In this document: piece by piece, positions 1-64,000 of the stretch | How positions within the stretch are numbered: the stretch's first letter is position 1 | How the letters are laid out: each line of letters opens with the position of its first letter | NCBI GenBank assembly: GCA_013791855.1 | Contig: VMTA01000009.1 | Span: 1 to 64,000 of the forward strand | From: Sideroxydans sp. | Lineage (GTDB): Bacteria; Pseudomonadota; Gammaproteobacteria; Burkholderiales; Gallionellaceae | Direction of reading: 5' to 3' | DNA length: 64,000 nt | Made by a program: the position numbers and the translations under genes | Notes under the pieces: model-generated | Seen by the model: only the letters and a program-made list of their open reading frames with translations | The model's database searches: none | Told to the model about the DNA's origin: nothing

Positions 1-2523
1 AACCTCCGCACCTAGTCCTTGCAGCAGATTGATAAGGCCTGTTGCCACCAGTGTGTCGTCCTCAACCACAACCAGACGTTTGCCCTGGATCAGTCGTTCA
101 TGGGCAATGTCATCCTGCAGGACTACGGGGGCGAGATGTTCGATCTCGTGCGCTTCGCCGTTGAGCTGGAGTTGGAATGCGAACACCGAGCCGGATCCGG
201 GGCGCGAACGGCAAGTCACTTTGCCGTCCAGCAGAGCCATGGCGCGCTGACAGATGGAGAGGCCCAGTCCCAGCCCCGCGTTCCGGTTGCGTTGCGGGTT
301 GGATGCTTGAAAGAACTCTTCAAAGATGTGTGAGGCATCCGCCTCGCCGATCCCGATGCCGGTATCCCATACCTGGATCAAGATGTGGCTGCCGCGCTGG
401 CGGGCGCTGACCAGAATGCCGCCACGCGGTGTGAATTTGATGGCGTTGGTGACCAGATTCATCAAGACGGATTGCAGCAGGCCGATGTCTGTGCGCACGA
501 CCAGTGAACGTCGTGTCGGGAACCGCAGGCGGAAGTCCAACCGCTTGTCTTGTGCGCTCTGGGTGAAGTTTTGTGCGAGCCAGTTGAATAGTTCGGACAG
601 ATCGACAGAGGAGAGTTGGGGTTTGATCAGTCCCGCATCGAATTTGGAGATGTCCAGCAGGCGTTCGAGCAGGCCGGAGAAGACCTTCATGGATTGGTCC
701 AGGCGCTCGATGATCTCGCTCTGGCGCGGGGTGGGGGAAGTGAGTTTGAGGGTGTCGACAAACAGGTTGGCGGCTGCGACAGGTTGCCTCAGGTCATGGC
801 CTGCCGCAGCAAGGAACCGGGTCTTGGAAAGTTCTTTTTCTTCCAGCATGCGGAATGAATCGAGCGATTTCTCTTCCGCCCTGACGCGCGCAGTGATGTC
901 TTGCACGGCACCTGTGCCAGTGTGCGGCGCACCGCTGGCGTCAAAGAGTATGTGTGCGCGTTCTTCCACCCAGCGGGTCTCGCCGTTGACGAGGACGCGG
1001 TGCTGGGTGAGATAGCTGCCGTCCTGCAGCGCTTTGCGCCATGTGGCGTCGACCCTTGTCCGATCATCCGGGTGTACATGATCGAGGAAGTGCTTGTAGG
1101 TGAGAGGTGTGCCGGGTGGCATGCCGAAGATGCGGTAGGTCTCTTCGGACCAGACCAGTTCATCCCGCCGCAGGTCGAGTCGCCAGCTGCCGACATGGGC
1201 CACGGCCTGTGTTTGCTGTAGTAAGGCTTCGTTGAAAAGGATGCGCTCTTCTGCCAGCTTGTGCTCGGTGATGTCGACGCACAAGCCGGTCATCCGTTCC
1301 GCTCCGCTGTCGGGGGCGCGGCGGGTGCTGCCGATGGCGACGATCCATTTGGTTTCACCGTCAGGCAGGATCACCCGGTATTCGTTATAGAGCGGTGTCC
1401 TGTCGCGCAGGGACGCGGCGACCCGGTCTTGGGCGGCTTTGCGATCTTCAGGATGTAGCAGGCTCTGCCAGATTTCAAAAGTCCCTTCGGATGTCCTTGG
1501 TTCGAGGCCGAACAGCATGAACAGTTCATCGGACCAGATGAGCTTGCCGGTTTTCAGGTCCCAGTCCCATACGCCGGCCTTTGAGGTGCGCTGCGCCAGC
1601 GACAACATTTCGTTCGCACGCTGCAGCGATGCGAGCAAGTTCTTTCGTTCGCCCAGCATGGTCGTAACCATGAGGCCGATCAGGGAAGCGGTGAACATAT
1701 ACAGCCAGGCTAGATACATGCCTTCGACATCCGGCAATTCGCCGAAGATGCCTTTTCCCAAAGCGGTGCCTATCACTGTGATCAGTGCCAGCACCAGTAC
1801 GGAGATCGAGGCACCGGTCACGCCCAGCCTGAGTGCGGCCCATAGCACCAGAGGCATGGGCAGGAAGGCCAGTGGCAGATTGTGTCCCTCGAATGTATAG
1901 ATGAAGGCTGCCCAGCCAGAGAGTGCGAGCAGTAAGGTACAGAGCAACAGTTGCAAAGGGTGCTGCAGTAGTTCTGCGATGCTCGATCTATTGAGACTCA
2001 GTAACAGCGGACTGACCAGCATGATGCTGATGAGGTCACCCAGCCACCAGTTGAACTAGGCAAGAGGTATGCCGGACGGTTGCAGTAGCCCCCCCATCCA
2101 CAGCGTACCGGTGCCTATGATCGCGGGTAGCACGGGACTGATCGCCGAAGTGACGATCAGTGCCAGCAGATCCCGCTGGCGGGTGAATGATGGGTCGAAC
2201 CCCCAGCGTTTCAGCAGCCACACAGCAGTGACCGGTGTCAGCGTGTTACCCGCTGCACTCAGTAGTGATAGCGGAATGGAGGTGTCGAGCGAAAGATCGA
2301 ATATGAGCGCGCCGAGAAAGATGCCGGCAATGTTGTGGGGCGAGCTCCAGCGCAACAGGATGGCTGCGGCCATGCCGGTCGGGAGCCAGAACAGAGTGAT
2401 GTGGTCGTCATGTGTCGGGAAATACAGCCCGAGCCTTGCGCCAGCGAAGTATGCGGCAGCCAGCAGCAGGAGGTTCCTGTACTGTTTCCATGCGTGCGGA
2501 TGATCTGCTGGCTTGCCCATCAT
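1..2523 (-). pseudogene. MASE1-PAS-PAS hybrid histidine kinase, interrupted by one in-frame TAG; 3' end off window
   Basis: Translating the minus strand gives a start at 2523, then 155 codons of a multi-span MASE1 membrane sensor, a TAG at 2056-2058, then 685 codons in the same frame with no other stop to base 1 (I checked every triplet). The MASE1 signature WWLGDL follows directly after the stop, so the stop lies inside a conserved membrane domain. Downstream are two PAS domains (about residues 305-430 and 435-560), a HisKA H-box GHDLRQP (His near residue 576), an HATPase with N-box NLVTNAIKF and G-boxes DTGIGI and GLGLGLS, and the beginning of a receiver domain (LVVVEDD). As read it could not make a full-length kinase; a fragment from an internal start would lack most of the sensor. 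A base-call error (TGG to TAG would restore Trp) is the main alternative to true gene decay. Confidence 0.85.
2056..2058 (-). other. in-frame amber codon inside MASE1 domain
   Basis: The forward triplet cta reads TAG on the minus strand. The frame is open and homologous-looking on both sides (GIPLA before, FNWWLGDL after). One substitution would restore a sense codon; no frameshift is involved. Confidence 0.9.
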
Positions 2524-2661
2524 AGGTTATGAGGGAAAGTGTGAGGGGGCGGTCGCGACGTCTTGGGCTGTGTATGACATAACTTACATGCGCTCAAGCG
2601 TACCCCCCCATTAGGCGAACGGCTCTGGCCGTTTCGAAAGTATTTGTCGTTGGCCTCTCAC

Positions 2662-2738
2662 CGTGCATGCGGAGCGATGTGCCTTGAACGAACTGCAAGT
2701 CGTGCGTGAATGTATGGGGAAGTCGAATCGCTGTCAAT
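2662..2738 (-). repeat. promoter/leader repeat, copy 1 (upstream of the histidine kinase)
   Basis: This stretch matches 5234-5311 with one single-base length change. Shared blocks at conserved spacing, on the forward strand: CGTGCATGCGG, CGAA, CTGCAAGTCG, TATGGG and TGTCAAT. On the minus strand it starts with a TTGACA promoter and continues through about 40 nt of the predicted transcript. The kinase start codon lies about 140 bases further on. Confidence 0.8.
2709..2737 (-). promoter_or_regulatory. sigma-70-type promoter for the histidine kinase gene
   Basis: On the minus strand, TTGACA (2732-2737) is followed by a 17-bp spacer and TACATT (2709-2714). The predicted start near 2702 leaves a leader of about 180 nt. 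The leader contains the hairpin AACGGC-CAGA-GCCGTT near 2610-2630. Confidence 0.65.
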
Positions 2739-2751
2739 CTGGCTCGCCGAT

Positions 2752-5169
2752 TCAAGTTCCGTCCTGAGCGGGGGTATAAATGGCTACCCGGTTCCGTCCC
2801 GCCTCTTTTGCGCTGTACATGGCGCTATCGCCATGACTCAGGATGTCGTACTGATTGTCATTCTTGCCATCGAACAATGTGATGCCGATGCTGCTGGTGC
2901 ATTCATGCGTGATGGGGATCATTTCGTGGCCCCTGGGCTGGGTCAGATGATAAGGGGTCGCCAACGCGGTGATGATCTTTTCGGCGACGATGAAAGCCTG
3001 CTTTTGCATCTCCTCGCGGCTGCTGGACAAGTCGCCGAGCACGATCACGAATTCATCGCCGCCGAAGCGCGCGACCGTGTCGATCTCGCGTACCGAGCCG
3101 GTGAGACGTCGCGCGACTTCGATCAGCAGTTGGTCGCCGACTTCATGGCCGCATTTGTCGTTGATGGGTTTGAAGTTGTCCAGATCGAGGAACAATAGCG
3201 CGCCATAGGCATCGTTGCGTTTGCTGGTGGCGAGCGACTTCGAGAGCCTGTCGCTCAGCATGCGCCGGTTGGGAAGGCGGGTGAGCGGATCGAAGAATGC
3301 GAGGGAATAGATCTCGTGTTCGATCTCCTTGCGCTTGCTGATGTCGCGGCAGAAGGCGATGTTGTATTCAAGTTCACCCAATTGGACGTGATTGGCCGAA
3401 ACCTCCACCGGAATGATGCTGCCGTCCTTGCGCCGGTGACGGGTCTCGAACAACTGGGACTTGTTTTTTTTGAGCGCTTCCCAGTGCGCCTTCCATTGAG
3501 CCACAGGAAAATCGGGGTCCAGATCCGGAACGGAGAGTCTTAACAACTCTTCCTTGCTGTATCCCAATGTCTCGCAACTCTGCTTGTTGACGTAGCGGAT
3601 GCGGCCGTCTTTATCCAGCCAGTAGATGGCATCGAATGCCTTGTCCATGGCGAACATGGAGAGCACTAGCTGCGCTTCGGATTCCTTCTTGTCGTTGATG
3701 TCCACGCCGCTGCCGATAAAGCCGAGGAACTCGCCTTTGCTATCGTAGCGCGGCACGCCATGGTCGACGATCCAACGGTATTCGCCGGAGTGATGCCGCA
3801 AGCGATATTCCAGGGTGAATTCCCGGCGCGCGTCGAAGGCCATGATGAAGGCGTGCACACAGTCTTCTCGGTCTTCGGGGTGGACGCCTTCCGCCCAGCC
3901 TTCTCCCAGCTCCTGCGCCTTAGTGCGGCCGGTGAAATCCAGCCAGACTTGGTTGAAGTATGTGCATTGTTTGTCCGGGCCGGCGAGCCAGATCAGCACG
4001 GATTCGTTCTTGGCCAGCACGCGCAGGTTCTCTTCGCTCCTGCGTAACTCGGAGACGGCGATCTTGGCCTTGTTCAGTGCCGCGCGCGACTGGGTGAGCG
4101 CGGTGATCAGGAAGTAAAGCAGGATGCTGGTCAGCGTGCCGCTGAAGAAGATCGTCTTGGCTTGGCTGTAGTCTAGGCCGGCCCCATTCAGGGCATAGTG
4201 CTCGCTTAGCAACGTCCATTCATTACCGCCGAATTCGAGTTTCTGCCGGATGGTGACGGGCTGTGCCGCGTGGTCTTTCATGACGCGGTTGGTGTAGAGC
4301 AGGGCGGTGTCGCTGACTTCGCTTCCATCATAGATGCTGAGTTGAAGTGGCATGGCGCTCTCCTCGGGCTTTGCTGCACCGAGGGCATTCTCGACCATGT
4401 CCTTCATGCGGAAGGGGCTGTATATCCAGCCATACAATGCAGCACGACGTTGGGCTTCGGTTTCGTGCGGCATCCCTTGCCGGTATAGCGGGAGGTACAT
4501 GAGTGTGCCCGCCTGGACATCCTCCGAGGTCTCTTGTACGAGCTTTACCTTGCCGGAAAGGGCTGCTGCATCCGTGTCGCGCGCGCGGTCCATCGCGGCA
4601 CGGCGGGTGGGCTCGGAATACATGTTGTAGCCGAAGGCGCGCAAGTTGCGGCCGGTGAACGGCTCCAGATAGACGATGGCGGTGTAGTTCTCATGATCCT
4701 GCTTGGGCCACACTTCGTAATCCGGAAATCCTTCGCGGCGTACCGATGCGATGTGCGAAGCAAGTTGCTTGCGGGGTATCCATTGGGCATAACCTATGCC
4801 CTGCACACTCTTGAAGTGATGGTTCAACTGTATGCGATGGGTATAGCGCTTCCATTCATCGCGCGTCACGCTGGCGGAGGAGTCGAAAAAGGCGGCAGCG
4901 CCCAGCAATACCTGTTCGTGCGAGGCTAGCGTAGCCAATAGATGCATGCGCACCTCTTCGGCATCCGAGGCATAGCGTTCAAGCGCGATCTCATCGGCGT
5001 CGACTTTTGCATCGAGGCTGAAATACAGGGTGATAGCCATGCCCGCAAGCATCACCGTAAAGGCGTACTTGCAGAATTGCTTCACGTCAGCCATGAGGTG
5101 CATGGCGGATATTTCGATCTGCTTTACAGACACTGGATTCCCCTTGATGCGGACAACGACTGGCTTCAT
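2752..5169 (-). CDS. membrane diguanylate cyclase, CHASE-PAS-PAS-GGDEF
   Basis: This 805-residue protein makes cyclic di-GMP from two GTP. An N-terminal span (about residues 36-53) leads to a periplasmic CHASE-type ligand domain (about 80-300), a second span near 340, two PAS domains (about 385-490 and 510-625) and a C-terminal GGDEF domain. The catalytic GGDEF is intact near residue 702. An RxxD inhibitory site (REID) lies five residues before it, so product feedback is likely. No EAL domain is present. It is read in the same direction as the disrupted histidine kinase and shares a promoter/leader repeat with it, which suggests common control. The CHASE ligand cannot be told from sequence. 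Confidence 0.93.
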   Translation of the reverse strand: MKPVVVRIKGNPVSVKQIEISAMHLMADVKQFCKYAFTVMLAGMAITLYFSLDAKVDADEIALERYASDAEEVRMHLLATLASHEQVLLGAAAFFDSSASVTRDEWKRYTHRIQLNHHFKSVQGIGYAQWIPRKQLASHIASVRREGFPDYEVWPKQDHENYTAIVYLEPFTGRNLRAFGYNMYSEPTRRAAMDRARDTDAAALSGKVKLVQETSEDVQAGTLMYLPLYRQGMPHETEAQRRAALYGWIYSPFRMKDMVENALGAAKPEESAMPLQLSIYDGSEVSDTALLYTNRVMKDHAAQPVTIRQKLEFGGNEWTLLSEHYALNGAGLDYSQAKTIFFSGTLTSILLYFLITALTQSRAALNKAKIAVSELRRSEENLRVLAKNESVLIWLAGPDKQCTYFNQVWLDFTGRTKAQELGEGWAEGVHPEDREDCVHAFIMAFDARREFTLEYRLRHHSGEYRWIVDHGVPRYDSKGEFLGFIGSGVDINDKKESEAQLVLSMFAMDKAFDAIYWLDKDGRIRYVNKQSCETLGYSKEELLRLSVPDLDPDFPVAQWKAHWEALKKNKSQLFETRHRRKDGSIIPVEVSANHVQLGELEYNIAFCRDISKRKEIEHEIYSLAFFDPLTRLPNRRMLSDRLSKSLATSKRNDAYGALLFLDLDNFKPINDKCGHEVGDQLLIEVARRLTGSVREIDTVARFGGDEFVIVLGDLSSSREEMQKQAFIVAEKIITALATPYHLTQPRGHEMIPITHECTSSIGITLFDGKNDNQYDILSHGDSAMYSAKEAGRNRVAIYTPAQDGT

Positions 5170-5233
5170 CCCTCTGCGGGGATACTTTCTTGCGCCAGCC
5201 TCCTGTCCGGGGATCTCGTTGACCTTCCTCCAG

Positions 5234-5311
5234 CGTGCATGCGGTGGAGTGTGAGTTCAGCGAATCTGCAAGTCGGTCGAAACTCTATGGGCACAATACC
5301 TGTGTGTCAAT
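5234..5311 (-). repeat. promoter/leader repeat, copy 2 (upstream of the CHASE-GGDEF gene)
   Basis: This is the partner of 2662-2738: the same ordered blocks with one extra base. It begins 65 bases upstream of the cyclase start codon. Conservation continues past the -10 box into the predicted RNA, so it is more than a chance pair of promoter hexamers. Confidence 0.8.
5282..5310 (-). promoter_or_regulatory. sigma-70-type promoter for the CHASE-GGDEF gene
   Basis: On the minus strand, TTGACA (5305-5310), a 17-bp spacer and TAGAGT (5282-5287). Predicted leader is about 105 nt and opens with the conserved CGACTTGCAG block. Confidence 0.65.
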
Positions 5312-5344
5312 GACCCTTTTGAGGGAGTGGGGCGATGTATTGCC

Positions 5345-5374
5345 ATGAAACAGACCACTCGCCGCCGGTATAAT
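5345..5374 (+). promoter_or_regulatory. sigma-70-type promoter for djlA
   Basis: ATGAAA (5345-5350), an 18-bp spacer and a perfect TATAAT (5369-5374), about 40 bases before the djlA start codon. It diverges from the cyclase promoter. Confidence 0.6.
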
Positions 5375-5415
5375 GCGGGCGCAATTTCCCGGTTCAATTC
5401 GATTTTGGAGTCATC

Positions 5416-6189
5416 GTGTTCAAGCTTATCGGTATCGCAGTCGGTTATTTCCTGTTTGGTTGGGTGGGCGCTTTCCTCGGTCTGGTTCTGGGGGCGGTCA
5501 TCGACCGTATCCGCGCTTTCGGCCAGGGCGCGCTCAATCCCTTGCATGCCGCGTTGCGGCAGACGGTGTTCCTGGAGACAGTGTTCATCGCCATGGGCAA
5601 GCTGGCCAAGGCAGACGGGCGCGTGTCGGAGGTGGAGATCGCGCATGCCGAGGTGTTGATGCAGAAGCTGGGCATGACGGCGGAACACCGCCAGCAGGCC
5701 ATCGCGCTGTTCAAGCAGGGCGCGTCGGGCGACGGCGATATGTATGAGACTTGCCGGAAGTTCATGTCGGTATGCGGCCATACCCATCATCTGAAAGAGA
5801 TGCTGCTGGTCTATCTGATCGTGATGGCGATGGCGGACGGTGAATACCATCCTGAAGAAGAGAAACTATTGACCGAGATCGCCGGGCATCTGGGCTACGG
5901 GCCGGAAGCGTTCAAACGTTTGCTGGATATGGTGGTGAACCAGACGCACTTTGCGGGCGGTCAGACGAACAGCGAGACCGCGCTGGAAGATGCCTACAAG
6001 GCGCTGGGCGTGAGCAAGGAAAACAGCGATGCGGAAGTGAAACGCGCATACCGCAAGCTGATGAGCAAATACCACCCCGACAAGCTGATGGGGCAGGGTT
6101 TGCCGGAAGACATGATCAAGGTGGCGACCGAGCAGGCCAAGGATATCCAGTTGGCCTACGATCTGGTGAGCAAACAGCGCGGGATGTAA
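5416..6189 (+). CDS. djlA: DnaJ-like co-chaperone DjlA
   Basis: This 257-residue inner-membrane J-protein recruits and stimulates DnaK. One N-terminal hydrophobic segment (about residues 5-28) is followed by a TerB-type helical domain (about 50-155), a linker, and a C-terminal J domain (about 188-257) with the essential HPD triplet near residue 220 (KYHPDK). The order membrane anchor, TerB, C-terminal J domain is diagnostic for DjlA and differs from DnaJ and CbpA. It is a single gene with its own TATAAT promoter and a strong terminator just after the stop. The family is linked to envelope stress; its role here is inferred. Confidence 0.93.
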   Translation: MFKLIGIAVGYFLFGWVGAFLGLVLGAVIDRIRAFGQGALNPLHAALRQTVFLETVFIAMGKLAKADGRVSEVEIAHAEVLMQKLGMTAEHRQQAIALFKQGASGDGDMYETCRKFMSVCGHTHHLKEMLLVYLIVMAMADGEYHPEEEKLLTEIAGHLGYGPEAFKRLLDMVVNQTHFAGGQTNSETALEDAYKALGVSKENSDAEVKRAYRKLMSKYHPDKLMGQGLPEDMIKVATEQAKDIQLAYDLVSKQRGM

Positions 6190-6203
6190 TTAAGAGGCAA
6201 GAC

Positions 6204-6242
6204 AAAACGCCGCACAGCGCATGAAGCGTTGTGCGGCGTTTT
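6204..6242. terminator. bidirectional intrinsic terminator after djlA
   Basis: A 17-bp stem (AAAACGCCGCACAGCGC with GCGTTGTGCGGCGTTTT, one G-T wobble) with a 5-base loop ATGAA. A-rich and T-rich flanks let it serve both djlA and the convergent gene ending at 6248. Confidence 0.85.
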
Positions 6243-6247
6243 CGTTT

Positions 6248-6640
6248 TCAGGCGGTCGTGTCGACGACGGTGCCGATGCTGGCGGTGGAGACACTGCTCG
6301 TCGCGTTCGGTGCGGAATAGGTGTCGGCCTTGGCTGTGGCGATCTGATCCGGTAGCCGATCATAAGAGGTCTGCAGATTCGTCTGTGCAGTCTCGATGTT
6401 CGAGGCAGCCCTGACGTTGACATTGATGCGGTTGGCTTCCGACTGCGCCTGTCCGGCCTTTATTTCCAGCTCGCGGGCATTCTGTTGCGCACGTGCGGCA
6501 TCGAACCGAGCCGAGCGTGCCTGACTCTGAAGCGATTGGGCATTTTGAGCTGCCTGGTCTGCTGTACGTTGCGCTTGCTGTTGCCGGAACTGCTGTACGT
6601 AGCCGCCAGTGCTCAGGGATAGAGAAGATGCGGTAGGCAT
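6248..6640 (-). CDS. small Ala/Gln/Ser-rich helical protein, unknown function
   Basis: I do not recognise a named family for this 130-residue protein. Residues about 15-85 are rich in Ala, Gln, Arg and Asn with runs such as QQQAQRTADQAAQNAQ and are predicted continuous helix, probably coiled coil. The tail is Ser/Thr/Val/Ala-rich and flexible. There is no signal peptide, membrane span or Cys. Composition loosely recalls small flagellin-like or FlxA-type helical proteins, but I would not assign that. Its own ATG, a clean downstream terminator and lack of overlap with neighbours support a real gene. Confidence 0.6.
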   Translation of the reverse strand: MPTASSLSLSTGGYVQQFRQQQAQRTADQAAQNAQSLQSQARSARFDAARAQQNARELEIKAGQAQSEANRINVNVRAASNIETAQTNLQTSYDRLPDQIATAKADTYSAPNATSSVSTASIGTVVDTTA

Positions 6641-6735
6641 GGCATTACTCCCTGCGTGAATCTATGCCGGAAAGCATACGCCTCGTGCGGGTGATGTACA
6701 AGTGTTTGATCCTGAAGGTGGATCGCATCCTTGGT

Positions 6736-7533
6736 TCAGTATCCGAATAACGGCTCTTTGGCTTCCTTGGCGCGATACATCTCTTTCAGGCGAGCCTTGG
6801 CGCCTTCATGGCCTTGTTCTGCCGCCTTGCGGTACCACTCGACTGCCTGTTTGGGACTTTTCTCCACGCCCATGCCTTTGCGGTACAGGCCGCCCAACTG
6901 GAATTGTGCTTCGGCATCGTTCAATTCAGCCGACTTGGAGAACCATGTGTAGGCGATACGGTAGTCCGGGGCGAAAGCCATGCCGTCGCTGTACATCATG
7001 CCTAGCGCCATATAGGCCTCCGGATAATCGCGGTTGGCCGCTTGCTGCAGCCAGTTCAGCGCCTCGGTATCGTTCTGTCTCACGCCGATCCCTTTGGCAT
7101 AACTGGTGCCCAGACGGAACATCGCCCATGCATCACCTTTACCCGACAGGTGCCGGTAGAGATCGAGTTTCTGCGGACATACGGTCTTCTCGAAGCGGGC
7201 GAGGCGATCGGCGAACACTTCATCGACGCGCTTGGCGATACGGGAATAATTGTCGCGCCAATCTCCGCGACGATATCTGTCGAGTTGCATCAAGGCGGTG
7301 TTGAAGTTGCTGCACATGCGCGACATCTCGCCGCGTTGTTCCAGCTTGATCCCTTCCTCGAACTTTTCATCAGCCTGATCCATCACCTTGTTGGCGCACT
7401 TGGACTCGCGGTAATGCATGATGCTGGTGTCCGCGACATCCGTTTCGCTCGGGTCGCATGACGATGCGATGGCTACGCCGCTACAAAGCGTCAATGCTGC
7501 AGCAAGGGTTAGTGTGGATAGGCTTCGTGACAT
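6736..7533 (-). CDS. exported Sel1-repeat (TPR-like) protein
   Basis: This 265-residue protein has a Sec signal peptide (about residues 1-23, ending AIA-SS). A helical, Cys-containing N-terminal half follows, then at least three Sel1 repeats from about residue 135 (AMFRLGTSYAKGIGV, AYMALGMMYSDGM, AQFQLGGLYRKGMGV). Sel1 repeats form helical solenoids that bind other proteins and are common in periplasmic scaffold and stress proteins. The N-terminal half has Cys residues that could form disulfides in the periplasm. It stands alone between two terminators, so context gives no partner. Confidence 0.8.
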   Translation of the reverse strand: MSRSLSTLTLAAALTLCSGVAIASSCDPSETDVADTSIMHYRESKCANKVMDQADEKFEEGIKLEQRGEMSRMCSNFNTALMQLDRYRRGDWRDNYSRIAKRVDEVFADRLARFEKTVCPQKLDLYRHLSGKGDAWAMFRLGTSYAKGIGVRQNDTEALNWLQQAANRDYPEAYMALGMMYSDGMAFAPDYRIAYTWFSKSAELNDAEAQFQLGGLYRKGMGVEKSPKQAVEWYRKAAEQGHEGAKARLKEMYRAKEAKEPLFGY

Positions 7534-7639
7534 GTGGGCATTCCTTGCATTAAGTGACTATGGCCGAACTTTAGGGCGAGTGCGCCGAGGCTGTCAACGT
7601 GGAATCCAGTGTTGTCCACTGCCGGACCACTCCGAAAAT

Positions 7640-7668
7640 AAAAAGGACATCGCGAGGATGTCCTTTTT
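7640..7668. terminator. intrinsic terminator of the bcp-to-parvulin operon
   Basis: A perfect 12-bp stem AAAAAGGACATC / GATGTCCTTTTT with loop GCGAG lies just past the parvulin stop codon. On the minus strand the stem ends in a T run. Confidence 0.85.
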
Positions 7669-7686
7669 ATCAACGTATCAGAGACC

Positions 7687-8472
7687 TTATTCGATACGCG
7701 CTTTGCTGCGCAGATCGGCGATGGCTTTTTGCACCGCTTCCTGTTTGCGACGCTGCTCCAGACGCGGCTTCATCTCTTCAAAGGTCGGCACCTTCAGTTC
7801 GCGGGTGTCTTCCAGCTTGATGATGTGCCAACCGTACTGGGTCTGTACCGGGTCGCTGATCTGACCTTTCTTCAGCATGAGGATGGCTTCGCCGAATGGC
7901 TGCACGAAATTGCTCGGTACGGTGAAGCCCAGATCGCCGCCCTTGTCCTTGGAGCCCGGATCGTTCGACTTCTGCTTGGCGACCTTGGCGAAGGATTCCT
8001 TCTTCACGCGCTTGGCGATGGCTTTGGCTTCGTCTTCGGTTGCAACGAGGATGTGGGACACCTTGTATTCCTTGTCGCCCACGCGCGATTTCATGGTTTC
8101 GTAATCCTGCTTCAGCACGGCTTCATCGACTGGATTGTTCTTTACGAAATCCTGTACGAAGGCGCTCGCAAGCACGGATTGGCGGGCCAGCTCCAGTTGC
8201 TGCTTGGTGTCGTCCTGCTTATCCAGCCCCTGTTTGTCGGCAGCCTGAGACAGCACTTCCAGATTGATCAGGTCCTCGCGGATGGCTTTGCGCAATTCTT
8301 CAGAATCGGTTTGACCGCCCTGGGCTGCTGCGACGTTGACGCGCAGGTCGACGCGGGACTGCGGGATCGCCACGCCATTCACCAGCGCGGCAGGTTTGCC
8401 GGCATCAGCGGCTTGCGCACCCGTGGCGAGCAGCAGAGCCGAGAGCAGGGCGAATCGGGAGAAATTCAGCAT
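7687..8472 (-). CDS. periplasmic parvulin-type peptidyl-prolyl isomerase
   Basis: This 261-residue protein has a signal peptide cleaved after about residue 21 (GAQA-AD), a SurA/PrsA-like helical N-domain, and one parvulin (PpiC) domain at about residues 135-230. Family motifs are visible: SHILVATEDEAKAI, a GGDLGF block and YGWHIIKLED. It would catalyse cis-trans isomerisation of Xaa-Pro bonds and chaperone exported proteins. It is the last gene of the minus-strand run that begins at bcp, 79 bases after yciI, and is followed by a strong terminator. PrsA-like or SurA-like subtype is uncertain; with one parvulin domain it is not a canonical SurA. Confidence 0.9.
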   Translation of the reverse strand: MLNFSRFALLSALLLATGAQAADAGKPAALVNGVAIPQSRVDLRVNVAAAQGGQTDSEELRKAIREDLINLEVLSQAADKQGLDKQDDTKQQLELARQSVLASAFVQDFVKNNPVDEAVLKQDYETMKSRVGDKEYKVSHILVATEDEAKAIAKRVKKESFAKVAKQKSNDPGSKDKGGDLGFTVPSNFVQPFGEAILMLKKGQISDPVQTQYGWHIIKLEDTRELKVPTFEEMKPRLEQRRKQEAVQKAIADLRSKARIE

Positions 8473-8551
8473 GTTTCTTTCCTTTGAGCGTTAGTTGACA
8501 GGTTGGGCTTGATTGTCCGGCGCGAAATATAGCACAGGGCGGCCGGCGTGT

Positions 8552-8854
8552 TCAGCGGGGGAAGACCTGCTTGAAAGGGCGCACTTCGACTTGCGCATAG
8601 ACCCCCGCGGCCACATAGGGGTCGGCGGCCGCCCAAGACTTTGCGGCTTGCAGGGTCTCGAATTCGGCAACGATCAAACTGCCTGTGAAACCGGCCGCGC
8701 CCGGATCGTTCGCATCCACGGATGGGAAAGGTCCGGCCAGCAGCAGGCGACCTTCGGTTTGCAGTTTTTCCAGACGCTCAAGATGGGCCGGGCGTGCGCT
8801 TTGGCGCAGCGGCAGACTGTTCTCGACGTCTTGACCAAAGATGGCATACAGCAT
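8552..8854 (-). CDS. yciI: YciI-family protein
   Basis: This 100-residue single-domain YciI protein has a ferredoxin-like fold. The family residues HLERL with the preceding RPA, and the AADPY segment, are visible. Members resemble muconolactone isomerase and some have dehalogenase-like chemistry, but the in vivo substrate is unknown. I chose the start MLYAIF over the longer frame start because its ATG lies one base after the TGA of the upstream septation gene, the tight spacing seen through this operon. Confidence 0.88.
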
Positions 8855-8855
8855 G

Positions 8856-9398
8856 TCAGGACTCCTTGTGATCTTCTTCCACGTGTTTGGCCAGCATCGC
8901 CGCCTGCACGAGGATGAACACCAGCATGATGCCGGTGGCACCGAACAGCTTGAAGTTCACCCAGACATCGGTGCTGAAATTGAAAGCGACGTACAGGTTG
9001 AGGATACCCAGCAGGGCGAAGAAACCGCTCCAGGCCAGATTGAGACGATGCCAGATGGGATCGGGCAGCGTCATCTTCTCGTGCAGCAGCGCACGCATCA
9101 GGTTCTTCTTCAGCACGAAGGCAGAGAACAGTAAGGTCGCGGTGAAGAACCAGTACAGGATGGTCGGCTTCCACTTGATGAAGGTCTCGTCGTGCAGCAA
9201 TAGCGTCGCACCGCCGAACACGGTGATGATGCCGAGGCTGACCCACAGCATGGTGTCGACCTTGCCGTGATGGTATTTCACCCAGGCGACCTGCACGAAG
9301 GTGGCGGCGATGGCAGCCGCCGTGGCGGCGAAAACGCCGGCCACTTTGAACACGATGAAAAACAGGATGACCGGGAAAAGGTCGAACAGGATCTTCAT
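8856..9398 (-). CDS. yciB: inner-membrane septation protein A (IspZ/YciB)
   Basis: This 180-residue polytopic protein has five to six hydrophobic segments, starting [21 protein letters not shown], which is the family's characteristic N-terminus. YciB acts in envelope integrity and links to cell elongation and division. The longer track ORF (272 aa) is rejected because its first ~90 residues are Arg-rich shadow sequence. The true ATG overlaps the msrB stop by four bases (ATGA). Pairing with yciI next door is common in proteobacteria. Confidence 0.92.
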
Positions 9399-9787
9399 GA
9401 GCGATCCAATGCTAAAGAGACGGAATTGAGGCAGTAACGCAAGCCTGTCGGTTCGGGGCCGTCTTCGAACACATGGCCGAGATGCGAGCCGCAGTTCGTG
9501 CAGACGACTTCGATACGGCCCATGCCGAGCGGGTCCTCGTCGCTGTATTCGACGGCCTCTTCCCGCACGGGTTGCCAGAAGCTGGGCCAGCCGGTGCCGG
9601 ATTCGTACTTGGTCTCGGCATCGAACAGCGGGGCACCACAGCATATGCAGCGGTAGACGCCGGGGTCGTGGCAATCCCAGTATTCGCCGGTGAAGGCGAC
9701 TTCGGTGCCGCCTTTGCGGCAGATCTCGTATTGCTCGGGCGTGAGTTCTTCACGCCATTCTTCTTCTGTCTTGTCGATGTCGCTCAT
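9395..9787 (-). CDS. msrB: cytoplasmic peptide-methionine (R)-S-oxide reductase MsrB
   Basis: This 130-residue protein reduces the R epimer of methionine sulfoxide in proteins. It carries the zinc CxxC pairs (CICC and CTNC), the substrate loop GTGWPSF and the catalytic Cys in RYCLN. It has no signal peptide, so it acts in the cytosol, unlike the exported MsrB at 19366. It overlaps gst upstream and yciB downstream by four bases each, so translation is probably coupled. Confidence 0.96.
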
Positions 9788-10398
9788 TTATTGTCTGCCA
9801 GTGAAAGTTTTGCGCTTGGTCGTGCGCTCATGCGCTGGAACCATGCGGCAAGGTTGGGATGTGCGCCGCGCCAGTCGCGTTCCGGTTGGCGCAGGTCGAG
9901 ATAGGCCAATGCGCTGACCAATGCCAAGTCCCCCAGCGACAGGGTATCGCCTTCGCACCAGTCGCGCGCGCCGAGTTGCGCGGCGATGTGCTGCAAGGTG
10001 TGGGTGATGGCGTTGTTATGCAGCGTGATTGTGGCAGCGAGTTGATTCGCTTGCGGACGCAGCACTTCGTTGCGCACCACCACGGCGGAATCCATGATGC
10101 CGTCCGCCAATGTCTCCCAGCGCCGCACCCGCATGCGTGCCAGGGCATCGTTGCGCGGGATGAGGATGGGCGTGTCGTTCAGCGTGTCGGCATATTCCGC
10201 GATCACCACGGAATCGAAGATGCATTCGCCGTCGTCGAGGATGAGTGCCGGGATGCGTCCCAGGGGATTGACGCGGTATACCTCGCTGTTCGGGTCGCTG
10301 GGCGGATCGACCACATAGTCATGCGGCAGCTTCTTCTCCAGCAGCACCAGACGTGCTTTGCGCACGTAGGGGCTGGTGTTGGAGCCGATCAGTTTCAA
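9784..10398 (-). CDS. glutathione S-transferase family protein
   Basis: This 204-residue protein has an N-terminal thioredoxin-fold domain ([18 protein letters not shown], then the cis-Pro loop NPLGRIPAL and the glutathione-binding DSVVIAEY) and an all-helical C-domain from about residue 85. Its N-terminus is typical of the stringent-starvation-protein-like and YibF-like bacterial GSTs. The start codon is TTG and overlaps the TGA of the PhoH-like gene. It sits in a run with bcp and msrB, hinting at a thiol or oxidative-defence role. The substrate is unknown. Confidence 0.88.
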
Positions 10399-11807
10399 AG
10401 GACTTCACCCGCATGGTCGGCCAGACGTGAACGCTCGCCGCGCTGCAGCGTAACGTGACCGCTGTGCGCCCAGCCCTTGAAACGGTCCACCACATAGGTG
10501 AGGCCGGAACTGCCTTCGGTCAGGTAGGGCGTGTCGATCTGCGCGATGTTGCCCATGCACACCACCTTGGTGCCGGGACCGGCACGCGTGATCAGCGTCT
10601 TCATCTGCTTGGGCGTTAGGTTCTGCGCTTCGTCGATGATGAGGAACTTGTTGAGGAAGGTGCGGCCGCGCATGAAGTTGAGCGACTTGATTTTGATGCG
10701 CGAGCGGATCAGGTCGCGTGTCGCGGCACGGCCCCATTCGCCGCCTTCTTCGCTGGACTGGTTTAGTACGTCCAGGTTGTCATCCAACGCGCCCATCCAC
10801 GGCGACATCTTCTCTTCCTCGGTGCCCGGCAGGAAGCCGATGTCCTCGCCCACCGAGACGGTGACGCGGGTCATGATGATCTCTGAATAGATCTTCTGTT
10901 CCAGCACCTGCATCAGTCCCGCCGCCAGGGTGAGCAGCGTCTTGCCGGTACCGGCCTGGCCGAGCAGCGTGACGAAGTCGATCTCGGGGTTCATCAGCAG
11001 ATTCAGCACGAAGTTCTGTTCGCGGTTGCGCGCGGTGATGCCCCAGATGGCGTTCTTGCTATGCGTGTAGTCGGTCAGCGTGAGCAGGGTGGCGGTATCG
11101 TCCTGCTGCGCGGCGACCACGGCGTAGAACGGCTTCTCGGCATTGTCCTGATAGACGAACTCGTTCACCAGCATGTCGCGGCACAGCGGTCCCTTGATGG
11201 TGTAGAAAGTCTGGGTGGCCTGCGTGCCGGACTTCATGTCCTTGCCGTGCGTCTCCCAGAAATCGGCAGGCAGTTCGCGCGTGCCGGCGTACAACAGGTC
11301 GGTGTCTTCCAGTACCTTGTCGTTGAAGTAATCCTGCGCCGACAGACCCAATGCACGCGCTTTGATGCGCATGTTGATGTCTTTGGAGACCAGTGTGACC
11401 TGACGTTGCGCCTGATGCTTGTGCATGTGGGCGACCACCGCCAGGATGGCGTTGTCTGCTTTGCCGTTGGCGAGGTTCTCAGGTAATTCGTGCGTGATGA
11501 ACTCGGTCTGCAGATAGAGGCGACCGGTGGCGTTCTTGTTGCCCAGCGCATCCAGCGGAACACCCTTGTCGATATCGTCTTCGGATTCGCTGACCAGATT
11601 GTCCAGGAAGCGGCTGGCCTGACGCGCGTTGCGCGCCACTTCGGTCATGCCCTTCTTGTTGTTGTCCAACTCTTCCAGCACGAACATCGGCAGGTAGACA
11701 TCGTGTTCCTCGAAACGGAATAGGCTGGTGGGGTCGTGCATCAGCACGTTGGTGTCCAGCACGAACAGCTTGGTGGTCTTGTCCGACGAGGTTTTACGGG
11801 CGTTCAT
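10395..11807 (-). CDS. PIN-PhoH family ATPase/ribonuclease
   Basis: This 470-residue protein joins an N-terminal PIN nuclease domain (about residues 10-150; acidic site start VLDTNVLMHDP, then LEELDN) to a C-terminal PhoH ATPase (Walker A GQAGTGKT, Walker B FLIIDEAQN). This PhoH2-type architecture couples RNA unwinding to cleavage in characterised relatives. I chose the start MNARKTSSD; the 60 residues before it in the track ORF are Arg-rich out-of-frame bcp sequence. It begins nine bases after bcp and its stop overlaps the TTG start of gst. Confidence 0.93.
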   Translation of the reverse strand: MNARKTSSDKTTKLFVLDTNVLMHDPTSLFRFEEHDVYLPMFVLEELDNNKKGMTEVARNARQASRFLDNLVSESEDDIDKGVPLDALGNKNATGRLYLQTEFITHELPENLANGKADNAILAVVAHMHKHQAQRQVTLVSKDINMRIKARALGLSAQDYFNDKVLEDTDLLYAGTRELPADFWETHGKDMKSGTQATQTFYTIKGPLCRDMLVNEFVYQDNAEKPFYAVVAAQQDDTATLLTLTDYTHSKNAIWGITARNREQNFVLNLLMNPEIDFVTLLGQAGTGKTLLTLAAGLMQVLEQKIYSEIIMTRVTVSVGEDIGFLPGTEEEKMSPWMGALDDNLDVLNQSSEEGGEWGRAATRDLIRSRIKIKSLNFMRGRTFLNKFLIIDEAQNLTPKQMKTLITRAGPGTKVVCMGNIAQIDTPYLTEGSSGLTYVVDRFKGWAHSGHVTLQRGERSRLADHAGEVL

Positions 11808-11815
11808 GTTTTTCC

Positions 11816-13327
<1,512 letters not shown>

Positions 13328-13344
13328 CGATTCGGGAGGTGAGG

Positions 13345-13782
13345 ATGAGCAATCCTTTTACAGTGAGTCTGGTGTGCTGGCATGACGGAGAACCACTGCT
13401 GCGGGCGATCCGCGAAGCGGTGTTCATCCGTGAGCAGGGTGTGCCGGAAGAACTGGAGTGGGATGAGTTCGACGAGACTTGCCGCCATGCCCTGGCGCTG
13501 AGTCTGTCCGGTGAAGCGATCGGTTGCGGACGCATCCTGCCGACCGGTCATATCGGCCGTATCGCGGTGATGCAGCCGTGGCGCAAGCAGAAGGTTGGCA
13601 CTGCCATCATGGAAGCCCTGCTGGACGAAGCGCGATCACGCAAATACCAGTTCGTGGATGTAGATGCGCAGGTGCACGCCGTGCCGTTCTATCAGGGTTT
13701 CGGTTTTACTCCGCAAGGGAAAGAGTTTCTGGATGCGGGCTTGCCGCATATCAAGATGACCCTCGAACTCAAGCCACGCTGA
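13345..13782 (+). CDS. GNAT-family acetyltransferase (ElaA/YjcF-like)
   Basis: This 145-residue single GNAT domain opens with the YjcF/ElaA-type block VFIREQGVPEELEWDEFD. The acetyl-CoA loop is QPWRKQKVGTAIMEALL, and the C-terminus has the VPFYQGFGF element common to GNATs. It would transfer an acetyl group to an unknown amine. The ATG has a purine-rich GGAGGTGAGG site ahead of it. It follows the YkuD gene by 17 bases and may be co-transcribed with tadA. Confidence 0.9.
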   Translation: MSNPFTVSLVCWHDGEPLLRAIREAVFIREQGVPEELEWDEFDETCRHALALSLSGEAIGCGRILPTGHIGRIAVMQPWRKQKVGTAIMEALLDEARSRKYQFVDVDAQVHAVPFYQGFGFTPQGKEFLDAGLPHIKMTLELKPR

Positions 13783-13787
13783 TCCCT

Positions 13788-14456
13788 TCACTTTCCGTCC
13801 AGATACTCCGCATCACTGAAGTTCATCACCGCCTCCGGCTGGAACACCGTGAACGCCGTGATCAGCATGCCGGTCATGAAAGCCTCGGTCAGCATGATGA
13901 TGGGGGCGGCGATCAGATAGTGGCGTTGTACCTCGGCCCATGAGTAGTGGCTGAGCAGCAGCAACAGCAAGGTCGTCGCCGCCACGTTCAGCACGATAGC
14001 CAGTCCCGCGCAGATGAAACCGTTCCACAACACATAGAAGAACAGGTTCTTCGGCAGGTTCTTCCGGCTGAAGCGCAGCAGCCATTCTGTGAACAGCACC
14101 GGGATGGCGATCATCAGCAGGCCGTTGATGCCGAGCGCGATCCAGTCCGCATCGGCTCTGAAGAATGAGGCCAGCATGACCAGCGTGAGCGTGGCGCTGG
14201 CGATCTGCCAGCCGAACATCAGCACGAACAGCGTGGCACCGAGGATGTGGAAATTGAAACCGGGACGGATGCCCGCGTTGAACTGCCAGAACACGAACGC
14301 ACCTATGACCAGACCGACCAGTGCATTGGTCATGGTCTGGTTGTCCAGCAATCTGCGCCAGTCAGTCTTGCGCAGCGAGGGGTAGAGGAAGGCTGCGAAC
14401 AGCAGATCGAACAGCCACAACCACTCGCGCGCGAACAGTGTGGCCGGTAGGTTCAT
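13788..14456 (-). CDS. CbiM-like energy-coupling permease (COG3235)
   Basis: This 222-residue protein has about six or seven transmembrane segments and the CbiM-family element FHILGATLF. COG3235 proteins resemble the substrate-binding membrane component of cobalt/nickel ECF transporters, but no CbiO ATPase or CbiQ is visible nearby, so the cargo and energy source are unknown. Its start overlaps the ygfZ stop by four bases, a pairing seen in other betaproteobacteria. Confidence 0.82.
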   Translation of the reverse strand: MNLPATLFAREWLWLFDLLFAAFLYPSLRKTDWRRLLDNQTMTNALVGLVIGAFVFWQFNAGIRPGFNFHILGATLFVLMFGWQIASATLTLVMLASFFRADADWIALGINGLLMIAIPVLFTEWLLRFSRKNLPKNLFFYVLWNGFICAGLAIVLNVAATTLLLLLLSHYSWAEVQRHYLIAAPIIMLTEAFMTGMLITAFTVFQPEAVMNFSDAEYLDGK

Positions 14457-15487
14457 GGCAATGCGTAGGGTAGCGTTTCGAATTCCAGGCGCGGCCCGGT
14501 CAATGCACCAAGATGCACCGGGAACGCATCCGCAGTTTCAGTCTGCACCACTACCAGCATCTCGTAGCCGCCATGCGCCGCCTGGGCAGCGTTCACCACC
14601 TCGCCGCAGGGCTGCGCGGGATCTGCGGCGCTGAACACCTTGTCGCCGGGCAGTGGCGCGGCATCGGTCATCACGCGTGCCAGATACATGCGGCGCTTCG
14701 CCTTGCCGAGATAATGCATGCGCGCCACGACTTCCTGTCCCGGATAGCAGCCTTTCTTGAAATTGATGCCGCCGATCAGTTCGAAATTCACCATCTGCGC
14801 GACGAATGCTTCCTGCGTCTGTGGCAGGATGAAAGGCACACCGGCGCGGATGTCCAGCCAGTCCCAGCAGGGAGAGCCGGCGGGCGCAGCGGTTGCACTC
14901 AAGGCTTGCCATATCTCCGTCGCGCGTGCGACATCAGCGACGATCTGCACGCGGCGTGCATCACGGCGGATCAGCGTGGCATCGGCAACTTGAGCGACGC
15001 TCATGCCGTCGGCCGGCAAGTCGGCGTACAGTCCCTGCACTGCGGCCAGCGCCTTGTCTCCGCTCAATCCGATGCACACCCGCTCGTCACTGATGTCGGC
15101 GATCTTCACCTTGGAGCGCAACACATACATGGTCAGCTTCTTGCGCATCACCTCGCACAGTCCGCGCGGCATCTGCAGCAGGTAGTCGTCGCCCTGTTTC
15201 CATATCAGCATGCTGGCCAGCATGCGGCCCTTGGCGTTGTTGAAACTGGAGAGTTGCGCGCGTCCGCTGTCGGTATCGCGGATGTCGTTGGAGAGCAGGT
15301 TCTGCAGGAAGCCCTGCGCGTCTTCGCCGCTCACTTGCAGCAAGCCGAACTGCGACAGGTCGCACAGGATGTCGCCGGTCTCGGCGGCGGCACGCTCTGC
15401 CGCGGCATCGCCGAAATCGTGCACCACACCTGCGCTGAGATTCGCGTTTTTGCTTGCCAGGAAACTTTGCCAGTCAGTGTTCATCAT
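14453..15487 (-). CDS. ygfZ: tRNA-modifying/Fe-S maintenance protein YgfZ
   Basis: This 344-residue member of the GcvT/YgfZ family binds folate and supports repair or assembly of certain iron-sulfur enzymes such as MiaB. The hallmark KGCYPGQE motif with its conserved Cys is present near residue 245. An MMN start follows a short leader and diverges from the ABC binding-protein gene, whose start lies 67 bases away. Confidence 0.93.
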   Translation of the reverse strand: MMNTDWQSFLASKNANLSAGVVHDFGDAAAERAAAETGDILCDLSQFGLLQVSGEDAQGFLQNLLSNDIRDTDSGRAQLSSFNNAKGRMLASMLIWKQGDDYLLQMPRGLCEVMRKKLTMYVLRSKVKIADISDERVCIGLSGDKALAAVQGLYADLPADGMSVAQVADATLIRRDARRVQIVADVARATEIWQALSATAAPAGSPCWDWLDIRAGVPFILPQTQEAFVAQMVNFELIGGINFKKGCYPGQEVVARMHYLGKAKRRMYLARVMTDAAPLPGDKVFSAADPAQPCGEVVNAAQAAHGGYEMLVVVQTETADAFPVHLGALTGPRLEFETLPYALP

Positions 15488-15554
15488 CGTCTACCGTGTA
15501 ATTTGTTGCGTTATGTTACCGTGAACATGAGCCTTTCGGCTAAACTCTCGCGCC

Positions 15555-17675
15555 ATGAAATCCTTGTGGCTAGCCCTGTCTTTGTTGTTGCTCACCGCCT
15601 GCGACGGTGCGTTGTGGAACTCTCCTTACGCAACGGACGATGAAGGTGCATCCACCCTCTACACCGCCTTTACCGAGCGTCCCAAGCATCTCGATCCCGC
15701 GCAGGCCTACAGCGAGAACGAGTATGAGTTCCTCGCGCAGATATATGCCCCGCCCCTGCAATATCACTACCTGAAGCGTCCCTACCAACTGGTGCCGCTG
15801 GCCGCGCGCGACATGCCGCGCGTGAGTTATTTCGACGCGCATCACAAGCAATTGCCGCTGACTGCGCCGGATAAGCGCATCGCCTACAGCGTGTACGAGA
15901 TCCGCATCAAACCCTATATGCGCTACCAGCCGCACCCCGCGCTGGTGCCGGCCAATCTGTACCTCAAGGAGAACGACCTGGCCGACGTGCACAGCCTGAC
16001 CGACATTCCGGCGGTCGGCACGCGCACCGTCGCCGCCGCCGACTACGCCTATCAGATCAAGCGCCTCGTCCATCCGCAACTGCACACACCCATCGCCGGG
16101 GTGATGATGGAATACATAGTCGGCCTGAAGGAATACGCGGCCGCCTTGCAGGCCGCCCACAAGGCACAGCCGGATGCCTTCCTCGACTTGAATGCCTACC
16201 CGCTACCCGGTGTCGAAGTGGTGAACAGCACCACCTATCGCATCACCGTAAAAGGCAAATATCCGCAGTTCGCCTACTGGCTGGCGATGCCGTTCTTCTC
16301 TCCCATGCCGCAGGAAGCCGAACGTTTCTATGCCCAGCCCGGCATGAAGGAACGCAACCTCACGCTGGACTGGTGGCCCATAGGTAGCGGGCCGTACTAC
16401 CTGTCCGAGAACGATCCCAACCGGCGCATGGTGCTGACCAGGAACCCATATTACGACAGCGAACGTTATCCGGGCGAAGGCGAGGCGGGCGATGCAGCGG
16501 CGGGATTGCTGAAGGATGCGGGCAAGCCATTGCCGCTGATCGAGCAGATCGTGTTCTCGCTGGAGAAAGAGACCATCCCCTACTGGAACAAATTCCTGCA
16601 AGGCTATTACGACGCCTCCGGCATCAGCTCCGACAGTTTCGACCAAGCGGTGCAGGTCAGCGTAGGCGGCGAGGCGAACGTCAGCGATGCGATGCAGGCG
16701 CAGGGCATCGCGCTCAACACCGCAGTCTCTACCTCCACCATGTACACCGGCTTCAACTGGTTGGACCCCGTGGTGGGTGGCGATAGCGAACGTGCCACCA
16801 AACTGCGCCGCGCCATCGCCATCGCGATAGACTTCGAAGAGTTTATCTCCATCTTCGCCAACGGCCGCGGCATCGCCGCACAGTCGCCGTTGCCGCCCGG
16901 TATCTTCGGATATCGCGCTGGTTGCGAGGGAATCAACCGCTACATATACGAATGTGTGAACGGCGAAGCGAAGCGCAAGCCGGTCGCCGAGGCGCAACGC
17001 CTGCTGGCCGAGGCGGGCTATCCCAACGGCGTGGACGCACAGACGAAACAGCCGCTGGTCATCCATCTCGACACTACCGCCACCGGCGTTGGCAACAAAT
17101 CGCGCCTGGACTGGCTGCGCAAACAGTTCGACAAGATCGGCGTGCAGCTCGACGTGCGCAGCACCGACTACAACCGCTTCCAGGACAAGATACGACGCGG
17201 CGACACGCAGATGTTCTATTACGGCTGGAATGCCGACTACCCCGATCCCGAGAACTTCTTCTTCCTGCTGCATGGCCCGCAAGGCAAGGTGAAGTACAGC
17301 GGTGAGAACGCCAGCAACTACGACAGTCCGGAATACGACCGCCTGTTCGAGCGCATGAAGAACATGGATAACGGCCCCGAACGCCAGGCCATCATCGACC
17401 GCATGCTGCAGATTCTGCGCCGCGACTCACCCTGGCTGTGGGGTTTTCATCCCAAGAGCTACGTGCTGCAACACGGCTGGCTGCACAACATCAAACCCAA
17501 CATCATGGCCAACAACCGCCTCAAATACTGGCGCGTGGACCCTGTGCAGCGCGAGCAGATGCGCCGTGAATGGAACCGCCCGGCCTATTGGCCGTTGGTG
17601 ATCGGCATGATCTTGTTGCTGGCCTTCGGGTGGTGGGTGTGGCGGGTGTTGCAGAAGCGGGAACAGGCGAGCTGA
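15555..17675 (+). CDS. peptide-type ABC transporter binding lipoprotein with C-terminal membrane anchor
   Basis: This 706-residue family-5 extracellular solute-binding protein (the oligopeptide/dipeptide/YejA class) has a lipoprotein signal with lipobox LTAC-D. Asp at +2 predicts retention in the inner membrane. Family features include FTERPKHLDPAQAYSENEYEFL near the N-terminus. Unusually, the C-terminus adds a membrane span (about residues 678-696, PLVIGMILLLAFGWWVW) and a basic tail, so it could be tethered at both ends. It very likely serves the permeases and fused ATPase at 22962-27279, from which it is separated by five kilobases of unrelated genes. Confidence 0.9.
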   Translation: MKSLWLALSLLLLTACDGALWNSPYATDDEGASTLYTAFTERPKHLDPAQAYSENEYEFLAQIYAPPLQYHYLKRPYQLVPLAARDMPRVSYFDAHHKQLPLTAPDKRIAYSVYEIRIKPYMRYQPHPALVPANLYLKENDLADVHSLTDIPAVGTRTVAAADYAYQIKRLVHPQLHTPIAGVMMEYIVGLKEYAAALQAAHKAQPDAFLDLNAYPLPGVEVVNSTTYRITVKGKYPQFAYWLAMPFFSPMPQEAERFYAQPGMKERNLTLDWWPIGSGPYYLSENDPNRRMVLTRNPYYDSERYPGEGEAGDAAAGLLKDAGKPLPLIEQIVFSLEKETIPYWNKFLQGYYDASGISSDSFDQAVQVSVGGEANVSDAMQAQGIALNTAVSTSTMYTGFNWLDPVVGGDSERATKLRRAIAIAIDFEEFISIFANGRGIAAQSPLPPGIFGYRAGCEGINRYIYECVNGEAKRKPVAEAQRLLAEAGYPNGVDAQTKQPLVIHLDTTATGVGNKSRLDWLRKQFDKIGVQLDVRSTDYNRFQDKIRRGDTQMFYYGWNADYPDPENFFFLLHGPQGKVKYSGENASNYDSPEYDRLFERMKNMDNGPERQAIIDRMLQILRRDSPWLWGFHPKSYVLQHGWLHNIKPNIMANNRLKYWRVDPVQREQMRREWNRPAYWPLVIGMILLLAFGWWVWRVLQKREQAS

Positions 17676-17693
17676 TCGACTTGCAGCATCGTT

Positions 17694-18329
17694 TCACCAC
17701 TTCAGTAATCGCGCTCCCAACGTCCATCCAACCAGTCCCATGCCCACCATCGGCAGGTAATGCCACTGCACAACGTGCAGGATCGAGTCGTTCACTTCGT
17801 ACAATCTCAACCAGATCGCGCCGACGCTGAACGCGGCCAGCAGGGCGAAGCTGCCCGCCCAACGCGGATAGGTGCTGGCGTAACCGCGAAGGACGAAGAA
17901 CGCCAGAGCAGCGGGGATCAGCGAGATGAAGGTGATGTCCAGCGTGCATTCGAAGCTGTGCACGGGGAAGGGGGCGGGTGGGGTGTCGGCGTGCCAGGCG
18001 AAGAACAGCAGCAGGATGAACGCGCCGAACAATGCGGCCGGGGTGTAGGCCAGCGTGCGCTTCTGGTGCAGGTCGGGGAAGGCGAGCAGGGCAGCGCTCA
18101 ACAGCGTGCCGAGCAGGATCAGCAGCAACAGCAGCAACTCGGCGGCGAACCAGGGGTTTTGCAGTGCATGGGCCAGATCGGAACGCAGGCCGGAGGCGGC
18201 CAGCGCGAGCAGCAGGTAGATGAATGCGGCACCGGCCCATCTCAGGCTCAGTTGCAGCGGTGCGGGCGCGGGGCGGATCGGCGATGCCTCGCTGCTCAGT
18301 TGCGCTACCAGTTGTTCGATGTCTTTCAT
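17694..18329 (-). CDS. nrsF: NrsF-type (DUF1109) anti-sigma factor, membrane protein
   Basis: This 211-residue protein has about six transmembrane segments after a short cytosolic N-terminus (MKDIEQLVAQLSSEASPIRP). Length, topology and pairing with an ECF sigma gene fit NrsF/DUF1109, which holds SigF-type sigma factors at the membrane until an envelope oxidant signal. Only one Cys is present (in FECTLD); characterised NrsF proteins often have more, so a Met- or partner-based signal is possible. The start overlaps the sigma gene stop by four bases; the longer track ORF runs through that gene in another frame. Confidence 0.87.
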   Translation of the reverse strand: MKDIEQLVAQLSSEASPIRPAPAPLQLSLRWAGAAFIYLLLALAASGLRSDLAHALQNPWFAAELLLLLLILLGTLLSAALLAFPDLHQKRTLAYTPAALFGAFILLLFFAWHADTPPAPFPVHSFECTLDITFISLIPAALAFFVLRGYASTYPRWAGSFALLAAFSVGAIWLRLYEVNDSILHVVQWHYLPMVGMGLVGWTLGARLLKW

Positions 18330-18868
18330 TTCTGTTCCAGTCTTTGTCTCAATACCTTGTAGGCGCGGTGGGCGGCGACCTTCACCGCCGATTCGTTCAT
18401 GCCCATCTGCTGCGCCGTCTCTTTCGCGGTGTAGCCCTGCTGGTGCATCAGGCGCAGGATGGTGGCCTGCTTCTCCGGGAGTCTTTCGATCTCCCCGCTG
18501 ATGGATTCGTAGCTGATGGCGGTTTCGGTTACATCGTCGTGCAGGATATTTTCCAGATCGGCGATATCTTCGGCATGGCGCAGATGGTCGGCGTAGTGCA
18601 TACGCAGGTGGTCCTGTAGCCTGAAACGGGCGATGGCATATAACCAGGGCTTGAAGGGGCGCTGGCCGTCGTAGGTGTGGCGCGCCTTGTGCACAGAGAT
18701 GAGGATCTCTTGCAGCACGTCGTCCACCTCGTGTTCGAAGCGCAGTCGTTTCGACAGGAACGGACGCAACAGTCGCGCGGTCTCGCGCAGCAAGTCTGCA
18801 TAGGCCTGCTTGTCGCCTTGCAGCGCCATGCGCATCAGGTGTTCGAGATCGGTGTGCTGTTCCGTCAT
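18326..18868 (-). CDS. sigF: ECF RNA polymerase sigma factor, SigF/NrsF-associated type
   Basis: This 180-residue ECF sigma factor has region 2 at about residues 20-90 (DVLQEILISVHKARHTY, then KPWLYAIARFRLQDHLR) and region 4 at about 125-178 (LPEKQATILRLMHQQGYTAKETA and a helix-turn-helix ending AYKVLRQRL). It is translationally coupled to the NrsF-like gene. It diverges from the Met-rich protein/Msr cluster, its expected regulon. No Shine-Dalgarno site precedes its ATG; the start codon abuts a GTAAC element of the candidate promoter running the other way. The name sigF rests on the partner gene and architecture, not on an alignment. Confidence 0.9.
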   Translation of the reverse strand: MTEQHTDLEHLMRMALQGDKQAYADLLRETARLLRPFLSKRLRFEHEVDDVLQEILISVHKARHTYDGQRPFKPWLYAIARFRLQDHLRMHYADHLRHAEDIADLENILHDDVTETAISYESISGEIERLPEKQATILRLMHQQGYTAKETAQQMGMNESAVKVAAHRAYKVLRQRLEQK

Positions 18869-18894
18869 GTAACTTTTTTTTCGTCGGGTCCGAA
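18869..18894 (+). promoter_or_regulatory. candidate SigF-type promoter for the Met-rich protein/Msr operon
   Basis: GTAACT (18869-18874), exactly 16 bases, then CGAA (18891-18894). This matches in form the GTAAC(C)-N16-CGAA pattern that I recall for SigF/NrsF systems. It points at the Met-rich gene with a predicted leader of about 85 nt. Confidence 0.55.
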
Positions 18895-18911
18895 TCTATG
18901 GGTGCACGGAG

Positions 18912-18927
18912 CGGAATGGCCATTCCG
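18912..18927. promoter_or_regulatory. perfect 16-bp palindrome in the divergent region
   Basis: CGGAATGGCCATTCCG is fully self-complementary. Downstream of the candidate promoter it would be transcribed, so it could be an operator or an mRNA hairpin. An overlapping GCACGGA...TCCGTGC pair offers an alternative fold. Confidence 0.5.
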
Positions 18928-18987
18928 TGCCTGGGATACCACCGGCATCGGCCAGCATGATGCCATCATACGAAAAAGGAGATTCAA

Positions 18988-19296
18988 ATGAACGCACTTC
19001 ACACAACATTGCTCGCACTCTGTCTGGCCGCCGGCAGCACCGCCGCCATGGCCAAGGACGAGATGGGGCATGGTGCCATGGAGATGAAGAAATCGGACAT
19101 GTCGATGGAACAGGGCACCATGCGCATGGAGCGCTCGGATGACAAGATGATGAAGCAGGACAAGATGGAAACGAAGAAAAAGCTGACTGAAAAAGAAAAG
19201 AAGGCGATGAAGAAGGCGCAGGAAAAGAAGATGAAGCAGGAATCCATGATGAAAGAAGAGAAGATGGAGCACGGCTCGATGCAGCCCATGAAGTGA
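18988..19296 (+). CDS. MrpX-like periplasmic methionine-rich oxidant-scavenging protein
   Basis: This 102-residue precursor has a Sec signal peptide (residues 1-22, ending AAMA). The roughly 80-residue mature chain has 17 Met and 20 Lys, no Cys or Trp, and is highly charged and presumably unfolded or helical. Short Met-containing units such as SDMSMEQ, RMERSDDKMM and KMKQESMM recur. In Azospira, an exported Met-rich peptide under SigF/NrsF control soaks up hypochlorite and is recycled by a methionine sulfoxide reductase. The same role is inferred here from composition, export signal, divergent sigF-nrsF and downstream msrB-dipZ-msrA. His residues could also bind copper. The ATG is preceded by AAAAAGGAG. 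Confidence 0.85.
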   Translation: MNALHTTLLALCLAAGSTAAMAKDEMGHGAMEMKKSDMSMEQGTMRMERSDDKMMKQDKMETKKKLTEKEKKAMKKAQEKKMKQESMMKEEKMEHGSMQPMK

Positions 19297-19365
19297 ACGT
19301 GAGTGCCGGTCGTGGCGGACGCCGCGACCGGATGGATGCAATGATCGATCGGTAGAGGTGTAATC

Positions 19366-19854
19366 ATGGACAGACGCAGATTCATATCACTGGCGGTCGG
19401 CGGCGCGGGCCTGCTGCTGTTGCCGGGCTTGGGGCGCAATGCACTCGCGGCGGAGCGCGGCGACAAACTGTTGTTGAGCGATGCGGAGTGGAAGCGGCGG
19501 CTGACGTCGCAGCAGTATCACATCCTGCGCGAGGAAGGCACCGAGCGCGCGTTCACCAGCCCGCTCGACAAGGAGAAACGCAGAGGTACGTATCACTGCA
19601 TCGGCTGCGACCAGCCGCTGTTCCCGTCGCGTTTCAAGTTCGACAGCGGCACCGGCTGGCCCAGTTTCTACGACGTGCTGCCGGGCGCGGTCGAGACCAC
19701 TACGGACTACAAACTGATCTATCCGCGCACCGAATATCACTGTTCTCGCTGCGGCGGCCATCACGGCCACGTGTTCGAGGACGGACCAAAGCCGACCGGC
19801 TTGCGCTATTGCAACAACGGCGCGGTGTTGAAGTTCGTGCCGGATAAGGGTTGA
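19366..19854 (+). CDS. msrB: exported peptide-methionine (R)-S-oxide reductase MsrB
   Basis: This 162-residue MsrB has an N-terminal export signal with a twin-arginine look ([20 protein letters not shown]). The catalytic domain has zinc pairs CIGC and CSRC, the loop GTGWPSF and the catalytic Cys in RYCNN. It would reduce Met-R-sulfoxide in the periplasm. If Tat-exported, it would leave the cell folded with zinc bound. It lies 69 bases after the Met-rich gene and its stop almost touches the DipZ-like start. Confidence 0.93.
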
Positions 19855-19856
19855 TC

Positions 19857-21506
19857 ATGGACATGCTCGACATCGGCCTCGCATTTCTGGAAGGGCTGGC
19901 GCTCATCATATCGCCCTGCATATTGCCGGTGCTGCCGCTGGTGTTGGCCGCATCGGTGGACGGCGGCAAGCGCCGGCCGTACGGCATCATCATCGGCTTC
20001 GTGCTCGCGTTCAGTCTGTTCGCTGTCGCGGCGCGCGAGTTGGTGGCGCTGCTGGGTATCGATCTCGACGTGGTGCGCGACGTGTCACTGGTGCTGCTGG
20101 CGCTGTTCGGCCTGGTGCTGTTATCGGAGAAGCTGTCCGACCGTTTCAGCAAGCTGACGCAGGGCGCGGCAAATCTCGGCAACAGCCTGGCCGCGACACG
20201 CGGCGACGGCCTGCTCAGCGGCATCGGTATCGGCGCGCTGATCGGGCTGGTGTGGACGCCGTGCGCCGGGCCTATTCTGGCGGCGGTGCTGGTGCAGGTG
20301 ATCCGCCAGCAGAGCGACCTCGCCGGCAATCTGGTGATCCTGTCGTTCGGTATCGGCGCCGGTATCCCGATGCTCGTCATCGCGCTGACCGGGCGCAGGC
20401 TGATGAGCAAGCTGGGTTTCCTCACCCGTCATGCGCAAGCGGTGCGACGAGGTTTCGGTGTGCTGATCCTGGCATCAGTGGCTTACATCGCTTCCGGCGC
20501 TAACATCGAGACGCTGTTCATGTCGTCCGAACGTACTGACATTGCACAGGGCGAATCGAAGTTGGAGCATGGTCTGGAAGAACCTTACGCCGCGCCCGAA
20601 TTCGCCGGTATCGACAATTGGCTCAATTCTGAATCGCTGACCATGGCCGGCCTGAAAGGCAAGGTGGTACTGGTCGATTTCTGGACCTACTCCTGTATCA
20701 ACTGCGTGCGCACGCTGCCTTACCTCACCCGTTGGGATCGCAAGTATCGCGATCAGGGGCTGGTCATCGTCGGCGTGCATTCGCCCGAGTTCGAGTTCGA
20801 GAAGAAGGCCGCCAATGTGCAGGCCGCTATCGCGGAACATGGCATCGGCTATCCCGTGGCGCAGGACAACAAGCTCGACACCTGGAGCAATTTCGACAAC
20901 CGTTACTGGCCTGCGCATTACCTGATCGACCGCGAGGGCAGGGTGGTCTACACCCATTTCGGCGAAGGGCAGTATGGGGTGACGGAGAACAACATCCGCC
21001 ACCTGCTGGGGCTGGGCGAGAAGGCTGCGCAGACTTCAGAAGAAGCGCCGGCATTCTCTGCGATGCAGACACCGGAGACTTATCTGGGCTATGCGCGGGG
21101 GCGTAACTTCGAGAGCCCGGAGAGCGTGGCATCGGATACGACGAAACATTACAGCTTCCCTGCGAAGTTGCGGGATGACCATTGGGCGCTGGGAGGCGAT
21201 TGGCGTATCGGGTCGGACCGCAGTGTATCCATTGCGGCGGGCGCGAAGCTGCGGCTGGACTTCAATGCGCGCAAGGTGTTCCTGGTGCTGGGCACGGCCA
21301 GCGGCAAGCCGATCGACATCATTGTCAGTTTGAACGGGAAGGCGGTGGGCGCGGCGGCAGGCAAGGATGCGGCCACAGGGAAGTTGAGCGTGCGCCGCAA
21401 TACCTTGTACGAGCTGATCGATCAGGGGCGTATCGGGCGCGGCGTGCTGGAAGTCGAAGCGAAGCAGCCGGGGCTGGAGATCTACGCCTTCACCTTCGGT
21501 TCATGA
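19857..21506 (+). CDS. DipZ-like protein: CcdA membrane domain, thioredoxin domain and C-terminal module
   Basis: This protein of about 549 residues starts with a CcdA/DsbD-type six-span domain that carries the paired membrane Cys (SPCILP and TPCAGP). It continues with a periplasmic thioredoxin/redoxin domain (about residues 255-390; active site SCINCVR, cis-Pro region RYWPAHYLID) and a C-terminal beta-rich domain (about 425-549), the layout known for mycobacterial DipZ. It would carry electrons from cytoplasmic thioredoxin across the membrane; the flanking exported MsrB and MsrA are the obvious acceptors. I start at ATG 19857, six bases past AAGGG; a TTG at 19851 overlapping the msrB stop is the alternative. 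Confidence 0.92.
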   Translation: MDMLDIGLAFLEGLALIISPCILPVLPLVLAASVDGGKRRPYGIIIGFVLAFSLFAVAARELVALLGIDLDVVRDVSLVLLALFGLVLLSEKLSDRFSKLTQGAANLGNSLAATRGDGLLSGIGIGALIGLVWTPCAGPILAAVLVQVIRQQSDLAGNLVILSFGIGAGIPMLVIALTGRRLMSKLGFLTRHAQAVRRGFGVLILASVAYIASGANIETLFMSSERTDIAQGESKLEHGLEEPYAAPEFAGIDNWLNSESLTMAGLKGKVVLVDFWTYSCINCVRTLPYLTRWDRKYRDQGLVIVGVHSPEFEFEKKAANVQAAIAEHGIGYPVAQDNKLDTWSNFDNRYWPAHYLIDREGRVVYTHFGEGQYGVTENNIRHLLGLGEKAAQTSEEAPAFSAMQTPETYLGYARGRNFESPESVASDTTKHYSFPAKLRDDHWALGGDWRIGSDRSVSIAAGAKLRLDFNARKVFLVLGTASGKPIDIIVSLNGKAVGAAAGKDAATGKLSVRRNTLYELIDQGRIGRGVLEVEAKQPGLEIYAFTFGS

Positions 21507-21530
21507 GGCAACGAAAGCAAGGAGGTCATC

Positions 21531-22181
21531 ATGCGTTACTTTTCCATTCTCATCCTGTCCATGCTGATGAATGCTGCGGCATGGGCCGAAGGTCAGCTCA
21601 CCGCATTGCCGGCCCCGCTCGTCAATGCATCGCTCGCGGTAAAGTCGGCGCAGCAGACGGCGGTGTTCGCGGGCGGATGTTTCTGGGGCGTGGAGCTGGT
21701 GTTCCAGCATGTTAAAGGTGTGGTCTCCGCCACTTCAGGATACGCGGGCGGCACGGCGGACTCGGCGCGATACGATGCGGTGAGTCGCGGCAGCACCGGC
21801 CATGCCGAATCGGTACAGGTGGTCTACGATCCTTCCCAGGTCAGCTACGGCCAGTTGCTGAAGATATTCTTCTCAGTCGCGCACGACCCGACCCAGCTCG
21901 ACCGGCAGGGGCCAGATACCGGTCCGCAGTACCGCTCCGCGATCTTCACGACGGATGCCGGTCAACAGCGCATCGCACAGTCATACATCCGCCAACTGGA
22001 GGCGGCACGCGTTTACCCGCAAAGGATCGTGACACGGCTCGAAGCACTGCCCGCGTTCTATCCGGCCGAGGACTATCATCAGGATTTCGCCACGCGGCAT
22101 CCGCTCCATCCCTACATTTACTACCACGACCGCCCGAAGCTGGAACGCCTGAAGCAGCAGTTCCCGGAATGGTACGAGTGA
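21531..22181 (+). CDS. msrA: exported peptide-methionine (S)-S-oxide reductase MsrA
   Basis: This 216-residue protein has a signal peptide (about residues 1-19, AWA-EG) and a full MsrA domain with the catalytic GGCFWGVE. Other family blocks are [20 protein letters not shown] and the YHQDF region. The GGCFWG Cys is the only Cys in the protein, so there is no resolving Cys and the sulfenic acid must be reduced by a partner, most simply the DipZ-like thioredoxin domain encoded 24 bases upstream. It completes the pair needed for both sulfoxide epimers in the periplasm. It starts 6 bases after AAGGAGG. Confidence 0.94.
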
Positions 22182-22226
22182 CTGTTATCGCGAGACGGCG
22201 CTGATCGGCTTCTGCGGAGGAAGCGA

Positions 22227-22868
22227 TCAGGTCGATGACTCTTGCCAGGCCTGACGCAGGGTGTCGGCAAACACCTCGACCGGTTGTGCACCCGCGATCA
22301 CGATGCGCTCGTCGATGACGAAGCAGGGCACGCCGGTGATGCCGAAGTCGGCGGCGCGCGCCTGGTCGGCGCGCACTGCTTCCGCATAGGCATCGCTCTC
22401 CAGTATCGCGCGTGCTTCCTGTTCCGTGATGCCGAACTCCGGGGCGAGCTTGGCCAGTGCATTGATATCGCCGACCGGCAGCGACTCCGAGAAGTAGCCG
22501 CGCATCAGGCGTTCAGAAGCGACATCGTCCAGCTGGCGCGAGGCGGCGTAATGCAGCAGGCGGTGGGCATCGAAGGTGTTGCCGGGGCGGGCGCTTTCCA
22601 AGTGGTACTCAAGGCCGACTTCTTTGGCGGCTTCGGTCACCCGCGCGTTCATGGCTTCTGCTTCCTGCAGGGTGACGCTGTACTTTGCTGCCAGCATCTC
22701 GTTCAGCGTGCCGCTCGGGTTGCGTGGTGCAGTGGGGTCCAGTTCGAAACTGCGCCAGACCACCTGCACGCTCTCCCAGTGCGGGAATTGCGAGAGGGCG
22801 ATCTCCAGCTTGCGTTTTCCGACGTAACACCAAGGACAGATCACATCCGACCAGACTTCGATTTGCAT
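22227..22868 (-). CDS. FrnE-like DsbA-family oxidoreductase, cytoplasmic
   Basis: This 213-residue DsbA-family protein has a CPWC active site near the N-terminus (SDVICPWCYVGKRKLE) and the cis-Pro loop GITGVPCFVID. No signal peptide precedes it, so it works in the cytosol like FrnE or HCCA-isomerase relatives, which are linked to redox stress. The longer track ORF (419 aa) is rejected because the first ~200 residues are shadow of the ABC permease region. It converges on msrA and may or may not belong to the methionine repair module. Confidence 0.9.
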   Translation of the reverse strand: MQIEVWSDVICPWCYVGKRKLEIALSQFPHWESVQVVWRSFELDPTAPRNPSGTLNEMLAAKYSVTLQEAEAMNARVTEAAKEVGLEYHLESARPGNTFDAHRLLHYAASRQLDDVASERLMRGYFSESLPVGDINALAKLAPEFGITEQEARAILESDAYAEAVRADQARAADFGITGVPCFVIDERIVIAGAQPVEVFADTLRQAWQESST

Positions 22869-22961
22869 GACCTTCTCCAGAATGATGTGTTGGGTTGGCT
22901 TCATTTTCTGCCCACTCCGCTGGTTTGGCAATCGGCTGTTCCCGTACAATAGCAGCCACTC

Positions 22962-23939
22962 ATGATCGCTTATCTCATCCGCCGCATCCTCTACGCCATT
23001 CCCATCCTGATCGGGGTGAACCTGCTCACATTCGCGCTGTTCTTCGTTGTCAACACGCCGGACGATATGGCGCGCATGCAGCTCGGTATCAAACGCGTGA
23101 CGCCGGAGGCCATCGACAGATGGAAACAGCAGCGCGGCTATGACAAGCCGCTGTTCGTCAATACTGCTGCAGACAGCGCGGGTACTTTCACCGACACCAT
23201 CTTCTGGCAGAAGTCGGCCAGCATGTTCGTGTTCGACTTCGGTTACTCCGACGACGGACGCAACATCAGTCGCGAGATCGCCACGCGCATGGGGCCCAGT
23301 CTGGCCATCGCGCTGCCGACCTTTCTCATCGGGCTGGTGGTGTATGTCAGCTTCGCGTTGCTGATGACGCTGTTTCGCGCCACCGCGCTGGACATGGCGG
23401 GCGTGGCGCTGTGCGTATTGCTGATGTCCATCTCTGGACTGTTCTACATCATCGGCGGACAGTTCGTGGTGAGCAAGCTGTGGCATCTGGTGCCGATCTC
23501 CGGTTACGCGGGCGGGGCGGACAGTTTCAAGTTCGTGGTGCTACCCATCATCATCGGCGTGGTCGGCGGCGTCGGTTCGAGTAGCCGCTGGTATCGCACC
23601 ATCTTCCTTGAAGAGATCGGCAAGGACTACGTTCGTACCGCGCGCGCCAAAGGCTTGTCCGAGTTGCGCGTGCTGTTCACGCATGTACTGAAGAACGCCA
23701 TGATCCCGATATTGACCGGTGTGGTGGTGGTCATCCCGCTGCTGTTCATGGGCAGTTTGCTCACTGAATCGTTCTTTGGCATCCCCGGTCTGGGCAGTTA
23801 CACCATAGACGCCATCAACGCGCAGGACTTTTCCGTGGTGCGCGCCATGGTGTTCCTCGGTTCGGTGCTTTATATCGCGGGGCTGATATTGACCGACATC
23901 TCCTACACGGTGGTCGATCCGAGGGTGCGCTTGCAATGA
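22962..23939 (+). CDS. ABC transporter permease, OppB/YejB type
   Basis: This 325-residue permease opens with MIAYLIRRILYAIPILIGVNLLTF, the family's usual first span. It has about six spans and a cytosolic EAA loop contacting the ATPase (YVRTARAKGLSELRVLFTHVLKNAMIP). The large periplasmic loop after span 1 is typical of OppB. It starts the distal part of the peptide transporter and its stop overlaps the next permease by four bases. Confidence 0.93.
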   Translation: MIAYLIRRILYAIPILIGVNLLTFALFFVVNTPDDMARMQLGIKRVTPEAIDRWKQQRGYDKPLFVNTAADSAGTFTDTIFWQKSASMFVFDFGYSDDGRNISREIATRMGPSLAIALPTFLIGLVVYVSFALLMTLFRATALDMAGVALCVLLMSISGLFYIIGGQFVVSKLWHLVPISGYAGGADSFKFVVLPIIIGVVGGVGSSSRWYRTIFLEEIGKDYVRTARAKGLSELRVLFTHVLKNAMIPILTGVVVVIPLLFMGSLLTESFFGIPGLGSYTIDAINAQDFSVVRAMVFLGSVLYIAGLILTDISYTVVDPRVRLQ

Positions 23940-25288
23940 CATTCATCCCCGTCATCCTGTGGAGCGATGCGCTGGTGTTCCTGCTGATAAGCGCGATCAT
24001 CGCCGCGACCGTCTATGTGCGCAAACGTCCGCATCTGCGCTTGCCGTGGCAACGGGTGGCGCGCAGCAGTGTGGCGATGGTGTCGATGCTGGTGCTGTCG
24101 TGTTTCCTGGTCATCGGTCTGCTGGATACCTTGCACTACCGCGTTGCCTTGCCGCAGGCCGGCAGCGGCGAGAAGGTGTACTCGCCCGAGGTTCTGAGCG
24201 TGTTCGATCATCTGGTCGGCCCTTTGCGTACGCATACCGAGAAGACCTATTCCGCACCGTTCGCCCTGCATCTGTATGCCAAGGAGAGCATGAACGATGC
24301 ACAAGGCAATGTGGTGCGCGACTATCCGAGGCTGCAATACGGCGGCGCGCATCTGGATGATGTGTCGCAGCGTGCTGCGGATGTGGCGCAGCGGACGGTC
24401 GGGGGGATGCTGGCCGGAGCGCTGGTCGGGCTGCTGTTGGCCTGGTCGTTACGGCGCCATCTGAAACAACGCGCCGTGCAGCTGACGTTGGTCGCGCTGA
24501 CCGCGTTCATCGGCGCGCTGGTGAGCCTTGCCGCTGTCTACCATGTGCTGGGTACTGACAAGGTGGGGCAGGATGTGCTGTATCTGTCGCTGAAGAGCAT
24601 ACGCACCGGCCTCATCATCGGCACGCTGACCACACTGGTGACGCTGCCGCTGGCCTTGTTCCTCGGCGTCGCGGCGGGCTATTTCAGGGGCTGGGTGGAC
24701 GATGTCATCCAGTATGTCTACACCGTGCTCAGCTCCATCCCCAGCGTACTGCTGATCGCGGCGGCGGTGCTGATCATGCAAGTGACCATCGACACGCATC
24801 CGGAATGGTTCGAGACATCGGCCGCGCGCGCCGACCTGCGGCTGGTCGCGCTGTGCCTGATCCTCGGTCTGACGAGTTGGACCGGTCTGTGCCGCTTGCT
24901 GCGCGGCGAGACGCTGAAACTGCGCGAGATGGAATACATCCAGGCGGCGCAGGCGTTCGGTGTGTCATCCATGCGTATCCTGTCGCGCCACATCATGCCC
25001 AACGTGATGCACATCATCCTCATTGCGCTGGTGATGGATTTCTCCGCGCTGGTGTTGGCCGAAGCGGTGCTGTCCTATGTCGGTGTTGGTGTCGATCCCT
25101 CCATGATCTCGTTCGGCACCATGATCAATGGCGCACGTTTGGAGATGGGGCGCGAACCCGTGGTGTGGTGGGCGCTGGCGTCCGCCTTCGTGTTCATGCT
25201 GGTGCTGGTGCTGGCGGCCAATCTGCTCGCCGATGCGGTGCGCGATGCTTTCGATCCGCGCCTGAATCGGACGGAGGGCGGAGCATGA
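23936..25288 (+). CDS. ABC transporter permease, OppC/YejE type
   Basis: This 450-residue permease is longer than the usual 300 residues of OppC because of an extended N-terminal half with extra spans and a periplasmic region (about residues 60-150). The EAA loop (YIQAAQAFGVSSMRILSRHIMPNVMH) is near residue 340. It partners the OppB-like permease and is translationally coupled on both sides. The extra N-terminal region may dock the unusual membrane-anchored binding protein, which is inference. Confidence 0.92.
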   Translation: MTFIPVILWSDALVFLLISAIIAATVYVRKRPHLRLPWQRVARSSVAMVSMLVLSCFLVIGLLDTLHYRVALPQAGSGEKVYSPEVLSVFDHLVGPLRTHTEKTYSAPFALHLYAKESMNDAQGNVVRDYPRLQYGGAHLDDVSQRAADVAQRTVGGMLAGALVGLLLAWSLRRHLKQRAVQLTLVALTAFIGALVSLAAVYHVLGTDKVGQDVLYLSLKSIRTGLIIGTLTTLVTLPLALFLGVAAGYFRGWVDDVIQYVYTVLSSIPSVLLIAAAVLIMQVTIDTHPEWFETSAARADLRLVALCLILGLTSWTGLCRLLRGETLKLREMEYIQAAQAFGVSSMRILSRHIMPNVMHIILIALVMDFSALVLAEAVLSYVGVGVDPSMISFGTMINGARLEMGREPVVWWALASAFVFMLVLVLAANLLADAVRDAFDPRLNRTEGGA

Positions 25289-27279
25289 GCAAGCTGCTCA
25301 AAGTCGATGGATTGTTAACGAGGCTGCATGACGGCACAGCCATCGTGGATGGTGTCTCGTTCGACATCGCGGCAGGGGAGACCTACGCGCTGCTGGGGGA
25401 ATCGGGTTGCGGCAAGTCCATGACGGCGCTGTCGCTGCTGCGGTTGTTGCCGGATGGTGTGGAGAATAGCAGTGGCACGATGGTGTTGGGCGATACGGCG
25501 CTGCATGCGTTGACCGAACGCGAGATGCGCGATGTGCGTGGCGGGCGCATGGCGATGATCTTCCAGGAGCCGGGCTTGAGCCTGAACCCGGTGATGACGG
25601 TGGGTGAGCAGATCGCCGAAGTATTGGCACTGCACAAAGATATGTCGGGTGAAGCCGCCAAAGTCCGCAGTATCGAATTGCTGACACAAGTCGGCATCCC
25701 CGATGCCGCCCGCCGCGTTTATGAATATCCGTTCCAGATGTCGGGTGGCATGAAGCAGCGTGTGATGATCGCGATGGCGCTGGCCGGCGCGCCCGAGCTG
25801 CTGGTCGCCGATGAGCCGACCACCGCGCTGGATGTGACGATACAGGCGCAGGTGCTGCAGTTGCTGCGCGAGACGCAGCAGCAGAGCGGCATGGCGATGC
25901 TGCTCATCACCCATGACCTGGGCGTGGTGGCGGAGAACGCCCATCGCGTCGGCGTGATGTATGCGGGACAGATCGTGGAGCAGGCTACGCGCGAGCGATT
26001 GTTTGCCGAACCCTTGCATCCTTACACGCAGAGATTGTTTGCCGCGCTGCCGGATGCGCGACGCAGCGGCCAGCCATTGAGTGCCATCCCCGGCAATGTG
26101 CCGCCGCTGGGCAGCATCATACAGGGGTGCCGTTTCGCGCCGCGCTGCGACCGGGCGTGGGAACTGTGCCGTGAACAGACGCCGGAACTGCTTGCAGTTG
26201 AAGGCGGGCGCGAGGTGAGATGTCATCTATACCGAAATGCAGAGGGACGAGTGCAGGCTGCTGAGACGCCCCCCCTCCCGCTTGCGGAAGAGAGGAACTC
26301 AGCACTCAATACTCAGCACTCATTACTTCTGGAGGTCGAAGACCTGAAAGTCCATTTCCCTATCCGCAAGGGCATCCTGCAACGCACGGTAGGACAGGTG
26401 AAGGCGGTGGATGGTGTGTCGCTTGCCATTCCGCAGGGCCGCACGCTGGCGCTGGTGGGTGAATCCGGCTGCGGCAAGACCACATTGGGCAAGGCCTTGC
26501 TGAGATTGAATCCTCCCACGGCAGGAAGCGTGCGTTTCGAAGGCGAGTTGCTCGAAGGCGAGGCACACCGCAACAGGATGCAGATGGTGTTCCAGGATCC
26601 TTATGCATCGCTCAATCCGAAGATGCGCGTGGCGGAGATACTGGAAGAGGGCATGGCGGCGCTGCATATCGGCAACGACGGCGACGCGCGACAGGCGCAT
26701 ATCGATGTGCTGCTGGACAAGGTCGGGCTGGCGCGCGACAGCAAGTGGCGTTATCCGCACGAGTTCTCCGGCGGGCAGCGTCAGCGGATCGCGATCGCAC
26801 GCGCGCTGGCGGTATCGCCCAAGCTGCTGATCTGCGACGAGCCGACCTCCGCGCTGGATGTGTCGGTGCAGGCGCAGATATTGAATCTGCTGAAGTCTTT
26901 GCAGGATGAGATGGGGTTGAGCTATCTGTTCATCACGCACAATCTGGCGGTGGTGGAATATCTCGCGCACGAGGTATGCGTGATGTATCTGGGACGCATC
27001 GTCGAGCGCGGCACGACGGCGGAGGTGATGCGTGCGCCCAAGCATCCTTACACGCAGGCCTTGCTCTCCGCCGTGCCGCGCATCGACGGGGCGGGGAAGG
27101 AATATGTAAGGCTGGAAGGCGAATTGCCATCCCCAGCCAATCCTCCCGTGGGATGCCATTTTGCACCGCGCTGCCCGCAGGCCATGCCTGTGTGCGCGAG
27201 AACGTTTCCGGATATGACACATGCAGGGGCGTCTACCCATGATGTGTGCTGCCATCTGTATCCTTTAGTGCCAAATTGA
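25285..27279 (+). CDS. fused double-domain ABC ATPase (OppD-OppF/YejF type)
   Basis: This 664-residue protein holds two complete nucleotide-binding domains. Domain 1 (about residues 1-320) has Walker A GESGCGKS, signature MSGGMKQR and Walker B LLVADEPT. Domain 2 (about 350-664) has [16 protein letters not shown] and LLICDEPT. Each is followed by the Cys-rich OppD/F tail (CRFAPRC; CHFAPRC). It energises import through the two permeases. The roughly 30-residue linker is encoded by DNA that looks like intergenic repeat (ACTCAGCACTCA twice). I start at ATG 25285, overlapping the permease stop; the longer track ORF is shadow upstream. Confidence 0.94.
26297..26322 (+). repeat. short direct repeat in the inter-domain linker of the fused ATPase
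   Basis: ACTCAGCACTCA occurs at 26297-26308 and 26311-26322 (14-base period). It is preceded by CCCCCCTCCCGCTTGCGG-type sequence, a style seen in intergenic spacers rather than in coding DNA. Confidence 0.6.
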
Positions 27280-27280
27280 A

Positions 27281-27309
27281 TTGACAATCGCGTGATGCGG
27301 GCTTAAAAA
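27281..27309 (+). promoter_or_regulatory. sigma-70-type promoter for the DUF883-yqjE-yqjK operon
   Basis: A perfect TTGACA (27281-27286), 17-bp spacer and TAAAAA (27304-27309), immediately after the ABC ATPase stop codon. Leader is about 75 nt. Confidence 0.6.
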
Positions 27310-27388
27310 GAAGCTGTGATGTCGGAGTGATAAAGCAGTGTCTGACATCGAGTGTTGTTCCCTTTCAATCAATCTTGAGGAGCGAATC

Positions 27389-27718
27389 ATGAGCACGAAA
27401 GCGGTGAATTCAAGCTACGACGTCAGCAAAGACAAACTGGCAAATGACATGCGTGCAGTGGTGGCCGATGCCGAGGAATTGCTGAGAGCGACAGCCGACC
27501 AGGCCGGTGAGAAAGCGGCATCCCTGCGCGAAAGAGCGAAAGCGAATCTGGCTGTGGCCAAGGCCCGTTTGGAAGAGGCCGAGCATGCGATGGTGGAACG
27601 CACCAAAGTCGCGGCGAAAGCGACAGATGAATACGTGCACCACAATCCATGGCAGGCAGTCGGCGTGGCTGCGGGTGTCGGTTTGCTGCTTGGCATGCTG
27701 ATCGGTCGTAGCCGCTGA
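27389..27718 (+). CDS. DUF883 (ElaB/YqjD-like) membrane-anchored protein
   Basis: This 109-residue protein has an amphipathic, Ala/Glu/Lys-rich helical N-terminal region (about residues 15-75) and a C-terminal membrane span with Gly zipper (GVAAGVGLLLGMLIGRSR). That is the ElaB/YqjD/DUF883 layout; E. coli members tether ribosomes to the membrane in stationary phase. I start at ATG 27389, seven bases after GAGGAG; the longer track ORF lacks support. It leads a yqjDEK-like operon. Confidence 0.9.
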   Translation: MSTKAVNSSYDVSKDKLANDMRAVVADAEELLRATADQAGEKAASLRERAKANLAVAKARLEEAEHAMVERTKVAAKATDEYVHHNPWQAVGVAAGVGLLLGMLIGRSR

Positions 27719-27721
27719 TCC

Positions 27722-28102
27722 ATGTCGGAAACGGGCGGATTGTATGCCTCGTTGAAACGCCTGCTGAGCACGTCGCTCGGTATCGTTTCAACCAGGCTGG
27801 AGTTGCTGGCGAACGAGTGGGAAGAGGAGCGCATGCGCTTGGTGCGCGTGTTGATGCTGGCCTTGCTTGCCGTGTTCTTCGTTTGCATGGCGGTGGTGTT
27901 GTTCGCCATCTTCATCGTTGCCGCGTTCTGGCACGATCATCCCTTGCTGGCGATCTCCATACTTTCGCTATCGTTCTTCGTGATGTCGGGTCTTTGTGCA
28001 TACGCGCTGCGTCGTCTGTTGCGTCAACCTCCGGTGTTGTTCTCGGCCAGTCTTGCCGAACTGCGCAGAGATCGGCTTGAACTGGAGCCGCATGATGAAT
28101 AA
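27722..28102 (+). CDS. YqjE-like phage-holin-superfamily membrane protein
   Basis: This 126-residue protein has two central transmembrane helices (about residues 40-62 and 73-93) between charged helical ends, matching the YqjE/phage holin 3-6 family. The starting Met lies three bases after the DUF883 stop. The family travels with YqjD and YqjK and is stress-associated, but no lysis function is implied. Confidence 0.88.
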   Translation: MSETGGLYASLKRLLSTSLGIVSTRLELLANEWEEERMRLVRVLMLALLAVFFVCMAVVLFAIFIVAAFWHDHPLLAISILSLSFFVMSGLCAYALRRLLRQPPVLFSASLAELRRDRLELEPHDE

Positions 28103-28412
28103 GCGTCTGCTGGAGATACGTTTGCGTCGCGCTGAATTGCGGAGTCTGATCGCCGATCAGCGTGGACAACTCGCGGCGTTCGGCGAACGCTGGCAGGGTG
28201 TTTTCCATCTGGCGGACATGGGGATCTCGGTGTTCCGATTCTTTCGTCACCAAACATTGATATCCGGTGTATTGACCGCAGCGCTCGTCAGACGTCGCCG
28301 CGAGTTATGGCGTATGGCGCGTACTTCCTTCGGACTATGGAAGGGACTGGGTGTATTCCGTAGTTTGGCAAACAGATGGTTGCCGGCAGGTGAGGCGAAT
28401 CAGCGCCGATAG
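28095..28412 (+). CDS. YqjK-like protein
   Basis: This 105-residue, very basic protein (many Arg in RLRRAELRSLIADQRGQ and RRRRELWRMAR) occupies the yqjK position. It starts inside the yqjE reading frame; ATG 28092 or 28095 is possible. Its 3' end overlaps the convergent mltD gene by 13 bases. The function of the family is unknown. Confidence 0.75.
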   Translation: MNKRLLEIRLRRAELRSLIADQRGQLAAFGERWQGVFHLADMGISVFRFFRHQTLISGVLTAALVRRRRELWRMARTSFGLWKGLGVFRSLANRWLPAGEANQRR

Positions 28413-29938
28413 CTGATCACTTTTTGTTTCGAATTTCCGAGCTTTACCGCTTTTCTCACCTTGCCAGCCTTGCGCATTGAGGCTCTGCGAGAACTGCCGG
28501 GCAGAATGGTGAACTTCTGACCGACACGCAGGAAGCTGCGGCCGTTGTTCATGGCGATCAGGCTGCGCTGACTGATCCCGAACTTGCGTGCGATGCCTGA
28601 GATGGTATCGCCTCTGCGCACCACATATTTGAATCCGGACATCTCCTGCACCGCCGTGGCGTGCATATTGAACGGCGTGAACTCGCTCTCCGATTCTTCT
28701 TTGGCGGGGACCAGCAGGGTCTGCCCATTGCTCAATCGTGCATGGCGTGACAGTCCGTTCGCCTGGCGCAGTTGGTCCAGCGTCATTTCGAACTGCGCTG
28801 CGATATCTTCGAACGCCTCGCCCTTGTCGGATTCATAAGCGCGCCATGAGACCAGTCGCTGGTCGTTGTTCTTCAGATTGGTGCGGAATACCGTGACTTT
28901 GTCCACTGGCAGCAGTATTACTTCTGCTTGGTCGTGCAGGATCACCGGGCGGTTATGGCCGGGGTTGAGTGCGAGGAACTCGTCGAGCGGCACTTCTGCC
29001 AGTTCTGCAGCGACCTTCACATCCATCGGTTTGGAGGGTGTCACGGCTTCGAAATAGGGACGGTTCGGGATCGCCTGCAGGGTCAATTTGTATCGTGCCG
29101 GGTCACTGACGATGTTCTTGATGGCGAGCAGTTTGGGTACGTAGTTCTGTGTCTCGCGCGGCATCCTCAAGTGCGAATAGCCGGTGGGCTTGCCGCGACG
29201 GCGGTTGGTTGCCTGTGCACGGGCAACCGCGCCTTCCCCCCAGTTGTAGGCGGCCAGCGCCAGTTCCCAGTCGCCGAACTGCTTGTGCAGCTTCTCCAGA
29301 TAATCGAGGGCACCGTTGGTCGCGCCGATGATGTCGCGGCGACCGTCGTACCACCAGTTCTGTTCCATGCCGAAATGCTTGCCGGTGGAGGGAATGAACT
29401 GCCAGATACCGGAAGCGCTGGCGACAGAATTTGCGCCGGGATTGAAGGCGCTTTCGATTATCGGCAGCAGTGCGATCTCGGACGGCATGCCGCGGCGCTC
29501 GACCTCTTCCACGATGTAGAACAGATAGCGATTCGCTCGCTCGCTCATGCGCTGTACATACTCAGGGTGGCTGGCATACCACTGCTCGTGTCGCTTGATG
29601 AGACGGCTGTTCAAGGGCTTCATGGCAAAACCGCTGCGGATACGCTGCCAGACATCTTCATCGGGCAGGGCTGAGAGCGCCGGATAGGTTGCTTCAAATG
29701 TTGCTGCTGTCGCCTGATCGAGATCCTCGAGGATGTATTCCGGCGCGACAATGAGCGCTTCGCGTATCGGCGCCGGTGGCTGGGTCAAGTCTGTAGCCGT
29801 TGCAGGCAATGCGAGATCGGTTTCGGCAGCAAGAGCCAGTTGGACAGCGGGATTTGTAGCGGGATCTGTGACTTCCGCTGCTTGAGCGTAGGAGAGGGGA
29901 GCCAGCAGTAAAAATAAGAACAGCTTGCTAAGTTGCAC
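28400..29938 (-). CDS. mltD: membrane-bound lytic transglycosylase D with LysM repeats
   Basis: This 512-residue protein cleaves peptidoglycan glycan strands to 1,6-anhydro ends in the periplasm. It has a signal peptide (about residues 1-20), a transglycosylase domain with the catalytic Glu in LLPIIESAFNP and the ASGIWQFI and AAYNWG motifs, and C-terminal LysM modules that bind glycan (one clear: VRRGDTISGIARKFGI). A basic tail rich in Lys/Arg ends the protein. No lipobox Cys is present, so unlike E. coli MltD it is not lipidated. The gene ends inside yqjK. Confidence 0.93.
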   Translation of the reverse strand: MQLSKLFLFLLLAPLSYAQAAEVTDPATNPAVQLALAAETDLALPATATDLTQPPAPIREALIVAPEYILEDLDQATAATFEATYPALSALPDEDVWQRIRSGFAMKPLNSRLIKRHEQWYASHPEYVQRMSERANRYLFYIVEEVERRGMPSEIALLPIIESAFNPGANSVASASGIWQFIPSTGKHFGMEQNWWYDGRRDIIGATNGALDYLEKLHKQFGDWELALAAYNWGEGAVARAQATNRRRGKPTGYSHLRMPRETQNYVPKLLAIKNIVSDPARYKLTLQAIPNRPYFEAVTPSKPMDVKVAAELAEVPLDEFLALNPGHNRPVILHDQAEVILLPVDKVTVFRTNLKNNDQRLVSWRAYESDKGEAFEDIAAQFEMTLDQLRQANGLSRHARLSNGQTLLVPAKEESESEFTPFNMHATAVQEMSGFKYVVRRGDTISGIARKFGISQRSLIAMNNGRSFLRVGQKFTILPGSSRRASMRKAGKVRKAVKLGNSKQKVISYRR

Positions 29939-30060
29939 GCGCGGCTTTCTTTGAATTTCGAGGTGAGTCGATGGTAGCGGAGGGCATAGGGTGCGTCAAT
30001 CAGGAATCGGGCAACGATACGACATTTGCGGGCTGGCCCCGCTTGCTTCAACTGGCGAAA

Positions 30061-30091
30061 AAAGATGGCCGGTTGTGTACCGGCCATCTTT
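30061..30091 (-). terminator. intrinsic terminator of the acs transcript
   Basis: A perfect 13-bp stem AAAGATGGCCGGT / ACCGGCCATCTTT with a 5-base loop lies about 90 bases beyond the acs stop. The T run is on the minus strand. Confidence 0.8.
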
Positions 30092-30181
30092 CCATGAGAG
30101 CTTTCGCCGACAACTCGCCGAAAAGGCATGTTGCGGTGGAGACTAACCTTCAGGTTATGTCGTAACCAAACCCCGCCATGA

Positions 30182-32149
<1,968 letters not shown>

Positions 32150-32173
32150 TTGTTTCTCCCTTGATGTTGATTG

Positions 32174-33388
32174 CTATATGCCGGTGATCTGCTTCAGGTC
32201 AAAGCCCCACTTTGCCGGGTCTTCTGCGTTGACGATGCTTTCCTGCGAACGTCCCAAGTCTAACATTTCAGGCATGATCGGTTCGTTGGACTTGGTCGAA
32301 AAGAAGACCTTGACGATGGGTGTGAGCAGGCTTTTCTCTGTCTGTTCCATGACTATAGCCAGTCTTCCTGACTTGAGCCTTACTAGCGTGCCGGAGGGGT
32401 AGATGCCGATGGTCTTGACGAAGGCCTGGAACACGCGCTCGTCGAAATGTCCATTGCGCCATTCCGCCATCTTGCGGATGGTCTCGGCCGGCTCCCAGCC
32501 ATTCTTGTAACAGCGGTTGGAGGTGAGGGCGTCGTATACGTCACAGACAGCGCCCATCTTCGCGAACAGGGAGATCTGCTCGCCGGCCAATTTGTCCGGA
32601 TAACCTTTGCCGTCCATGCGTTCATGGTGGTGCAGGCATACGTCCAGCGCGGTCGCTGTGATGTCGCTGGAACCTTGCAGGAGCTCCCATCCTTTGCGAG
32701 GGTGATCCTTGACGATGTTGAACTCTTCGTCGGTGAGCTTACCCGGCTTGTTCAATACAGCCTCGTCTATCATCATCTTGCCGACATCGTGCAGCAGCCC
32801 GGCCAGTCCGGCCTCTTTCAGGTCGTTGCCTTCCAGTCCCAACTGTTTGCCCAATGCAATCATCAGCGCGCAGACCGCCACCGAATGCATATAGGTGTAA
32901 TCGTCTTTGGTCTTGAGCCGCGCAAGATTGAGGAAGGCTTCCGGATTGCGCGTGATGGATTTGCTGATCTCGTCCACCAGCGGCGCAGCCTCGCCGACCT
33001 TGATGGCGTTGCCCATGCGGGCTTCGAGGAACATCGAGGTGACAGCAGCTTTGCTCTTGGCTTGCAGTTGGCGCGCGCGTATCAGTTCGTCATGCAGGGA
33101 GACGCGGGCTTCGGTCTGGGGTTTTACCTTGGTGATGCGATCCAGTTCGGCCGCGATCTCGCGCTCGGCTTCTTCATCCGATACGGCCACGACGTCGCCT
33201 TCGACATCCAGACCGCGTGCCGGATCGATCCATACTTCCTGGATGCCGCAGGTGCGCAGTGTGTGCAGATCCGCATCGGTATCGAGCAGGAACGACTTGC
33301 GCCAGAACGGGTGTTCCATCCAGCTGCCGCACAGCTCGTGGATGAACATGCCGATCTTGACGTTTTGTACTGGGATTCTCTTGCGCAT
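32174..33388 (-). CDS. HD-GYP cyclic di-GMP phosphodiesterase with DUF3391 N-domain
   Basis: This 404-residue soluble protein has an N-terminal DUF3391 domain (about residues 1-130) and an HD-GYP domain (about 140-340). Metal and signature residues are present: HSVAVC, HDVGK, HHHERMDGKGYP. HD-GYP enzymes hydrolyse c-di-GMP to pGpG or GMP, and this is the only degrading enzyme in the window against two cyclases. It lies just upstream of acs in the same direction. Confidence 0.93.
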   Translation of the reverse strand: MRKRIPVQNVKIGMFIHELCGSWMEHPFWRKSFLLDTDADLHTLRTCGIQEVWIDPARGLDVEGDVVAVSDEEAEREIAAELDRITKVKPQTEARVSLHDELIRARQLQAKSKAAVTSMFLEARMGNAIKVGEAAPLVDEISKSITRNPEAFLNLARLKTKDDYTYMHSVAVCALMIALGKQLGLEGNDLKEAGLAGLLHDVGKMMIDEAVLNKPGKLTDEEFNIVKDHPRKGWELLQGSSDITATALDVCLHHHERMDGKGYPDKLAGEQISLFAKMGAVCDVYDALTSNRCYKNGWEPAETIRKMAEWRNGHFDERVFQAFVKTIGIYPSGTLVRLKSGRLAIVMEQTEKSLLTPIVKVFFSTKSNEPIMPEMLDLGRSQESIVNAEDPAKWGFDLKQITGI

Positions 33389-33488
33389 AGCTGAATCAAA
33401 TGGACCGGCGGAATTGTTCTACGGACGATTCTACCTTACCCACCCCACCTTTCAGCAATCTGACGAGCGATGTCAGGTCAGCAGCGCC

Positions 33489-34748
33489 TCAATGCGGGCT
33501 GTGCTCGTCGTTATCACTGGTCCATAAGCCATGGGCATCCAGCAGCAAGCGATAACGCGATTCATTGGCATCCAGCCGGGCCAGTGTCTCGGCCAGCGTC
33601 GCTTCCAGCGCCTGACGTCGGGAGATCAGTGTCGCATCCAGGCTGCTTTCACCCAGGCTGTAGGCACGGGCGACCAGATCGGCGTTGTGGCGCAAGGCAT
33701 TGGCGGCAGTTGCTGCTTGCTGCCAGATCTCGTAGCTGCTCACCGCATGGGTGTAGGCGTGGTAGATGTCTCCTTCCACTTTGCGCTGCAGCGCCATTGC
33801 CTGGTCGGCGGCGATGCGTGCCTGCGCTTGGGCACTGTCGGCATTCGCCGAGCGGGCGCTATAGCCCAGCGGGATCGAGACATACACACCGGCGACGCGT
33901 TGCTTGCGGTCGAGCAGCGAGGTGTATTTCAGGCCGACCGTCGGGTCTGGTAAACGGTCGGCGCTGGCGCGTTCGGCAAGTCCGCGCTGGAAGTCGGCTT
34001 CTGCAAGGGCTAGACCGATCTCGTGATTGTGGTCCAGCATGATGTCGTGCCAGTAAGGCAGGGGCTGGGTTATGGCTTGTGGTTCCACCAGAGCCGGAGT
34101 CTCAGGCAAGGGCAGGGCGGGGAACTGACGTTTCAATTCGTCGGCAGCCAGCGCCGCACGCAGCTTGGCCTGTCGCAGGGAAACTTCGGACATCGCGGCG
34201 GCAGCGTTGACCTGGTTCAACTCCATGCGCGGCGCATCGCCCGCCTTGATGCGCTTTTCCGTGATCACTGCCTGCTGATGCAGGATGTCCAGTTGCGCTT
34301 GCCACTGCATGAGCTGCGCCTGTTCACGCTGCCACGCGAACCACAAACGAAGCAGCTGACGCGATGCTTCATGGCGCGCATCTCCCAGAGCATGCTGCCC
34401 GCGCGCAAGGGCGGCCGCGCCGATATCGCTGTCTATCCACACCTTGTTGGGCAGGCGCAGTGGGCGCTCGATGGCGATCTCCCAGTCGCGGTAGTCATTC
34501 TGGACGTTGCCTTCCAGCAGGCGGTCGCGGTACGTTGCACCGTGCAGGGTGAATTCATATTCGCCCGTGTCGCGCTTGCGCTGCTCGCTCTGTTCGATCT
34601 GCATGCCGGCTTGGGCATTGAGTACGAGGATGTGTTCGTCCAGTGCGCGGTCCACTTGGGCATGCGGAGGCAGATCGGCTTCTGCATGGCTGAGCGATGC
34701 GAACAAGCAGAGGCACGAAGCGGCCAGGGCATATCTCGGGAACTTCAT
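33489..34748 (-). CDS. TolC/CzcC-type outer-membrane efflux protein
   Basis: This 419-residue protein has a signal peptide (about residues 1-22, SHA-EA) and the long paired helices of the outer-membrane efflux family (for example EASRQLLRLWFAWQREQAQLMQWQAQLDIL, and RIAADQAMALQRKVEGDIYHAYTHAV). It would form the channel through the outer membrane for the adjacent RND pump. I start at MKFPRY; the 12 extra residues in the track lie in the preceding gene. The start overlaps the DUF3240 stop by four bases. Confidence 0.9.
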   Translation of the reverse strand: MKFPRYALAASCLCLFASLSHAEADLPPHAQVDRALDEHILVLNAQAGMQIEQSEQRKRDTGEYEFTLHGATYRDRLLEGNVQNDYRDWEIAIERPLRLPNKVWIDSDIGAAALARGQHALGDARHEASRQLLRLWFAWQREQAQLMQWQAQLDILHQQAVITEKRIKAGDAPRMELNQVNAAAAMSEVSLRQAKLRAALAADELKRQFPALPLPETPALVEPQAITQPLPYWHDIMLDHNHEIGLALAEADFQRGLAERASADRLPDPTVGLKYTSLLDRKQRVAGVYVSIPLGYSARSANADSAQAQARIAADQAMALQRKVEGDIYHAYTHAVSSYEIWQQAATAANALRHNADLVARAYSLGESSLDATLISRRQALEATLAETLARLDANESRYRLLLDAHGLWTSDNDEHSPH

Positions 34749-35056
34749 GCCAGCCTCCCGAAATCCAGCACCGGCACCAGCCAATAAGCGATCTCGTTAT
34801 TGGGCTCGGCTTGTTTCAGATGGGCGATCAATGATCTTGCATCCTCAAGATTCATCACCGAATCGAATTGCACGCGCTGGGAACGGCCGCGCACCTGTTC
34901 CAGCATGCTGGGCAGTTTTTCCTTCTGGCTGCCGCCTTCGATGTGCTTGATGGAGAAGCCGCGCACCCAGTCCGGATGGGAGAGCAACTGATCGACCAAA
35001 CGCTCTTCCTGCGATTTGTGGCAGACCAGTGTCAGACAACAATTCATTTCTTTCAT
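34745..35056 (-). CDS. DUF3240 protein of a metal RND operon
   Basis: This 103-residue soluble protein resembles the PII-like ferredoxin fold family DUF3240. It opens MNCCLTLVCHKSQEERLVDQLL and ends in YWLVPVLDFGRL. Such proteins recur in czc/cus-type operons, sometimes fused or next to the pump. A double Cys near the start (NCCLTLVCH) could bind metal. It overlaps both neighbours by four bases, placing it as a coupled part of the efflux operon, possibly as metal sensor or metallochaperone (inference). Confidence 0.82.
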   Translation of the reverse strand: MKEMNCCLTLVCHKSQEERLVDQLLSHPDWVRGFSIKHIEGGSQKEKLPSMLEQVRGRSQRVQFDSVMNLEDARSLIAHLKQAEPNNEIAYWLVPVLDFGRLA

Positions 35057-38000
35057 GCTTGCACCTTGGGTTTTTCCAGACCGAATCGGCGATACAGGAT
35101 GGGTAGCATGATCAGCGTCAACAAGGTCGAGCTGATCAAACCGCCGGTGACCACGATGGCCAAGGGTTTTTGGATCTCGGAACCGGGGCCGGTGGCGAAC
35201 AGTACCGGCAGCAGGCCGAAGGCCGTGATGCTGGCCGTCATCAGCACCGGACGCAGACGACGTTTGGCCCCTTCGAACACCACATCGGCCAGCGAGAGTC
35301 CTTCATCATGCAGCTGGTTGAAATAGGACACCATCACCACACCGTTCAGCACCGCGATACCCAGCAGCGCGATGAATCCCACCGAGGCGGGGACGGACAG
35401 ATATTCGCCGCTGATCCACAGCGCGAACACGCCGCCGATCAATGCGAACGGGATGTTGGTCAACACCAGCGCAGCCTGACGCACCGAGCCGAAGGTGGCG
35501 AACAGCAGCATGAAGATCATGCCCAGTGCGACCGGGATGACCACGGCGAGTCGTGCCGCCGCGCGCTGCTGGTTCTCGAACTGCCCGCCCCAGGTCAGGC
35601 GATAGCCGGAGGGCAGATTCACTTGTGTGGCCACCGCCGCTTTTGCTTCTTCCACGAAGCCGACCAGATCGCGCCCGCGTACATTGCTCTGGATCACCAC
35701 CATGCGCTGACCGTCCTGACGATCCACTTTGACTGGACCGTCTGCTCGTTCCAGTTTGGCCACGACGGAAAGCGGTACGGCTTGTCCGTTGGGTAAAGGT
35801 AGCTTGATGGCAGCAAGCAAAGCGGGGGATTGGCGGATCTCGGCCATGCCGCGCATGATCAGCGGCGTGCGGCGACCGTCTTCGATGACTGTGCCCAGTT
35901 GCTGGCCTTCTATCTGGCTGCGCAAGGCCGTGCCTATATCGTCGACGTTCAGCCCCATGCGTCCCGCTGCCAAGCGGTCGATGATGACGCGGTAATACTG
36001 CACACCGCTGTTCTGCACGGTGTAAACATCCTCGCTGCCGCGGATGCCTTCCAGCACCTTGACGATCTGCTCCGCGCGGTCGTTCAAGGTGGCAAGGTCG
36101 GTGCCGAACAGTTTGATGGCGACGTCGCCGCGTGCGCCGGTCAGCATCTCCGATACGCGCATGGCGATGGGTTGCGTGAAGCCGTATTCGATGCCCGGGA
36201 AGTCCTCCATCACTTTGCGGATGTCGTCGATGATCGCGTTCTTGTCGCTGTTGCGCCATTCCTTCTGCGGTTTGAGCACGAGGAAATTGTCGGTCTCGTT
36301 CAGCCCCATGGGATCCAGCCCCAGCTCGTCAGCACCGGCGCGCGATACGATGCCTTGCACTTCCGGCACCTGTTGCAGGATGGCAGCCTGGATGCGTTTG
36401 TCCAGTTCGGCCGTCTGCTCGATATTGATGGATGGCAGCTTGGAGGTCTGCATGATGATGTCGCCTTCATCCATCTCCGGCATGAAGGTCTTGCCCAGTA
36501 ACATATATATGCCTGCGGTCACCAGCAGCAGGCTGATCGCGCTGATGATGACGATGCGTTCCTTGTCCAACGCGCGCCGCAGCAGCGGCACATAGATAGC
36601 CATCGCCTTGCGCACCAGCCAGGGTTCTTCATGGCCGGCAGTCTTGAGCAGGAATGAAGCCAGCATGGGCACGAAGGTCAGTGACAGCAGCAGCGAGCCG
36701 AACAGCGCGAACACGATGGTGACCGCGACCGGGATGAACAGTTTTCCTTCCAGGCCCTGCAGCGTCATCAGCGGCAGGAACACGATGATGATGATGGCGA
36801 CGCCGGCCGCGACCGGGGTGATGACTTCCTTCACGGCGCGGTAGATGACATGCAGGTGCGGGATGTGCGCCCGGCGGTGCGCGAGGTGATTGATGATGTT
36901 CTCCACTACCACAACCGCCGCGTCGACCAGCATACCGATCGCGATGGCGAGTCCGCCCAGTGACATCAGGTTGGCCGACAGACCGAACTCCCCCATCAGG
37001 ATGAAGGTGAACAATACCGACAGCGGCAAGGTGAGCGCGACAACCAGTGCGGCGCGCAGGTTGCCCAGGAACAATACCAGCAGGATGACGACCAGGATGA
37101 TGGCTTCTCCCAAAGCCTTGGAGACGGTGCCGACTGCACGCTCTACCAGGCTGCCACGGTCATAGAACACCTTGGTCGTCACGCCTGCGGGCAGGGTGGG
37201 GGCGATCTCGGCCAGCTTGGCGCGCACGCCGTTCACCACCTTTTGCGCATTCGCACCGCGCAAGCCAAGCACCAGTCCCTGGACGGCTTCACCTTTGCCA
37301 TCCTTGGTGACTACGCCATAGCGGGTCAGGCTGCCGATACGGACTTGCGCGACATCGCTGACGCGGACCAGATTGCCATGGTTGCCGACGATGACGATGT
37401 CGCGCACATCCTGCAGGCTGCGGATGCTGCCCTCGGCGCGTACCAGCAGAGATTCGTCGCCGTCGTTGATGCGACCGGCGCCGTCGTTGCGGTTGTTGGC
37501 TTGGATCGCTGCTTGCAGTTCGGCAAAGGAGATGCCGCGGGCCGAGAGCGCGTTATGGTCGGGCACGACCTCGAAACTGCGCGCCAGCCCGCCCAGCGAA
37601 TTGACATCGGCGACGCCGGGCAGGGTGCGGAGAGCGGGGCGTATGGTCCAGTCCAGCAGGGTGCGGCGCTCTTCAAGCGAGACGCCTTCTCCTTCCACGG
37701 TGAACATGAACATCTCGCCCAGCGGGGTAGTGATAGGAGCCAGTCCGCCCGATACATCTGCGGGCAGGTCACGCATCGCGTTGTTCAATCGCTCGGCAAC
37801 TTGCTGGCGCGCCCAATAGATGTCGGTACCGTCATCGAAGTCGACTGTGATGTCGGCGATGGCGTATTTGGAGATGGAACGCAGCACGCGCTGGTCGGGG
37901 ATGCCGAGCATCTCCAGTTCGATCGGGGCGACGATACGCGCCTCGACTTCTTCCGGCGTCATGCCGGGTGCCTTCATGATGATCTTGACCTGTGTGGTCG

Positions 38001-38130
38001 ATACATCCGGGAAGGCGTCAATGGGCAGGTCGCGGAAAGCGGACACACCGGCACCGACCAACAGCAGCGTCAAGGCAGCCGCCAGCATGCGCTGGGTCAG
38101 CGCGAATTCAACCAGTTTGGACAGCATCAT
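35053..38130 (-). CDS. heavy-metal efflux RND pump (CzcA/CusA family)
   Basis: This 1025-residue inner-membrane antiporter has the normal HME-RND length and 12 spans with two large periplasmic loops. Family marks include AFPDVSTTQVKI near the N-terminus and the fourth-span proton-relay region AIAIGMLVDAAVVVVENI. That motif is not the DFG-type of classical Zn/Co/Cd CzcA, so the exported metal cannot be named from sequence. It works with the adaptor upstream and the TolC-like channel downstream. Confidence 0.95.
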   Translation of the reverse strand: MMLSKLVEFALTQRMLAAALTLLLVGAGVSAFRDLPIDAFPDVSTTQVKIIMKAPGMTPEEVEARIVAPIELEMLGIPDQRVLRSISKYAIADITVDFDDGTDIYWARQQVAERLNNAMRDLPADVSGGLAPITTPLGEMFMFTVEGEGVSLEERRTLLDWTIRPALRTLPGVADVNSLGGLARSFEVVPDHNALSARGISFAELQAAIQANNRNDGAGRINDGDESLLVRAEGSIRSLQDVRDIVIVGNHGNLVRVSDVAQVRIGSLTRYGVVTKDGKGEAVQGLVLGLRGANAQKVVNGVRAKLAEIAPTLPAGVTTKVFYDRGSLVERAVGTVSKALGEAIILVVILLVLFLGNLRAALVVALTLPLSVLFTFILMGEFGLSANLMSLGGLAIAIGMLVDAAVVVVENIINHLAHRRAHIPHLHVIYRAVKEVITPVAAGVAIIIIVFLPLMTLQGLEGKLFIPVAVTIVFALFGSLLLSLTFVPMLASFLLKTAGHEEPWLVRKAMAIYVPLLRRALDKERIVIISAISLLLVTAGIYMLLGKTFMPEMDEGDIIMQTSKLPSINIEQTAELDKRIQAAILQQVPEVQGIVSRAGADELGLDPMGLNETDNFLVLKPQKEWRNSDKNAIIDDIRKVMEDFPGIEYGFTQPIAMRVSEMLTGARGDVAIKLFGTDLATLNDRAEQIVKVLEGIRGSEDVYTVQNSGVQYYRVIIDRLAAGRMGLNVDDIGTALRSQIEGQQLGTVIEDGRRTPLIMRGMAEIRQSPALLAAIKLPLPNGQAVPLSVVAKLERADGPVKVDRQDGQRMVVIQSNVRGRDLVGFVEEAKAAVATQVNLPSGYRLTWGGQFENQQRAAARLAVVIPVALGMIFMLLFATFGSVRQAALVLTNIPFALIGGVFALWISGEYLSVPASVGFIALLGIAVLNGVVMVSYFNQLHDEGLSLADVVFEGAKRRLRPVLMTASITAFGLLPVLFATGPGSEIQKPLAIVVTGGLISSTLLTLIMLPILYRRFGLEKPKVQA

Positions 38131-39221
38131 TCGGCTCCGCTGTTGTTCAGTGCACCGGATTTCAGCGTCGAGACGCCCTGTACGGCGATCAGTTCATTGC
38201 CCTTGAAGTCGCCGTCGATCAGGCTGCGTTGCGCCCCTTCCAGCTTCACCGAGACCTTTTCGGCACGGAATCCTGTGGGTGTCCTGACGAATACGACAGC
38301 CTGCTCGCCCAATCTCGCCAATGCGCTGTTCGGGACGTTCCATTGCTTCATATTGTTGCCTACGGTGGTGATGCTCGCTTCTACATACTGTCCGGGGCGG
38401 AGTCCTTCGGTTCCTTTGTTGATGAGTGCACGAACCAGGATGGTCTGGCTGCCACCACTCAGGCTGCGACCGATAGCGGCCACTTTGCCGCTTGCCGAAT
38501 AAGCGGGGATATCGATGGACGCACCGACTTTGATGTTGCCCGAACTGGACAAGGGCACCTGTATCTCTAGCCCGAGCGGACTCAGTCTGGCCACCTTGAA
38601 CAATGGCGTCGAAGCATCAAGACGCTGGCCCGAGCTGGCCGACTTTTCCAGGATGACGCCGTCGATTGGCGAGGTGATAGCAAGCTGGCTGCTCAACTCG
38701 TTGCCGGACAGGAGTTGCTCGATCGCTTTGGAGGACATTCCGAACAGCTTCAATGCCTGGCGGCGCTCGGTCAGGATGGCGCGTGCCTCGTTACGCTGGC
38801 TGCGTGTCGCACGCAGACGACTTTCCGCGATGATGCCGTCCTTCCAGAGTTCCTGATCGCGCTTGAAGTTTTCAGTGGTGAGTTGGTCTTGCATGTGTGC
38901 CTGCAGCAGGCTGCGCTGGGCTTCAATGAAGGCAGGGCTTTGCAGTCTCGCCAATACCTGTCCTTTCTTTACCGCATCACCCACGCCTGCCAGCGTTTGT
39001 TCGACCATCGCCGACAATGGCGTGCTGATGGTGTAGAGCTGGTCTCCCGGAATGACCACCAGTGCAGGCAGGCCTGAGATGTCGCCGTTTGCTTGCGCCG
39101 GCAATGGCGCAGTCACGATGCCCAGCTTGTCGATCTGTTCTGCAGACAATGCGACGTCTTGTGCATGCACGCCGGTGATGAATTGAGACAGGAACAGGAT
39201 GGCGATGGATAGCTTCTTCAT
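38127..39221 (-). CDS. RND periplasmic adaptor (CzcB/CusB-type membrane fusion protein)
   Basis: This 364-residue protein has a signal peptide (about residues 1-20, GVHA-QD), a lipoyl-like domain split around a helical hairpin (AGVGDAVKKGQVLARLQSPAF, and GVILEKSASSGQRLDASTPLF), and beta-barrel domains. It links the RND pump to the outer-membrane channel. It is the first gene of the efflux operon and overlaps the pump gene by four bases. No His-rich metal-binding extension is seen. Confidence 0.93.
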   Translation of the reverse strand: MKKLSIAILFLSQFITGVHAQDVALSAEQIDKLGIVTAPLPAQANGDISGLPALVVIPGDQLYTISTPLSAMVEQTLAGVGDAVKKGQVLARLQSPAFIEAQRSLLQAHMQDQLTTENFKRDQELWKDGIIAESRLRATRSQRNEARAILTERRQALKLFGMSSKAIEQLLSGNELSSQLAITSPIDGVILEKSASSGQRLDASTPLFKVARLSPLGLEIQVPLSSSGNIKVGASIDIPAYSASGKVAAIGRSLSGGSQTILVRALINKGTEGLRPGQYVEASITTVGNNMKQWNVPNSALARLGEQAVVFVRTPTGFRAEKVSVKLEGAQRSLIDGDFKGNELIAVQGVSTLKSGALNNSGAE

Positions 39222-39430
39222 TGTTTCGACTTCTCCGGTGTGGCACGGCGGTTGTTGATTCTATTGCAAAGGGGGATGGATGTTGTCTGAAGACCATACT
39301 CGATCCACTGACTTTACATACATAAAGGGCGTGCTATAGGTTGCCATCCGGAGAATTAGTTCCATTGTTACGAAGATTTTATCCGGCATGATCGCTACGC
39401 AAAGAGACGCTTCGCATTCAGGAAAAAATC

Positions 39431-39458
39431 TTGACAAATCCGGGGGCGTCCCTAAAAT
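39431..39458 (+). promoter_or_regulatory. strong sigma-70-type promoter for tRNA-Lys
   Basis: TTGACA (39431-39436), a 16-bp spacer and TAAAAT (39453-39458), 13 bases before the mature tRNA 5' end. A GC-rich GCGCGGC stretch follows the -10, as in stringently controlled stable-RNA promoters. Confidence 0.75.
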
Positions 39459-39471
39459 GCGCGGCTCTTCC

Positions 39472-39547
39472 GGGTCGTTAGCTCAGCTGGTAGAGCAGCG
39501 GACTCTTAATCCGTTTGTCGCAGGTTCGATCCCCGCACGACCCACCA
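39472..39547 (+). tRNA. tRNA-Lys (anticodon CTT)
   Basis: A 76-nt cloverleaf with encoded CCA: acceptor GGGTCGT / ACGACCC, D arm GCTC...GAGC, anticodon loop CTCTTAA reading AAG, T arm GCAGG-TTCGATC-CCCGC. Confidence 0.95.
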
Positions 39548-39555
39548 GAATTATG

Positions 39556-39581
39556 AAGGCCTGCAGAAATGCAGGCCTTTT
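39556..39581 (+). terminator. intrinsic terminator of tRNA-Lys
   Basis: A 10-bp perfect stem AAGGCCTGCA / TGCAGGCCTT with a GAAA tetraloop and trailing T residues, nine bases after the tRNA. Confidence 0.85.
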
Positions 39582-39610
39582 GTATTTCTGTGCAGCAATG
39601 TTGCGCTATG

Positions 39611-39640
39611 AAAAAACCCACCGGGCAAAGGCGGGTTTTT
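39611..39640. terminator. second hairpin terminator, convergent gap
   Basis: AAAAACCC pairs with GGGTTTTT around an inner CC/GG pair. T runs on both strands suit the minus-strand gene ending at 39661 as well as read-through from the tRNA. Confidence 0.6.
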
Positions 39641-39660
39641 AAGTCAGGCTAAGGAGCGGT

Positions 39661-40197
39661 TCATGCACTCACCGCACGCATCCTGTCTATTTTCTCGATA
39701 ACAGCCTGATAGAGATCATGGTCTGAATCGGGGTTATTGCGGTCCGGATGATGGGCACTACGGATTTTTCTTAGTTGAGTCATATCGTCTGGCAGGTCAT
39801 GTACCTTGGTCACCCGGTCACCGTTTTTTTCCATCACGCGCTGAAGCTCAGCCTCTGCGCCTTCGCGTGTGTCATATAACTTCTTGCTGCCAAGACGCCA
39901 GCCGTCTTGGGTTTTGCGTGGGGATAGCTTTTCCTTACCATCAAACCAGATCCATTTACCGGTGTCGGGATCCTGTTCAAAGTTAATGGAGGTGATGGCA
40001 TAGGTGTAAACGGGCGGCTCGATATTTTTGGCGAATAGTTTGATGATCCTTGCGACAGTCACCACCGTCGCAACGTAATACGCGCCTGCCTCATGCGGGC
40101 AGAACGCGCTGCTGAGCGTTGGCTCAGGTTTGCTGTCGTTGTTTGATGAATTCATTTCAGCCATGCGGCTGAGTGCTTTGCGTTGTGCGTTGGTCAC
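39661..40197 (-). CDS. orphan protein with C-terminal J-domain-like segment
   Basis: I do not recognise the family. As started here (GTG 40197, 8 bases after GGAG) it has 178 residues; the track start at 40290 lies inside the tRNA-Asn terminator hairpin, and ATG 40164 or 40155 are other options. The N-terminal part is low-complexity, then a Cys-His pair (FCPHEAGAYYVATVVTVARI) with a hydrophobic stretch, a W-rich middle (DTGKWIWFDGKEK) and a C-terminal block LRKIRSAHHPDRNNP with the HPD triplet of J proteins and one following helix. It sits alone between two tRNA genes, which hints at horizontal gain, but no integrase is present. Confidence 0.6.
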   Translation of the reverse strand: MTNAQRKALSRMAEMNSSNNDSKPEPTLSSAFCPHEAGAYYVATVVTVARIIKLFAKNIEPPVYTYAITSINFEQDPDTGKWIWFDGKEKLSPRKTQDGWRLGSKKLYDTREGAEAELQRVMEKNGDRVTKVHDLPDDMTQLRKIRSAHHPDRNNPDSDHDLYQAVIEKIDRMRAVSA

Positions 40198-40282
40198 TGG
40201 TAGTGCTCCATTTGTATCTTTTCGCGACTGGGCAGCTTGTGTCGCGAGTTGCGGACTTTTTGGATTTCGACCCAAAAACGAA

Positions 40283-40306
40283 AAGGCCACCCCGAAAGAT
40301 GGCCTT
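40283..40306 (-). terminator. intrinsic terminator of tRNA-Asn
   Basis: On the minus strand, AAGGCCA pairs with TGGCCTT, followed by TTCGTTTTTGGG. It begins nine bases past the tRNA 3' end and covers the unlikely far-upstream start of the orphan gene. Confidence 0.65.
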
Positions 40307-40314
40307 CAATATTC

Positions 40315-40390
40315 TGGCTCCCCGACCTGGACTCGAACCAGGGACCTGCGGATTAACAGTCCGTCGCTCTACCGACTGAGCTATCAGGGA
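40315..40390 (-). tRNA. tRNA-Asn (anticodon GTT)
   Basis: A 76-nt cloverleaf on the minus strand starting TCCCTGATAGCTCAGTCGG, with anticodon loop CTGTTAA, T loop TTCGAGT and encoded CCA. Confidence 0.95.
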
Positions 40391-40405
40391 TTTGATGCGG
40401 GCGCT

Positions 40406-40434
40406 ATACTAGCGGCAGAAGGGCATTCGGTCAA
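40406..40434 (-). promoter_or_regulatory. sigma-70-type promoter for tRNA-Asn
   Basis: On the minus strand, TTGACC (40429-40434), a 17-bp spacer and TAGTAT (40406-40411), about 15 bases before the tRNA 5' end. Confidence 0.7.
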
Positions 40435-40506
40435 CATCGATGCGGAAATATTTATGTATTATCGATGCTTGACGAGGCTGTGTGCATCTAATCCAATCCA
40501 ACTACA

Positions 40507-43476
40507 ATGGGCGACATGGATAAGAAAACAATATTAATAAAAACCAGCAAAGGTGAAAGCGAAGTCTCCGGCATGTCTGGAGATATGAAGCGTGTGCTAC
40601 TGCTGATAGACGGTGATTCTACCTACGCTGAAATCGTCAAGCATGCCCCGCCGAGTCTGCGTGGAGACCTGCCCGATATCATTCAGAGTCTGATCGACTC
40701 CGAGTTGATTCGCGACAAATCCAAAGTGCAGGCCGGTCCCAAGATAGTCGCCCCCAAAGTCGTTGCGCCAAAATTCGTCACTCCCAAAGCCGATCAGGGT
40801 GGAGAGGAGTTGGACTTCACCAGCATGTTCGTTGCACCTGATGCTGCGGCTTTGGCTGCCGAAGCTACAAATGCCAAAGCAGCGCAGGAAGCGGAAAAAC
40901 TGAAAGCAAGCCAGGAAGCGGCAAAACAAAAAGCCGAAGCGGAGGCAAGAGCCAGAGCGGAAGCAGAAGTGCGTGCACGTGCCGAGCAGGAGGCTGCCCG
41001 TGTCAAAGCAGAGTTGGAAGCGGCAGCCAAGGCCAAGGCCGAAGCAGAAGCTGCAAAGTTGAAAGCTGAGCAAGAGGCGGCACGCATCAAGGCTGAATTG
41101 GAAGCAGCCAAAGCGAAAGCAGAAGCGGAAGCCAAGGCGCTGGCTGAAGAGCGCGCCAGACATGAGGCCGAGGCTGCACGCATCAAGGCGGAAGCCGAAG
41201 CAGCGAGAGTGAGGGCCGAGCAAGAGGCGGCCCGGATCAAAGCCGAGCAAGAAGCTGCCCGCATCAAGGCTGAGCAAGAAGCAGAGCGGGTCAGGGCAGA
41301 GCAGGAAGCCGCACGTATCAAAGCCGAGCAAGAGGCGGCGGCAAGGGCAAAAGCCGAAGCTGAGGCGCGAGCGAGAGAAGAAGCAGAAGCCGCACGGTTG
41401 AAGGCGGAATTGGAAGCGGCCAAGGCAAAAGCGGAAGCGGAAGCCAAGGCGCTTGCAGAGGAACGTGCACGTCAGGAAGCCGAAGCTGCGCGTTTGAAAG
41501 CTGAACAAGAAGCTGCCCGCCTCAAAGCAGAACAGGAAGCTGCCGAGCGAGCCAAAGCCGAAGCGGCGGAAGCCGCGCGACTGCAAGCAGAAGCTGAGGC
41601 CGCTCGTATCAAGCAAGAACAAGAGGCGGCTGAGAGAGCCAAGGCGGAAGCAGAGGCGCGCATCAAGGCTGAGCAGGAAGCGGCGCGGATCAAGGCCGAG
41701 CAGGAAGCAGCGGCGCGAGTGAAGGCTGAGGCGGAAGCTGTCCGTATCAAAGCCGAACAAGAGGCCGCGCGCATAGCAGCAGAGCGTGAAGCTGCGGACC
41801 GTGCGAAAGCCGAGGCAGCTGCCGCACGCAAAAAATCCGAAGTTGAAGCTGCACAGTCGGCGCAAGTCGAAACGAAAAAAGAGGTTGAATCAACCGGATT
41901 CCAGATCGATCTGGCTGCTTTGAGTGCTATGGACTCCAGTACGGATGCTGATGAACTGGCACGACCAACATCGTCAGCGCCTGAAAAGGAAGCGCCTGCG
42001 CCTGAAAAGACAGTCAAACAGAAGGAGCCGGAGGCGAAGCAGGATATCGCTGCAGAGATGGTGCGATTGAAGGCCGAGCAGGAAGCGGAAAGATTGCGAG
42101 CCGAACAGGAAGCGCGCGCCTTGGAAGAGGAACAGGCGCTGGCCGCCGAGCAGGAAAGTGCCTGGGCCGAAGCAGAGCAACGCGCCGAGCAACAGAGCAA
42201 GCTGGATGCGGCGCAGGCTGCCAAGGAAGCAGCGTTGGCGCAAGCCAAGTCCAAGCAGAAGTCGACGACGATCCGTCGTCGCAATCCTCTGCCGCTGGGC
42301 AAGATCGCGGCTGGGCTCATGGTGTTGGGGGGCATCGCGATATTCGTGCTGCCCATGTTCTGGCCTATGCAGGAATATATCGGGCCACTGGAGCTGCGAC
42401 TGACTGAACGTTTCAAGCAGCCGGTGAAGGTCGGCGGTATGAGCGCTTCCTTGTTGCCGATGCCCAAGATCGAACTGGTCGATGTGAAGGTCGGTGCGGC
42501 GGGTGAATTCACTGCTGCTGCTGCGACGCTGAACTTCGATTTGCTCTCGCTGCTGTCTGACAGCAAGACGATCAATGATGTCGCATTGCAGGGGGCGACC
42601 TTGAGCGGGAAGGATCTGGACAAGGTCGCCGGATGGCTCAAAGGCATGGGGAGCGATACCCAATTCCCGCTGCAGCATGTGACGCTGCATAACTTGAAGA
42701 TCGTCTCCGACGAGATATCCGTACCTCCGCTTCAGGGGGGGGCTGATTTCGATCAGGGCGAGTTCTCCCGTTTGGTGCTGCATAGCGACGATGAGAAGTT
42801 CAACGTGGAGCTAAAGGCCGTGGCGAACCGTACCCAGCTGACCTTCGGTATTCGTGAGGGGGCACTGCCACTGCTGCCTTCCGCGATGTTCAGTTCGTTC
42901 AATGCGCGCGGCGAGATCAATGCGGGCGAGATCAATATCTCCGATCTGGATGCGCATGCCTATGGCGGTATCTGGTCCGGCAACGGAAAATTGAACTGGA
43001 GCAAAGGCTGGAAATTCGACGCGAATATCAAGGCCAATACGATGGAGTTGGCCGAGTTGTTCCCAAAGTACGGTTTGTCGGGTGAAGTCTTCATCGATGG
43101 TGAAGTGTCGGCCAGCGCAGCTACGCTCTCGAATCTGGCGAAAACATTGCGGGTCGATGCTTCGTTCGAGGCCAAACGCGGCGTCATCAGCGGTATCGAT
43201 ATGGTGGAGACCGCGCGTTTGGCGAGCCGCGAGCATCTGGTCGGCGGCCGCACACACTTTGACGAACTGAATGGCTCCTTTGTGGCAGAGAATGGACACG
43301 TTCGCTTCCGCAGCGTGCGCACCACTTCGGGCATGTTGAAAGCCTCGGGCACTTTGGATGCCGCAGTGGATGGTCAACTTTCGGGGGCGTTCAACTCTGA
43401 GATCAAGGTGCGTTCAGGCAACAATCCACTGTCGTTGTCAGGTACGTTGTCCGAACCCAAGCTGAAGGCCCGCTAA
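40507..43476 (+). CDS. AsmA-like protein with very long TolA-like charged helix
   Basis: This 989-residue protein has four parts. (1) A small N-terminal domain (about 1-75, [18 protein letters not shown]) like winged-helix-like modules on some betaproteobacterial regulators. (2) About 340 residues (116-457) of nearly uninterrupted Ala/Glu/Lys/Arg/Gln helix built on a 9-residue unit ARIKAEQEA; a second helical stretch lies at about 515-590. (3) One membrane span (about 600-620). (4) A C-terminal AsmA-type domain (about 620-989; [30 protein letters not shown]). N-terminus and helix would be cytosolic, the AsmA part periplasmic. AsmA relatives act in envelope lipid or protein traffic. ATG 40516 is an alternative start; neither has a clear Shine-Dalgarno site. 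Confidence 0.88.
41215..41340 (+). repeat. 27-bp coding tandem repeats (9-residue unit)
   Basis: Residues 237-278 of the AsmA-like protein are successive near-copies of ARIKAEQEA. The synonymous third positions vary (gcc/gct, gag/gaa), so the protein pattern is kept although the DNA has diverged. Confidence 0.75.
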
Positions 43477-43482
43477 AGCAGC

Positions 43483-44445
43483 CTATTTGAAGAGCCTGCT
43501 CAAGATGCCCATGATTCCGGGCGTTTCGGTTGCAACTGGCTTTATCGGTGCAGCGTTGGTTGGTGCTGATTTCGGGGCGGGCGCTTGTGTGACCGCCCTG
43601 GTTGGCAGACCCAGCATCTCGAACGCGATATTCAGTTGTTCTGCGTGATCCTCATTGAAGCTGAAGCAGCTTTCGGGCGCGCACCCCAATCTTCCTGCCG
43701 CCGACACGTTCTGCCAAGCCACGAATTTGGAAGAGCCCGCAGATTGCAAGTTGGCAACAGTCACTACATCCGTGTAATCGGCCAAACCACTCTCGTTCTG
43801 ACGCTGCAGGTTATCGTAACCGGCGACCACTTCCACCATCTCCTGCGGGAAATGCCAGTTATCCAGTAGCTTGATCCCTACTCGCGTGCTGAAGCGACGC
43901 AACAACGCTTCCAATGCATCCGCTTCAAGGCGCGGATGATGGCGGTCTGCATAAATGCACAGGGGCAGTGCGCCAAGGTTGTGGATCATGCCGGCCAGCA
44001 TGGCTTGTTCCGGCTTCAAATGACGTTGATGCAAGGCGATGACAAAGCTGCTGGCGGCCACGATGCGGCTGCGTTCCCACAGCTGTTTCAATTTACGGTC
44101 AATGATCGGACTGCCAGCCTTGAACAACTTGCTCACCGTCACTGTGATCACCAGATTGCGCAGCATGCGGTAGCCAAGACGCGAGATCGCTGCACGAACT
44201 GTCTCAACGCGCGCACCGCCGCCGGAAGAAGCGGCGCTGTTGGCGGCTTTGATGATGTGGGCAGCGATGACAGGATCGGCAGTCAACAGATTGACCAGTT
44301 GGTCTGCTGATACGTTCGGGTCATCGATCAGGTCGCGTATCTTGACGGCGATGTCTGGGAACGTCGGCAGATCGAACTGGCCGGAGTTGAGTGCTTCATC
44401 GACCTCTGCGGCGATAGCTTCCAGTTGCTCGGTCACCATGTTCAA
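43483..44445 (-). CDS. HDOD-domain signalling protein
   Basis: This 320-residue protein carries an HDOD domain (about residues 20-220; LPTFPDIAVKIRDLIDDP, AAISRLGYRMLRNLVIT, MLAGMIHNLGALPL). HDOD proteins are HD-fold relatives that usually lack catalysis and act in c-di-GMP or stress signalling. The C-terminal third has a Cys-containing stretch and a Pro/Ala-rich linker (TQAPAPKSAPTNAAP) before a short helix. The start is a TTG overlapping the aminotransferase stop, with AAGG seven bases upstream; ATG 44439 is an alternative. Confidence 0.88.
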   Translation of the reverse strand: MNMVTEQLEAIAAEVDEALNSGQFDLPTFPDIAVKIRDLIDDPNVSADQLVNLLTADPVIAAHIIKAANSAASSGGGARVETVRAAISRLGYRMLRNLVITVTVSKLFKAGSPIIDRKLKQLWERSRIVAASSFVIALHQRHLKPEQAMLAGMIHNLGALPLCIYADRHHPRLEADALEALLRRFSTRVGIKLLDNWHFPQEMVEVVAGYDNLQRQNESGLADYTDVVTVANLQSAGSSKFVAWQNVSAAGRLGCAPESCFSFNEDHAEQLNIAFEMLGLPTRAVTQAPAPKSAPTNAAPIKPVATETPGIMGILSRLFK

Positions 44446-45635
44446 GCCAGTGCCTTCGCCATGCGCTCCAGTGCTTTTTGCAGGTTCTCCATCGAAGTCG
44501 CGAATGAGAGACGCACGTATCCTTCGCTACCGAAGGCCGAACCCGGCACGACGGCGACACCGGCTTCCGCCAGCAGGTATTCTGAAAAAGCGATGTCCGT
44601 CGCTTCTTTGATGGTGCCTTTACTGTGCAGTGTCGCGATGGCAGCGCGCGCATCGGGGAAGGCATAGAAAGCGCCACCGGCCTTGATGCAGCTCAGTCCC
44701 GGGATCTTGTTCAGTTCGCTCACCACGAATTCATGCCGCTCGCGGAATGCCTTGAGCATGGGGGTGATACAACCCTGATCACCGTTCAACGCCGCTTCCG
44801 CTGCGACCTGGGAGATCGAGGTCGGGTTGGAGGTACTCTGCGACTGCACGTTCTCCATCGCGGTGATGATGTTCTCCGGGCCGGCCGCATAGCCGATGCG
44901 CCAGCCGGTCATCGCGTAGGCCTTGGACACGCCGTTGAGCACCATGGTGCGCGGATACAGATCGGGACAGGCATTGAGGATGTTGCAGAATTTCTCGTCC
45001 GTCAGCGCAACGTGTTCATACATGTCATCGGTGGCGATGAGGATGTTCGGATGTTTGCGTAGCACCGCGCCCAACGCCTTCAGGTCTTCCAGCGTGTACA
45101 CCGCGCCGGAAGGGTTGCTCGGACTGTTGATGACGACCATCTTGGTCTTGCTGGTGATGGCAGCTTCCAGTTGTGCGGGGGTCATCTTGAAACCCTGCGC
45201 GATGTCGGCCTGCACGATCACCGGCTTTCCCTCGGCAATCAGTACGATGTCTGGATAGGAAACCCAGTATGGCGCGGGGATGATGACTTCGTCGCCGGGA
45301 TCGATGGTTGCCAGCGCGAGGTTGAAGAAACTTTGCTTGCCGCCGCAGGAGACCAGTATCTGTTTTGCGGTGTAGTCCAGATCGTTGTCGCGCTTGAACT
45401 TGACGATCACCGCCTGCTTCAATGATGCAGTGCCGCCGACCGCAGTGTATTTGGTGAAGCCCTTGTTGATCGCCGCGATGGCGGCGTCCTTGATGTGCTG
45501 CGGCGTGTCGAAATCAGGCTCGCCGGTACCCAGTCCGATGATGTCTTTTCCTTCTGCTTTCAGTTTTGCTGCACGGGCGGTTACTGCAAGGGTGGGGGAG
45601 GGCTTGATAGCTTGAACGCGCGTTGAGAGAGGCAC
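44442..45635 (-). CDS. aspC: pyridoxal-phosphate aspartate aminotransferase
   Basis: This 397-residue class I aminotransferase exchanges the amino group between aspartate and 2-oxoglutarate. PLP residues are visible: NSPSNPSGAVY, the Schiff-base Lys in NGVSKAYAMTGWRIGY and the C-terminal carboxylate-binding Arg in GYVRLSFA. It resembles the alpha-subfamily (Rhizobium/Thermus-like) enzymes by its opening RVQAIKPSPTLAVTARA. I prefer the GTG at 45635, six bases after AAGGA, over the TTG at 45659, because family proteins begin at this point. Confidence 0.93.
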   Translation of the reverse strand: MPLSTRVQAIKPSPTLAVTARAAKLKAEGKDIIGLGTGEPDFDTPQHIKDAAIAAINKGFTKYTAVGGTASLKQAVIVKFKRDNDLDYTAKQILVSCGGKQSFFNLALATIDPGDEVIIPAPYWVSYPDIVLIAEGKPVIVQADIAQGFKMTPAQLEAAITSKTKMVVINSPSNPSGAVYTLEDLKALGAVLRKHPNILIATDDMYEHVALTDEKFCNILNACPDLYPRTMVLNGVSKAYAMTGWRIGYAAGPENIITAMENVQSQSTSNPTSISQVAAEAALNGDQGCITPMLKAFRERHEFVVSELNKIPGLSCIKAGGAFYAFPDARAAIATLHSKGTIKEATDIAFSEYLLAEAGVAVVPGSAFGSEGYVRLSFATSMENLQKALERMAKALA

Positions 45636-45708
45636 GATGTTTCCTTGGGGGTTGGTCAATGGCGAGAATTATACGCGCGCCGATTCGGGCGGTGTATGAC
45701 TTGGGGAC

Positions 45709-48036
45709 TTAATTTTCAGGGACTGGCGACCAGTAACGACGGTGGCTATGGCGATAGGCATCCAGCTTGATTCCGGACGTATCCAGATCGATGGTGATCG
45801 CGCCATCGCGGTCTGAACGCAGGATATGACTGCCTTGTTCCATGTAGCGGCGGATGACCTCTGGGTGCGGATGGTGGAAACGATTGCGGTAGCCAGCGGT
45901 GAAGATAACGTGCTGAGGGTCTACGGCTGCCACGAAGGCCGGGCTGGATGAGCTTCTGCTGCCATGATGCGGGGCGACCAGCAGGTCGGCTGGCAGCTTG
46001 TCCGGGTGTAGTTGTAACAATCTCGCCTCGGATGCCGTCTCGATATCTGCGGTGAGCAGGATATGACGTTCGCCCACGCTGATGCGCAACACGCAGCTTT
46101 GCTCGTTATCGTGTCGTTTGGCGGTAGCCGTTGCGGGCGGGTGCAGCACCTCGAAATTCACACCGTCCCAATCCCACTGCATGCCGTCCCGACAAGAACG
46201 GGTATTTGGCTTGCCTGCCAGCCGACTGTCATCCGCATCCATTGAAGTCAATATGAGGTCGGTCGGTATGGCTTGCAACAACGAGTCCGTGCCGCCGATA
46301 TGGTCGATATCGCCATGGCTCAATATCAGGGTATCCAGACTATCCACACCCGATCCTCGCAGGGCGGGCACCAGAATGCGGTTGCCGCTGTCCGCATCGC
46401 CCGCATAGTCGGGGCCGGTGTCGAACAACAGGGCATGATGCTGCGTCTGCACGGCGACAGCCAATCCTTGTCCGACATCGAATACCCGGATGCGTGCCGA
46501 ATCGTGGGCGGGTGTCGCCGGCCGGATGAGGAACATGGGCAACAACAGGATGACGCCGAATGCGCGTAGCGGGAATCCGCGCGGCGCCAGTATCCAGAGT
46601 GCACCCAATGCCCCCGATGCGATCGACCATGCCGGAGGCGCATGTTGTACCCATACGCTCACGGGCAGATCATCCAGCAGGCGTAACAAGGTCATGCAGA
46701 ACGCGAGCACATGGTGGGCAATATGAAGTGTCCATGAAAAACCCGGCAGGGCGCCGAGCAGGGTGAGCGGTACCACCAGCAGACTGACCAGCGGGATGGC
46801 GAAGGCGTTCGCCAGCGGCGAGACCAGCGAGAGTTGCTGGAACAGGGCGAGCAATGGCGGGATCAGACCGATGCTCATCGCCCATTGCACCTTGCCATAT
46901 TCCACCAGCCAATGCGGCCTGCCGAGCCGGTTGGCGGAGACGTAGAAGATCAGCGCGACCGCGCCGAACGAAAGCCAGAAACCGGGTGCCAATACTGCCC
47001 AAGGGTCGAGTGACAGCACGACCAGCAACGCGGCAGCCAGCATCTGGCTGGGCGCGACATTGCGTGACATAAGCAGCATGCCGGCAAACGTGGACAACAT
47101 ATAGAAGGTGCGTTGGGCGGGGATCTCGAAGCCGGAGATCAGACTGTATGCCAGCGCTACCGTGACACCGGCCAGTGCTGCCGCCTTGCGCGCGGGCAGC
47201 CGCAACGTCAACCGAGTGTTGCGACGCCATAACCAGTAGGTCAGTCCGAAGAACATGCCGGCCAGCATGGTGATGTGCAGACCGGAGATGGACATCAGAT
47301 GATTGACGCCGGTGCGCGTGAACAAGCGCCACTCGTCCTGCGAGATGCTGGCTTGGTCGCCGATGGCGAGCGCCACCAGTATCCCGGCATACGGTGCATC
47401 CGGCAAAGTCTCGTGGAAGCGTTCGCGCAACGTTTCGCGAAACTTTTCTATAAGGTAAGCCGGTCTGAAGACGGTGGCATCCAGTCTCTGCGGCGCAATT
47501 TTGTTATAGACATAGCCGGTGGCGCGGATGTTGCGTTCCAGTGCCCAGGCTTCGAAATCAGAGGTGTGGGGATTGCGTGTCGAATGGGGACGCTTCAAGC
47601 GCACGGTGAAACGCCAGCGTTCCCCGGCGTGGATATCAATGGCAGGCTGGTCAGCGGTGCGGTAGGTCGATAGCAGGATACGGTGCGGGACTGTGGCGCC
47701 ATCGGTCTCTGTGGTTTCCACGTCGAATGCGAAACGCAGGCCGCGCTCATGCACGCGCGGCATCTCGGCCACCACACCGGTCAGCGAGATATTGCGTCCC
47801 TGCCACTCGTCCGGCAGGCTGTCGGCAAGATGGGTTTGTGCGATGAATGCGGCATGGCAGAAGCCGAGCAGGGCGGCGCAACACAGCAACAGTGCATGTC
47901 GCAACAGAGGCGGCAGCGTGCGCGGCAACAGCAGGCACAGCAGTGCCAGTGGCCAGTAGAACGGCAGCGTCGGCAGCGCCTCCATCTGTTGCAGGAACCA
48001 GACACCGAACGCGAAGCTGAGTGCAAAGGAAACCAT
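45709..48036 (-). CDS. comEC: DNA internalisation competence protein ComEC/Rec2
   Basis: This 775-residue polytopic protein forms the channel for transforming DNA across the inner membrane. It has an N-terminal DUF4131 region, a central competence domain with many spans (GVNHLMSISGLHITMLAG) and a C-terminal metallo-beta-lactamase domain with SHGDIDHIGG and PHHGS, proposed to degrade the non-transforming strand. The length is normal. With pilF nearby, natural transformation is possible but not shown. Confidence 0.95.
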   Translation of the reverse strand: MVSFALSFAFGVWFLQQMEALPTLPFYWPLALLCLLLPRTLPPLLRHALLLCCAALLGFCHAAFIAQTHLADSLPDEWQGRNISLTGVVAEMPRVHERGLRFAFDVETTETDGATVPHRILLSTYRTADQPAIDIHAGERWRFTVRLKRPHSTRNPHTSDFEAWALERNIRATGYVYNKIAPQRLDATVFRPAYLIEKFRETLRERFHETLPDAPYAGILVALAIGDQASISQDEWRLFTRTGVNHLMSISGLHITMLAGMFFGLTYWLWRRNTRLTLRLPARKAAALAGVTVALAYSLISGFEIPAQRTFYMLSTFAGMLLMSRNVAPSQMLAAALLVVLSLDPWAVLAPGFWLSFGAVALIFYVSANRLGRPHWLVEYGKVQWAMSIGLIPPLLALFQQLSLVSPLANAFAIPLVSLLVVPLTLLGALPGFSWTLHIAHHVLAFCMTLLRLLDDLPVSVWVQHAPPAWSIASGALGALWILAPRGFPLRAFGVILLLPMFLIRPATPAHDSARIRVFDVGQGLAVAVQTQHHALLFDTGPDYAGDADSGNRILVPALRGSGVDSLDTLILSHGDIDHIGGTDSLLQAIPTDLILTSMDADDSRLAGKPNTRSCRDGMQWDWDGVNFEVLHPPATATAKRHDNEQSCVLRISVGERHILLTADIETASEARLLQLHPDKLPADLLVAPHHGSRSSSSPAFVAAVDPQHVIFTAGYRNRFHHPHPEVIRRYMEQGSHILRSDRDGAITIDLDTSGIKLDAYRHSHRRYWSPVPEN

Positions 48037-48069
48037 ACAGCTAGCCTAACCGAGCATTAGAATCCCGTC

Positions 48070-48612
48070 ATGCGCAAATTCTTTCGAGACAGACTGCCGG
48101 GGCGTGACGGGGTGTTGCAGAACCGCTGGCTGAAGCCGGTCCGGCACTGGCTGCATCACCCGAACCTCTGGCATTTGAATCGCCATTCGGTGGCGGGTGG
48201 CGTGGCGCTCGGCCTGTTCTGCGGCCTGATCCCCGGACCGTTCCAGATGCCGACCGCAGCGTTGCTGGCGATGTGGTTGCGCGTCAATCTGCCGGTGGCG
48301 CTGGCAGCGACCCTGTACACCAACCCCTTCACCATCGTTCCGCTCTATCTGTTGGCTCACCGTATCGGCTTGCTGGTTTCGGGCGCTTCGGCACAGGGAC
48401 CGGCCGCAGACTTTCCGGAACTGAGCTGGCAAGACGGATTCGAGCTGATGTGGCAGTGGCTGCTGACCTTGGGCGAGCCATTGCTGATTGGCTTGCCTAT
48501 CCTCGCAACAGTTCTGGCGGTCAGCGGGTATTTTGTCGTGCGTTTTGCCTGGCGGCTGGCCGTGCAATTGAAATGGCGGCAGCGTGCAAAACGCCGCGCT
48601 GCGGGGCATTGA
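48070..48612 (+). CDS. DUF2062 membrane protein
   Basis: This 180-residue protein is a DUF2062 family member with two or three hydrophobic segments and the typical GLFCGLIPGPFQMP and TLYTNPFTIVPLY blocks. The C-terminus is strongly basic (KWRQRAKRRAAGH). The biochemical function is unknown; relatives are sometimes fused to glycosyltransferases. It diverges from comEC with 33 bases between starts. Confidence 0.88.
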   Translation: MRKFFRDRLPGRDGVLQNRWLKPVRHWLHHPNLWHLNRHSVAGGVALGLFCGLIPGPFQMPTAALLAMWLRVNLPVALAATLYTNPFTIVPLYLLAHRIGLLVSGASAQGPAADFPELSWQDGFELMWQWLLTLGEPLLIGLPILATVLAVSGYFVVRFAWRLAVQLKWRQRAKRRAAGH

Positions 48613-48708
48613 GACTCGATCAGGTTCGGTGTTCCTGCGGGCATCCCTAAAACCCACCGTGGCGTATGGAATAGGTGCCGTCTCTATATATATAGGCCTT
48701 TTGGCATA

Positions 48709-48737
48709 TTGTGGTCATCTGTCTCGGGTGTTATACC
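48709..48737 (+). promoter_or_regulatory. weak sigma-70-type promoter for the GGDEF-hemerythrin gene
   Basis: TTGTGG (48709-48714), 17-bp spacer, TATACC (48732-48737), about 30 bases before the ATG. An alternating CTATATATATAG tract lies at about 48681-48695. Confidence 0.4.
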
Positions 48738-48767
48738 TCGTGCCATCTGAATCGGGGCGGGACAGTG

Positions 48768-50090
48768 ATGACAGCAACGTGGCAAGGCTTGGATGGCGGT
48801 ACTTCGGAAGCATTGTTCCGAACGATGATGCATGCCGCCCCGCTGCCGATGTTCGTCATATCGGAAGGGCGCTGCGTCTACGGCAATGAAAGGTTCACCA
48901 AGATGCGCGGTTGCGCGGAAGGTGTATGCGCCTTGTGCGGACTGGGAAAGTTGCTGGATGAAGCCAATAGCCAATTGCTTTCCCAAGCGATAGCGAATCT
49001 GAAAAATGGCGAGGCGGCGCGCGTGCCGCTGCATCTGCGTCGCGAGGATGGACAATTCACCGCGATCGACCTGTCCATGAGCGGGATGGAGATGGACGGC
49101 AAGATGTTCGTGCTGGCCATCGTCAACGAAAAGACCGAGAAGGAGCGGCTGCGACGCCTGCTGGATCGGCTGGCCTTCCATGATTCGCTGACCGAACTCC
49201 CCAATCGCGTCCTGCTGTTCGATCGCATCAATCAATCACTGTCCCGCTCCATGCGGGAGCATGAGGATTTTGCGGTAGGGGTATTGGACCTTGATGGATT
49301 CAAACCGATCAACGACACGCTGGGGCATGCCGCAGGTGATCTCCTGCTGAAGGAAATATCGCGGCGTCTGCGCCATAGTGTGCGCAACGTGGATACCGTC
49401 GCACGCCTTGGCGGTGACGAGTTCGCCCTGATCCTGCAAGGTGTCAGTTCTGTCGAAGAAGCGGATTTCGTACTGAACAAGATCATTCTGGAAGTGGCGC
49501 GTCCTTACCATCTGGATGGGACCAAGATGGCTGTGACCGCCAGTATCGGCATCGCTTTCAGTCCCCGGGATGGTGCCTCCATCCATGAGTTGCTGGGTCG
49601 TGCCGATTACGCTATGTATCTGGCCAAGAATGCGGGCGGAGCCTGTTATCGCATCAGCAATGGCGAGATTGCGCCGATCTCATCGCGCCATCAACTTGAG
49701 CCGCTGATCGATGTCGTCAAGCTGGGCTTTGAGATCATCGACGAGCAGCACGAGGAGATCGCGGCCAGTATTCGCGCGATATTGCAGGGGATTTCCGGGA
49801 ACGAGTCGAAAGACGAGATAAAACATCGGGCCAAACATCTGCAACTGCTCACGCAGACGCACTTTACTACCGAGGAAGACTACATGCTGCGCTATGCGCC
49901 GGACGGACAGGAGATGCACCGTTCCGAACATGCCGACTTGCTGCACAGCCTGCAAGGCTTGCAGGAGAATCATGACCAGCACGGTTTCACCGTATTGGCA
50001 CATTCATTCAAAGAGTGGCTATTGCCGCACATCGAAACCCAAGATGCCGGGCTGGTCGAACAGCTCAGGGCTGCCGGGATCACCGCCTAG
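48768..50090 (+). CDS. PAS-GGDEF-hemerythrin diguanylate cyclase
   Basis: This 440-residue soluble protein has an N-terminal PAS-like domain (about 10-120, with a Cys cluster CAEGVCALCGLG), a GGDEF domain (about 145-305; catalytic GGDEF intact, inhibitory RxxD as RNVD five residues before) and a C-terminal bacteriohemerythrin domain (about 315-430; IIDEQHEEI, then HFTTEEDYML and HRSEH) carrying the His/Glu ligands of a di-iron oxygen site. It would make c-di-GMP under control of oxygen or iron redox state. The best-known hemerythrin cyclase has the hemerythrin first; here it is last. I start at MTATWQ; the 19 residues before it are unsupported. Confidence 0.92.
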   Translation: MTATWQGLDGGTSEALFRTMMHAAPLPMFVISEGRCVYGNERFTKMRGCAEGVCALCGLGKLLDEANSQLLSQAIANLKNGEAARVPLHLRREDGQFTAIDLSMSGMEMDGKMFVLAIVNEKTEKERLRRLLDRLAFHDSLTELPNRVLLFDRINQSLSRSMREHEDFAVGVLDLDGFKPINDTLGHAAGDLLLKEISRRLRHSVRNVDTVARLGGDEFALILQGVSSVEEADFVLNKIILEVARPYHLDGTKMAVTASIGIAFSPRDGASIHELLGRADYAMYLAKNAGGACYRISNGEIAPISSRHQLEPLIDVVKLGFEIIDEQHEEIAASIRAILQGISGNESKDEIKHRAKHLQLLTQTHFTTEEDYMLRYAPDGQEMHRSEHADLLHSLQGLQENHDQHGFTVLAHSFKEWLLPHIETQDAGLVEQLRAAGITA

Positions 50091-50095
50091 GTATT

Positions 50096-50788
50096 TCATT
50101 CGGACGTCAATACGCCGTCCACCAGCCGCAAGTTCCGCTGCATCCTGCCGGCCAGTTCCAGATCGTGGGTCACGATGATGAAACTGGTCTGCAATTGCGC
50201 ATTCAGTTCCTGCATCAGTTTGAACAAGGCGTATGCGCTGCTGCGATCCAGATTTCCGGTGGGCTCGTCGGCCAGCACGCAGGCAGGGCGGGTGACCAGT
50301 GCACGGGCCACGGCGACGCGCTGACGTTCGCCGCCGGAAAGTTCGGTGGGCAGATGGCGCAGACGGTGTGCCAGTCCCACTTGCTCCAGCATGGCTATCG
50401 CCTGCGGATGTGCTTCTGCGGGTTTCATGCCGCGTATCAGCAGCGGCATGGCGACATTCTCCACGGCCGTGAACTCCGGCAGCAGATGGTGGAACTGGTA
50501 GATGAAACCCAGCGAATGGTTGCGCAGTTCACCGCGCTGGCTCTCGTTCATCTTCGCGACATCCTGCCCCAGGATGCTGACACTGCCGCCACTGATGCTG
50601 TCCAGCCCGCCCAACAGGTGCAGCAATGTACTCTTGCCGGAACCCGAAGCGCCGACGATGGCGAGGCTCTCGCCGCGTGCCAGATCGAGGTTCACACCGT
50701 TCAGCACGCTGACGCTGAGGTCGCCTTGCGCGTAGATCTTTTGCAGATCACGGCAGGTGATGACCATTTCCGAATCCTGTTTACTCAT
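50096..50788 (-). CDS. lolD: lipoprotein-releasing ABC ATPase LolD
   Basis: This 230-residue ATPase powers extraction of outer-membrane lipoproteins from the inner membrane. It has Walker [10 protein letters not shown], the Lol-type Q-loop region [14 protein letters not shown], signature LSGGERQR and Walker [12 protein letters not shown]. The start overlaps the lolC/E stop by eight bases, so the two are made together. Confidence 0.96.
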
Positions 50789-52022
50789 AGCGCAATGCCT
50801 CCGCCGGTTGCACCTTGGAAGCGCGCCAGCTTGGATACAGTGTGGCGAGCACGCTGATCAGGAACGACATGCCGGCGACGATCAGCACATCGGCCTGGCG
50901 CAGATCGGAAGGCAGCTCGCTGATGTAATAGAACTCCTTGGCCAGGAACTGCACGCCGAACAGGTTCTCGATGAAAGGTACGAGGGTGCTGATGTTGAGC
51001 GCCAGCACTACGCCGCCGATCACGCCTATGGTCAGGCCGATGAGTCCGATCAGCACGCCCTGTACCATGAAGATCAGCATGATGCTGCGGGGCGAGGCAC
51101 CCAGTGTGCGCAGGATGGCGATGTCGGCCTGCTTGTCGGTGACGGCCATCACCAGCGTGGAGACGATGTTGAAAGCGGCGACCAGCACGATCAGCGACAG
51201 GATGATGAACATCATCTTCTTCTCCATCGCCACCACGGCGAAATAGCTGGCGTTCTGTCGTGTCCAGTCGGTGGTCCACAGGTCGACCGGAATCTTTGCT
51301 TCCAGCGTACGGGCGATCTGCGGGGCCTGGTCGAGGTCGTCGACGCTGCCGCTGATGCCGCTCACTGATTCCCCCATGCGGTACAGCTTCTGCGCGTCGT
51401 GCAGATGAACCAGAGCCAGCGCATTGTCGTAAGGTGACATGCCGATCTCGAAGATACCGCTCACTTTGAATTGCTTCAGTCGTGGCAGCATGCCGGCCGG
51501 CGTGAACTGACCTTGCGGCGTGATCAACAGCAGCGGGTCGCCGACGCTTGCGCCCAGGGATCTTGCCAGATCGACGCCGAGTACGATGTTGTATTCGCCC
51601 GGCTGCAGGCTATCCAGCGTGCCGTGCTTCATTTTGTCGCCGAGCGCGATCAGCGCCTGTTCGGCGGCGGGCAGGATGCCGCGCACCATCACGCCCTGCA
51701 CGCGCTCCCCCTGCGACAGCATGCCCTGACCGGTGGCATAGGGTGCGGCGGCGCGCACGCCGGGATGTGTAGTGACGGTATCCAGCGTGCGCTGCCAATC
51801 CGCTATGCCTTCACTGCCGATCACTTGCAGGTGAGGGGTGATGCCGAGGATGCGCGCGCGTATCTCTTTCTGGAAGCCGTTCATCACCGACAGCACCACG
51901 ATCAGGGCCATCACGCCCAAGCCGATGCCCAGCATGGAGATCAGCGAGATGAAAGAGATGAAGTGGTTGCGGCGCTTGGCGCGTGTGTAGCGCAGACCGA
52001 CGAAAAGTTCAAAGGGTTGCAA
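50781..52022 (-). CDS. lolC: lipoprotein-releasing permease LolC/LolE
   Basis: This 413-residue protein has four transmembrane helices (one N-terminal, three near the C-terminus) around a large periplasmic domain, beginning [30 protein letters not shown], the LolC/E hallmark. Only one such gene is present, as in bacteria whose Lol complex uses a single LolF-type permease. The start is TTG with GGGA five bases upstream; the longer track ORF is unsupported at its N-terminus. Confidence 0.93.
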
Positions 52023-52094
52023 GGCGATTCCCGTGTTTTTTACGGGCGTTAGTGTGCCACAAGGCGCAAGCTGGCGAGTGCTAAACTCGCGGCC

Positions 52095-53078
52095 ATGGAA
52101 CATCTTCATCTCATCATCCCCGACCTCATCCTGGCGCGCGAGATCGCGCCCGCTACGCAAGCAGAACTCGCCTTGCTCGAGAAGATGCTGGCGCGTGCCG
52201 TGCATGCAAAGCTGCCGGCAAGCGCGACCGAAGCACGCTTGTGCGAGCTGTTCGGTGTTGCCAGTGCCGCGCCTTTGCGTGCTGCGGGAGACGGTCTGGA
52301 AGTGGCTGGTTTCGAGTGGATGTGTGCCGATCCGGTCGAACTGCAACGGCAGCCTGCACAAGTGATGGTGCGGCCGGATGTGGTCTGCACGGCCGAAGAG
52401 GCGTTCGCATTTTGCGAACTATTGAATGCGCATTTTGCATCGGACGGCATCAGTTTCCACGCGCCGCACCCGCAGCGCTGGTATCTGCGGGTGGCCGAAG
52501 TCGGTGACGTGACGATGCCCTCTCTGGGCAGTGCCGCCTGGGGAGACGCGCGCGAGATGATGCCGCAGGGCAGGGATGCCGTGCGCTGGCGCGCGTTGGG
52601 CAATGAGATACAGATGCTGTTGCACGGACACGCCCTGAACCAGAAACGTTTGGCAGCGGGGCTGCCGCCGGTCAGCAGCCTGTGGCTATGGGGAGGCGGT
52701 CGCCCCGCCAAGATAGGCACGACCTTAGACGCGGCAGGCGGTGACGAGCCCTTGGCGATTTTTGCGCGCGCCGCCGGGATACGCCGCTTCGAAAGTTTGC
52801 CAGCCATGCTGGCAAGCGATGCAAAACTGGGTGCCTGGCTGGCGACCGCTCTGCAGGCACCTTTGCGGCAACATGACCTTTACCGTTGGCGCGAGGAACT
52901 GATCGTGATGCAGCGCGATCTGTTGCAAGTCGTCTGGCAGGCATTGCTTGACGGGAAGTTGCGTTCGCTTACACTGGAAGTGCCCGCTGCAGGGGCTGTG
53001 CATCGTTTCGAGATGAAGGCCATCGATCGCTGGAAAGTGTGGCGTCGCCGCCAGCCACTGGTGACCTATTCTGTGTAG
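52095..53078 (+). CDS. conserved protein, COG4255-like
   Basis: This 327-residue soluble protein belongs to a betaproteobacterial family that is sometimes labelled cofactor-independent phosphoglycerate-mutase-like. I see no alkaline-phosphatase metal motif, so I would not assign that activity. Conserved-looking blocks are GNEIQMLLHGHALNQKRL and SLWLWGGGRP. In other genomes it commonly neighbours recJ; here an MscS-CNBD gene follows instead. It diverges from lolC. Confidence 0.8.
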   Translation: MEHLHLIIPDLILAREIAPATQAELALLEKMLARAVHAKLPASATEARLCELFGVASAAPLRAAGDGLEVAGFEWMCADPVELQRQPAQVMVRPDVVCTAEEAFAFCELLNAHFASDGISFHAPHPQRWYLRVAEVGDVTMPSLGSAAWGDAREMMPQGRDAVRWRALGNEIQMLLHGHALNQKRLAAGLPPVSSLWLWGGGRPAKIGTTLDAAGGDEPLAIFARAAGIRRFESLPAMLASDAKLGAWLATALQAPLRQHDLYRWREELIVMQRDLLQVVWQALLDGKLRSLTLEVPAAGAVHRFEMKAIDRWKVWRRRQPLVTYSV

Positions 53079-53108
53079 AATCCTCGCAAAACCACAAAGG
53101 GTGCAAGC

Positions 53109-54650
53109 ATGAGTTTCTGGCGAGATGTGACGGCTGTCTTCTGGGGGGCGGAATCTTTTCCACTGCTGGTGATGGTGATCGGGCTGTTCTTCCTGTTGCA
53201 TTATTTCCTGCGCGAAGAACGCCCCAGTATCTTCAATACCGTCATCTTCTATTTCGTCTGCGTGTTTGGCTTGTTCATCGCGGGTGTTCTGCATGCGCTC
53301 GGAATCGCGCGCGGGGCAGACATCCTGCACGAGGTTTCGGTGATCGGTGCCGGTGTGGCGGTGATCCGCTTGTGGGGGTTGGTGGTGTTCCGACTGATCC
53401 TCCCGGGTATCAAGCTCAATCCGCCGCGTATCACGGAAGATATCTTCGTCATCATCGCCTATGTCGCGTGGTTCATGGTGCGGTTGCGTTATGCCGGGCT
53501 GGATCTGGGCAGCATCGTCGCGACGTCTGCGGTGATCACGGCGGTGATCGCGTTCGCGATGCAGGACACCTTGGGCAACATCCTCGGCGGTCTTGCCCTG
53601 CAGCTCGACAATTCCATCGAGGTGGGCGACTGGATCAAGGTGGACGATCTCGCCGGTAGAGTGGTGGACATCCGCTGGCGCTCCACGCTGGTAGAGACGC
53701 GCAACTGGGAAACGGTGGTGTTCCCCAATTCACAGTTGATGAAGAACAAGTTCATGGTGCTGGGCCGCCGTACCGACCAGCCGGTGCAATGGCGGCGCTG
53801 GGTGTGGTTCAACGTGTCGCTGGAAGCACCCGCCCCCCGGGTGATACGTGTGGTGGAAGATGCTATCCGGCAGACCAGTATTCCGAATGTGGCTACCGAT
53901 CCGGCTCCCAACTGTGTGTTGATGGATATGGACGATAAAGGCTATGCGCGTTATGCCATGCGTTACTGGTTGACCGACCTGATGCCGGACGATCCGACCG
54001 ACGCCCTGATCCGTTGGCACATCATGACCTCTTTGCAGCGCGCCGGTCTGAAGCTGGCAGTGGACGAGCGCCACATCCACCTGACCAAGGAGAACGATAA
54101 ATACGAGGATGCACAGCATCAGCATGAGGTGACGCTACGCCTGAAGACCTTGCACCGTATCGACCTGTTCTCCTCCATGACCGAGGAGGAGTTGAAGTGG
54201 CTGGCCGAGCAGTTGCGTTTTGCACCTTTCGCAAGAGGGAATCTGATCACACGGCAAGGAGATCAGCAGTCGCACGGCCTCTACATCCTCATTCGCGGTG
54301 AGGCTGAGGTGTACCTCGAAGCGGAGAACGGCGAACGCCGCACGCTCAACATCCTGCACAAAGGCGACTTCTTCGGCGAGATGGCTTTGCTGACCGGCGC
54401 GCCGCGCCGTGCGTCGGTGATGGCACTGAGCGATGTCGAATGTTACCGGCTGGACAAGGAGGCGTTCGAGGAGATATTGCGTGCACGCCCCACCATCGCG
54501 GAGGAGGTGTCGCACATGCTGGCCGTACGCACGGCGGAACTCAATAGCGCCAAGCAGGATATCGATGCGGTTGCCAGCCACCCGAGCATCACGCAAAGCA
54601 GCAGCGAGATACTGGCCACGATCCGGCGCTTCTTCTCGCTCGGAAAGTAA
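53109..54650 (+). CDS. MscS-family channel with C-terminal cyclic-nucleotide-binding domain
   Basis: This 513-residue inner-membrane channel has about four or five spans, an MscS pore and beta domain (about residues 140-260; FAMQDTLGNILGGLALQLDNSIEVGDWI), an alpha/beta cytosolic domain, and a CNBD (about 370-490). The phosphate-binding cassette reads FFGEMALLTGAPRRASV, with the Arg that contacts cyclic nucleotide. This matches the bCNG group, gated more by ligand than by tension. The ligand could be cAMP, cGMP or something else. Confidence 0.93.
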   Translation: MSFWRDVTAVFWGAESFPLLVMVIGLFFLLHYFLREERPSIFNTVIFYFVCVFGLFIAGVLHALGIARGADILHEVSVIGAGVAVIRLWGLVVFRLILPGIKLNPPRITEDIFVIIAYVAWFMVRLRYAGLDLGSIVATSAVITAVIAFAMQDTLGNILGGLALQLDNSIEVGDWIKVDDLAGRVVDIRWRSTLVETRNWETVVFPNSQLMKNKFMVLGRRTDQPVQWRRWVWFNVSLEAPAPRVIRVVEDAIRQTSIPNVATDPAPNCVLMDMDDKGYARYAMRYWLTDLMPDDPTDALIRWHIMTSLQRAGLKLAVDERHIHLTKENDKYEDAQHQHEVTLRLKTLHRIDLFSSMTEEELKWLAEQLRFAPFARGNLITRQGDQQSHGLYILIRGEAEVYLEAENGERRTLNILHKGDFFGEMALLTGAPRRASVMALSDVECYRLDKEAFEEILRARPTIAEEVSHMLAVRTAELNSAKQDIDAVASHPSITQSSSEILATIRRFFSLGK

Positions 54651-54757
54651 GGTATTGATAAAAAAGATTTCCCGTGTTGAGGCGAGCAAACCCGTTCGGT
54701 TTGCCGCACTGCTTGTTGTATCATGCCGCCCGTGAATGAACCCTTGAGATAGCTACC

Positions 54758-55726
54758 ATGAAACTGACCTTCCTGGATTTCGAACAACCGGTCTCCGATC
54801 TGGAGAACAAGATCGAACAACTGCGCTACGTGCAGGACGATTCCGCGCTGGATATCTCCGACGAGATCAGCCGCCTGCAAAAGAAGAGCCAGAGCCTGAC
54901 CAAGGATATCTACGCCAAGCTCACCCCCTGGCAGATCTCGCAGGTCTCGCGCCATCCGCAGCGCCCTTATACGCTGGATTACGTAGAGCATCTGTTCACC
55001 GATTTCGAAGAACTGCACGGCGACCGTGTGTACGCTGACGATGCTGCCATCGTCGGCGGTCTGGCGCGTTTCAACGGCCAGAGTGTGATGGTCATCGGCC
55101 ATCAAAAGGGCCGCGACACCAAGGAACGCCAGTACCGCAATTTCGGCATGCCGCGTCCCGAGGGCTATCGCAAAGCGATGCGCCTGATGCGTCTGGCCGA
55201 GAAGTTCGGCATCCCCATCATGACTTTCATCGACACACCGGGCGCTTATCCCGGCGTCGGCGCGGAAGAGCGCGGCCAGTCCGAAGCCATCGGTCGCAAC
55301 CTGTATGTGATGGCCGAACTGCGTGTGCCCATCATCTGCACCATCATCGGCGAAGGTGGTTCCGGTGGCGCGCTGGCAGTGGCAGTCGGTGATGCCTTGC
55401 TGATGCTGCAATATGCGACCTATTCCGTGATCTCTCCGGAAGGCTGCGCCTCCATCCTGTGGAAGAGCGCGAGCAAAGCGGAGGAAGCCGCCGAGACATT
55501 GGCGATCACAGCCACCCGTTTGAAGACGCTCGGTCTGGTCGACAAGATCGTGAGCGAGCCTTTGGGCGGTGCGCACCGCGATTACGAAGCGACCATGGCC
55601 AGCGTGAAAAAAGCCTTGGCCGATGCGCTCAAGCAGGCCCAGAGCAAATCCACCAACGATCTGTTGCAGACGCGCTTTACGCGTTTGATGGGCTACGGCA
55701 AGTTCAAGGAGATCGAGCTCCAGTAG
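54758..55726 (+). CDS. accA: acetyl-CoA carboxylase carboxyltransferase subunit alpha
   Basis: This 322-residue subunit, with AccD, transfers the carboxyl group from biotin to acetyl-CoA to give malonyl-CoA, the committed step of fatty acid synthesis. Typical features are an N-terminal helical [18 protein letters not shown], the oxyanion region [15 protein letters not shown] and [11 protein letters not shown]. The length is normal. tilS follows after 37 bases. Confidence 0.97.
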
Positions 55727-55763
55727 TCACGGAGGCTCATCTGCTCTGACGCGACGTTCGTCG

Positions 55764-57086
55764 ATGTCGCACAAATCTCCCCACTCGAATCAATTAGATG
55801 ACCGGATCGCGGCGCAGCTGGCGCCGCTGCTGCCTGCGGGCAGCAAGCTGCTGCTCGGCTTGAGCGGCGGTATGGATTCGGTCGTGCTGCTGCACGCTCT
55901 CCATCGTCTCGCCCCAAAACTGGGCTACACGCTTTCCGCCATGCATGTCCATCACGGCATCAGCCCCAATGCAGATGCCTGGGCAAGGTTTTGCACTGAA
56001 CTGTGCGAGCGCTATGCCATTCAGCTTGAGATCAAACATGTCGACATCGCGCCGCTGAAAGATGCCCACGGCATCGAGGCATCGGCGCGCAAACTGCGCC
56101 ATGCCGCGTTCGCCGAAAGCGTTTGCCGCTACGTCGCGCTGGCCCACCATGCGGACGATCAGGCGGAGACGCTGATGCTGCAGTTGTTGCGCGGGGCCGG
56201 TCTGCGCGGCGTCTCCGCCATGCCGTTGGTGCGCGAGCAGGGCAGCCAGCTATTGCTGCGCCCCTTGTTGGCATGCGGACGGACAACATTGCTCGCCTAT
56301 GCGCAACAGCATGCCCTGCAATGGATAGAGGATGAGAGCAACGCGGACGAACTTTATCCGCGCAACTTCCTGCGTCATCGCCTGTTCCCTGTGCTGGAGG
56401 AACGCTTCCCGGCATGGCGCGATACGCTGGGGCGCAGCGCGCAACATTTCGCAGAGGCCGCCGGGATGCTGGAGGAGGTCGCGCTGGCGGACGGGGCGGG
56501 TGAACCGTTGCTGGCGGTGGCGAAACTGGATGCCTTGTCTCCCGCGCGCGGCAGGAACCTGCTGCGCCATTTTCTGCACTTGCAGGGCGCCCCGATGCCG
56601 CAGGAAGCGCAGCTGGATGACATGCTGCGCCAACTGCGCAGCGCACGCGACAATGCGGATATCTGTGTGAATTTCGGAGAGTGGCAGGTACGCAGATATC
56701 GCGGGCATATCCATGTGATGCGCGCGTTGACGGCATTCGACCCGGCGTTGCGTGTGGACTGGCAGGGGGAGGCGGCGCTGTACTGGCCGCCATTGCAGCG
56801 TGAAGTGCACTTCACTGCGGCGGTCGGATCGGGCGTCAGTCGGGACAGATTGTCACAAGGGCAGGTGAGTCTGAGATTGCGCAATGGCGGTGAGACATTG
56901 CGCCCGCAGCCGCTCGCGGCACGGCGCAGCATGAAGAACCTGCTGCAGGAACATGGTGTGCCGCCTTGGCAGCGCGAACGTCTGCCCTTGTTGTATTGCG
57001 GCGATGAGCTGGCGTGTGTGGTCGGTGTGGCGGTGGCAGCGGAGTTCCGTGCGGCGGAGGGGGAGCAATCTGTAATGGTGGCGTAA
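55764..57086 (+). CDS. tilS: tRNA(Ile)-lysidine synthetase TilS
   Basis: This 440-residue enzyme adds lysine to C34 of tRNA-Ile(CAU) so it reads AUA. It carries the PP-loop GLSGGMDSVVLLHAL near residue 33, the HHADDQAETLMLQLLRG motif, and C-terminal TilS domains for tRNA recognition. The accA-tilS order is common in proteobacteria. Confidence 0.96.
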   Translation: MSHKSPHSNQLDDRIAAQLAPLLPAGSKLLLGLSGGMDSVVLLHALHRLAPKLGYTLSAMHVHHGISPNADAWARFCTELCERYAIQLEIKHVDIAPLKDAHGIEASARKLRHAAFAESVCRYVALAHHADDQAETLMLQLLRGAGLRGVSAMPLVREQGSQLLLRPLLACGRTTLLAYAQQHALQWIEDESNADELYPRNFLRHRLFPVLEERFPAWRDTLGRSAQHFAEAAGMLEEVALADGAGEPLLAVAKLDALSPARGRNLLRHFLHLQGAPMPQEAQLDDMLRQLRSARDNADICVNFGEWQVRRYRGHIHVMRALTAFDPALRVDWQGEAALYWPPLQREVHFTAAVGSGVSRDRLSQGQVSLRLRNGGETLRPQPLAARRSMKNLLQEHGVPPWQRERLPLLYCGDELACVVGVAVAAEFRAAEGEQSVMVA

Positions 57087-57092
57087 GCATGA

Positions 57093-58142
<1,050 letters not shown>

Positions 58143-58162
58143 TGTTGCTGGGTTGAGCACGA

Positions 58163-58181
58163 CCCCCGCCATGCACGGGGG
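58163..58181 (+). other. dctP-dctQ intergenic hairpin
   Basis: CCCCCG pairs with CGGGGG around a 7-base loop; no T run follows. Such hairpins after a binding-protein gene often protect the upstream mRNA and let the binding protein be made in excess. Confidence 0.55.
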
Positions 58182-58199
58182 GCGCCACAGGGAGGCCGC

Positions 58200-58724
58200 A
58201 TGAAGTTATTGAAACGACTGGACGAATGGTTGATCGCCATTCTGCTGGCGGCGATGACGCTGCTCACCTTTGCGCAGGTGGTCATGCGTTATGTGTTCAA
58301 CTCCGGCTTCACCTGGGCGCAGGAGCTCACCACTATCCTGTTCGCTTTCATGATCTTCATCGGCATCTCCTATGGTGTGCGCGTCGGTGCACATATTGGC
58401 GTGGATGCATTGATCAAGATATTCACGCCGCGAGTGCGCCGCGTCGTATCCACCATCGCCGTGCTGCTCTGCCTGTTGTACGCAGGCATGGTGATCTACG
58501 GTTCGTTCCAGTATGTGATGAAGATGAAAAAGGTCGGCATCGAGCTGGAAGACCTGCCGGTGCAGATGTGGCTGGTGCGCGCCATTCTGCCCATCGGCTT
58601 CACCCTGTTGGCTTTGCGTTTCCTGCCCGTGCTGTATAACCTGATCAGCGGCAAGTCCGACCACCTGCGACTTGCCAACGAAGTGGCGCAAGCCCTTAAA
58701 TTGAAACAGGAGGAGAAACAATGA
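58200..58724 (+). CDS. dctQ: TRAP transporter small membrane subunit DctQ
   Basis: This 174-residue protein has the four spans and conserved FTWAQELTTILFAFMIFIG segment of DctQ. It supports the large permease and the docking of DctP. A GGAGG site sits four bases before the ATG. The stop overlaps dctM by four bases. Confidence 0.95.
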   Translation: MKLLKRLDEWLIAILLAAMTLLTFAQVVMRYVFNSGFTWAQELTTILFAFMIFIGISYGVRVGAHIGVDALIKIFTPRVRRVVSTIAVLLCLLYAGMVIYGSFQYVMKMKKVGIELEDLPVQMWLVRAILPIGFTLLALRFLPVLYNLISGKSDHLRLANEVAQALKLKQEEKQ

Positions 58725-60001
58725 ACACCTTGTTCCTGTTCTCCTGTCTGTTCTTCTTCATGGCCATCGGCATGCCGGTCGCCATCTGTCTGGGCCTTTC
58801 CAGCCTGCTCACCATCGCTTTCTTCGCCAACGACTCGCTGGCCTCGCTTTCAATCAAGCTGTACGAGACCAGCGAGCATTACACCCTGCTGGCCATTCCG
58901 TTCTTCATCCTCGCCGGGTCACTGATGTCCACCGGCGGCGTGGCACGGCGCATGGTGGATTTCGCCATCGCGGCAGTGGGCCATCTGCGCGGCGGTCTGG
59001 CCATCGCTTCCATCCTCGCCTGCATGCTGTTCGCCGCCGTGTCCGGTTCCAGCCCGGCCACCGTGGTCGCGGTGGGCTCCATCGTCATCGCCGGCATGGT
59101 GCGCAGCGGTTACCCGCAGCCGTTCGCGGCGGGGGTGATCTGCAACTCCGGCACGCTCGGCATCCTCATCCCGCCTTCCATCGTGATGGTGGTATATGCC
59201 GCCGTGACCGAAGTCTCGGTCGGGCGCATGTTCATGGCAGGTGTGATCCCCGGATTGTTGCTGGGGTTGATGCTGGCGATGGCAGTGCATTGGCGTGTGC
59301 GCAAGCTGAACATCGCGCCCACGCCGCGTGCGCCGCTGCGCGAAGTGCTGGGCAAGTTCCGCGATTCCATGTGGGGCTTGGCGTTGCTGGTCATCATCAT
59401 GGGCGGCATCTACGGCGGCGTGTTCACGCCCACCGAAGCGGCGGCGGTGTCGGCCGTGTATGCCTTGATCGTGGCGGTGTTCATCTACAAGGACCTCAAG
59501 TTCAAAGACCTGCCCGAGGTGTTCGTCGACGCCAGCAGAACCACCGTGATGCTGATGTTCATCGTCGCCAACGCCATGCTGTTCGCGCACGTGCTCACCA
59601 CCGAGCGCATCCCGCAGACCATCGCCGAGCACATCGTGGCTTACGGCATGACACCGTGGATGTTCCTGTTGGTGGTCAACATCATTCTGCTAATAGCTGG
59701 CAACTTCATGGAACCGACCGGGATCATCCTGATCCTCGCGCCCATCTTCTTTCCCATCGCCACCCAACTCGGCATCGACCCCATCCATCTGGGTATCATC
59801 ATGGTGGTCAACATGGAGATCGGCATGGTCACGCCGCCGGTGGGGTTGAACCTGTTCGTCACCAGTGGCATCACCGGCATGAGCATCATGGAAGTCACCC
59901 ATGCCGCCTTGCCTTGGCTGCTGGTATTGCTGGCCTTCCTCGGGCTGGTCACCTACATCCCCGAGATCAGCCTGTTCCTGCCGGATCTGCTGTTTAATTA
60001 A
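58721..60001 (+). CDS. dctM: TRAP transporter large permease subunit DctM
   Basis: This 426-residue permease has about 12 spans, family blocks GMPVAICLGLSSLL, AAVSGSSPATVVAVGSI, GTLGILIPPSIVMVVY and TPPVGLNLFVTSGI, and uses a sodium gradient. No DctB/DctD regulators are next to it, so the inducer and exact substrate are unknown. Confidence 0.96.
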   Translation: MNTLFLFSCLFFFMAIGMPVAICLGLSSLLTIAFFANDSLASLSIKLYETSEHYTLLAIPFFILAGSLMSTGGVARRMVDFAIAAVGHLRGGLAIASILACMLFAAVSGSSPATVVAVGSIVIAGMVRSGYPQPFAAGVICNSGTLGILIPPSIVMVVYAAVTEVSVGRMFMAGVIPGLLLGLMLAMAVHWRVRKLNIAPTPRAPLREVLGKFRDSMWGLALLVIIMGGIYGGVFTPTEAAAVSAVYALIVAVFIYKDLKFKDLPEVFVDASRTTVMLMFIVANAMLFAHVLTTERIPQTIAEHIVAYGMTPWMFLLVVNIILLIAGNFMEPTGIILILAPIFFPIATQLGIDPIHLGIIMVVNMEIGMVTPPVGLNLFVTSGITGMSIMEVTHAALPWLLVLLAFLGLVTYIPEISLFLPDLLFN

Positions 60002-60023
60002 TCAGTTGGTAAGTCTGCAACCT

Positions 60024-60049
60024 GCCTGCCCGGCGGTCTGTCGGCAGGC
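60024..60049 (+). terminator. possible hairpin after dctM
   Basis: GCCTGCC pairs with GGCAGGC across a 12-base loop that can pair further. There is no T run, so it may be only a weak terminator. Confidence 0.35.
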
Positions 60050-60079
60050 CGGTTGGGGCTATTCTCCCCTGTCCGCGCT

Positions 60080-60108
60080 GCGACATTGCAGGTAAACCCT
60101 GCTAGAAT
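60080..60108 (+). promoter_or_regulatory. sigma-70-type promoter for ndk
   Basis: GCGACA (60080-60085), 17-bp spacer, TAGAAT (60103-60108). The start codon is about 47 bases downstream; an inverted pair TCAGAA-TT-TTCTGA lies in the leader. Confidence 0.55.
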
Positions 60109-60155
60109 CGCGCCCTCAGAATTTTCTGATTCACAATAATCATTTGGAGAGAAGC

Positions 60156-60581
60156 ATGGCTGTTGAACGTACCCTTTCTATCATCAAACCCGATGCAGTC
60201 GCCAAGAACGTCATCGGTCAGATCTATTCCCGTTTTGAAGGTGCCGGCCTGAAGGTCATCGCTGCGCGCATGGTGCAACTGTCCCGTGCCGAAGCGGAAG
60301 GTTTTTATGCCGTGCACGCTGCACGTCCATTCTTCAACGATCTGGTGACCTTCATGATCTCCGGCCCGGTGATGATCCAGGTTCTGGAAGGCGAGGGCGC
60401 GATCCTCAAGAACCGTGACCTGATGGGCGCAACCGATCCGAAGAAGGCAGACAAAGGCACCATCCGTGCCGACTTCGCCGACAGCATCGACGCGAATGCG
60501 GTGCACGGTTCCGACGCAGCTGAAACAGCTGCCGTCGAGATCGCTTACTTCTTCCCGGCACTGAACGTCTACTCTCGCTAA
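60156..60581 (+). CDS. ndk: nucleoside diphosphate kinase
   Basis: This 141-residue enzyme moves the gamma phosphate between nucleoside di- and triphosphates through a phosphohistidine. The active His lies in [12 protein letters not shown]; the opening [15 protein letters not shown] is typical. I use the internal ATG at 60156, six bases after GGAGAG, not the track start at 60144. It leads the ndk-rlmN-pilF-rodZ-ispG run. Confidence 0.97.
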
Positions 60582-60591
60582 GCGATAGCTG

Positions 60592-61674
60592 ATGAAGCAA
60601 AACCTCCTCGATCTTGAACCGGCTGCGATGACCGCTTGGTTCGCGGAACACGGCGAAAAGCCGTTCCGCGCCAAGCAGGTGCTGCGCTGGATATACAAGA
60701 ACGGGGAGTCCGATTTCGACGCGATGAGCGATCTGGCGATCTCTCTTCGCGACAAACTGAAGCAACTCGCCTGTATCCAGACGCCTAGGGTGATGCGCGA
60801 AGAGACCGCCTCCGACGGTACGCGCAAATGGCTGCTGGATGTGGGCACCGGCAACGCGGTGGAGACCGTGTTCATCCCGGAAGAGGGCAGGGGCACGCTG
60901 TGCGTTTCGACGCAGGCGGGCTGCGCACTGGATTGTGCGTTCTGTTCCACCGGCAAGCAGGGCTTCAACCGCAACCTGTCCACCGCCGAGATCATCGGCC
61001 AGGTGTGGTGGGCCAACCACGAGTTGGGCAAGAACGAAGAAGGCAACTGGCCGGTCACCAACGTGGTGATGATGGGCATGGGCGAACCGTTGCTGAACTT
61101 CGACAGTACCGTGAGCGCCTTGCGCCTGATGCTGGACGATCATTGCTATGGCCTGTCGCGCCGCCGCGTGACGGTGTCCACCTCCGGCGTGGTGCCGTCC
61201 ATGGATCGTTTGCGTGACGAATGTCCGGTGGCGCTGGCGATCTCGCTGCATGCGCCGAACGATGAATTGCGCAACGTGCTGGTGCCGATCAACCAGAAAT
61301 ATCCTTTGCAGGAATTGATGGCGGCTTGTCTGCGCTATCTGGAAAAGGCACCGCGTGATTTCGTTACCTTTGAATATGTGATGCTGGCGGGCGTGAACGA
61401 CCGTCCGCAGGATGCGCGCGAGCTGATCGAACTGGTGCGTGATGTGCCGTGCAAGTTCAACCTGATCCCGTTCAATCCTTTCCCGCAAGCGCCTTACCGC
61501 CGTTCCGATATGGAGACGGTGAAGCATTTTCGCGACATCCTGATGCAGGCGAACATCGTCACCACCATCCGCAAGGTGCGCGGCGACGACATCGCGGCCG
61601 CCTGCGGACAACTGGCGGGACAAGTGCAGGACAAGTCGAAACGAACCCTACGAATCATGGAGGCAAGTCGATGA
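60592..61674 (+). CDS. rlmN: 23S rRNA/tRNA adenine-C2 methyltransferase RlmN
   Basis: This 360-residue radical SAM enzyme methylates A2503 of 23S rRNA and A37 of some tRNAs. The iron-sulfur motif is CALDCAFC (CxxxCxxC), and MGMGEPLLN and the C-terminal catalytic Cys (AAACGQL region) are present. It overlaps pilF by four bases. Confidence 0.97.
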
Positions 61675-62411
61675 AACAGTGGATGGTCTATCTCATGGCA
61701 TTTTTGCTGGCCGGCTGCGCCAGCAATGGTGTGTCCGATGAGCGCGCACGCAACAGCGCCAAGATCCATACCGAACTGGCTGCCTCTTATTTTGAGCGTG
61801 GGCAGTATTCCATCGCCTTGCAGGAATTGGGTGCGGCCATGCAGGCCGATGATTCCTATGCGCCTGCCTACAATGTGCGCGGCCTGGTGCGCATGAGGCT
61901 GCGCGAGGATGCGCTGGCGGACAAGGATTTTCGCCGTGCTTTGCAACTCGATCCTCGCAGCGCATCCGCGCTGAACAACTATGGCTGGTTCCTGTGCCAG
62001 CGCGGCAAGCCCAAGGAGTCCATCGCCAAGTTTCTGGATGCTTTGAAAGACCCCCTCTATAACACCCCGGATATGGCGTATGCCAATGCGGGGGTGTGCG
62101 CCATCAAAGCCGGCGACCTTGTCGCGGCGGAAAGCTATCTTGAGCGCGCGTTGATCCTGCATGCGGGTATGCCAGAAGCGCAGATCGGGCTGGCGGAATT
62201 GAACTACATCAGGGGCGACTATTCGATGGCCAAAGTCCATCTGATGCGTTTCATGCAAGTGTATGAGGCGTTGACGCCGGAGCACCTGTGGCTGGCGGTG
62301 CGCGTAGAGCGCAAGGCGGGGGACCGAAATGCGGCGGCGAGTTACGCGCTGCAATTGCGCAAGCGTTTCCCGGATTCGCGTGAAGCGCAACTTCTGCAGG
62401 CGGGCGAGTGA
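61671..62411 (+). CDS. pilF: type IV pilus biogenesis/TPR lipoprotein PilF
   Basis: This 246-residue protein has a lipoprotein signal (LLAGC-AS) and about five or six TPR repeats from residue 35 to 240 ([37 protein letters not shown]). PilF (PilW) is the outer-membrane pilotin that helps the PilQ secretin assemble. The start MKQWMV overlaps the rlmN stop; the longer track ORF is shadow. Its stop overlaps the rodZ ATG (TGATG). Confidence 0.94.
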
Positions 62412-63511
62412 TGACAGAGATTCAGAACGAGACGGTCGGGCATGAAGCGCAACAACCTGCATTGAAGGTCGGCGCGATCCTGCGTGCCGAGCGTGAAGCA
62501 CGCGGCTTGTCGGTGGAAGAGATCGCGGAGCGCGTCAAGTACAGTGTGCGCCAAGTCGAAGCGCTGGAGCATGATGATGCCGAGCATCTGCCGCAAGGCA
62601 CTTTCCTGCGCGGTTTCGTGCGCAGCTATGCGCGTGTGCTGGGCATGGATGAGGCCAAGTTGCTGGCAGCGACCCACACGCAGACCGAACATCATTTCGA
62701 TGTGACGGACGTTCAGGCAGGGGGGGCGCCCTTGCCGATCACAGGAGACGCGAGCCGGCGCAGTCGTTATCTGCTGCTGGGGGCGTTGGCAGTCGCGATC
62801 CTGCTGGCCGGTTTCATCCTGATGCAACCAGTAAACATCTCGCTGCCGGTCCCGGTCAAAGTGAGCGAAGAGGCCGCAGTGGAGCCGGCTTCTGCTGTGA
62901 GTGCCGCAGCGCTAGTCGAGGCGGAGCCTGAGCAGCCAGTTGTAGAACAAGCGGCCGAGCCAACGAAAGTCGTGGAAGTGCATAAGCCGGAACCGGTTGC
63001 AAAGGAACCCGAAGCAGTCAAGCCTTTGCCGGTCGCGAAGCCGGTGCCTGTCGTAAAGCCGGTTGAGCCGGTCAAGGTGGTGGAAGCGCCAAAACCGGTG
63101 GTAGCACCAAAACCGGTAGAAACGGCGAAGCCGGTGGTAGCGCCAAAACCGGTCGTCGCCAGCCCGCCGCAGCAAGTGAGCAAGCCGGAACCCGTTGCGG
63201 CGGCAGTGACAGAATCGGTGATGCCAGATGCGCCACCCAAGCCTGAAGTGCCGCTGGCGCTGTTGATGAAGCGCCCGATCCATATCGTGTTCCTCGAAGA
63301 AGCATGGATGGAGATCATCGATGTGAACGGTGAGATATTGTTGTCGCGGGTGACCAAGGCTGGTGAGGAAAAATGGATAGGCGGCGGTCATCGTGCGCCG
63401 TACAACGTCACCATCGCCAGACCGGGTGCGATCCGCATGTATTACCACGGCAAGCAAGTCGATCTGTCGAAATTCAACCCGGCGAACGTCGCCAAGCTGG
63501 TTCTGGAGTAG
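62411..63511 (+). CDS. rodZ: cytoskeletal rod-shape protein RodZ
   Basis: This 366-residue bitopic protein binds MreB and keeps rod shape. An N-terminal helix-turn-helix (about residues 20-90; [20 protein letters not shown]) lies in the cytosol. One span follows (about 118-138), then a Pro/Lys/Val-rich periplasmic linker with repeats of the type KPVVAPKPV (about 170-270), and a C-terminal DUF4115 domain (about 285-366). The linker may vary in length between strains. Confidence 0.94.
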
Positions 63512-63516
63512 AACGC

Positions 63517-64000
63517 ATGATGCATCCTTCCAATCTGCGTCACGCGACGCAGGCGGTGCGCGTTGATGACATCGTCATCGGTGGTGGCGCTCCCATCGTG
63601 GTGCAGTCGATGACCAATACCGATACCGCTGACATCACCGGCACTACCAAGCAGGTGCACGAACTGGCGATCGCCGGCTCGGAACTGGTGCGTATTACGG
63701 TCAACACTTCCGAAGCGGCCGAAGCGGTGCCGCACATCCGTCGTCGTCTGGACGCGCTGGGCTGCAATGTGCCGTTGATCGGCGACTTCCATTACAACGG
63801 CCATCGTCTGCTCACCGAATATCCGGAATGCGCCAAGGCGCTGGCAAAGTACCGCATCAATCCCGGCAACGTCGGCAAGAACCGCAAGGGTGAGGACCAG
63901 TTCGCGATGATGATCGCGGTGGCGAAGCAGTACGACAAGCCGGTGCGCATCGGTGTCAACTGGGGCAGTCTGGATCAGGATCTGGTGGTGCGCATGATGG
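63517..64000 (+). CDS. ispG: 4-hydroxy-3-methylbut-2-enyl-diphosphate synthase IspG (partial, 3' end off window)
   Basis: The first 161 codons are visible. IspG (GcpE) converts MEcPP to HMBPP in the non-mevalonate isoprenoid pathway with a 4Fe-4S cluster. Diagnostic N-terminal blocks are [25 protein letters not shown] and YRINPGNVG. The cluster Cys residues lie beyond the window. The ATG is 5 bases after the rodZ stop, preceded by GGAG in the rodZ end. Confidence 0.96.

Follow-up and report, generated by a model that had tools for sequence, protein, structure and literature searches.

We identified a family of structured 5′ leader RNAs that recurs in the Gallionellaceae together with the promoter in front of it. 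Computational analysis recovered covariation in two folds of the leader, a three-way junction and a long hairpin, which exclude each other and lie before a Shine–Dalgarno (SD) sequence. As we model it, the leader is probably a translational, riboswitch-like on/off switch fused to a fixed promoter. With more than 150 examples, it would represent an undescribed class of structured RNA in environmentally important iron-oxidising bacteria, in which gene regulation has been little studied.

Copies of the promoter and leader in a Sideroxydans genome

The window, a 64,000-nt stretch of Sideroxydans sp. DNA (contig VMTA01000009.1, positions 1 to 64,000), carries two copies of the promoter and leader on its minus strand: copy A at 2655-2737 and copy B at 5137-5310. 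The genes at the locus and the parts of copy A are listed here (helices P1 to P3 are those of the three-way junction described below).

1..2055, minus strand: rest of the hybrid kinase; the receiver domain runs off window base 1
2056..2058, minus strand: in-frame TAG stop inside the kinase gene; the stop-to-stop frames 1..2055 and 2056..2526 are contiguous and in phase
2059..2523, minus strand: N-terminal part of the MASE1-PAS-PAS histidine kinase gene behind copy A (Pfam MASE1)
2655..2704, minus strand: copy A, truncated, with only P2 and the 5′ strand of P1 remaining (from aligning it to B, C and relatives)
2709..2714, minus strand: -10 box TACATT of copy A, 17-nt spacer (sequence)
2732..2737, minus strand: -35 box TTGACA of copy A (sequence)
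2752..5133, minus strand: CHASE-PAS-PAS-GGDEF diguanylate cyclase gene behind copy B (Pfam)

An earlier note on this DNA had described TTGACA-N17 promoters at equal spacing in both copies and a match that continues past the -10 box with a single indel. Both promoters are present on the minus strand, and the match runs through CGACTTGCAG, TTCG, CACA and CCGCATGCACG to the end of the common stretch; the best alignment, however, has three short gaps. The local alignment of A and B scored 43, compared to a maximum of 25 among 2000 letter shuffles.

The genome-wide search that the same note had proposed yielded further copies. Searching the genome that the window comes from (2.55 Mb, 47 contigs) revealed a third copy, C, at G000:C1:8731-8822 (minus strand), which is 97% identical to A across 64 nt, and a search with the covariance model R1 (see below) added a fourth, more diverged copy at C42:106037-106127 (plus strand). 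Copies B and C have ~30 extra conserved bases in common, GAGATCCCCGG(A)ACAGGAGGCTGGCGCAAGA, which are absent from A. Alignment with B, C and relatives showed that A is without P3, the P1 3′ strand and the SD-sequestering arm; its model score was only 49.8 bits, with the 3′ half forced. Two weak model matches in the window (22402-22490 and 14718-14806) were dismissed as chance, being protein-coding-like sequence without the conserved core.

The start of the cyclase gene is likely the GTG at 5131-5133, behind the SD sequence, as judged from SD spacing. An alternative ATG (5167-5169) overlaps the P4 hairpin and was considered less likely. The kinase gene behind copy A encodes MASE1-PAS-PAS-HisKA-HATPase domains (Pfam), and the TAG at 2056-2058 marks this hybrid histidine kinase gene as either a pseudogene or the site of an assembly error. 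A matching C-terminal half of a receiver domain (L016 8879-9148, minus strand) lies at the very end of contig C1, next to copy C, where the kinase seems to continue; C1 and C40 are thus probably adjacent contigs. Copy C precedes a protein of ~296 aa with a signal-peptide-like start. The order of the locus is thus likely cyclase, kinase and secreted protein, with one copy each, across a contig join that we infer.

Relatives (loci L046/L056, L036/L055 and L026) carry copy B and the cyclase followed directly by copy C and the secreted protein, with the kinase absent, and the orthologous copies B and C keep their places across several species. Copy A thus appears to have arisen secondarily, as a partial copy of C linked to the kinase, and to be what is left of a decayed promoter in front of a disrupted kinase gene. 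This bears on the earlier suggestion that a shared element co-regulates the kinase and the cyclase. That suggestion is only partly right. Copy B, before the cyclase, is complete. For the kinase it is not supported: copy A is without the switching half, the kinase frame is broken by the TAG, and the conserved partner of the cyclase in several relatives is the secreted-protein gene behind copy C.

The three-way junction and the extent of the family

The promoter and junction of copy B comprise the following parts.

5305..5310, minus strand: -35 box TTGACA (sequence); conservation begins sharply here across 148 aligned copies
5282..5287, minus strand: -10 box TAGAGT, 17-nt spacer (sequence); the family form is TA(A/C)(A/G)GT
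5186..5277, minus strand: full structured leader RNA, 93 model positions (cmsearch, 104 bits, E 2.9e-32 in the window, B itself being among the nine seed sequences of the model)
5268..5272, minus strand: P1 5′ strand CUUGC, partner 5189-5193; 97.4% of cells paired in alignment A6
5207..5210, minus strand: P3 5′ strand CCGG, partner CUGG 5195-5198; 98.5% of cells paired
5195..5198, minus strand: P3 3′ strand CUGG, inside GGCUGGC 5194-5200
5189..5193, minus strand: P1 3′ strand GCAAG (A6 alignment)

Upstream of the -35 box the 148 aligned copies have only a weak C-rich bias, and conservation fades beyond the SD sequence and start codon. The transcript start is predicted at about P1; in the proposed mechanism it would fall at or just before ACUUGCAG. 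The leader RNA of ~93 nt folds into a three-way junction of P1 (CUUGC/GCAAG), P3 (CC(A/G)G/CUGG) and a long P2 with outer and inner helices and the loop CCGCA.G.ACGG, in which CA-G-A is conserved.

The earlier note had called for a covariance analysis of the leaders, and covariation proved strong. In 69 aligned members, 89.7% of the cells at junction pairs were standard pairs, and 16 of the 23 pairs had changed on both sides. Double-changed cells numbered 120, against 43 ± 5 after shuffling (0 of 500 shuffles) and at most 41 when slid, in shuffles that ignore sequence relatedness. P1 varies little and has few double changes (C-G to U-A and U-A to C-G in A6), and P3 covaries weakly. Of two readings offered for the conservation past the -10 box, an operator or a short RNA element, it is the RNA that is borne out, covarying, conserved in relatives and found genome-wide. 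At loci L134 and L209 the RNA is present behind unrelated upstream sequence without the TTGACA box, which argues that it is more than a hitch-hiker of the promoter.

Unpaired positions are also constrained, with 15 of the 47 unpaired columns conserved at ≥90%. These columns would fit a binding pocket. Conservation is strongest in the P2 loop and the junction and not only in the P3 loop, and this weighs against the alternative that a trans-acting protein or small RNA works the leader by binding the junction or opening the SD hairpin. With AGGA in the P3 loop, CsrA/RsmA would be the first candidate: the loop AACAGGAGG resembles GGA-in-loop sites, and the support for both folds also fits such a regulator. 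A check for the CsrA motif, ANGGA in a hairpin loop that overlaps the SD, found AGGA in the P3 loop of most members, with GUGAGG and other variants lacking it. The loop is variable, and GAACAGUGAGG, GAUUAGGAG and other variants break or shift the GGA. We consider regulation in trans unlikely, and a small-molecule signal likelier.

The extent of the family was assessed via R1, which was built from nine full-length sequences (alignment A4) and used with a match threshold of E ≤ 0.01. R1 matched 81 of 158 genomes of the family in nine of 15 genera, and a single genome had as many as 12 copies. The named loci among them include those of Sideroxydans sp. LH_M3 and S. lithotrophicus FI88, names that point to Gallionellaceae as the family. 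When 369 genomes sampled from the class were searched, only the window's own genome matched and none of the 368 others did; this sample also serves as a negative control for R1. In an order sample of 399, the only match outside Gallionellaceae was a weak one of 24 bits. Among the genomes searched, the RNA family is restricted to Gallionellaceae, iron-oxidising bacteria. An exact-pattern scan of genome contigs returned mostly chance matches, the real ones being only those at L026, L036 and L046. The copy B leader had no match in a phage collection, nor did the leader of copy D (L056, before an HsdR-N-like gene) in a plasmid collection.

A plain local promoter duplication in the window's genome was what the earlier note expected to be left if there were no further copies and no conservation in relatives. 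Copies A, B and C do seem to lie in one gene cluster, but with matches in 81 genomes, mostly at unrelated loci, such a duplication has next to no probability as an explanation of the repeat. It was refuted for B and C and remains a fair description of the origin of copy A.

Searched at permissive thresholds, the window copies and members from 25 further loci gave only chance matches off the element, and none of the 4227 models in Rfam 15 matched the element itself. No open-licence paper was found for Gallionellaceae with riboswitch or for Gallionella with RNA motif; two such papers, PMC6717892 and PMC8886135, contain the words Sideroxydans and riboswitch once each. The leader RNA is apparently a large family undescribed so far.

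The second fold and a switch model

The remainder of copy B, which includes the partners of the second (off) fold, is as follows.

5209..5213, minus strand: UCCCC, off-fold partner of the SD GGGGA (minimum-energy fold, full leader)
5168..5183, minus strand: P4 hairpin AUCCCCGCAGAGGGAU, between the two off-fold arms (folds)
5150..5164, minus strand: off-fold 3′ arm, GCCAGUC (5158-5164) and UUGUCCG (5150-5156) (own-versus-permuted pairing test, 0/1000)
5139..5145, minus strand: SD AAGGGGA, sequestered in the off fold (sequence; SD unpaired median 0.01 in full leaders)

In the family, the junction is followed by the P4 hairpin (CCCGC..CGGG), GCCAGC, CUUGUUC and the SD AAGGGGA. When the whole leader is folded, UCCCC pairs with the SD, GAACAG(G/U) with (C/A)UGUUC, and GCUGGCG with CGCCAGC. 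In copy B, GGCUGGC (5194-5200) has GCCAGUC (5158-5164) as its alternative partner, and UUGUCCG (5150-5156) pairs with CGGACAG. The off fold takes the P3 strands and part of P1, and therefore the two folds exclude each other. The median P1 probability was 0.97 for the 5′ element alone; in 125 full leaders the P1 probability was 0.01 and the median probability of a free SD also 0.01. Across these leaders a forced junction averaged 8.0 kcal/mol above the minimum. The mean for a free SD was 0.11 with the native leader versus 0.23 with a shuffled one.

Support for the off fold came from pairing between the loop and the tail, which scored 11.37 with a leader's own tail versus 9.39 ± 0.29 with permuted tails (0/1000, relatedness ignored). 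Compensatory variants of this pairing include GAUCAG/CUGAUC, GGACAGG/CUUGUCC and GAAGAGG/CUUUUUC, and those of the GCUGGC arm CCGACG/CGUCGG and GGCGGC/GCCGCC. The GCUGGC arm (X3) alone gave 271/1000 in the permutation test, for which it is too invariant. On an alignment unfitted to structure, 80.8% of off-fold cells were paired and double changes numbered 77 versus 43 ± 6 after shuffling, again with relatedness ignored. A covarying folded domain in a 5′ leader and a mutually exclusive expression platform, two of the features by which riboswitches are recognised (direct binding of a small ligand or ion without protein being another), were thus both found computationally.

We propose a portable unit in which a fixed sigma-70-type promoter would transcribe a structured 5′ leader of ~160 nt. 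As long as the junction is held, the P3 strands would be occupied and the SD AAGGGGA free. With the junction lost, the P3 region (UCCCC, GAACAG and GCUGGC) would pair with the tail (GCCAGC, CUUGUUC and the SD GGGGA), forming a long off hairpin that would block ribosome binding. By analogy with riboswitches, a signal would stabilise the junction and turn translation on; it may be a small molecule or, less likely, a protein or small RNA. Copy B would control the cyclase in this manner, and copy C (contig C1) the secreted protein. We infer switching in the cell, its direction and a ligand as its trigger. Because the junction lies well above the energy minimum, switching would need to happen during transcription or be driven strongly by a ligand.

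Some details suggest that the output may be more complex than SD blocking: about 25 of 154 copies have no recognisable SD by the rule used, and approximately one-third of copies start a short ORF instead of the main gene. The off hairpin ends in the SD, unlike the terminator of a transcription attenuator, and reading the sequences of copy B and the listed members found no U run after P4 or the off hairpin. We rejected a leader peptide beginning at the conserved ATGCAC, as its frame and length vary between B, C and relatives.

The leader resembles translational riboswitches with SD sequestration in combining a folded domain at the 5′ end with a hairpin that excludes it and takes up the SD. It differs from them in its promoter, conserved with the RNA from the -35 box onward, in its about 70 target groups and in its confinement to one bacterial family. 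Known riboswitch classes normally have only the RNA in common, so that the coupling of a conserved switch to a conserved promoter is unusual.

Target genes and genomic neighbourhoods

ORFs behind 145 copies fell into about 70 unrelated groups (BLASTP), some of which are probably spurious frames. The largest were SAM-dependent methyltransferases (28) and PAS/GGDEF-type signalling proteins (21). A profile search with one representative per group found GajA/OLD-like ATPases, SIR2_2, nSTAND, patatin, class-3 lipase, ABC-3C domains, MCP, HDOD and others. No pathway obviously links these targets. With targets this varied (diguanylate cyclases, methyltransferases, ORF6N, Gabija-, SIR2- and nSTAND-like proteins), what triggers the leader becomes a directly testable question.

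The c-di-GMP-I (GEMM) riboswitch is a multi-copy three-helix junction in the 5′ leaders of a wide range of genes, GGDEF genes among them. The leader RNA is like c-di-GMP-I (RF01051) in being such a junction before varied genes, and it may serve a scattered regulon of a similar kind. However, the core motifs differ, with no match in sequence or structure, and the RF01051 model gave no match on the element at E up to 1-10, whether among the window copies or across members from 25 other loci. RF01051 copies occur in the same Gallionellaceae genomes at other loci, three of them in the window's genome; since c-di-GMP-I riboswitches are present there as a separate family, the leader RNA does not belong to that class. 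We offer only tentatively, and with clearly less confidence than the switch itself, that the leader is an orphan riboswitch class for a scattered signalling, membrane and phage-defence-like regulon, spread as a promoter-plus-switch unit.

Spread could also be all there is to the repeat, that is, a mobile or duplicating promoter–leader unit without present-day switching, propagated by recombination in tandem arrays and alike through recent spread. All copies had the same orientation in each of the 20 multi-copy loci fetched, A and C differ little (97% identity over 64 nt), contigs frequently end just behind copies, and the C-rich spacer and the surroundings of the start codon are alike as well. 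However, both folds carry compensatory changes, a sign that RNA pairing is under selection; the orthologous copies B and C hold their positions in several species; and conservation begins only at the -35 box, upstream of which there is neither conserved sequence nor any attC-like site. This explanation is improbable, even more so than regulation in trans, and we retain a switch as the preferred reading. Tandem, co-oriented units with varied accessory genes, several of them defence-like, recall integron gene cassettes; unlike the 3′ recombination site of a cassette, the repeat here is a promoter and leader at the 5′ end of the gene. A test for attC-like sites (GTTRRRY/RYYYAAC cores with inverted repeats) found none enriched upstream of copies; GTTRRRY occurred in six of 143 regions versus 14 of 143 shuffled.

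Many copies have an SD that serves a short ORF of 16-60 codons ahead of the main gene. At L198, L193, L194, L135 and L201, for example, a short ORF just after the SD is accompanied by a further conserved hairpin, AGACCA...UGGUCU, which has compensatory variants and sits before the main gene. Several downstream genes of A8 members such as L176, L180, L151, L193 and L212 match anti-phage defence profiles; those matched downstream of copies were GajA, PtuA/OLD, SIR2, SLATT and retron effector-like. Assemblies break within a few hundred bases behind the copy at L137, L139, L142, L160, L165, L198 and L220, suggesting repeated sequence there, such as methyltransferase genes. At least eight genomes have a methyltransferase- or ORF6N-linked copy with a c-di-GMP-I riboswitch 7-20 kb away, both oriented alike (G026:C39, G151:C25, G014:C8, G006:C2, G028:C1, G004:C1, G007:C13 and G027:C52).

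Follow-up and report, generated by a model that had tools for sequence, protein, structure and literature searches.

We propose that the first gene of a likely four-gene operon in Sideroxydans sp. probably encodes a rechargeable, MrpX-type methionine sink of the periplasm, in a variant served by thiol-dependent methionine sulfoxide reductases (Msr). The gene lies in the 64,000-nucleotide stretch of contig VMTA01000009.1 that was analysed, hereafter the window. Several observations point to this reading: the gene order, in which the mini-protein is followed by an exported MsrB, a DipZ-like donor and an exported MsrA; the neighbouring SigF/NrsF pair; a conserved and unique SigF-type promoter; purifying selection with the methionines kept; and the linkage of the TIGR02953 family to MsrP (21/36 loci), with none to CopA, CueO or Cus. 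Precedents are MrpX/YedYZ and exported MsrA/MsrB (PMC4623255), BcrXQP (PMC8315932) and the CcdA-thioredoxin-MsrAB relay (PMC3914529). The original prediction of a sacrificial sink recharged by Msr enzymes is partly supported, in that it fits the gene order, the promoter, the exported MsrB and MsrA with their CcdA-thioredoxin donor, and the MrpX/BcrX precedent. The features of the locus are as follows.

17694..18329, minus strand: NrsF anti-sigma factor (PF06532, 6.5e-40)
18326..18868, minus strand: SigF-like ECF sigma factor (PF04542, PF08281), divergent from the mini-protein operon
18869..18894, plus strand: putative SigF (ECF16)-type promoter GTAACTTTTTTTTCGTCGGGTCCGAA, directly outside the start codon of sigF, oriented towards the mini-protein gene
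18976..18982, plus strand: ribosome-binding site AAGGAGA, assigned from sequence, 5 nt upstream of the mini-protein ATG
18988..19296, plus strand: mini-protein gene, 102 aa, MrpX-like, Met/Lys-rich, predicted to be exported (signal peptide residues 1-22, mature part 80 aa)
19306..19331, plus strand: hairpin with an 11-bp GC-rich stem and no U tract, starting 9 nt past the mini-protein stop codon
19366..19854, plus strand: MsrB (PF01641, 8.5e-46; TIGR00357) with a Tat-like signal (DRRRF)
19857..21506, plus strand: DipZ-like membrane electron donor, a CcdA/DsbD transmembrane domain fused to a thioredoxin domain and Thioredoxin_10
21531..22181, plus strand: MsrA (PF01625, 5.7e-58) with a signal peptide

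The mini-protein and its coding status

The N-terminus of the mini-protein is hydrophobic and signal-like and ends at Ala22, the mature part starting at residue 23; both the cleavage site and export were placed by inspection. The mature chain of 80 residues contains 17 Met, 20 Lys, 17 Asp plus Glu, two His and two Arg, and is devoid of Cys, Trp, Phe, Tyr, Ile and Val. Our recount of the ORF therefore agrees with the composition first reported for it (a mature chain of about 80 residues, 17 Met, 20 Lys, no Cys or Trp). As in MrpX-type proteins, we are dealing with a small, Met-rich and, by inspection, exported protein without Cys. Finding at least 17 Met in 80 residues has a binomial P of 2.4e-11 against a background of 2.6%, and no other of the 269 window ORFs of at least 80 aa has a higher Met fraction. 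The runner-up (59641-59952, minus strand, 17% Met) is antisense inside a longer ORF and looks artefactual; since it is probably spurious, Met-rich composition alone is no proof of a gene. The structure model of the mini-protein was of low confidence, with no stable fold (pLDDT 60, pTM 0.22), and was too weak to be used in a structure search.

The mini-protein ORF is nevertheless a genuine gene under purifying selection, with its Met retained, because homologues occupy the same position in three congeners (76-79% identity) and comparison with the four closest relatives gives a dN/dS of 0.08-0.15 for the mature part. In these four, 15 of the 17 Met are invariant as against 41 of the 62 other residues of the mature part, an excess that is only modest and that we counted against the sink reading. 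A Met/Lys-rich ORF predicted to be exported adjoins sigF in 14 loci. The relatives named here belong to the Gallionellaceae and other Nitrosomonadales, many being labelled Sideroxydans or Gallionella, and are mostly metagenome-assembled genomes, in which some absences may be gaps.

The operon and its SigF/NrsF control

The likely operon runs from the mini-protein gene through msrB, which begins 70 bp downstream of it, and the CcdA-thioredoxin fusion to msrA. MsrB has four zinc-type cysteines and one catalytic Cys (C149), and the sole Cys of MsrA is catalytic (C50, in GCFWG). With a single Cys in MsrA and a single non-zinc Cys in MsrB, neither enzyme shows an obvious resolving Cys; an external thiol donor would therefore be needed, and the DipZ-like fusion is the natural candidate. 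This protein carries Cys 21 and 136 in its CcdA/DsbD part and a CINC motif (Cys 280/283) in its thioredoxin domain. Another MsrB copy of the genome, at 9407-9745 on the minus strand of the window, is probably a cytoplasmic housekeeping enzyme, and a DsbA-family oxidoreductase (PF01323; 22227-22871, minus strand) is convergent with msrA.

No terminator was found. The strong hairpin that follows the mini-protein gene recurs with the same stem when each of the four close relatives is folded separately, and substitutions preserve the pairing. It is possibly an mRNA stabiliser or an attenuator, and may raise the level of the first gene of the operon. In one related locus (L151), a SigF promoter-like GTAACC lies in the loop region of a strong hairpin directly after the sink gene stop.

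The promoter was assigned by motif and conservation. The element GTAACTTTTTTTTCGTCGGGTCCGAA fits the published motif of BcrS in Brucella (PMC8315932) and SigF in Caulobacter (PMC3511200). The loose pattern is uninformative alone, with 60 matches in the genome against 138 for the reversed control; the version with the T-tract, the distinctive one, occurs once among these 60, at 18869-18894. The same element occupies this position in 15 of the 19 related loci, and the four that have no divergent match (L063, L163, L167 and L172) are those with neither Msr nor a sink operon beside sigF. Motif and conservation thus both point to control of the mini-protein by SigF/NrsF (ECF16). A further GTAAC match (18506-18532, minus strand) was rejected as a promoter: it falls within the coding region of sigF, and in relatives the match reappears as conserved protein-coding sequence.

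In Caulobacter, two Cys of NrsF are implicated in regulation (PMC3511200). NrsF of the clade around the window genome, the window protein included, keeps Cys127 and lacks the second conserved Cys (C181 of the Caulobacter protein), which distant NrsF in the same alignment retain. The inducing signal may therefore differ in this clade, and we counted the loss against the sink reading.

We infer the following scenario for the export, oxidation and recycling of the sink, its electron path and the inducing oxidant. Envelope oxidant stress would inactivate NrsF, and the SigF thus freed would transcribe the operon, using its putative promoter (18869-18894). The mini-protein, a small, soluble and probably unfolded chain, would be exported, and its 17 spaced Met would take up oxidant and become methionine sulfoxides, sparing essential envelope proteins. 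Recharging would be shared between exported MsrA, reducing the S-sulfoxide, and exported MsrB, reducing the R-sulfoxide, the electrons for both enzymes being drawn from thioredoxin in the cytoplasm and relayed by the CcdA-thioredoxin fusion, as in the CcdA-Etrx-MsrAB relay. The host lineage consists of iron oxidisers that are not known to meet hypochlorite; the inducing oxidant is perhaps peroxide or Fenton chemistry in this iron-oxidiser-related lineage.

Methionine spacing, copper and the bufferin operons

The mini-protein matches no Pfam or NCBIfam family, and no match to TIGR02953 (pentapeptide MXKDX repeat) was obtained up to E 10. Its positional homologues in L059, L069 and L153 do pass the cut-off of that family (48, 55 and 47 bits, for a threshold of 41), and the L151 homologue, which aligns with the window protein at 52% identity, is intermediate at 27 bits. 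In the window protein 7 Met pairs are spaced by 5 residues, where shuffled sequences give 3.2 (P 0.013), and this spacing is enriched across the 14 homologues (96 against 40 expected). In our reading the mini-protein derives, with divergence, from an ancestor with MXKDX repeats; it shares the pentad Met spacing of the family and by score is a non-member. In a phylum-wide sample of TIGR02953-matched loci, an MsrP homologue was at most 5 kb away in 21 of 36. Two weak profile matches, a CusF-like protein (G008) and a cytochrome-like protein (G014), were discarded as sink genes on inspection.

The original prediction had also offered copper buffering as an alternative, in which the Met thioethers and the two His would bind periplasmic Cu(I) and the neighbouring Msr would repair collateral methionine oxidation. 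We consider this unlikely. The chain has only two His and no clustered MxM/MxxM or His-Met motifs, apart from two HG[A/S]M motifs, one at each end of the protein, that are conserved in the nearest relatives and speak for the copper reading. The close Met spacings that mark copper Mets motifs are rarer than expected in the 14 homologues (MxM 23 against 42 expected, MxxM 14 against 42), the reverse of the enriched spacing of 5. Moreover, no CopA, CueO or Cus homologue was found near the 36 sampled TIGR02953-matched loci by tblastn with E. coli queries, a search that can miss diverged copper genes.

What keeps the copper alternative alive is the distribution of bufferins, which chelate copper (PMC12452194). 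The mini-protein itself is not a bufferin, which would have a PF10048 (DUF2282) domain and an MNIO partner: it has no Pfam match, and PF10048 has no match in the window genome. Bufferin operons (DUF2282-DUF692-DUF2063-DoxX) adjoin SigF/NrsF in genomes that have no sink gene (L055, L056, L058, L062, L064, L067, L075, L076, L082, L156, L159 and L174). Of the 21 genomes of the genus that carry NrsF, the sink gene is present in 11 and a DUF2282 bufferin in 8, while 2 have neither and none has both; by locus the figures are 14 against 14, again with none carrying both. The raw hypergeometric value of 2.2e-4 for the 21 genomes ignores kinship and is not to be taken at face value. On the SigF+NrsF tree there are 6 and 7 changes of label, and the independent-pairs test, underpowered with only 4 pairs, gives p 0.25, so the exclusion is not significant once the tree is allowed for. 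Mutual exclusion in the genus is thus suggestive, and the replacement of the gene by bufferin operons in sister genomes was counted against the sink reading.

Most of the bufferin operons adjoining SigF/NrsF also have the MsrB-DipZ-MsrA genes. As the Msr genes occur with either module, sink and bufferin operon seem to be alternative cargoes. In several congeners sigF and the Msr genes persist without the sink gene, which implies that Msr has other clients and also weighs against the sink reading. We tentatively raise the possibility, which we would not yet favour, that one SigF/NrsF envelope-stress regulon in Gallionellaceae can have either the Met-rich sink or the copper-chelating bufferin operon as its output, the two being interchangeable and each lineage keeping one of them. 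If so, the mini-protein would take over the function of a RiPP metal chelator, or bufferins would be part of an oxidant response. In any case, the sink-or-bufferin pattern offers a way to test whether the defences against oxidants and copper are linked under a single sigma factor. An exported Tat-like protein of about 240 aa (L055:6065-6820; homologues in L056-L061, L065, L067, L068, L075 and L076), "FecR-like" by inspection only, either separates the sink gene from msrB or adjoins bufferin genes, and is absent from the window's operon.

Slightly less probable still than a dedicated copper buffer is a dual use, one chain acting as oxidant sink and weak copper or silver ligand with both stresses read by SigF/NrsF-type systems. 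Such systems do read heavy metals in Caulobacter and HOCl in Brucella, the Caulobacter SigF controls both the YedY/MsrP gene and bufferin-type operons (DUF2282-DUF692-DUF2063; PMC3511200), and in the loci of relatives one module replaces the other next to this sigma factor; however, nothing in the mini-protein points directly to a metal site, and its model is fold-free and of low confidence. That the ORF is spurious, or a decaying gene with no function, is very improbable, as its low complexity and the artefactual look of the second Met-rich ORF are outweighed by the dN/dS, the ribosome-binding site, the dedicated promoter and the position conserved in 14 loci.

Relation to known methionine sinks

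The rechargeable methionine sink that we favour resembles MrpX of Azospira suillum PS, where periplasmic methionine cycling detoxifies hypochlorite with YedYZ as partner (PMC4623255): in both, an exported Met-rich peptide adjoins sigF/nrsF and a methionine sulfoxide reductase. This likeness is one of gene context, and recycling here would fall to MsrB, the DipZ-like donor and MsrA, without MsrP/MsrQ. Indeed, PF00174 (the MsrP family) had no match in the window genome and 24 congeners, and the thiol-based set of the operon takes the place of MsrP/MsrQ (YedYZ). Brucella melitensis provides a second parallel in BcrX (bcrXQP, BcrS/AbcS), with an ECF16 sigma/anti-sigma pair, a Met-rich first gene and a GTAAC...CGAA promoter with a T-tract; HOCl induces BcrXQP (PMC8315932). 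BcrX has MXKDX repeats and MsrPQ, whereas the window operon has a degenerate repeat and thiol Msr.

Exported msrA and msrB are known from the perchlorate islands of P. militaris MP and D. hydrogenophilus LT-1 (PMC4623255), where predicted periplasmic thiol Msr likewise occur in a sigF/nrsF-mrpX functional context. These genes accompany the YedYZ-MrpX function, whereas those of the window are the only methionine sulfoxide reductases of their operon and have a dedicated DipZ-like donor. As exported msrA/msrB were already noted beside MrpX function in two such islands, the novelty of the present variant lies in its details rather than in its kind. A membrane thiol relay also feeds extracytoplasmic MsrA/MsrB in the pneumococcal CcdA-Etrx-MsrAB2 and Haemophilus MsrAB/CcdA systems (PMC3914529, PMC9404787), and the window operon shares this feature; the portions of these two papers considered here describe no dedicated Met-rich sink protein.

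Similar Met-rich sinks being already known, the new part is the replacement of the usual molybdenum repair enzyme by a thiol-based set. The idea of a rechargeable methionine sink would thereby extend to bacteria without detectable MsrP, electrons arriving through a thiol relay. In another family of the order, a putative sink gene is paired with MsrB and MsrA, with no MsrP neighbour detected (L245), and an MsrAB fusion lies nearby in L244.
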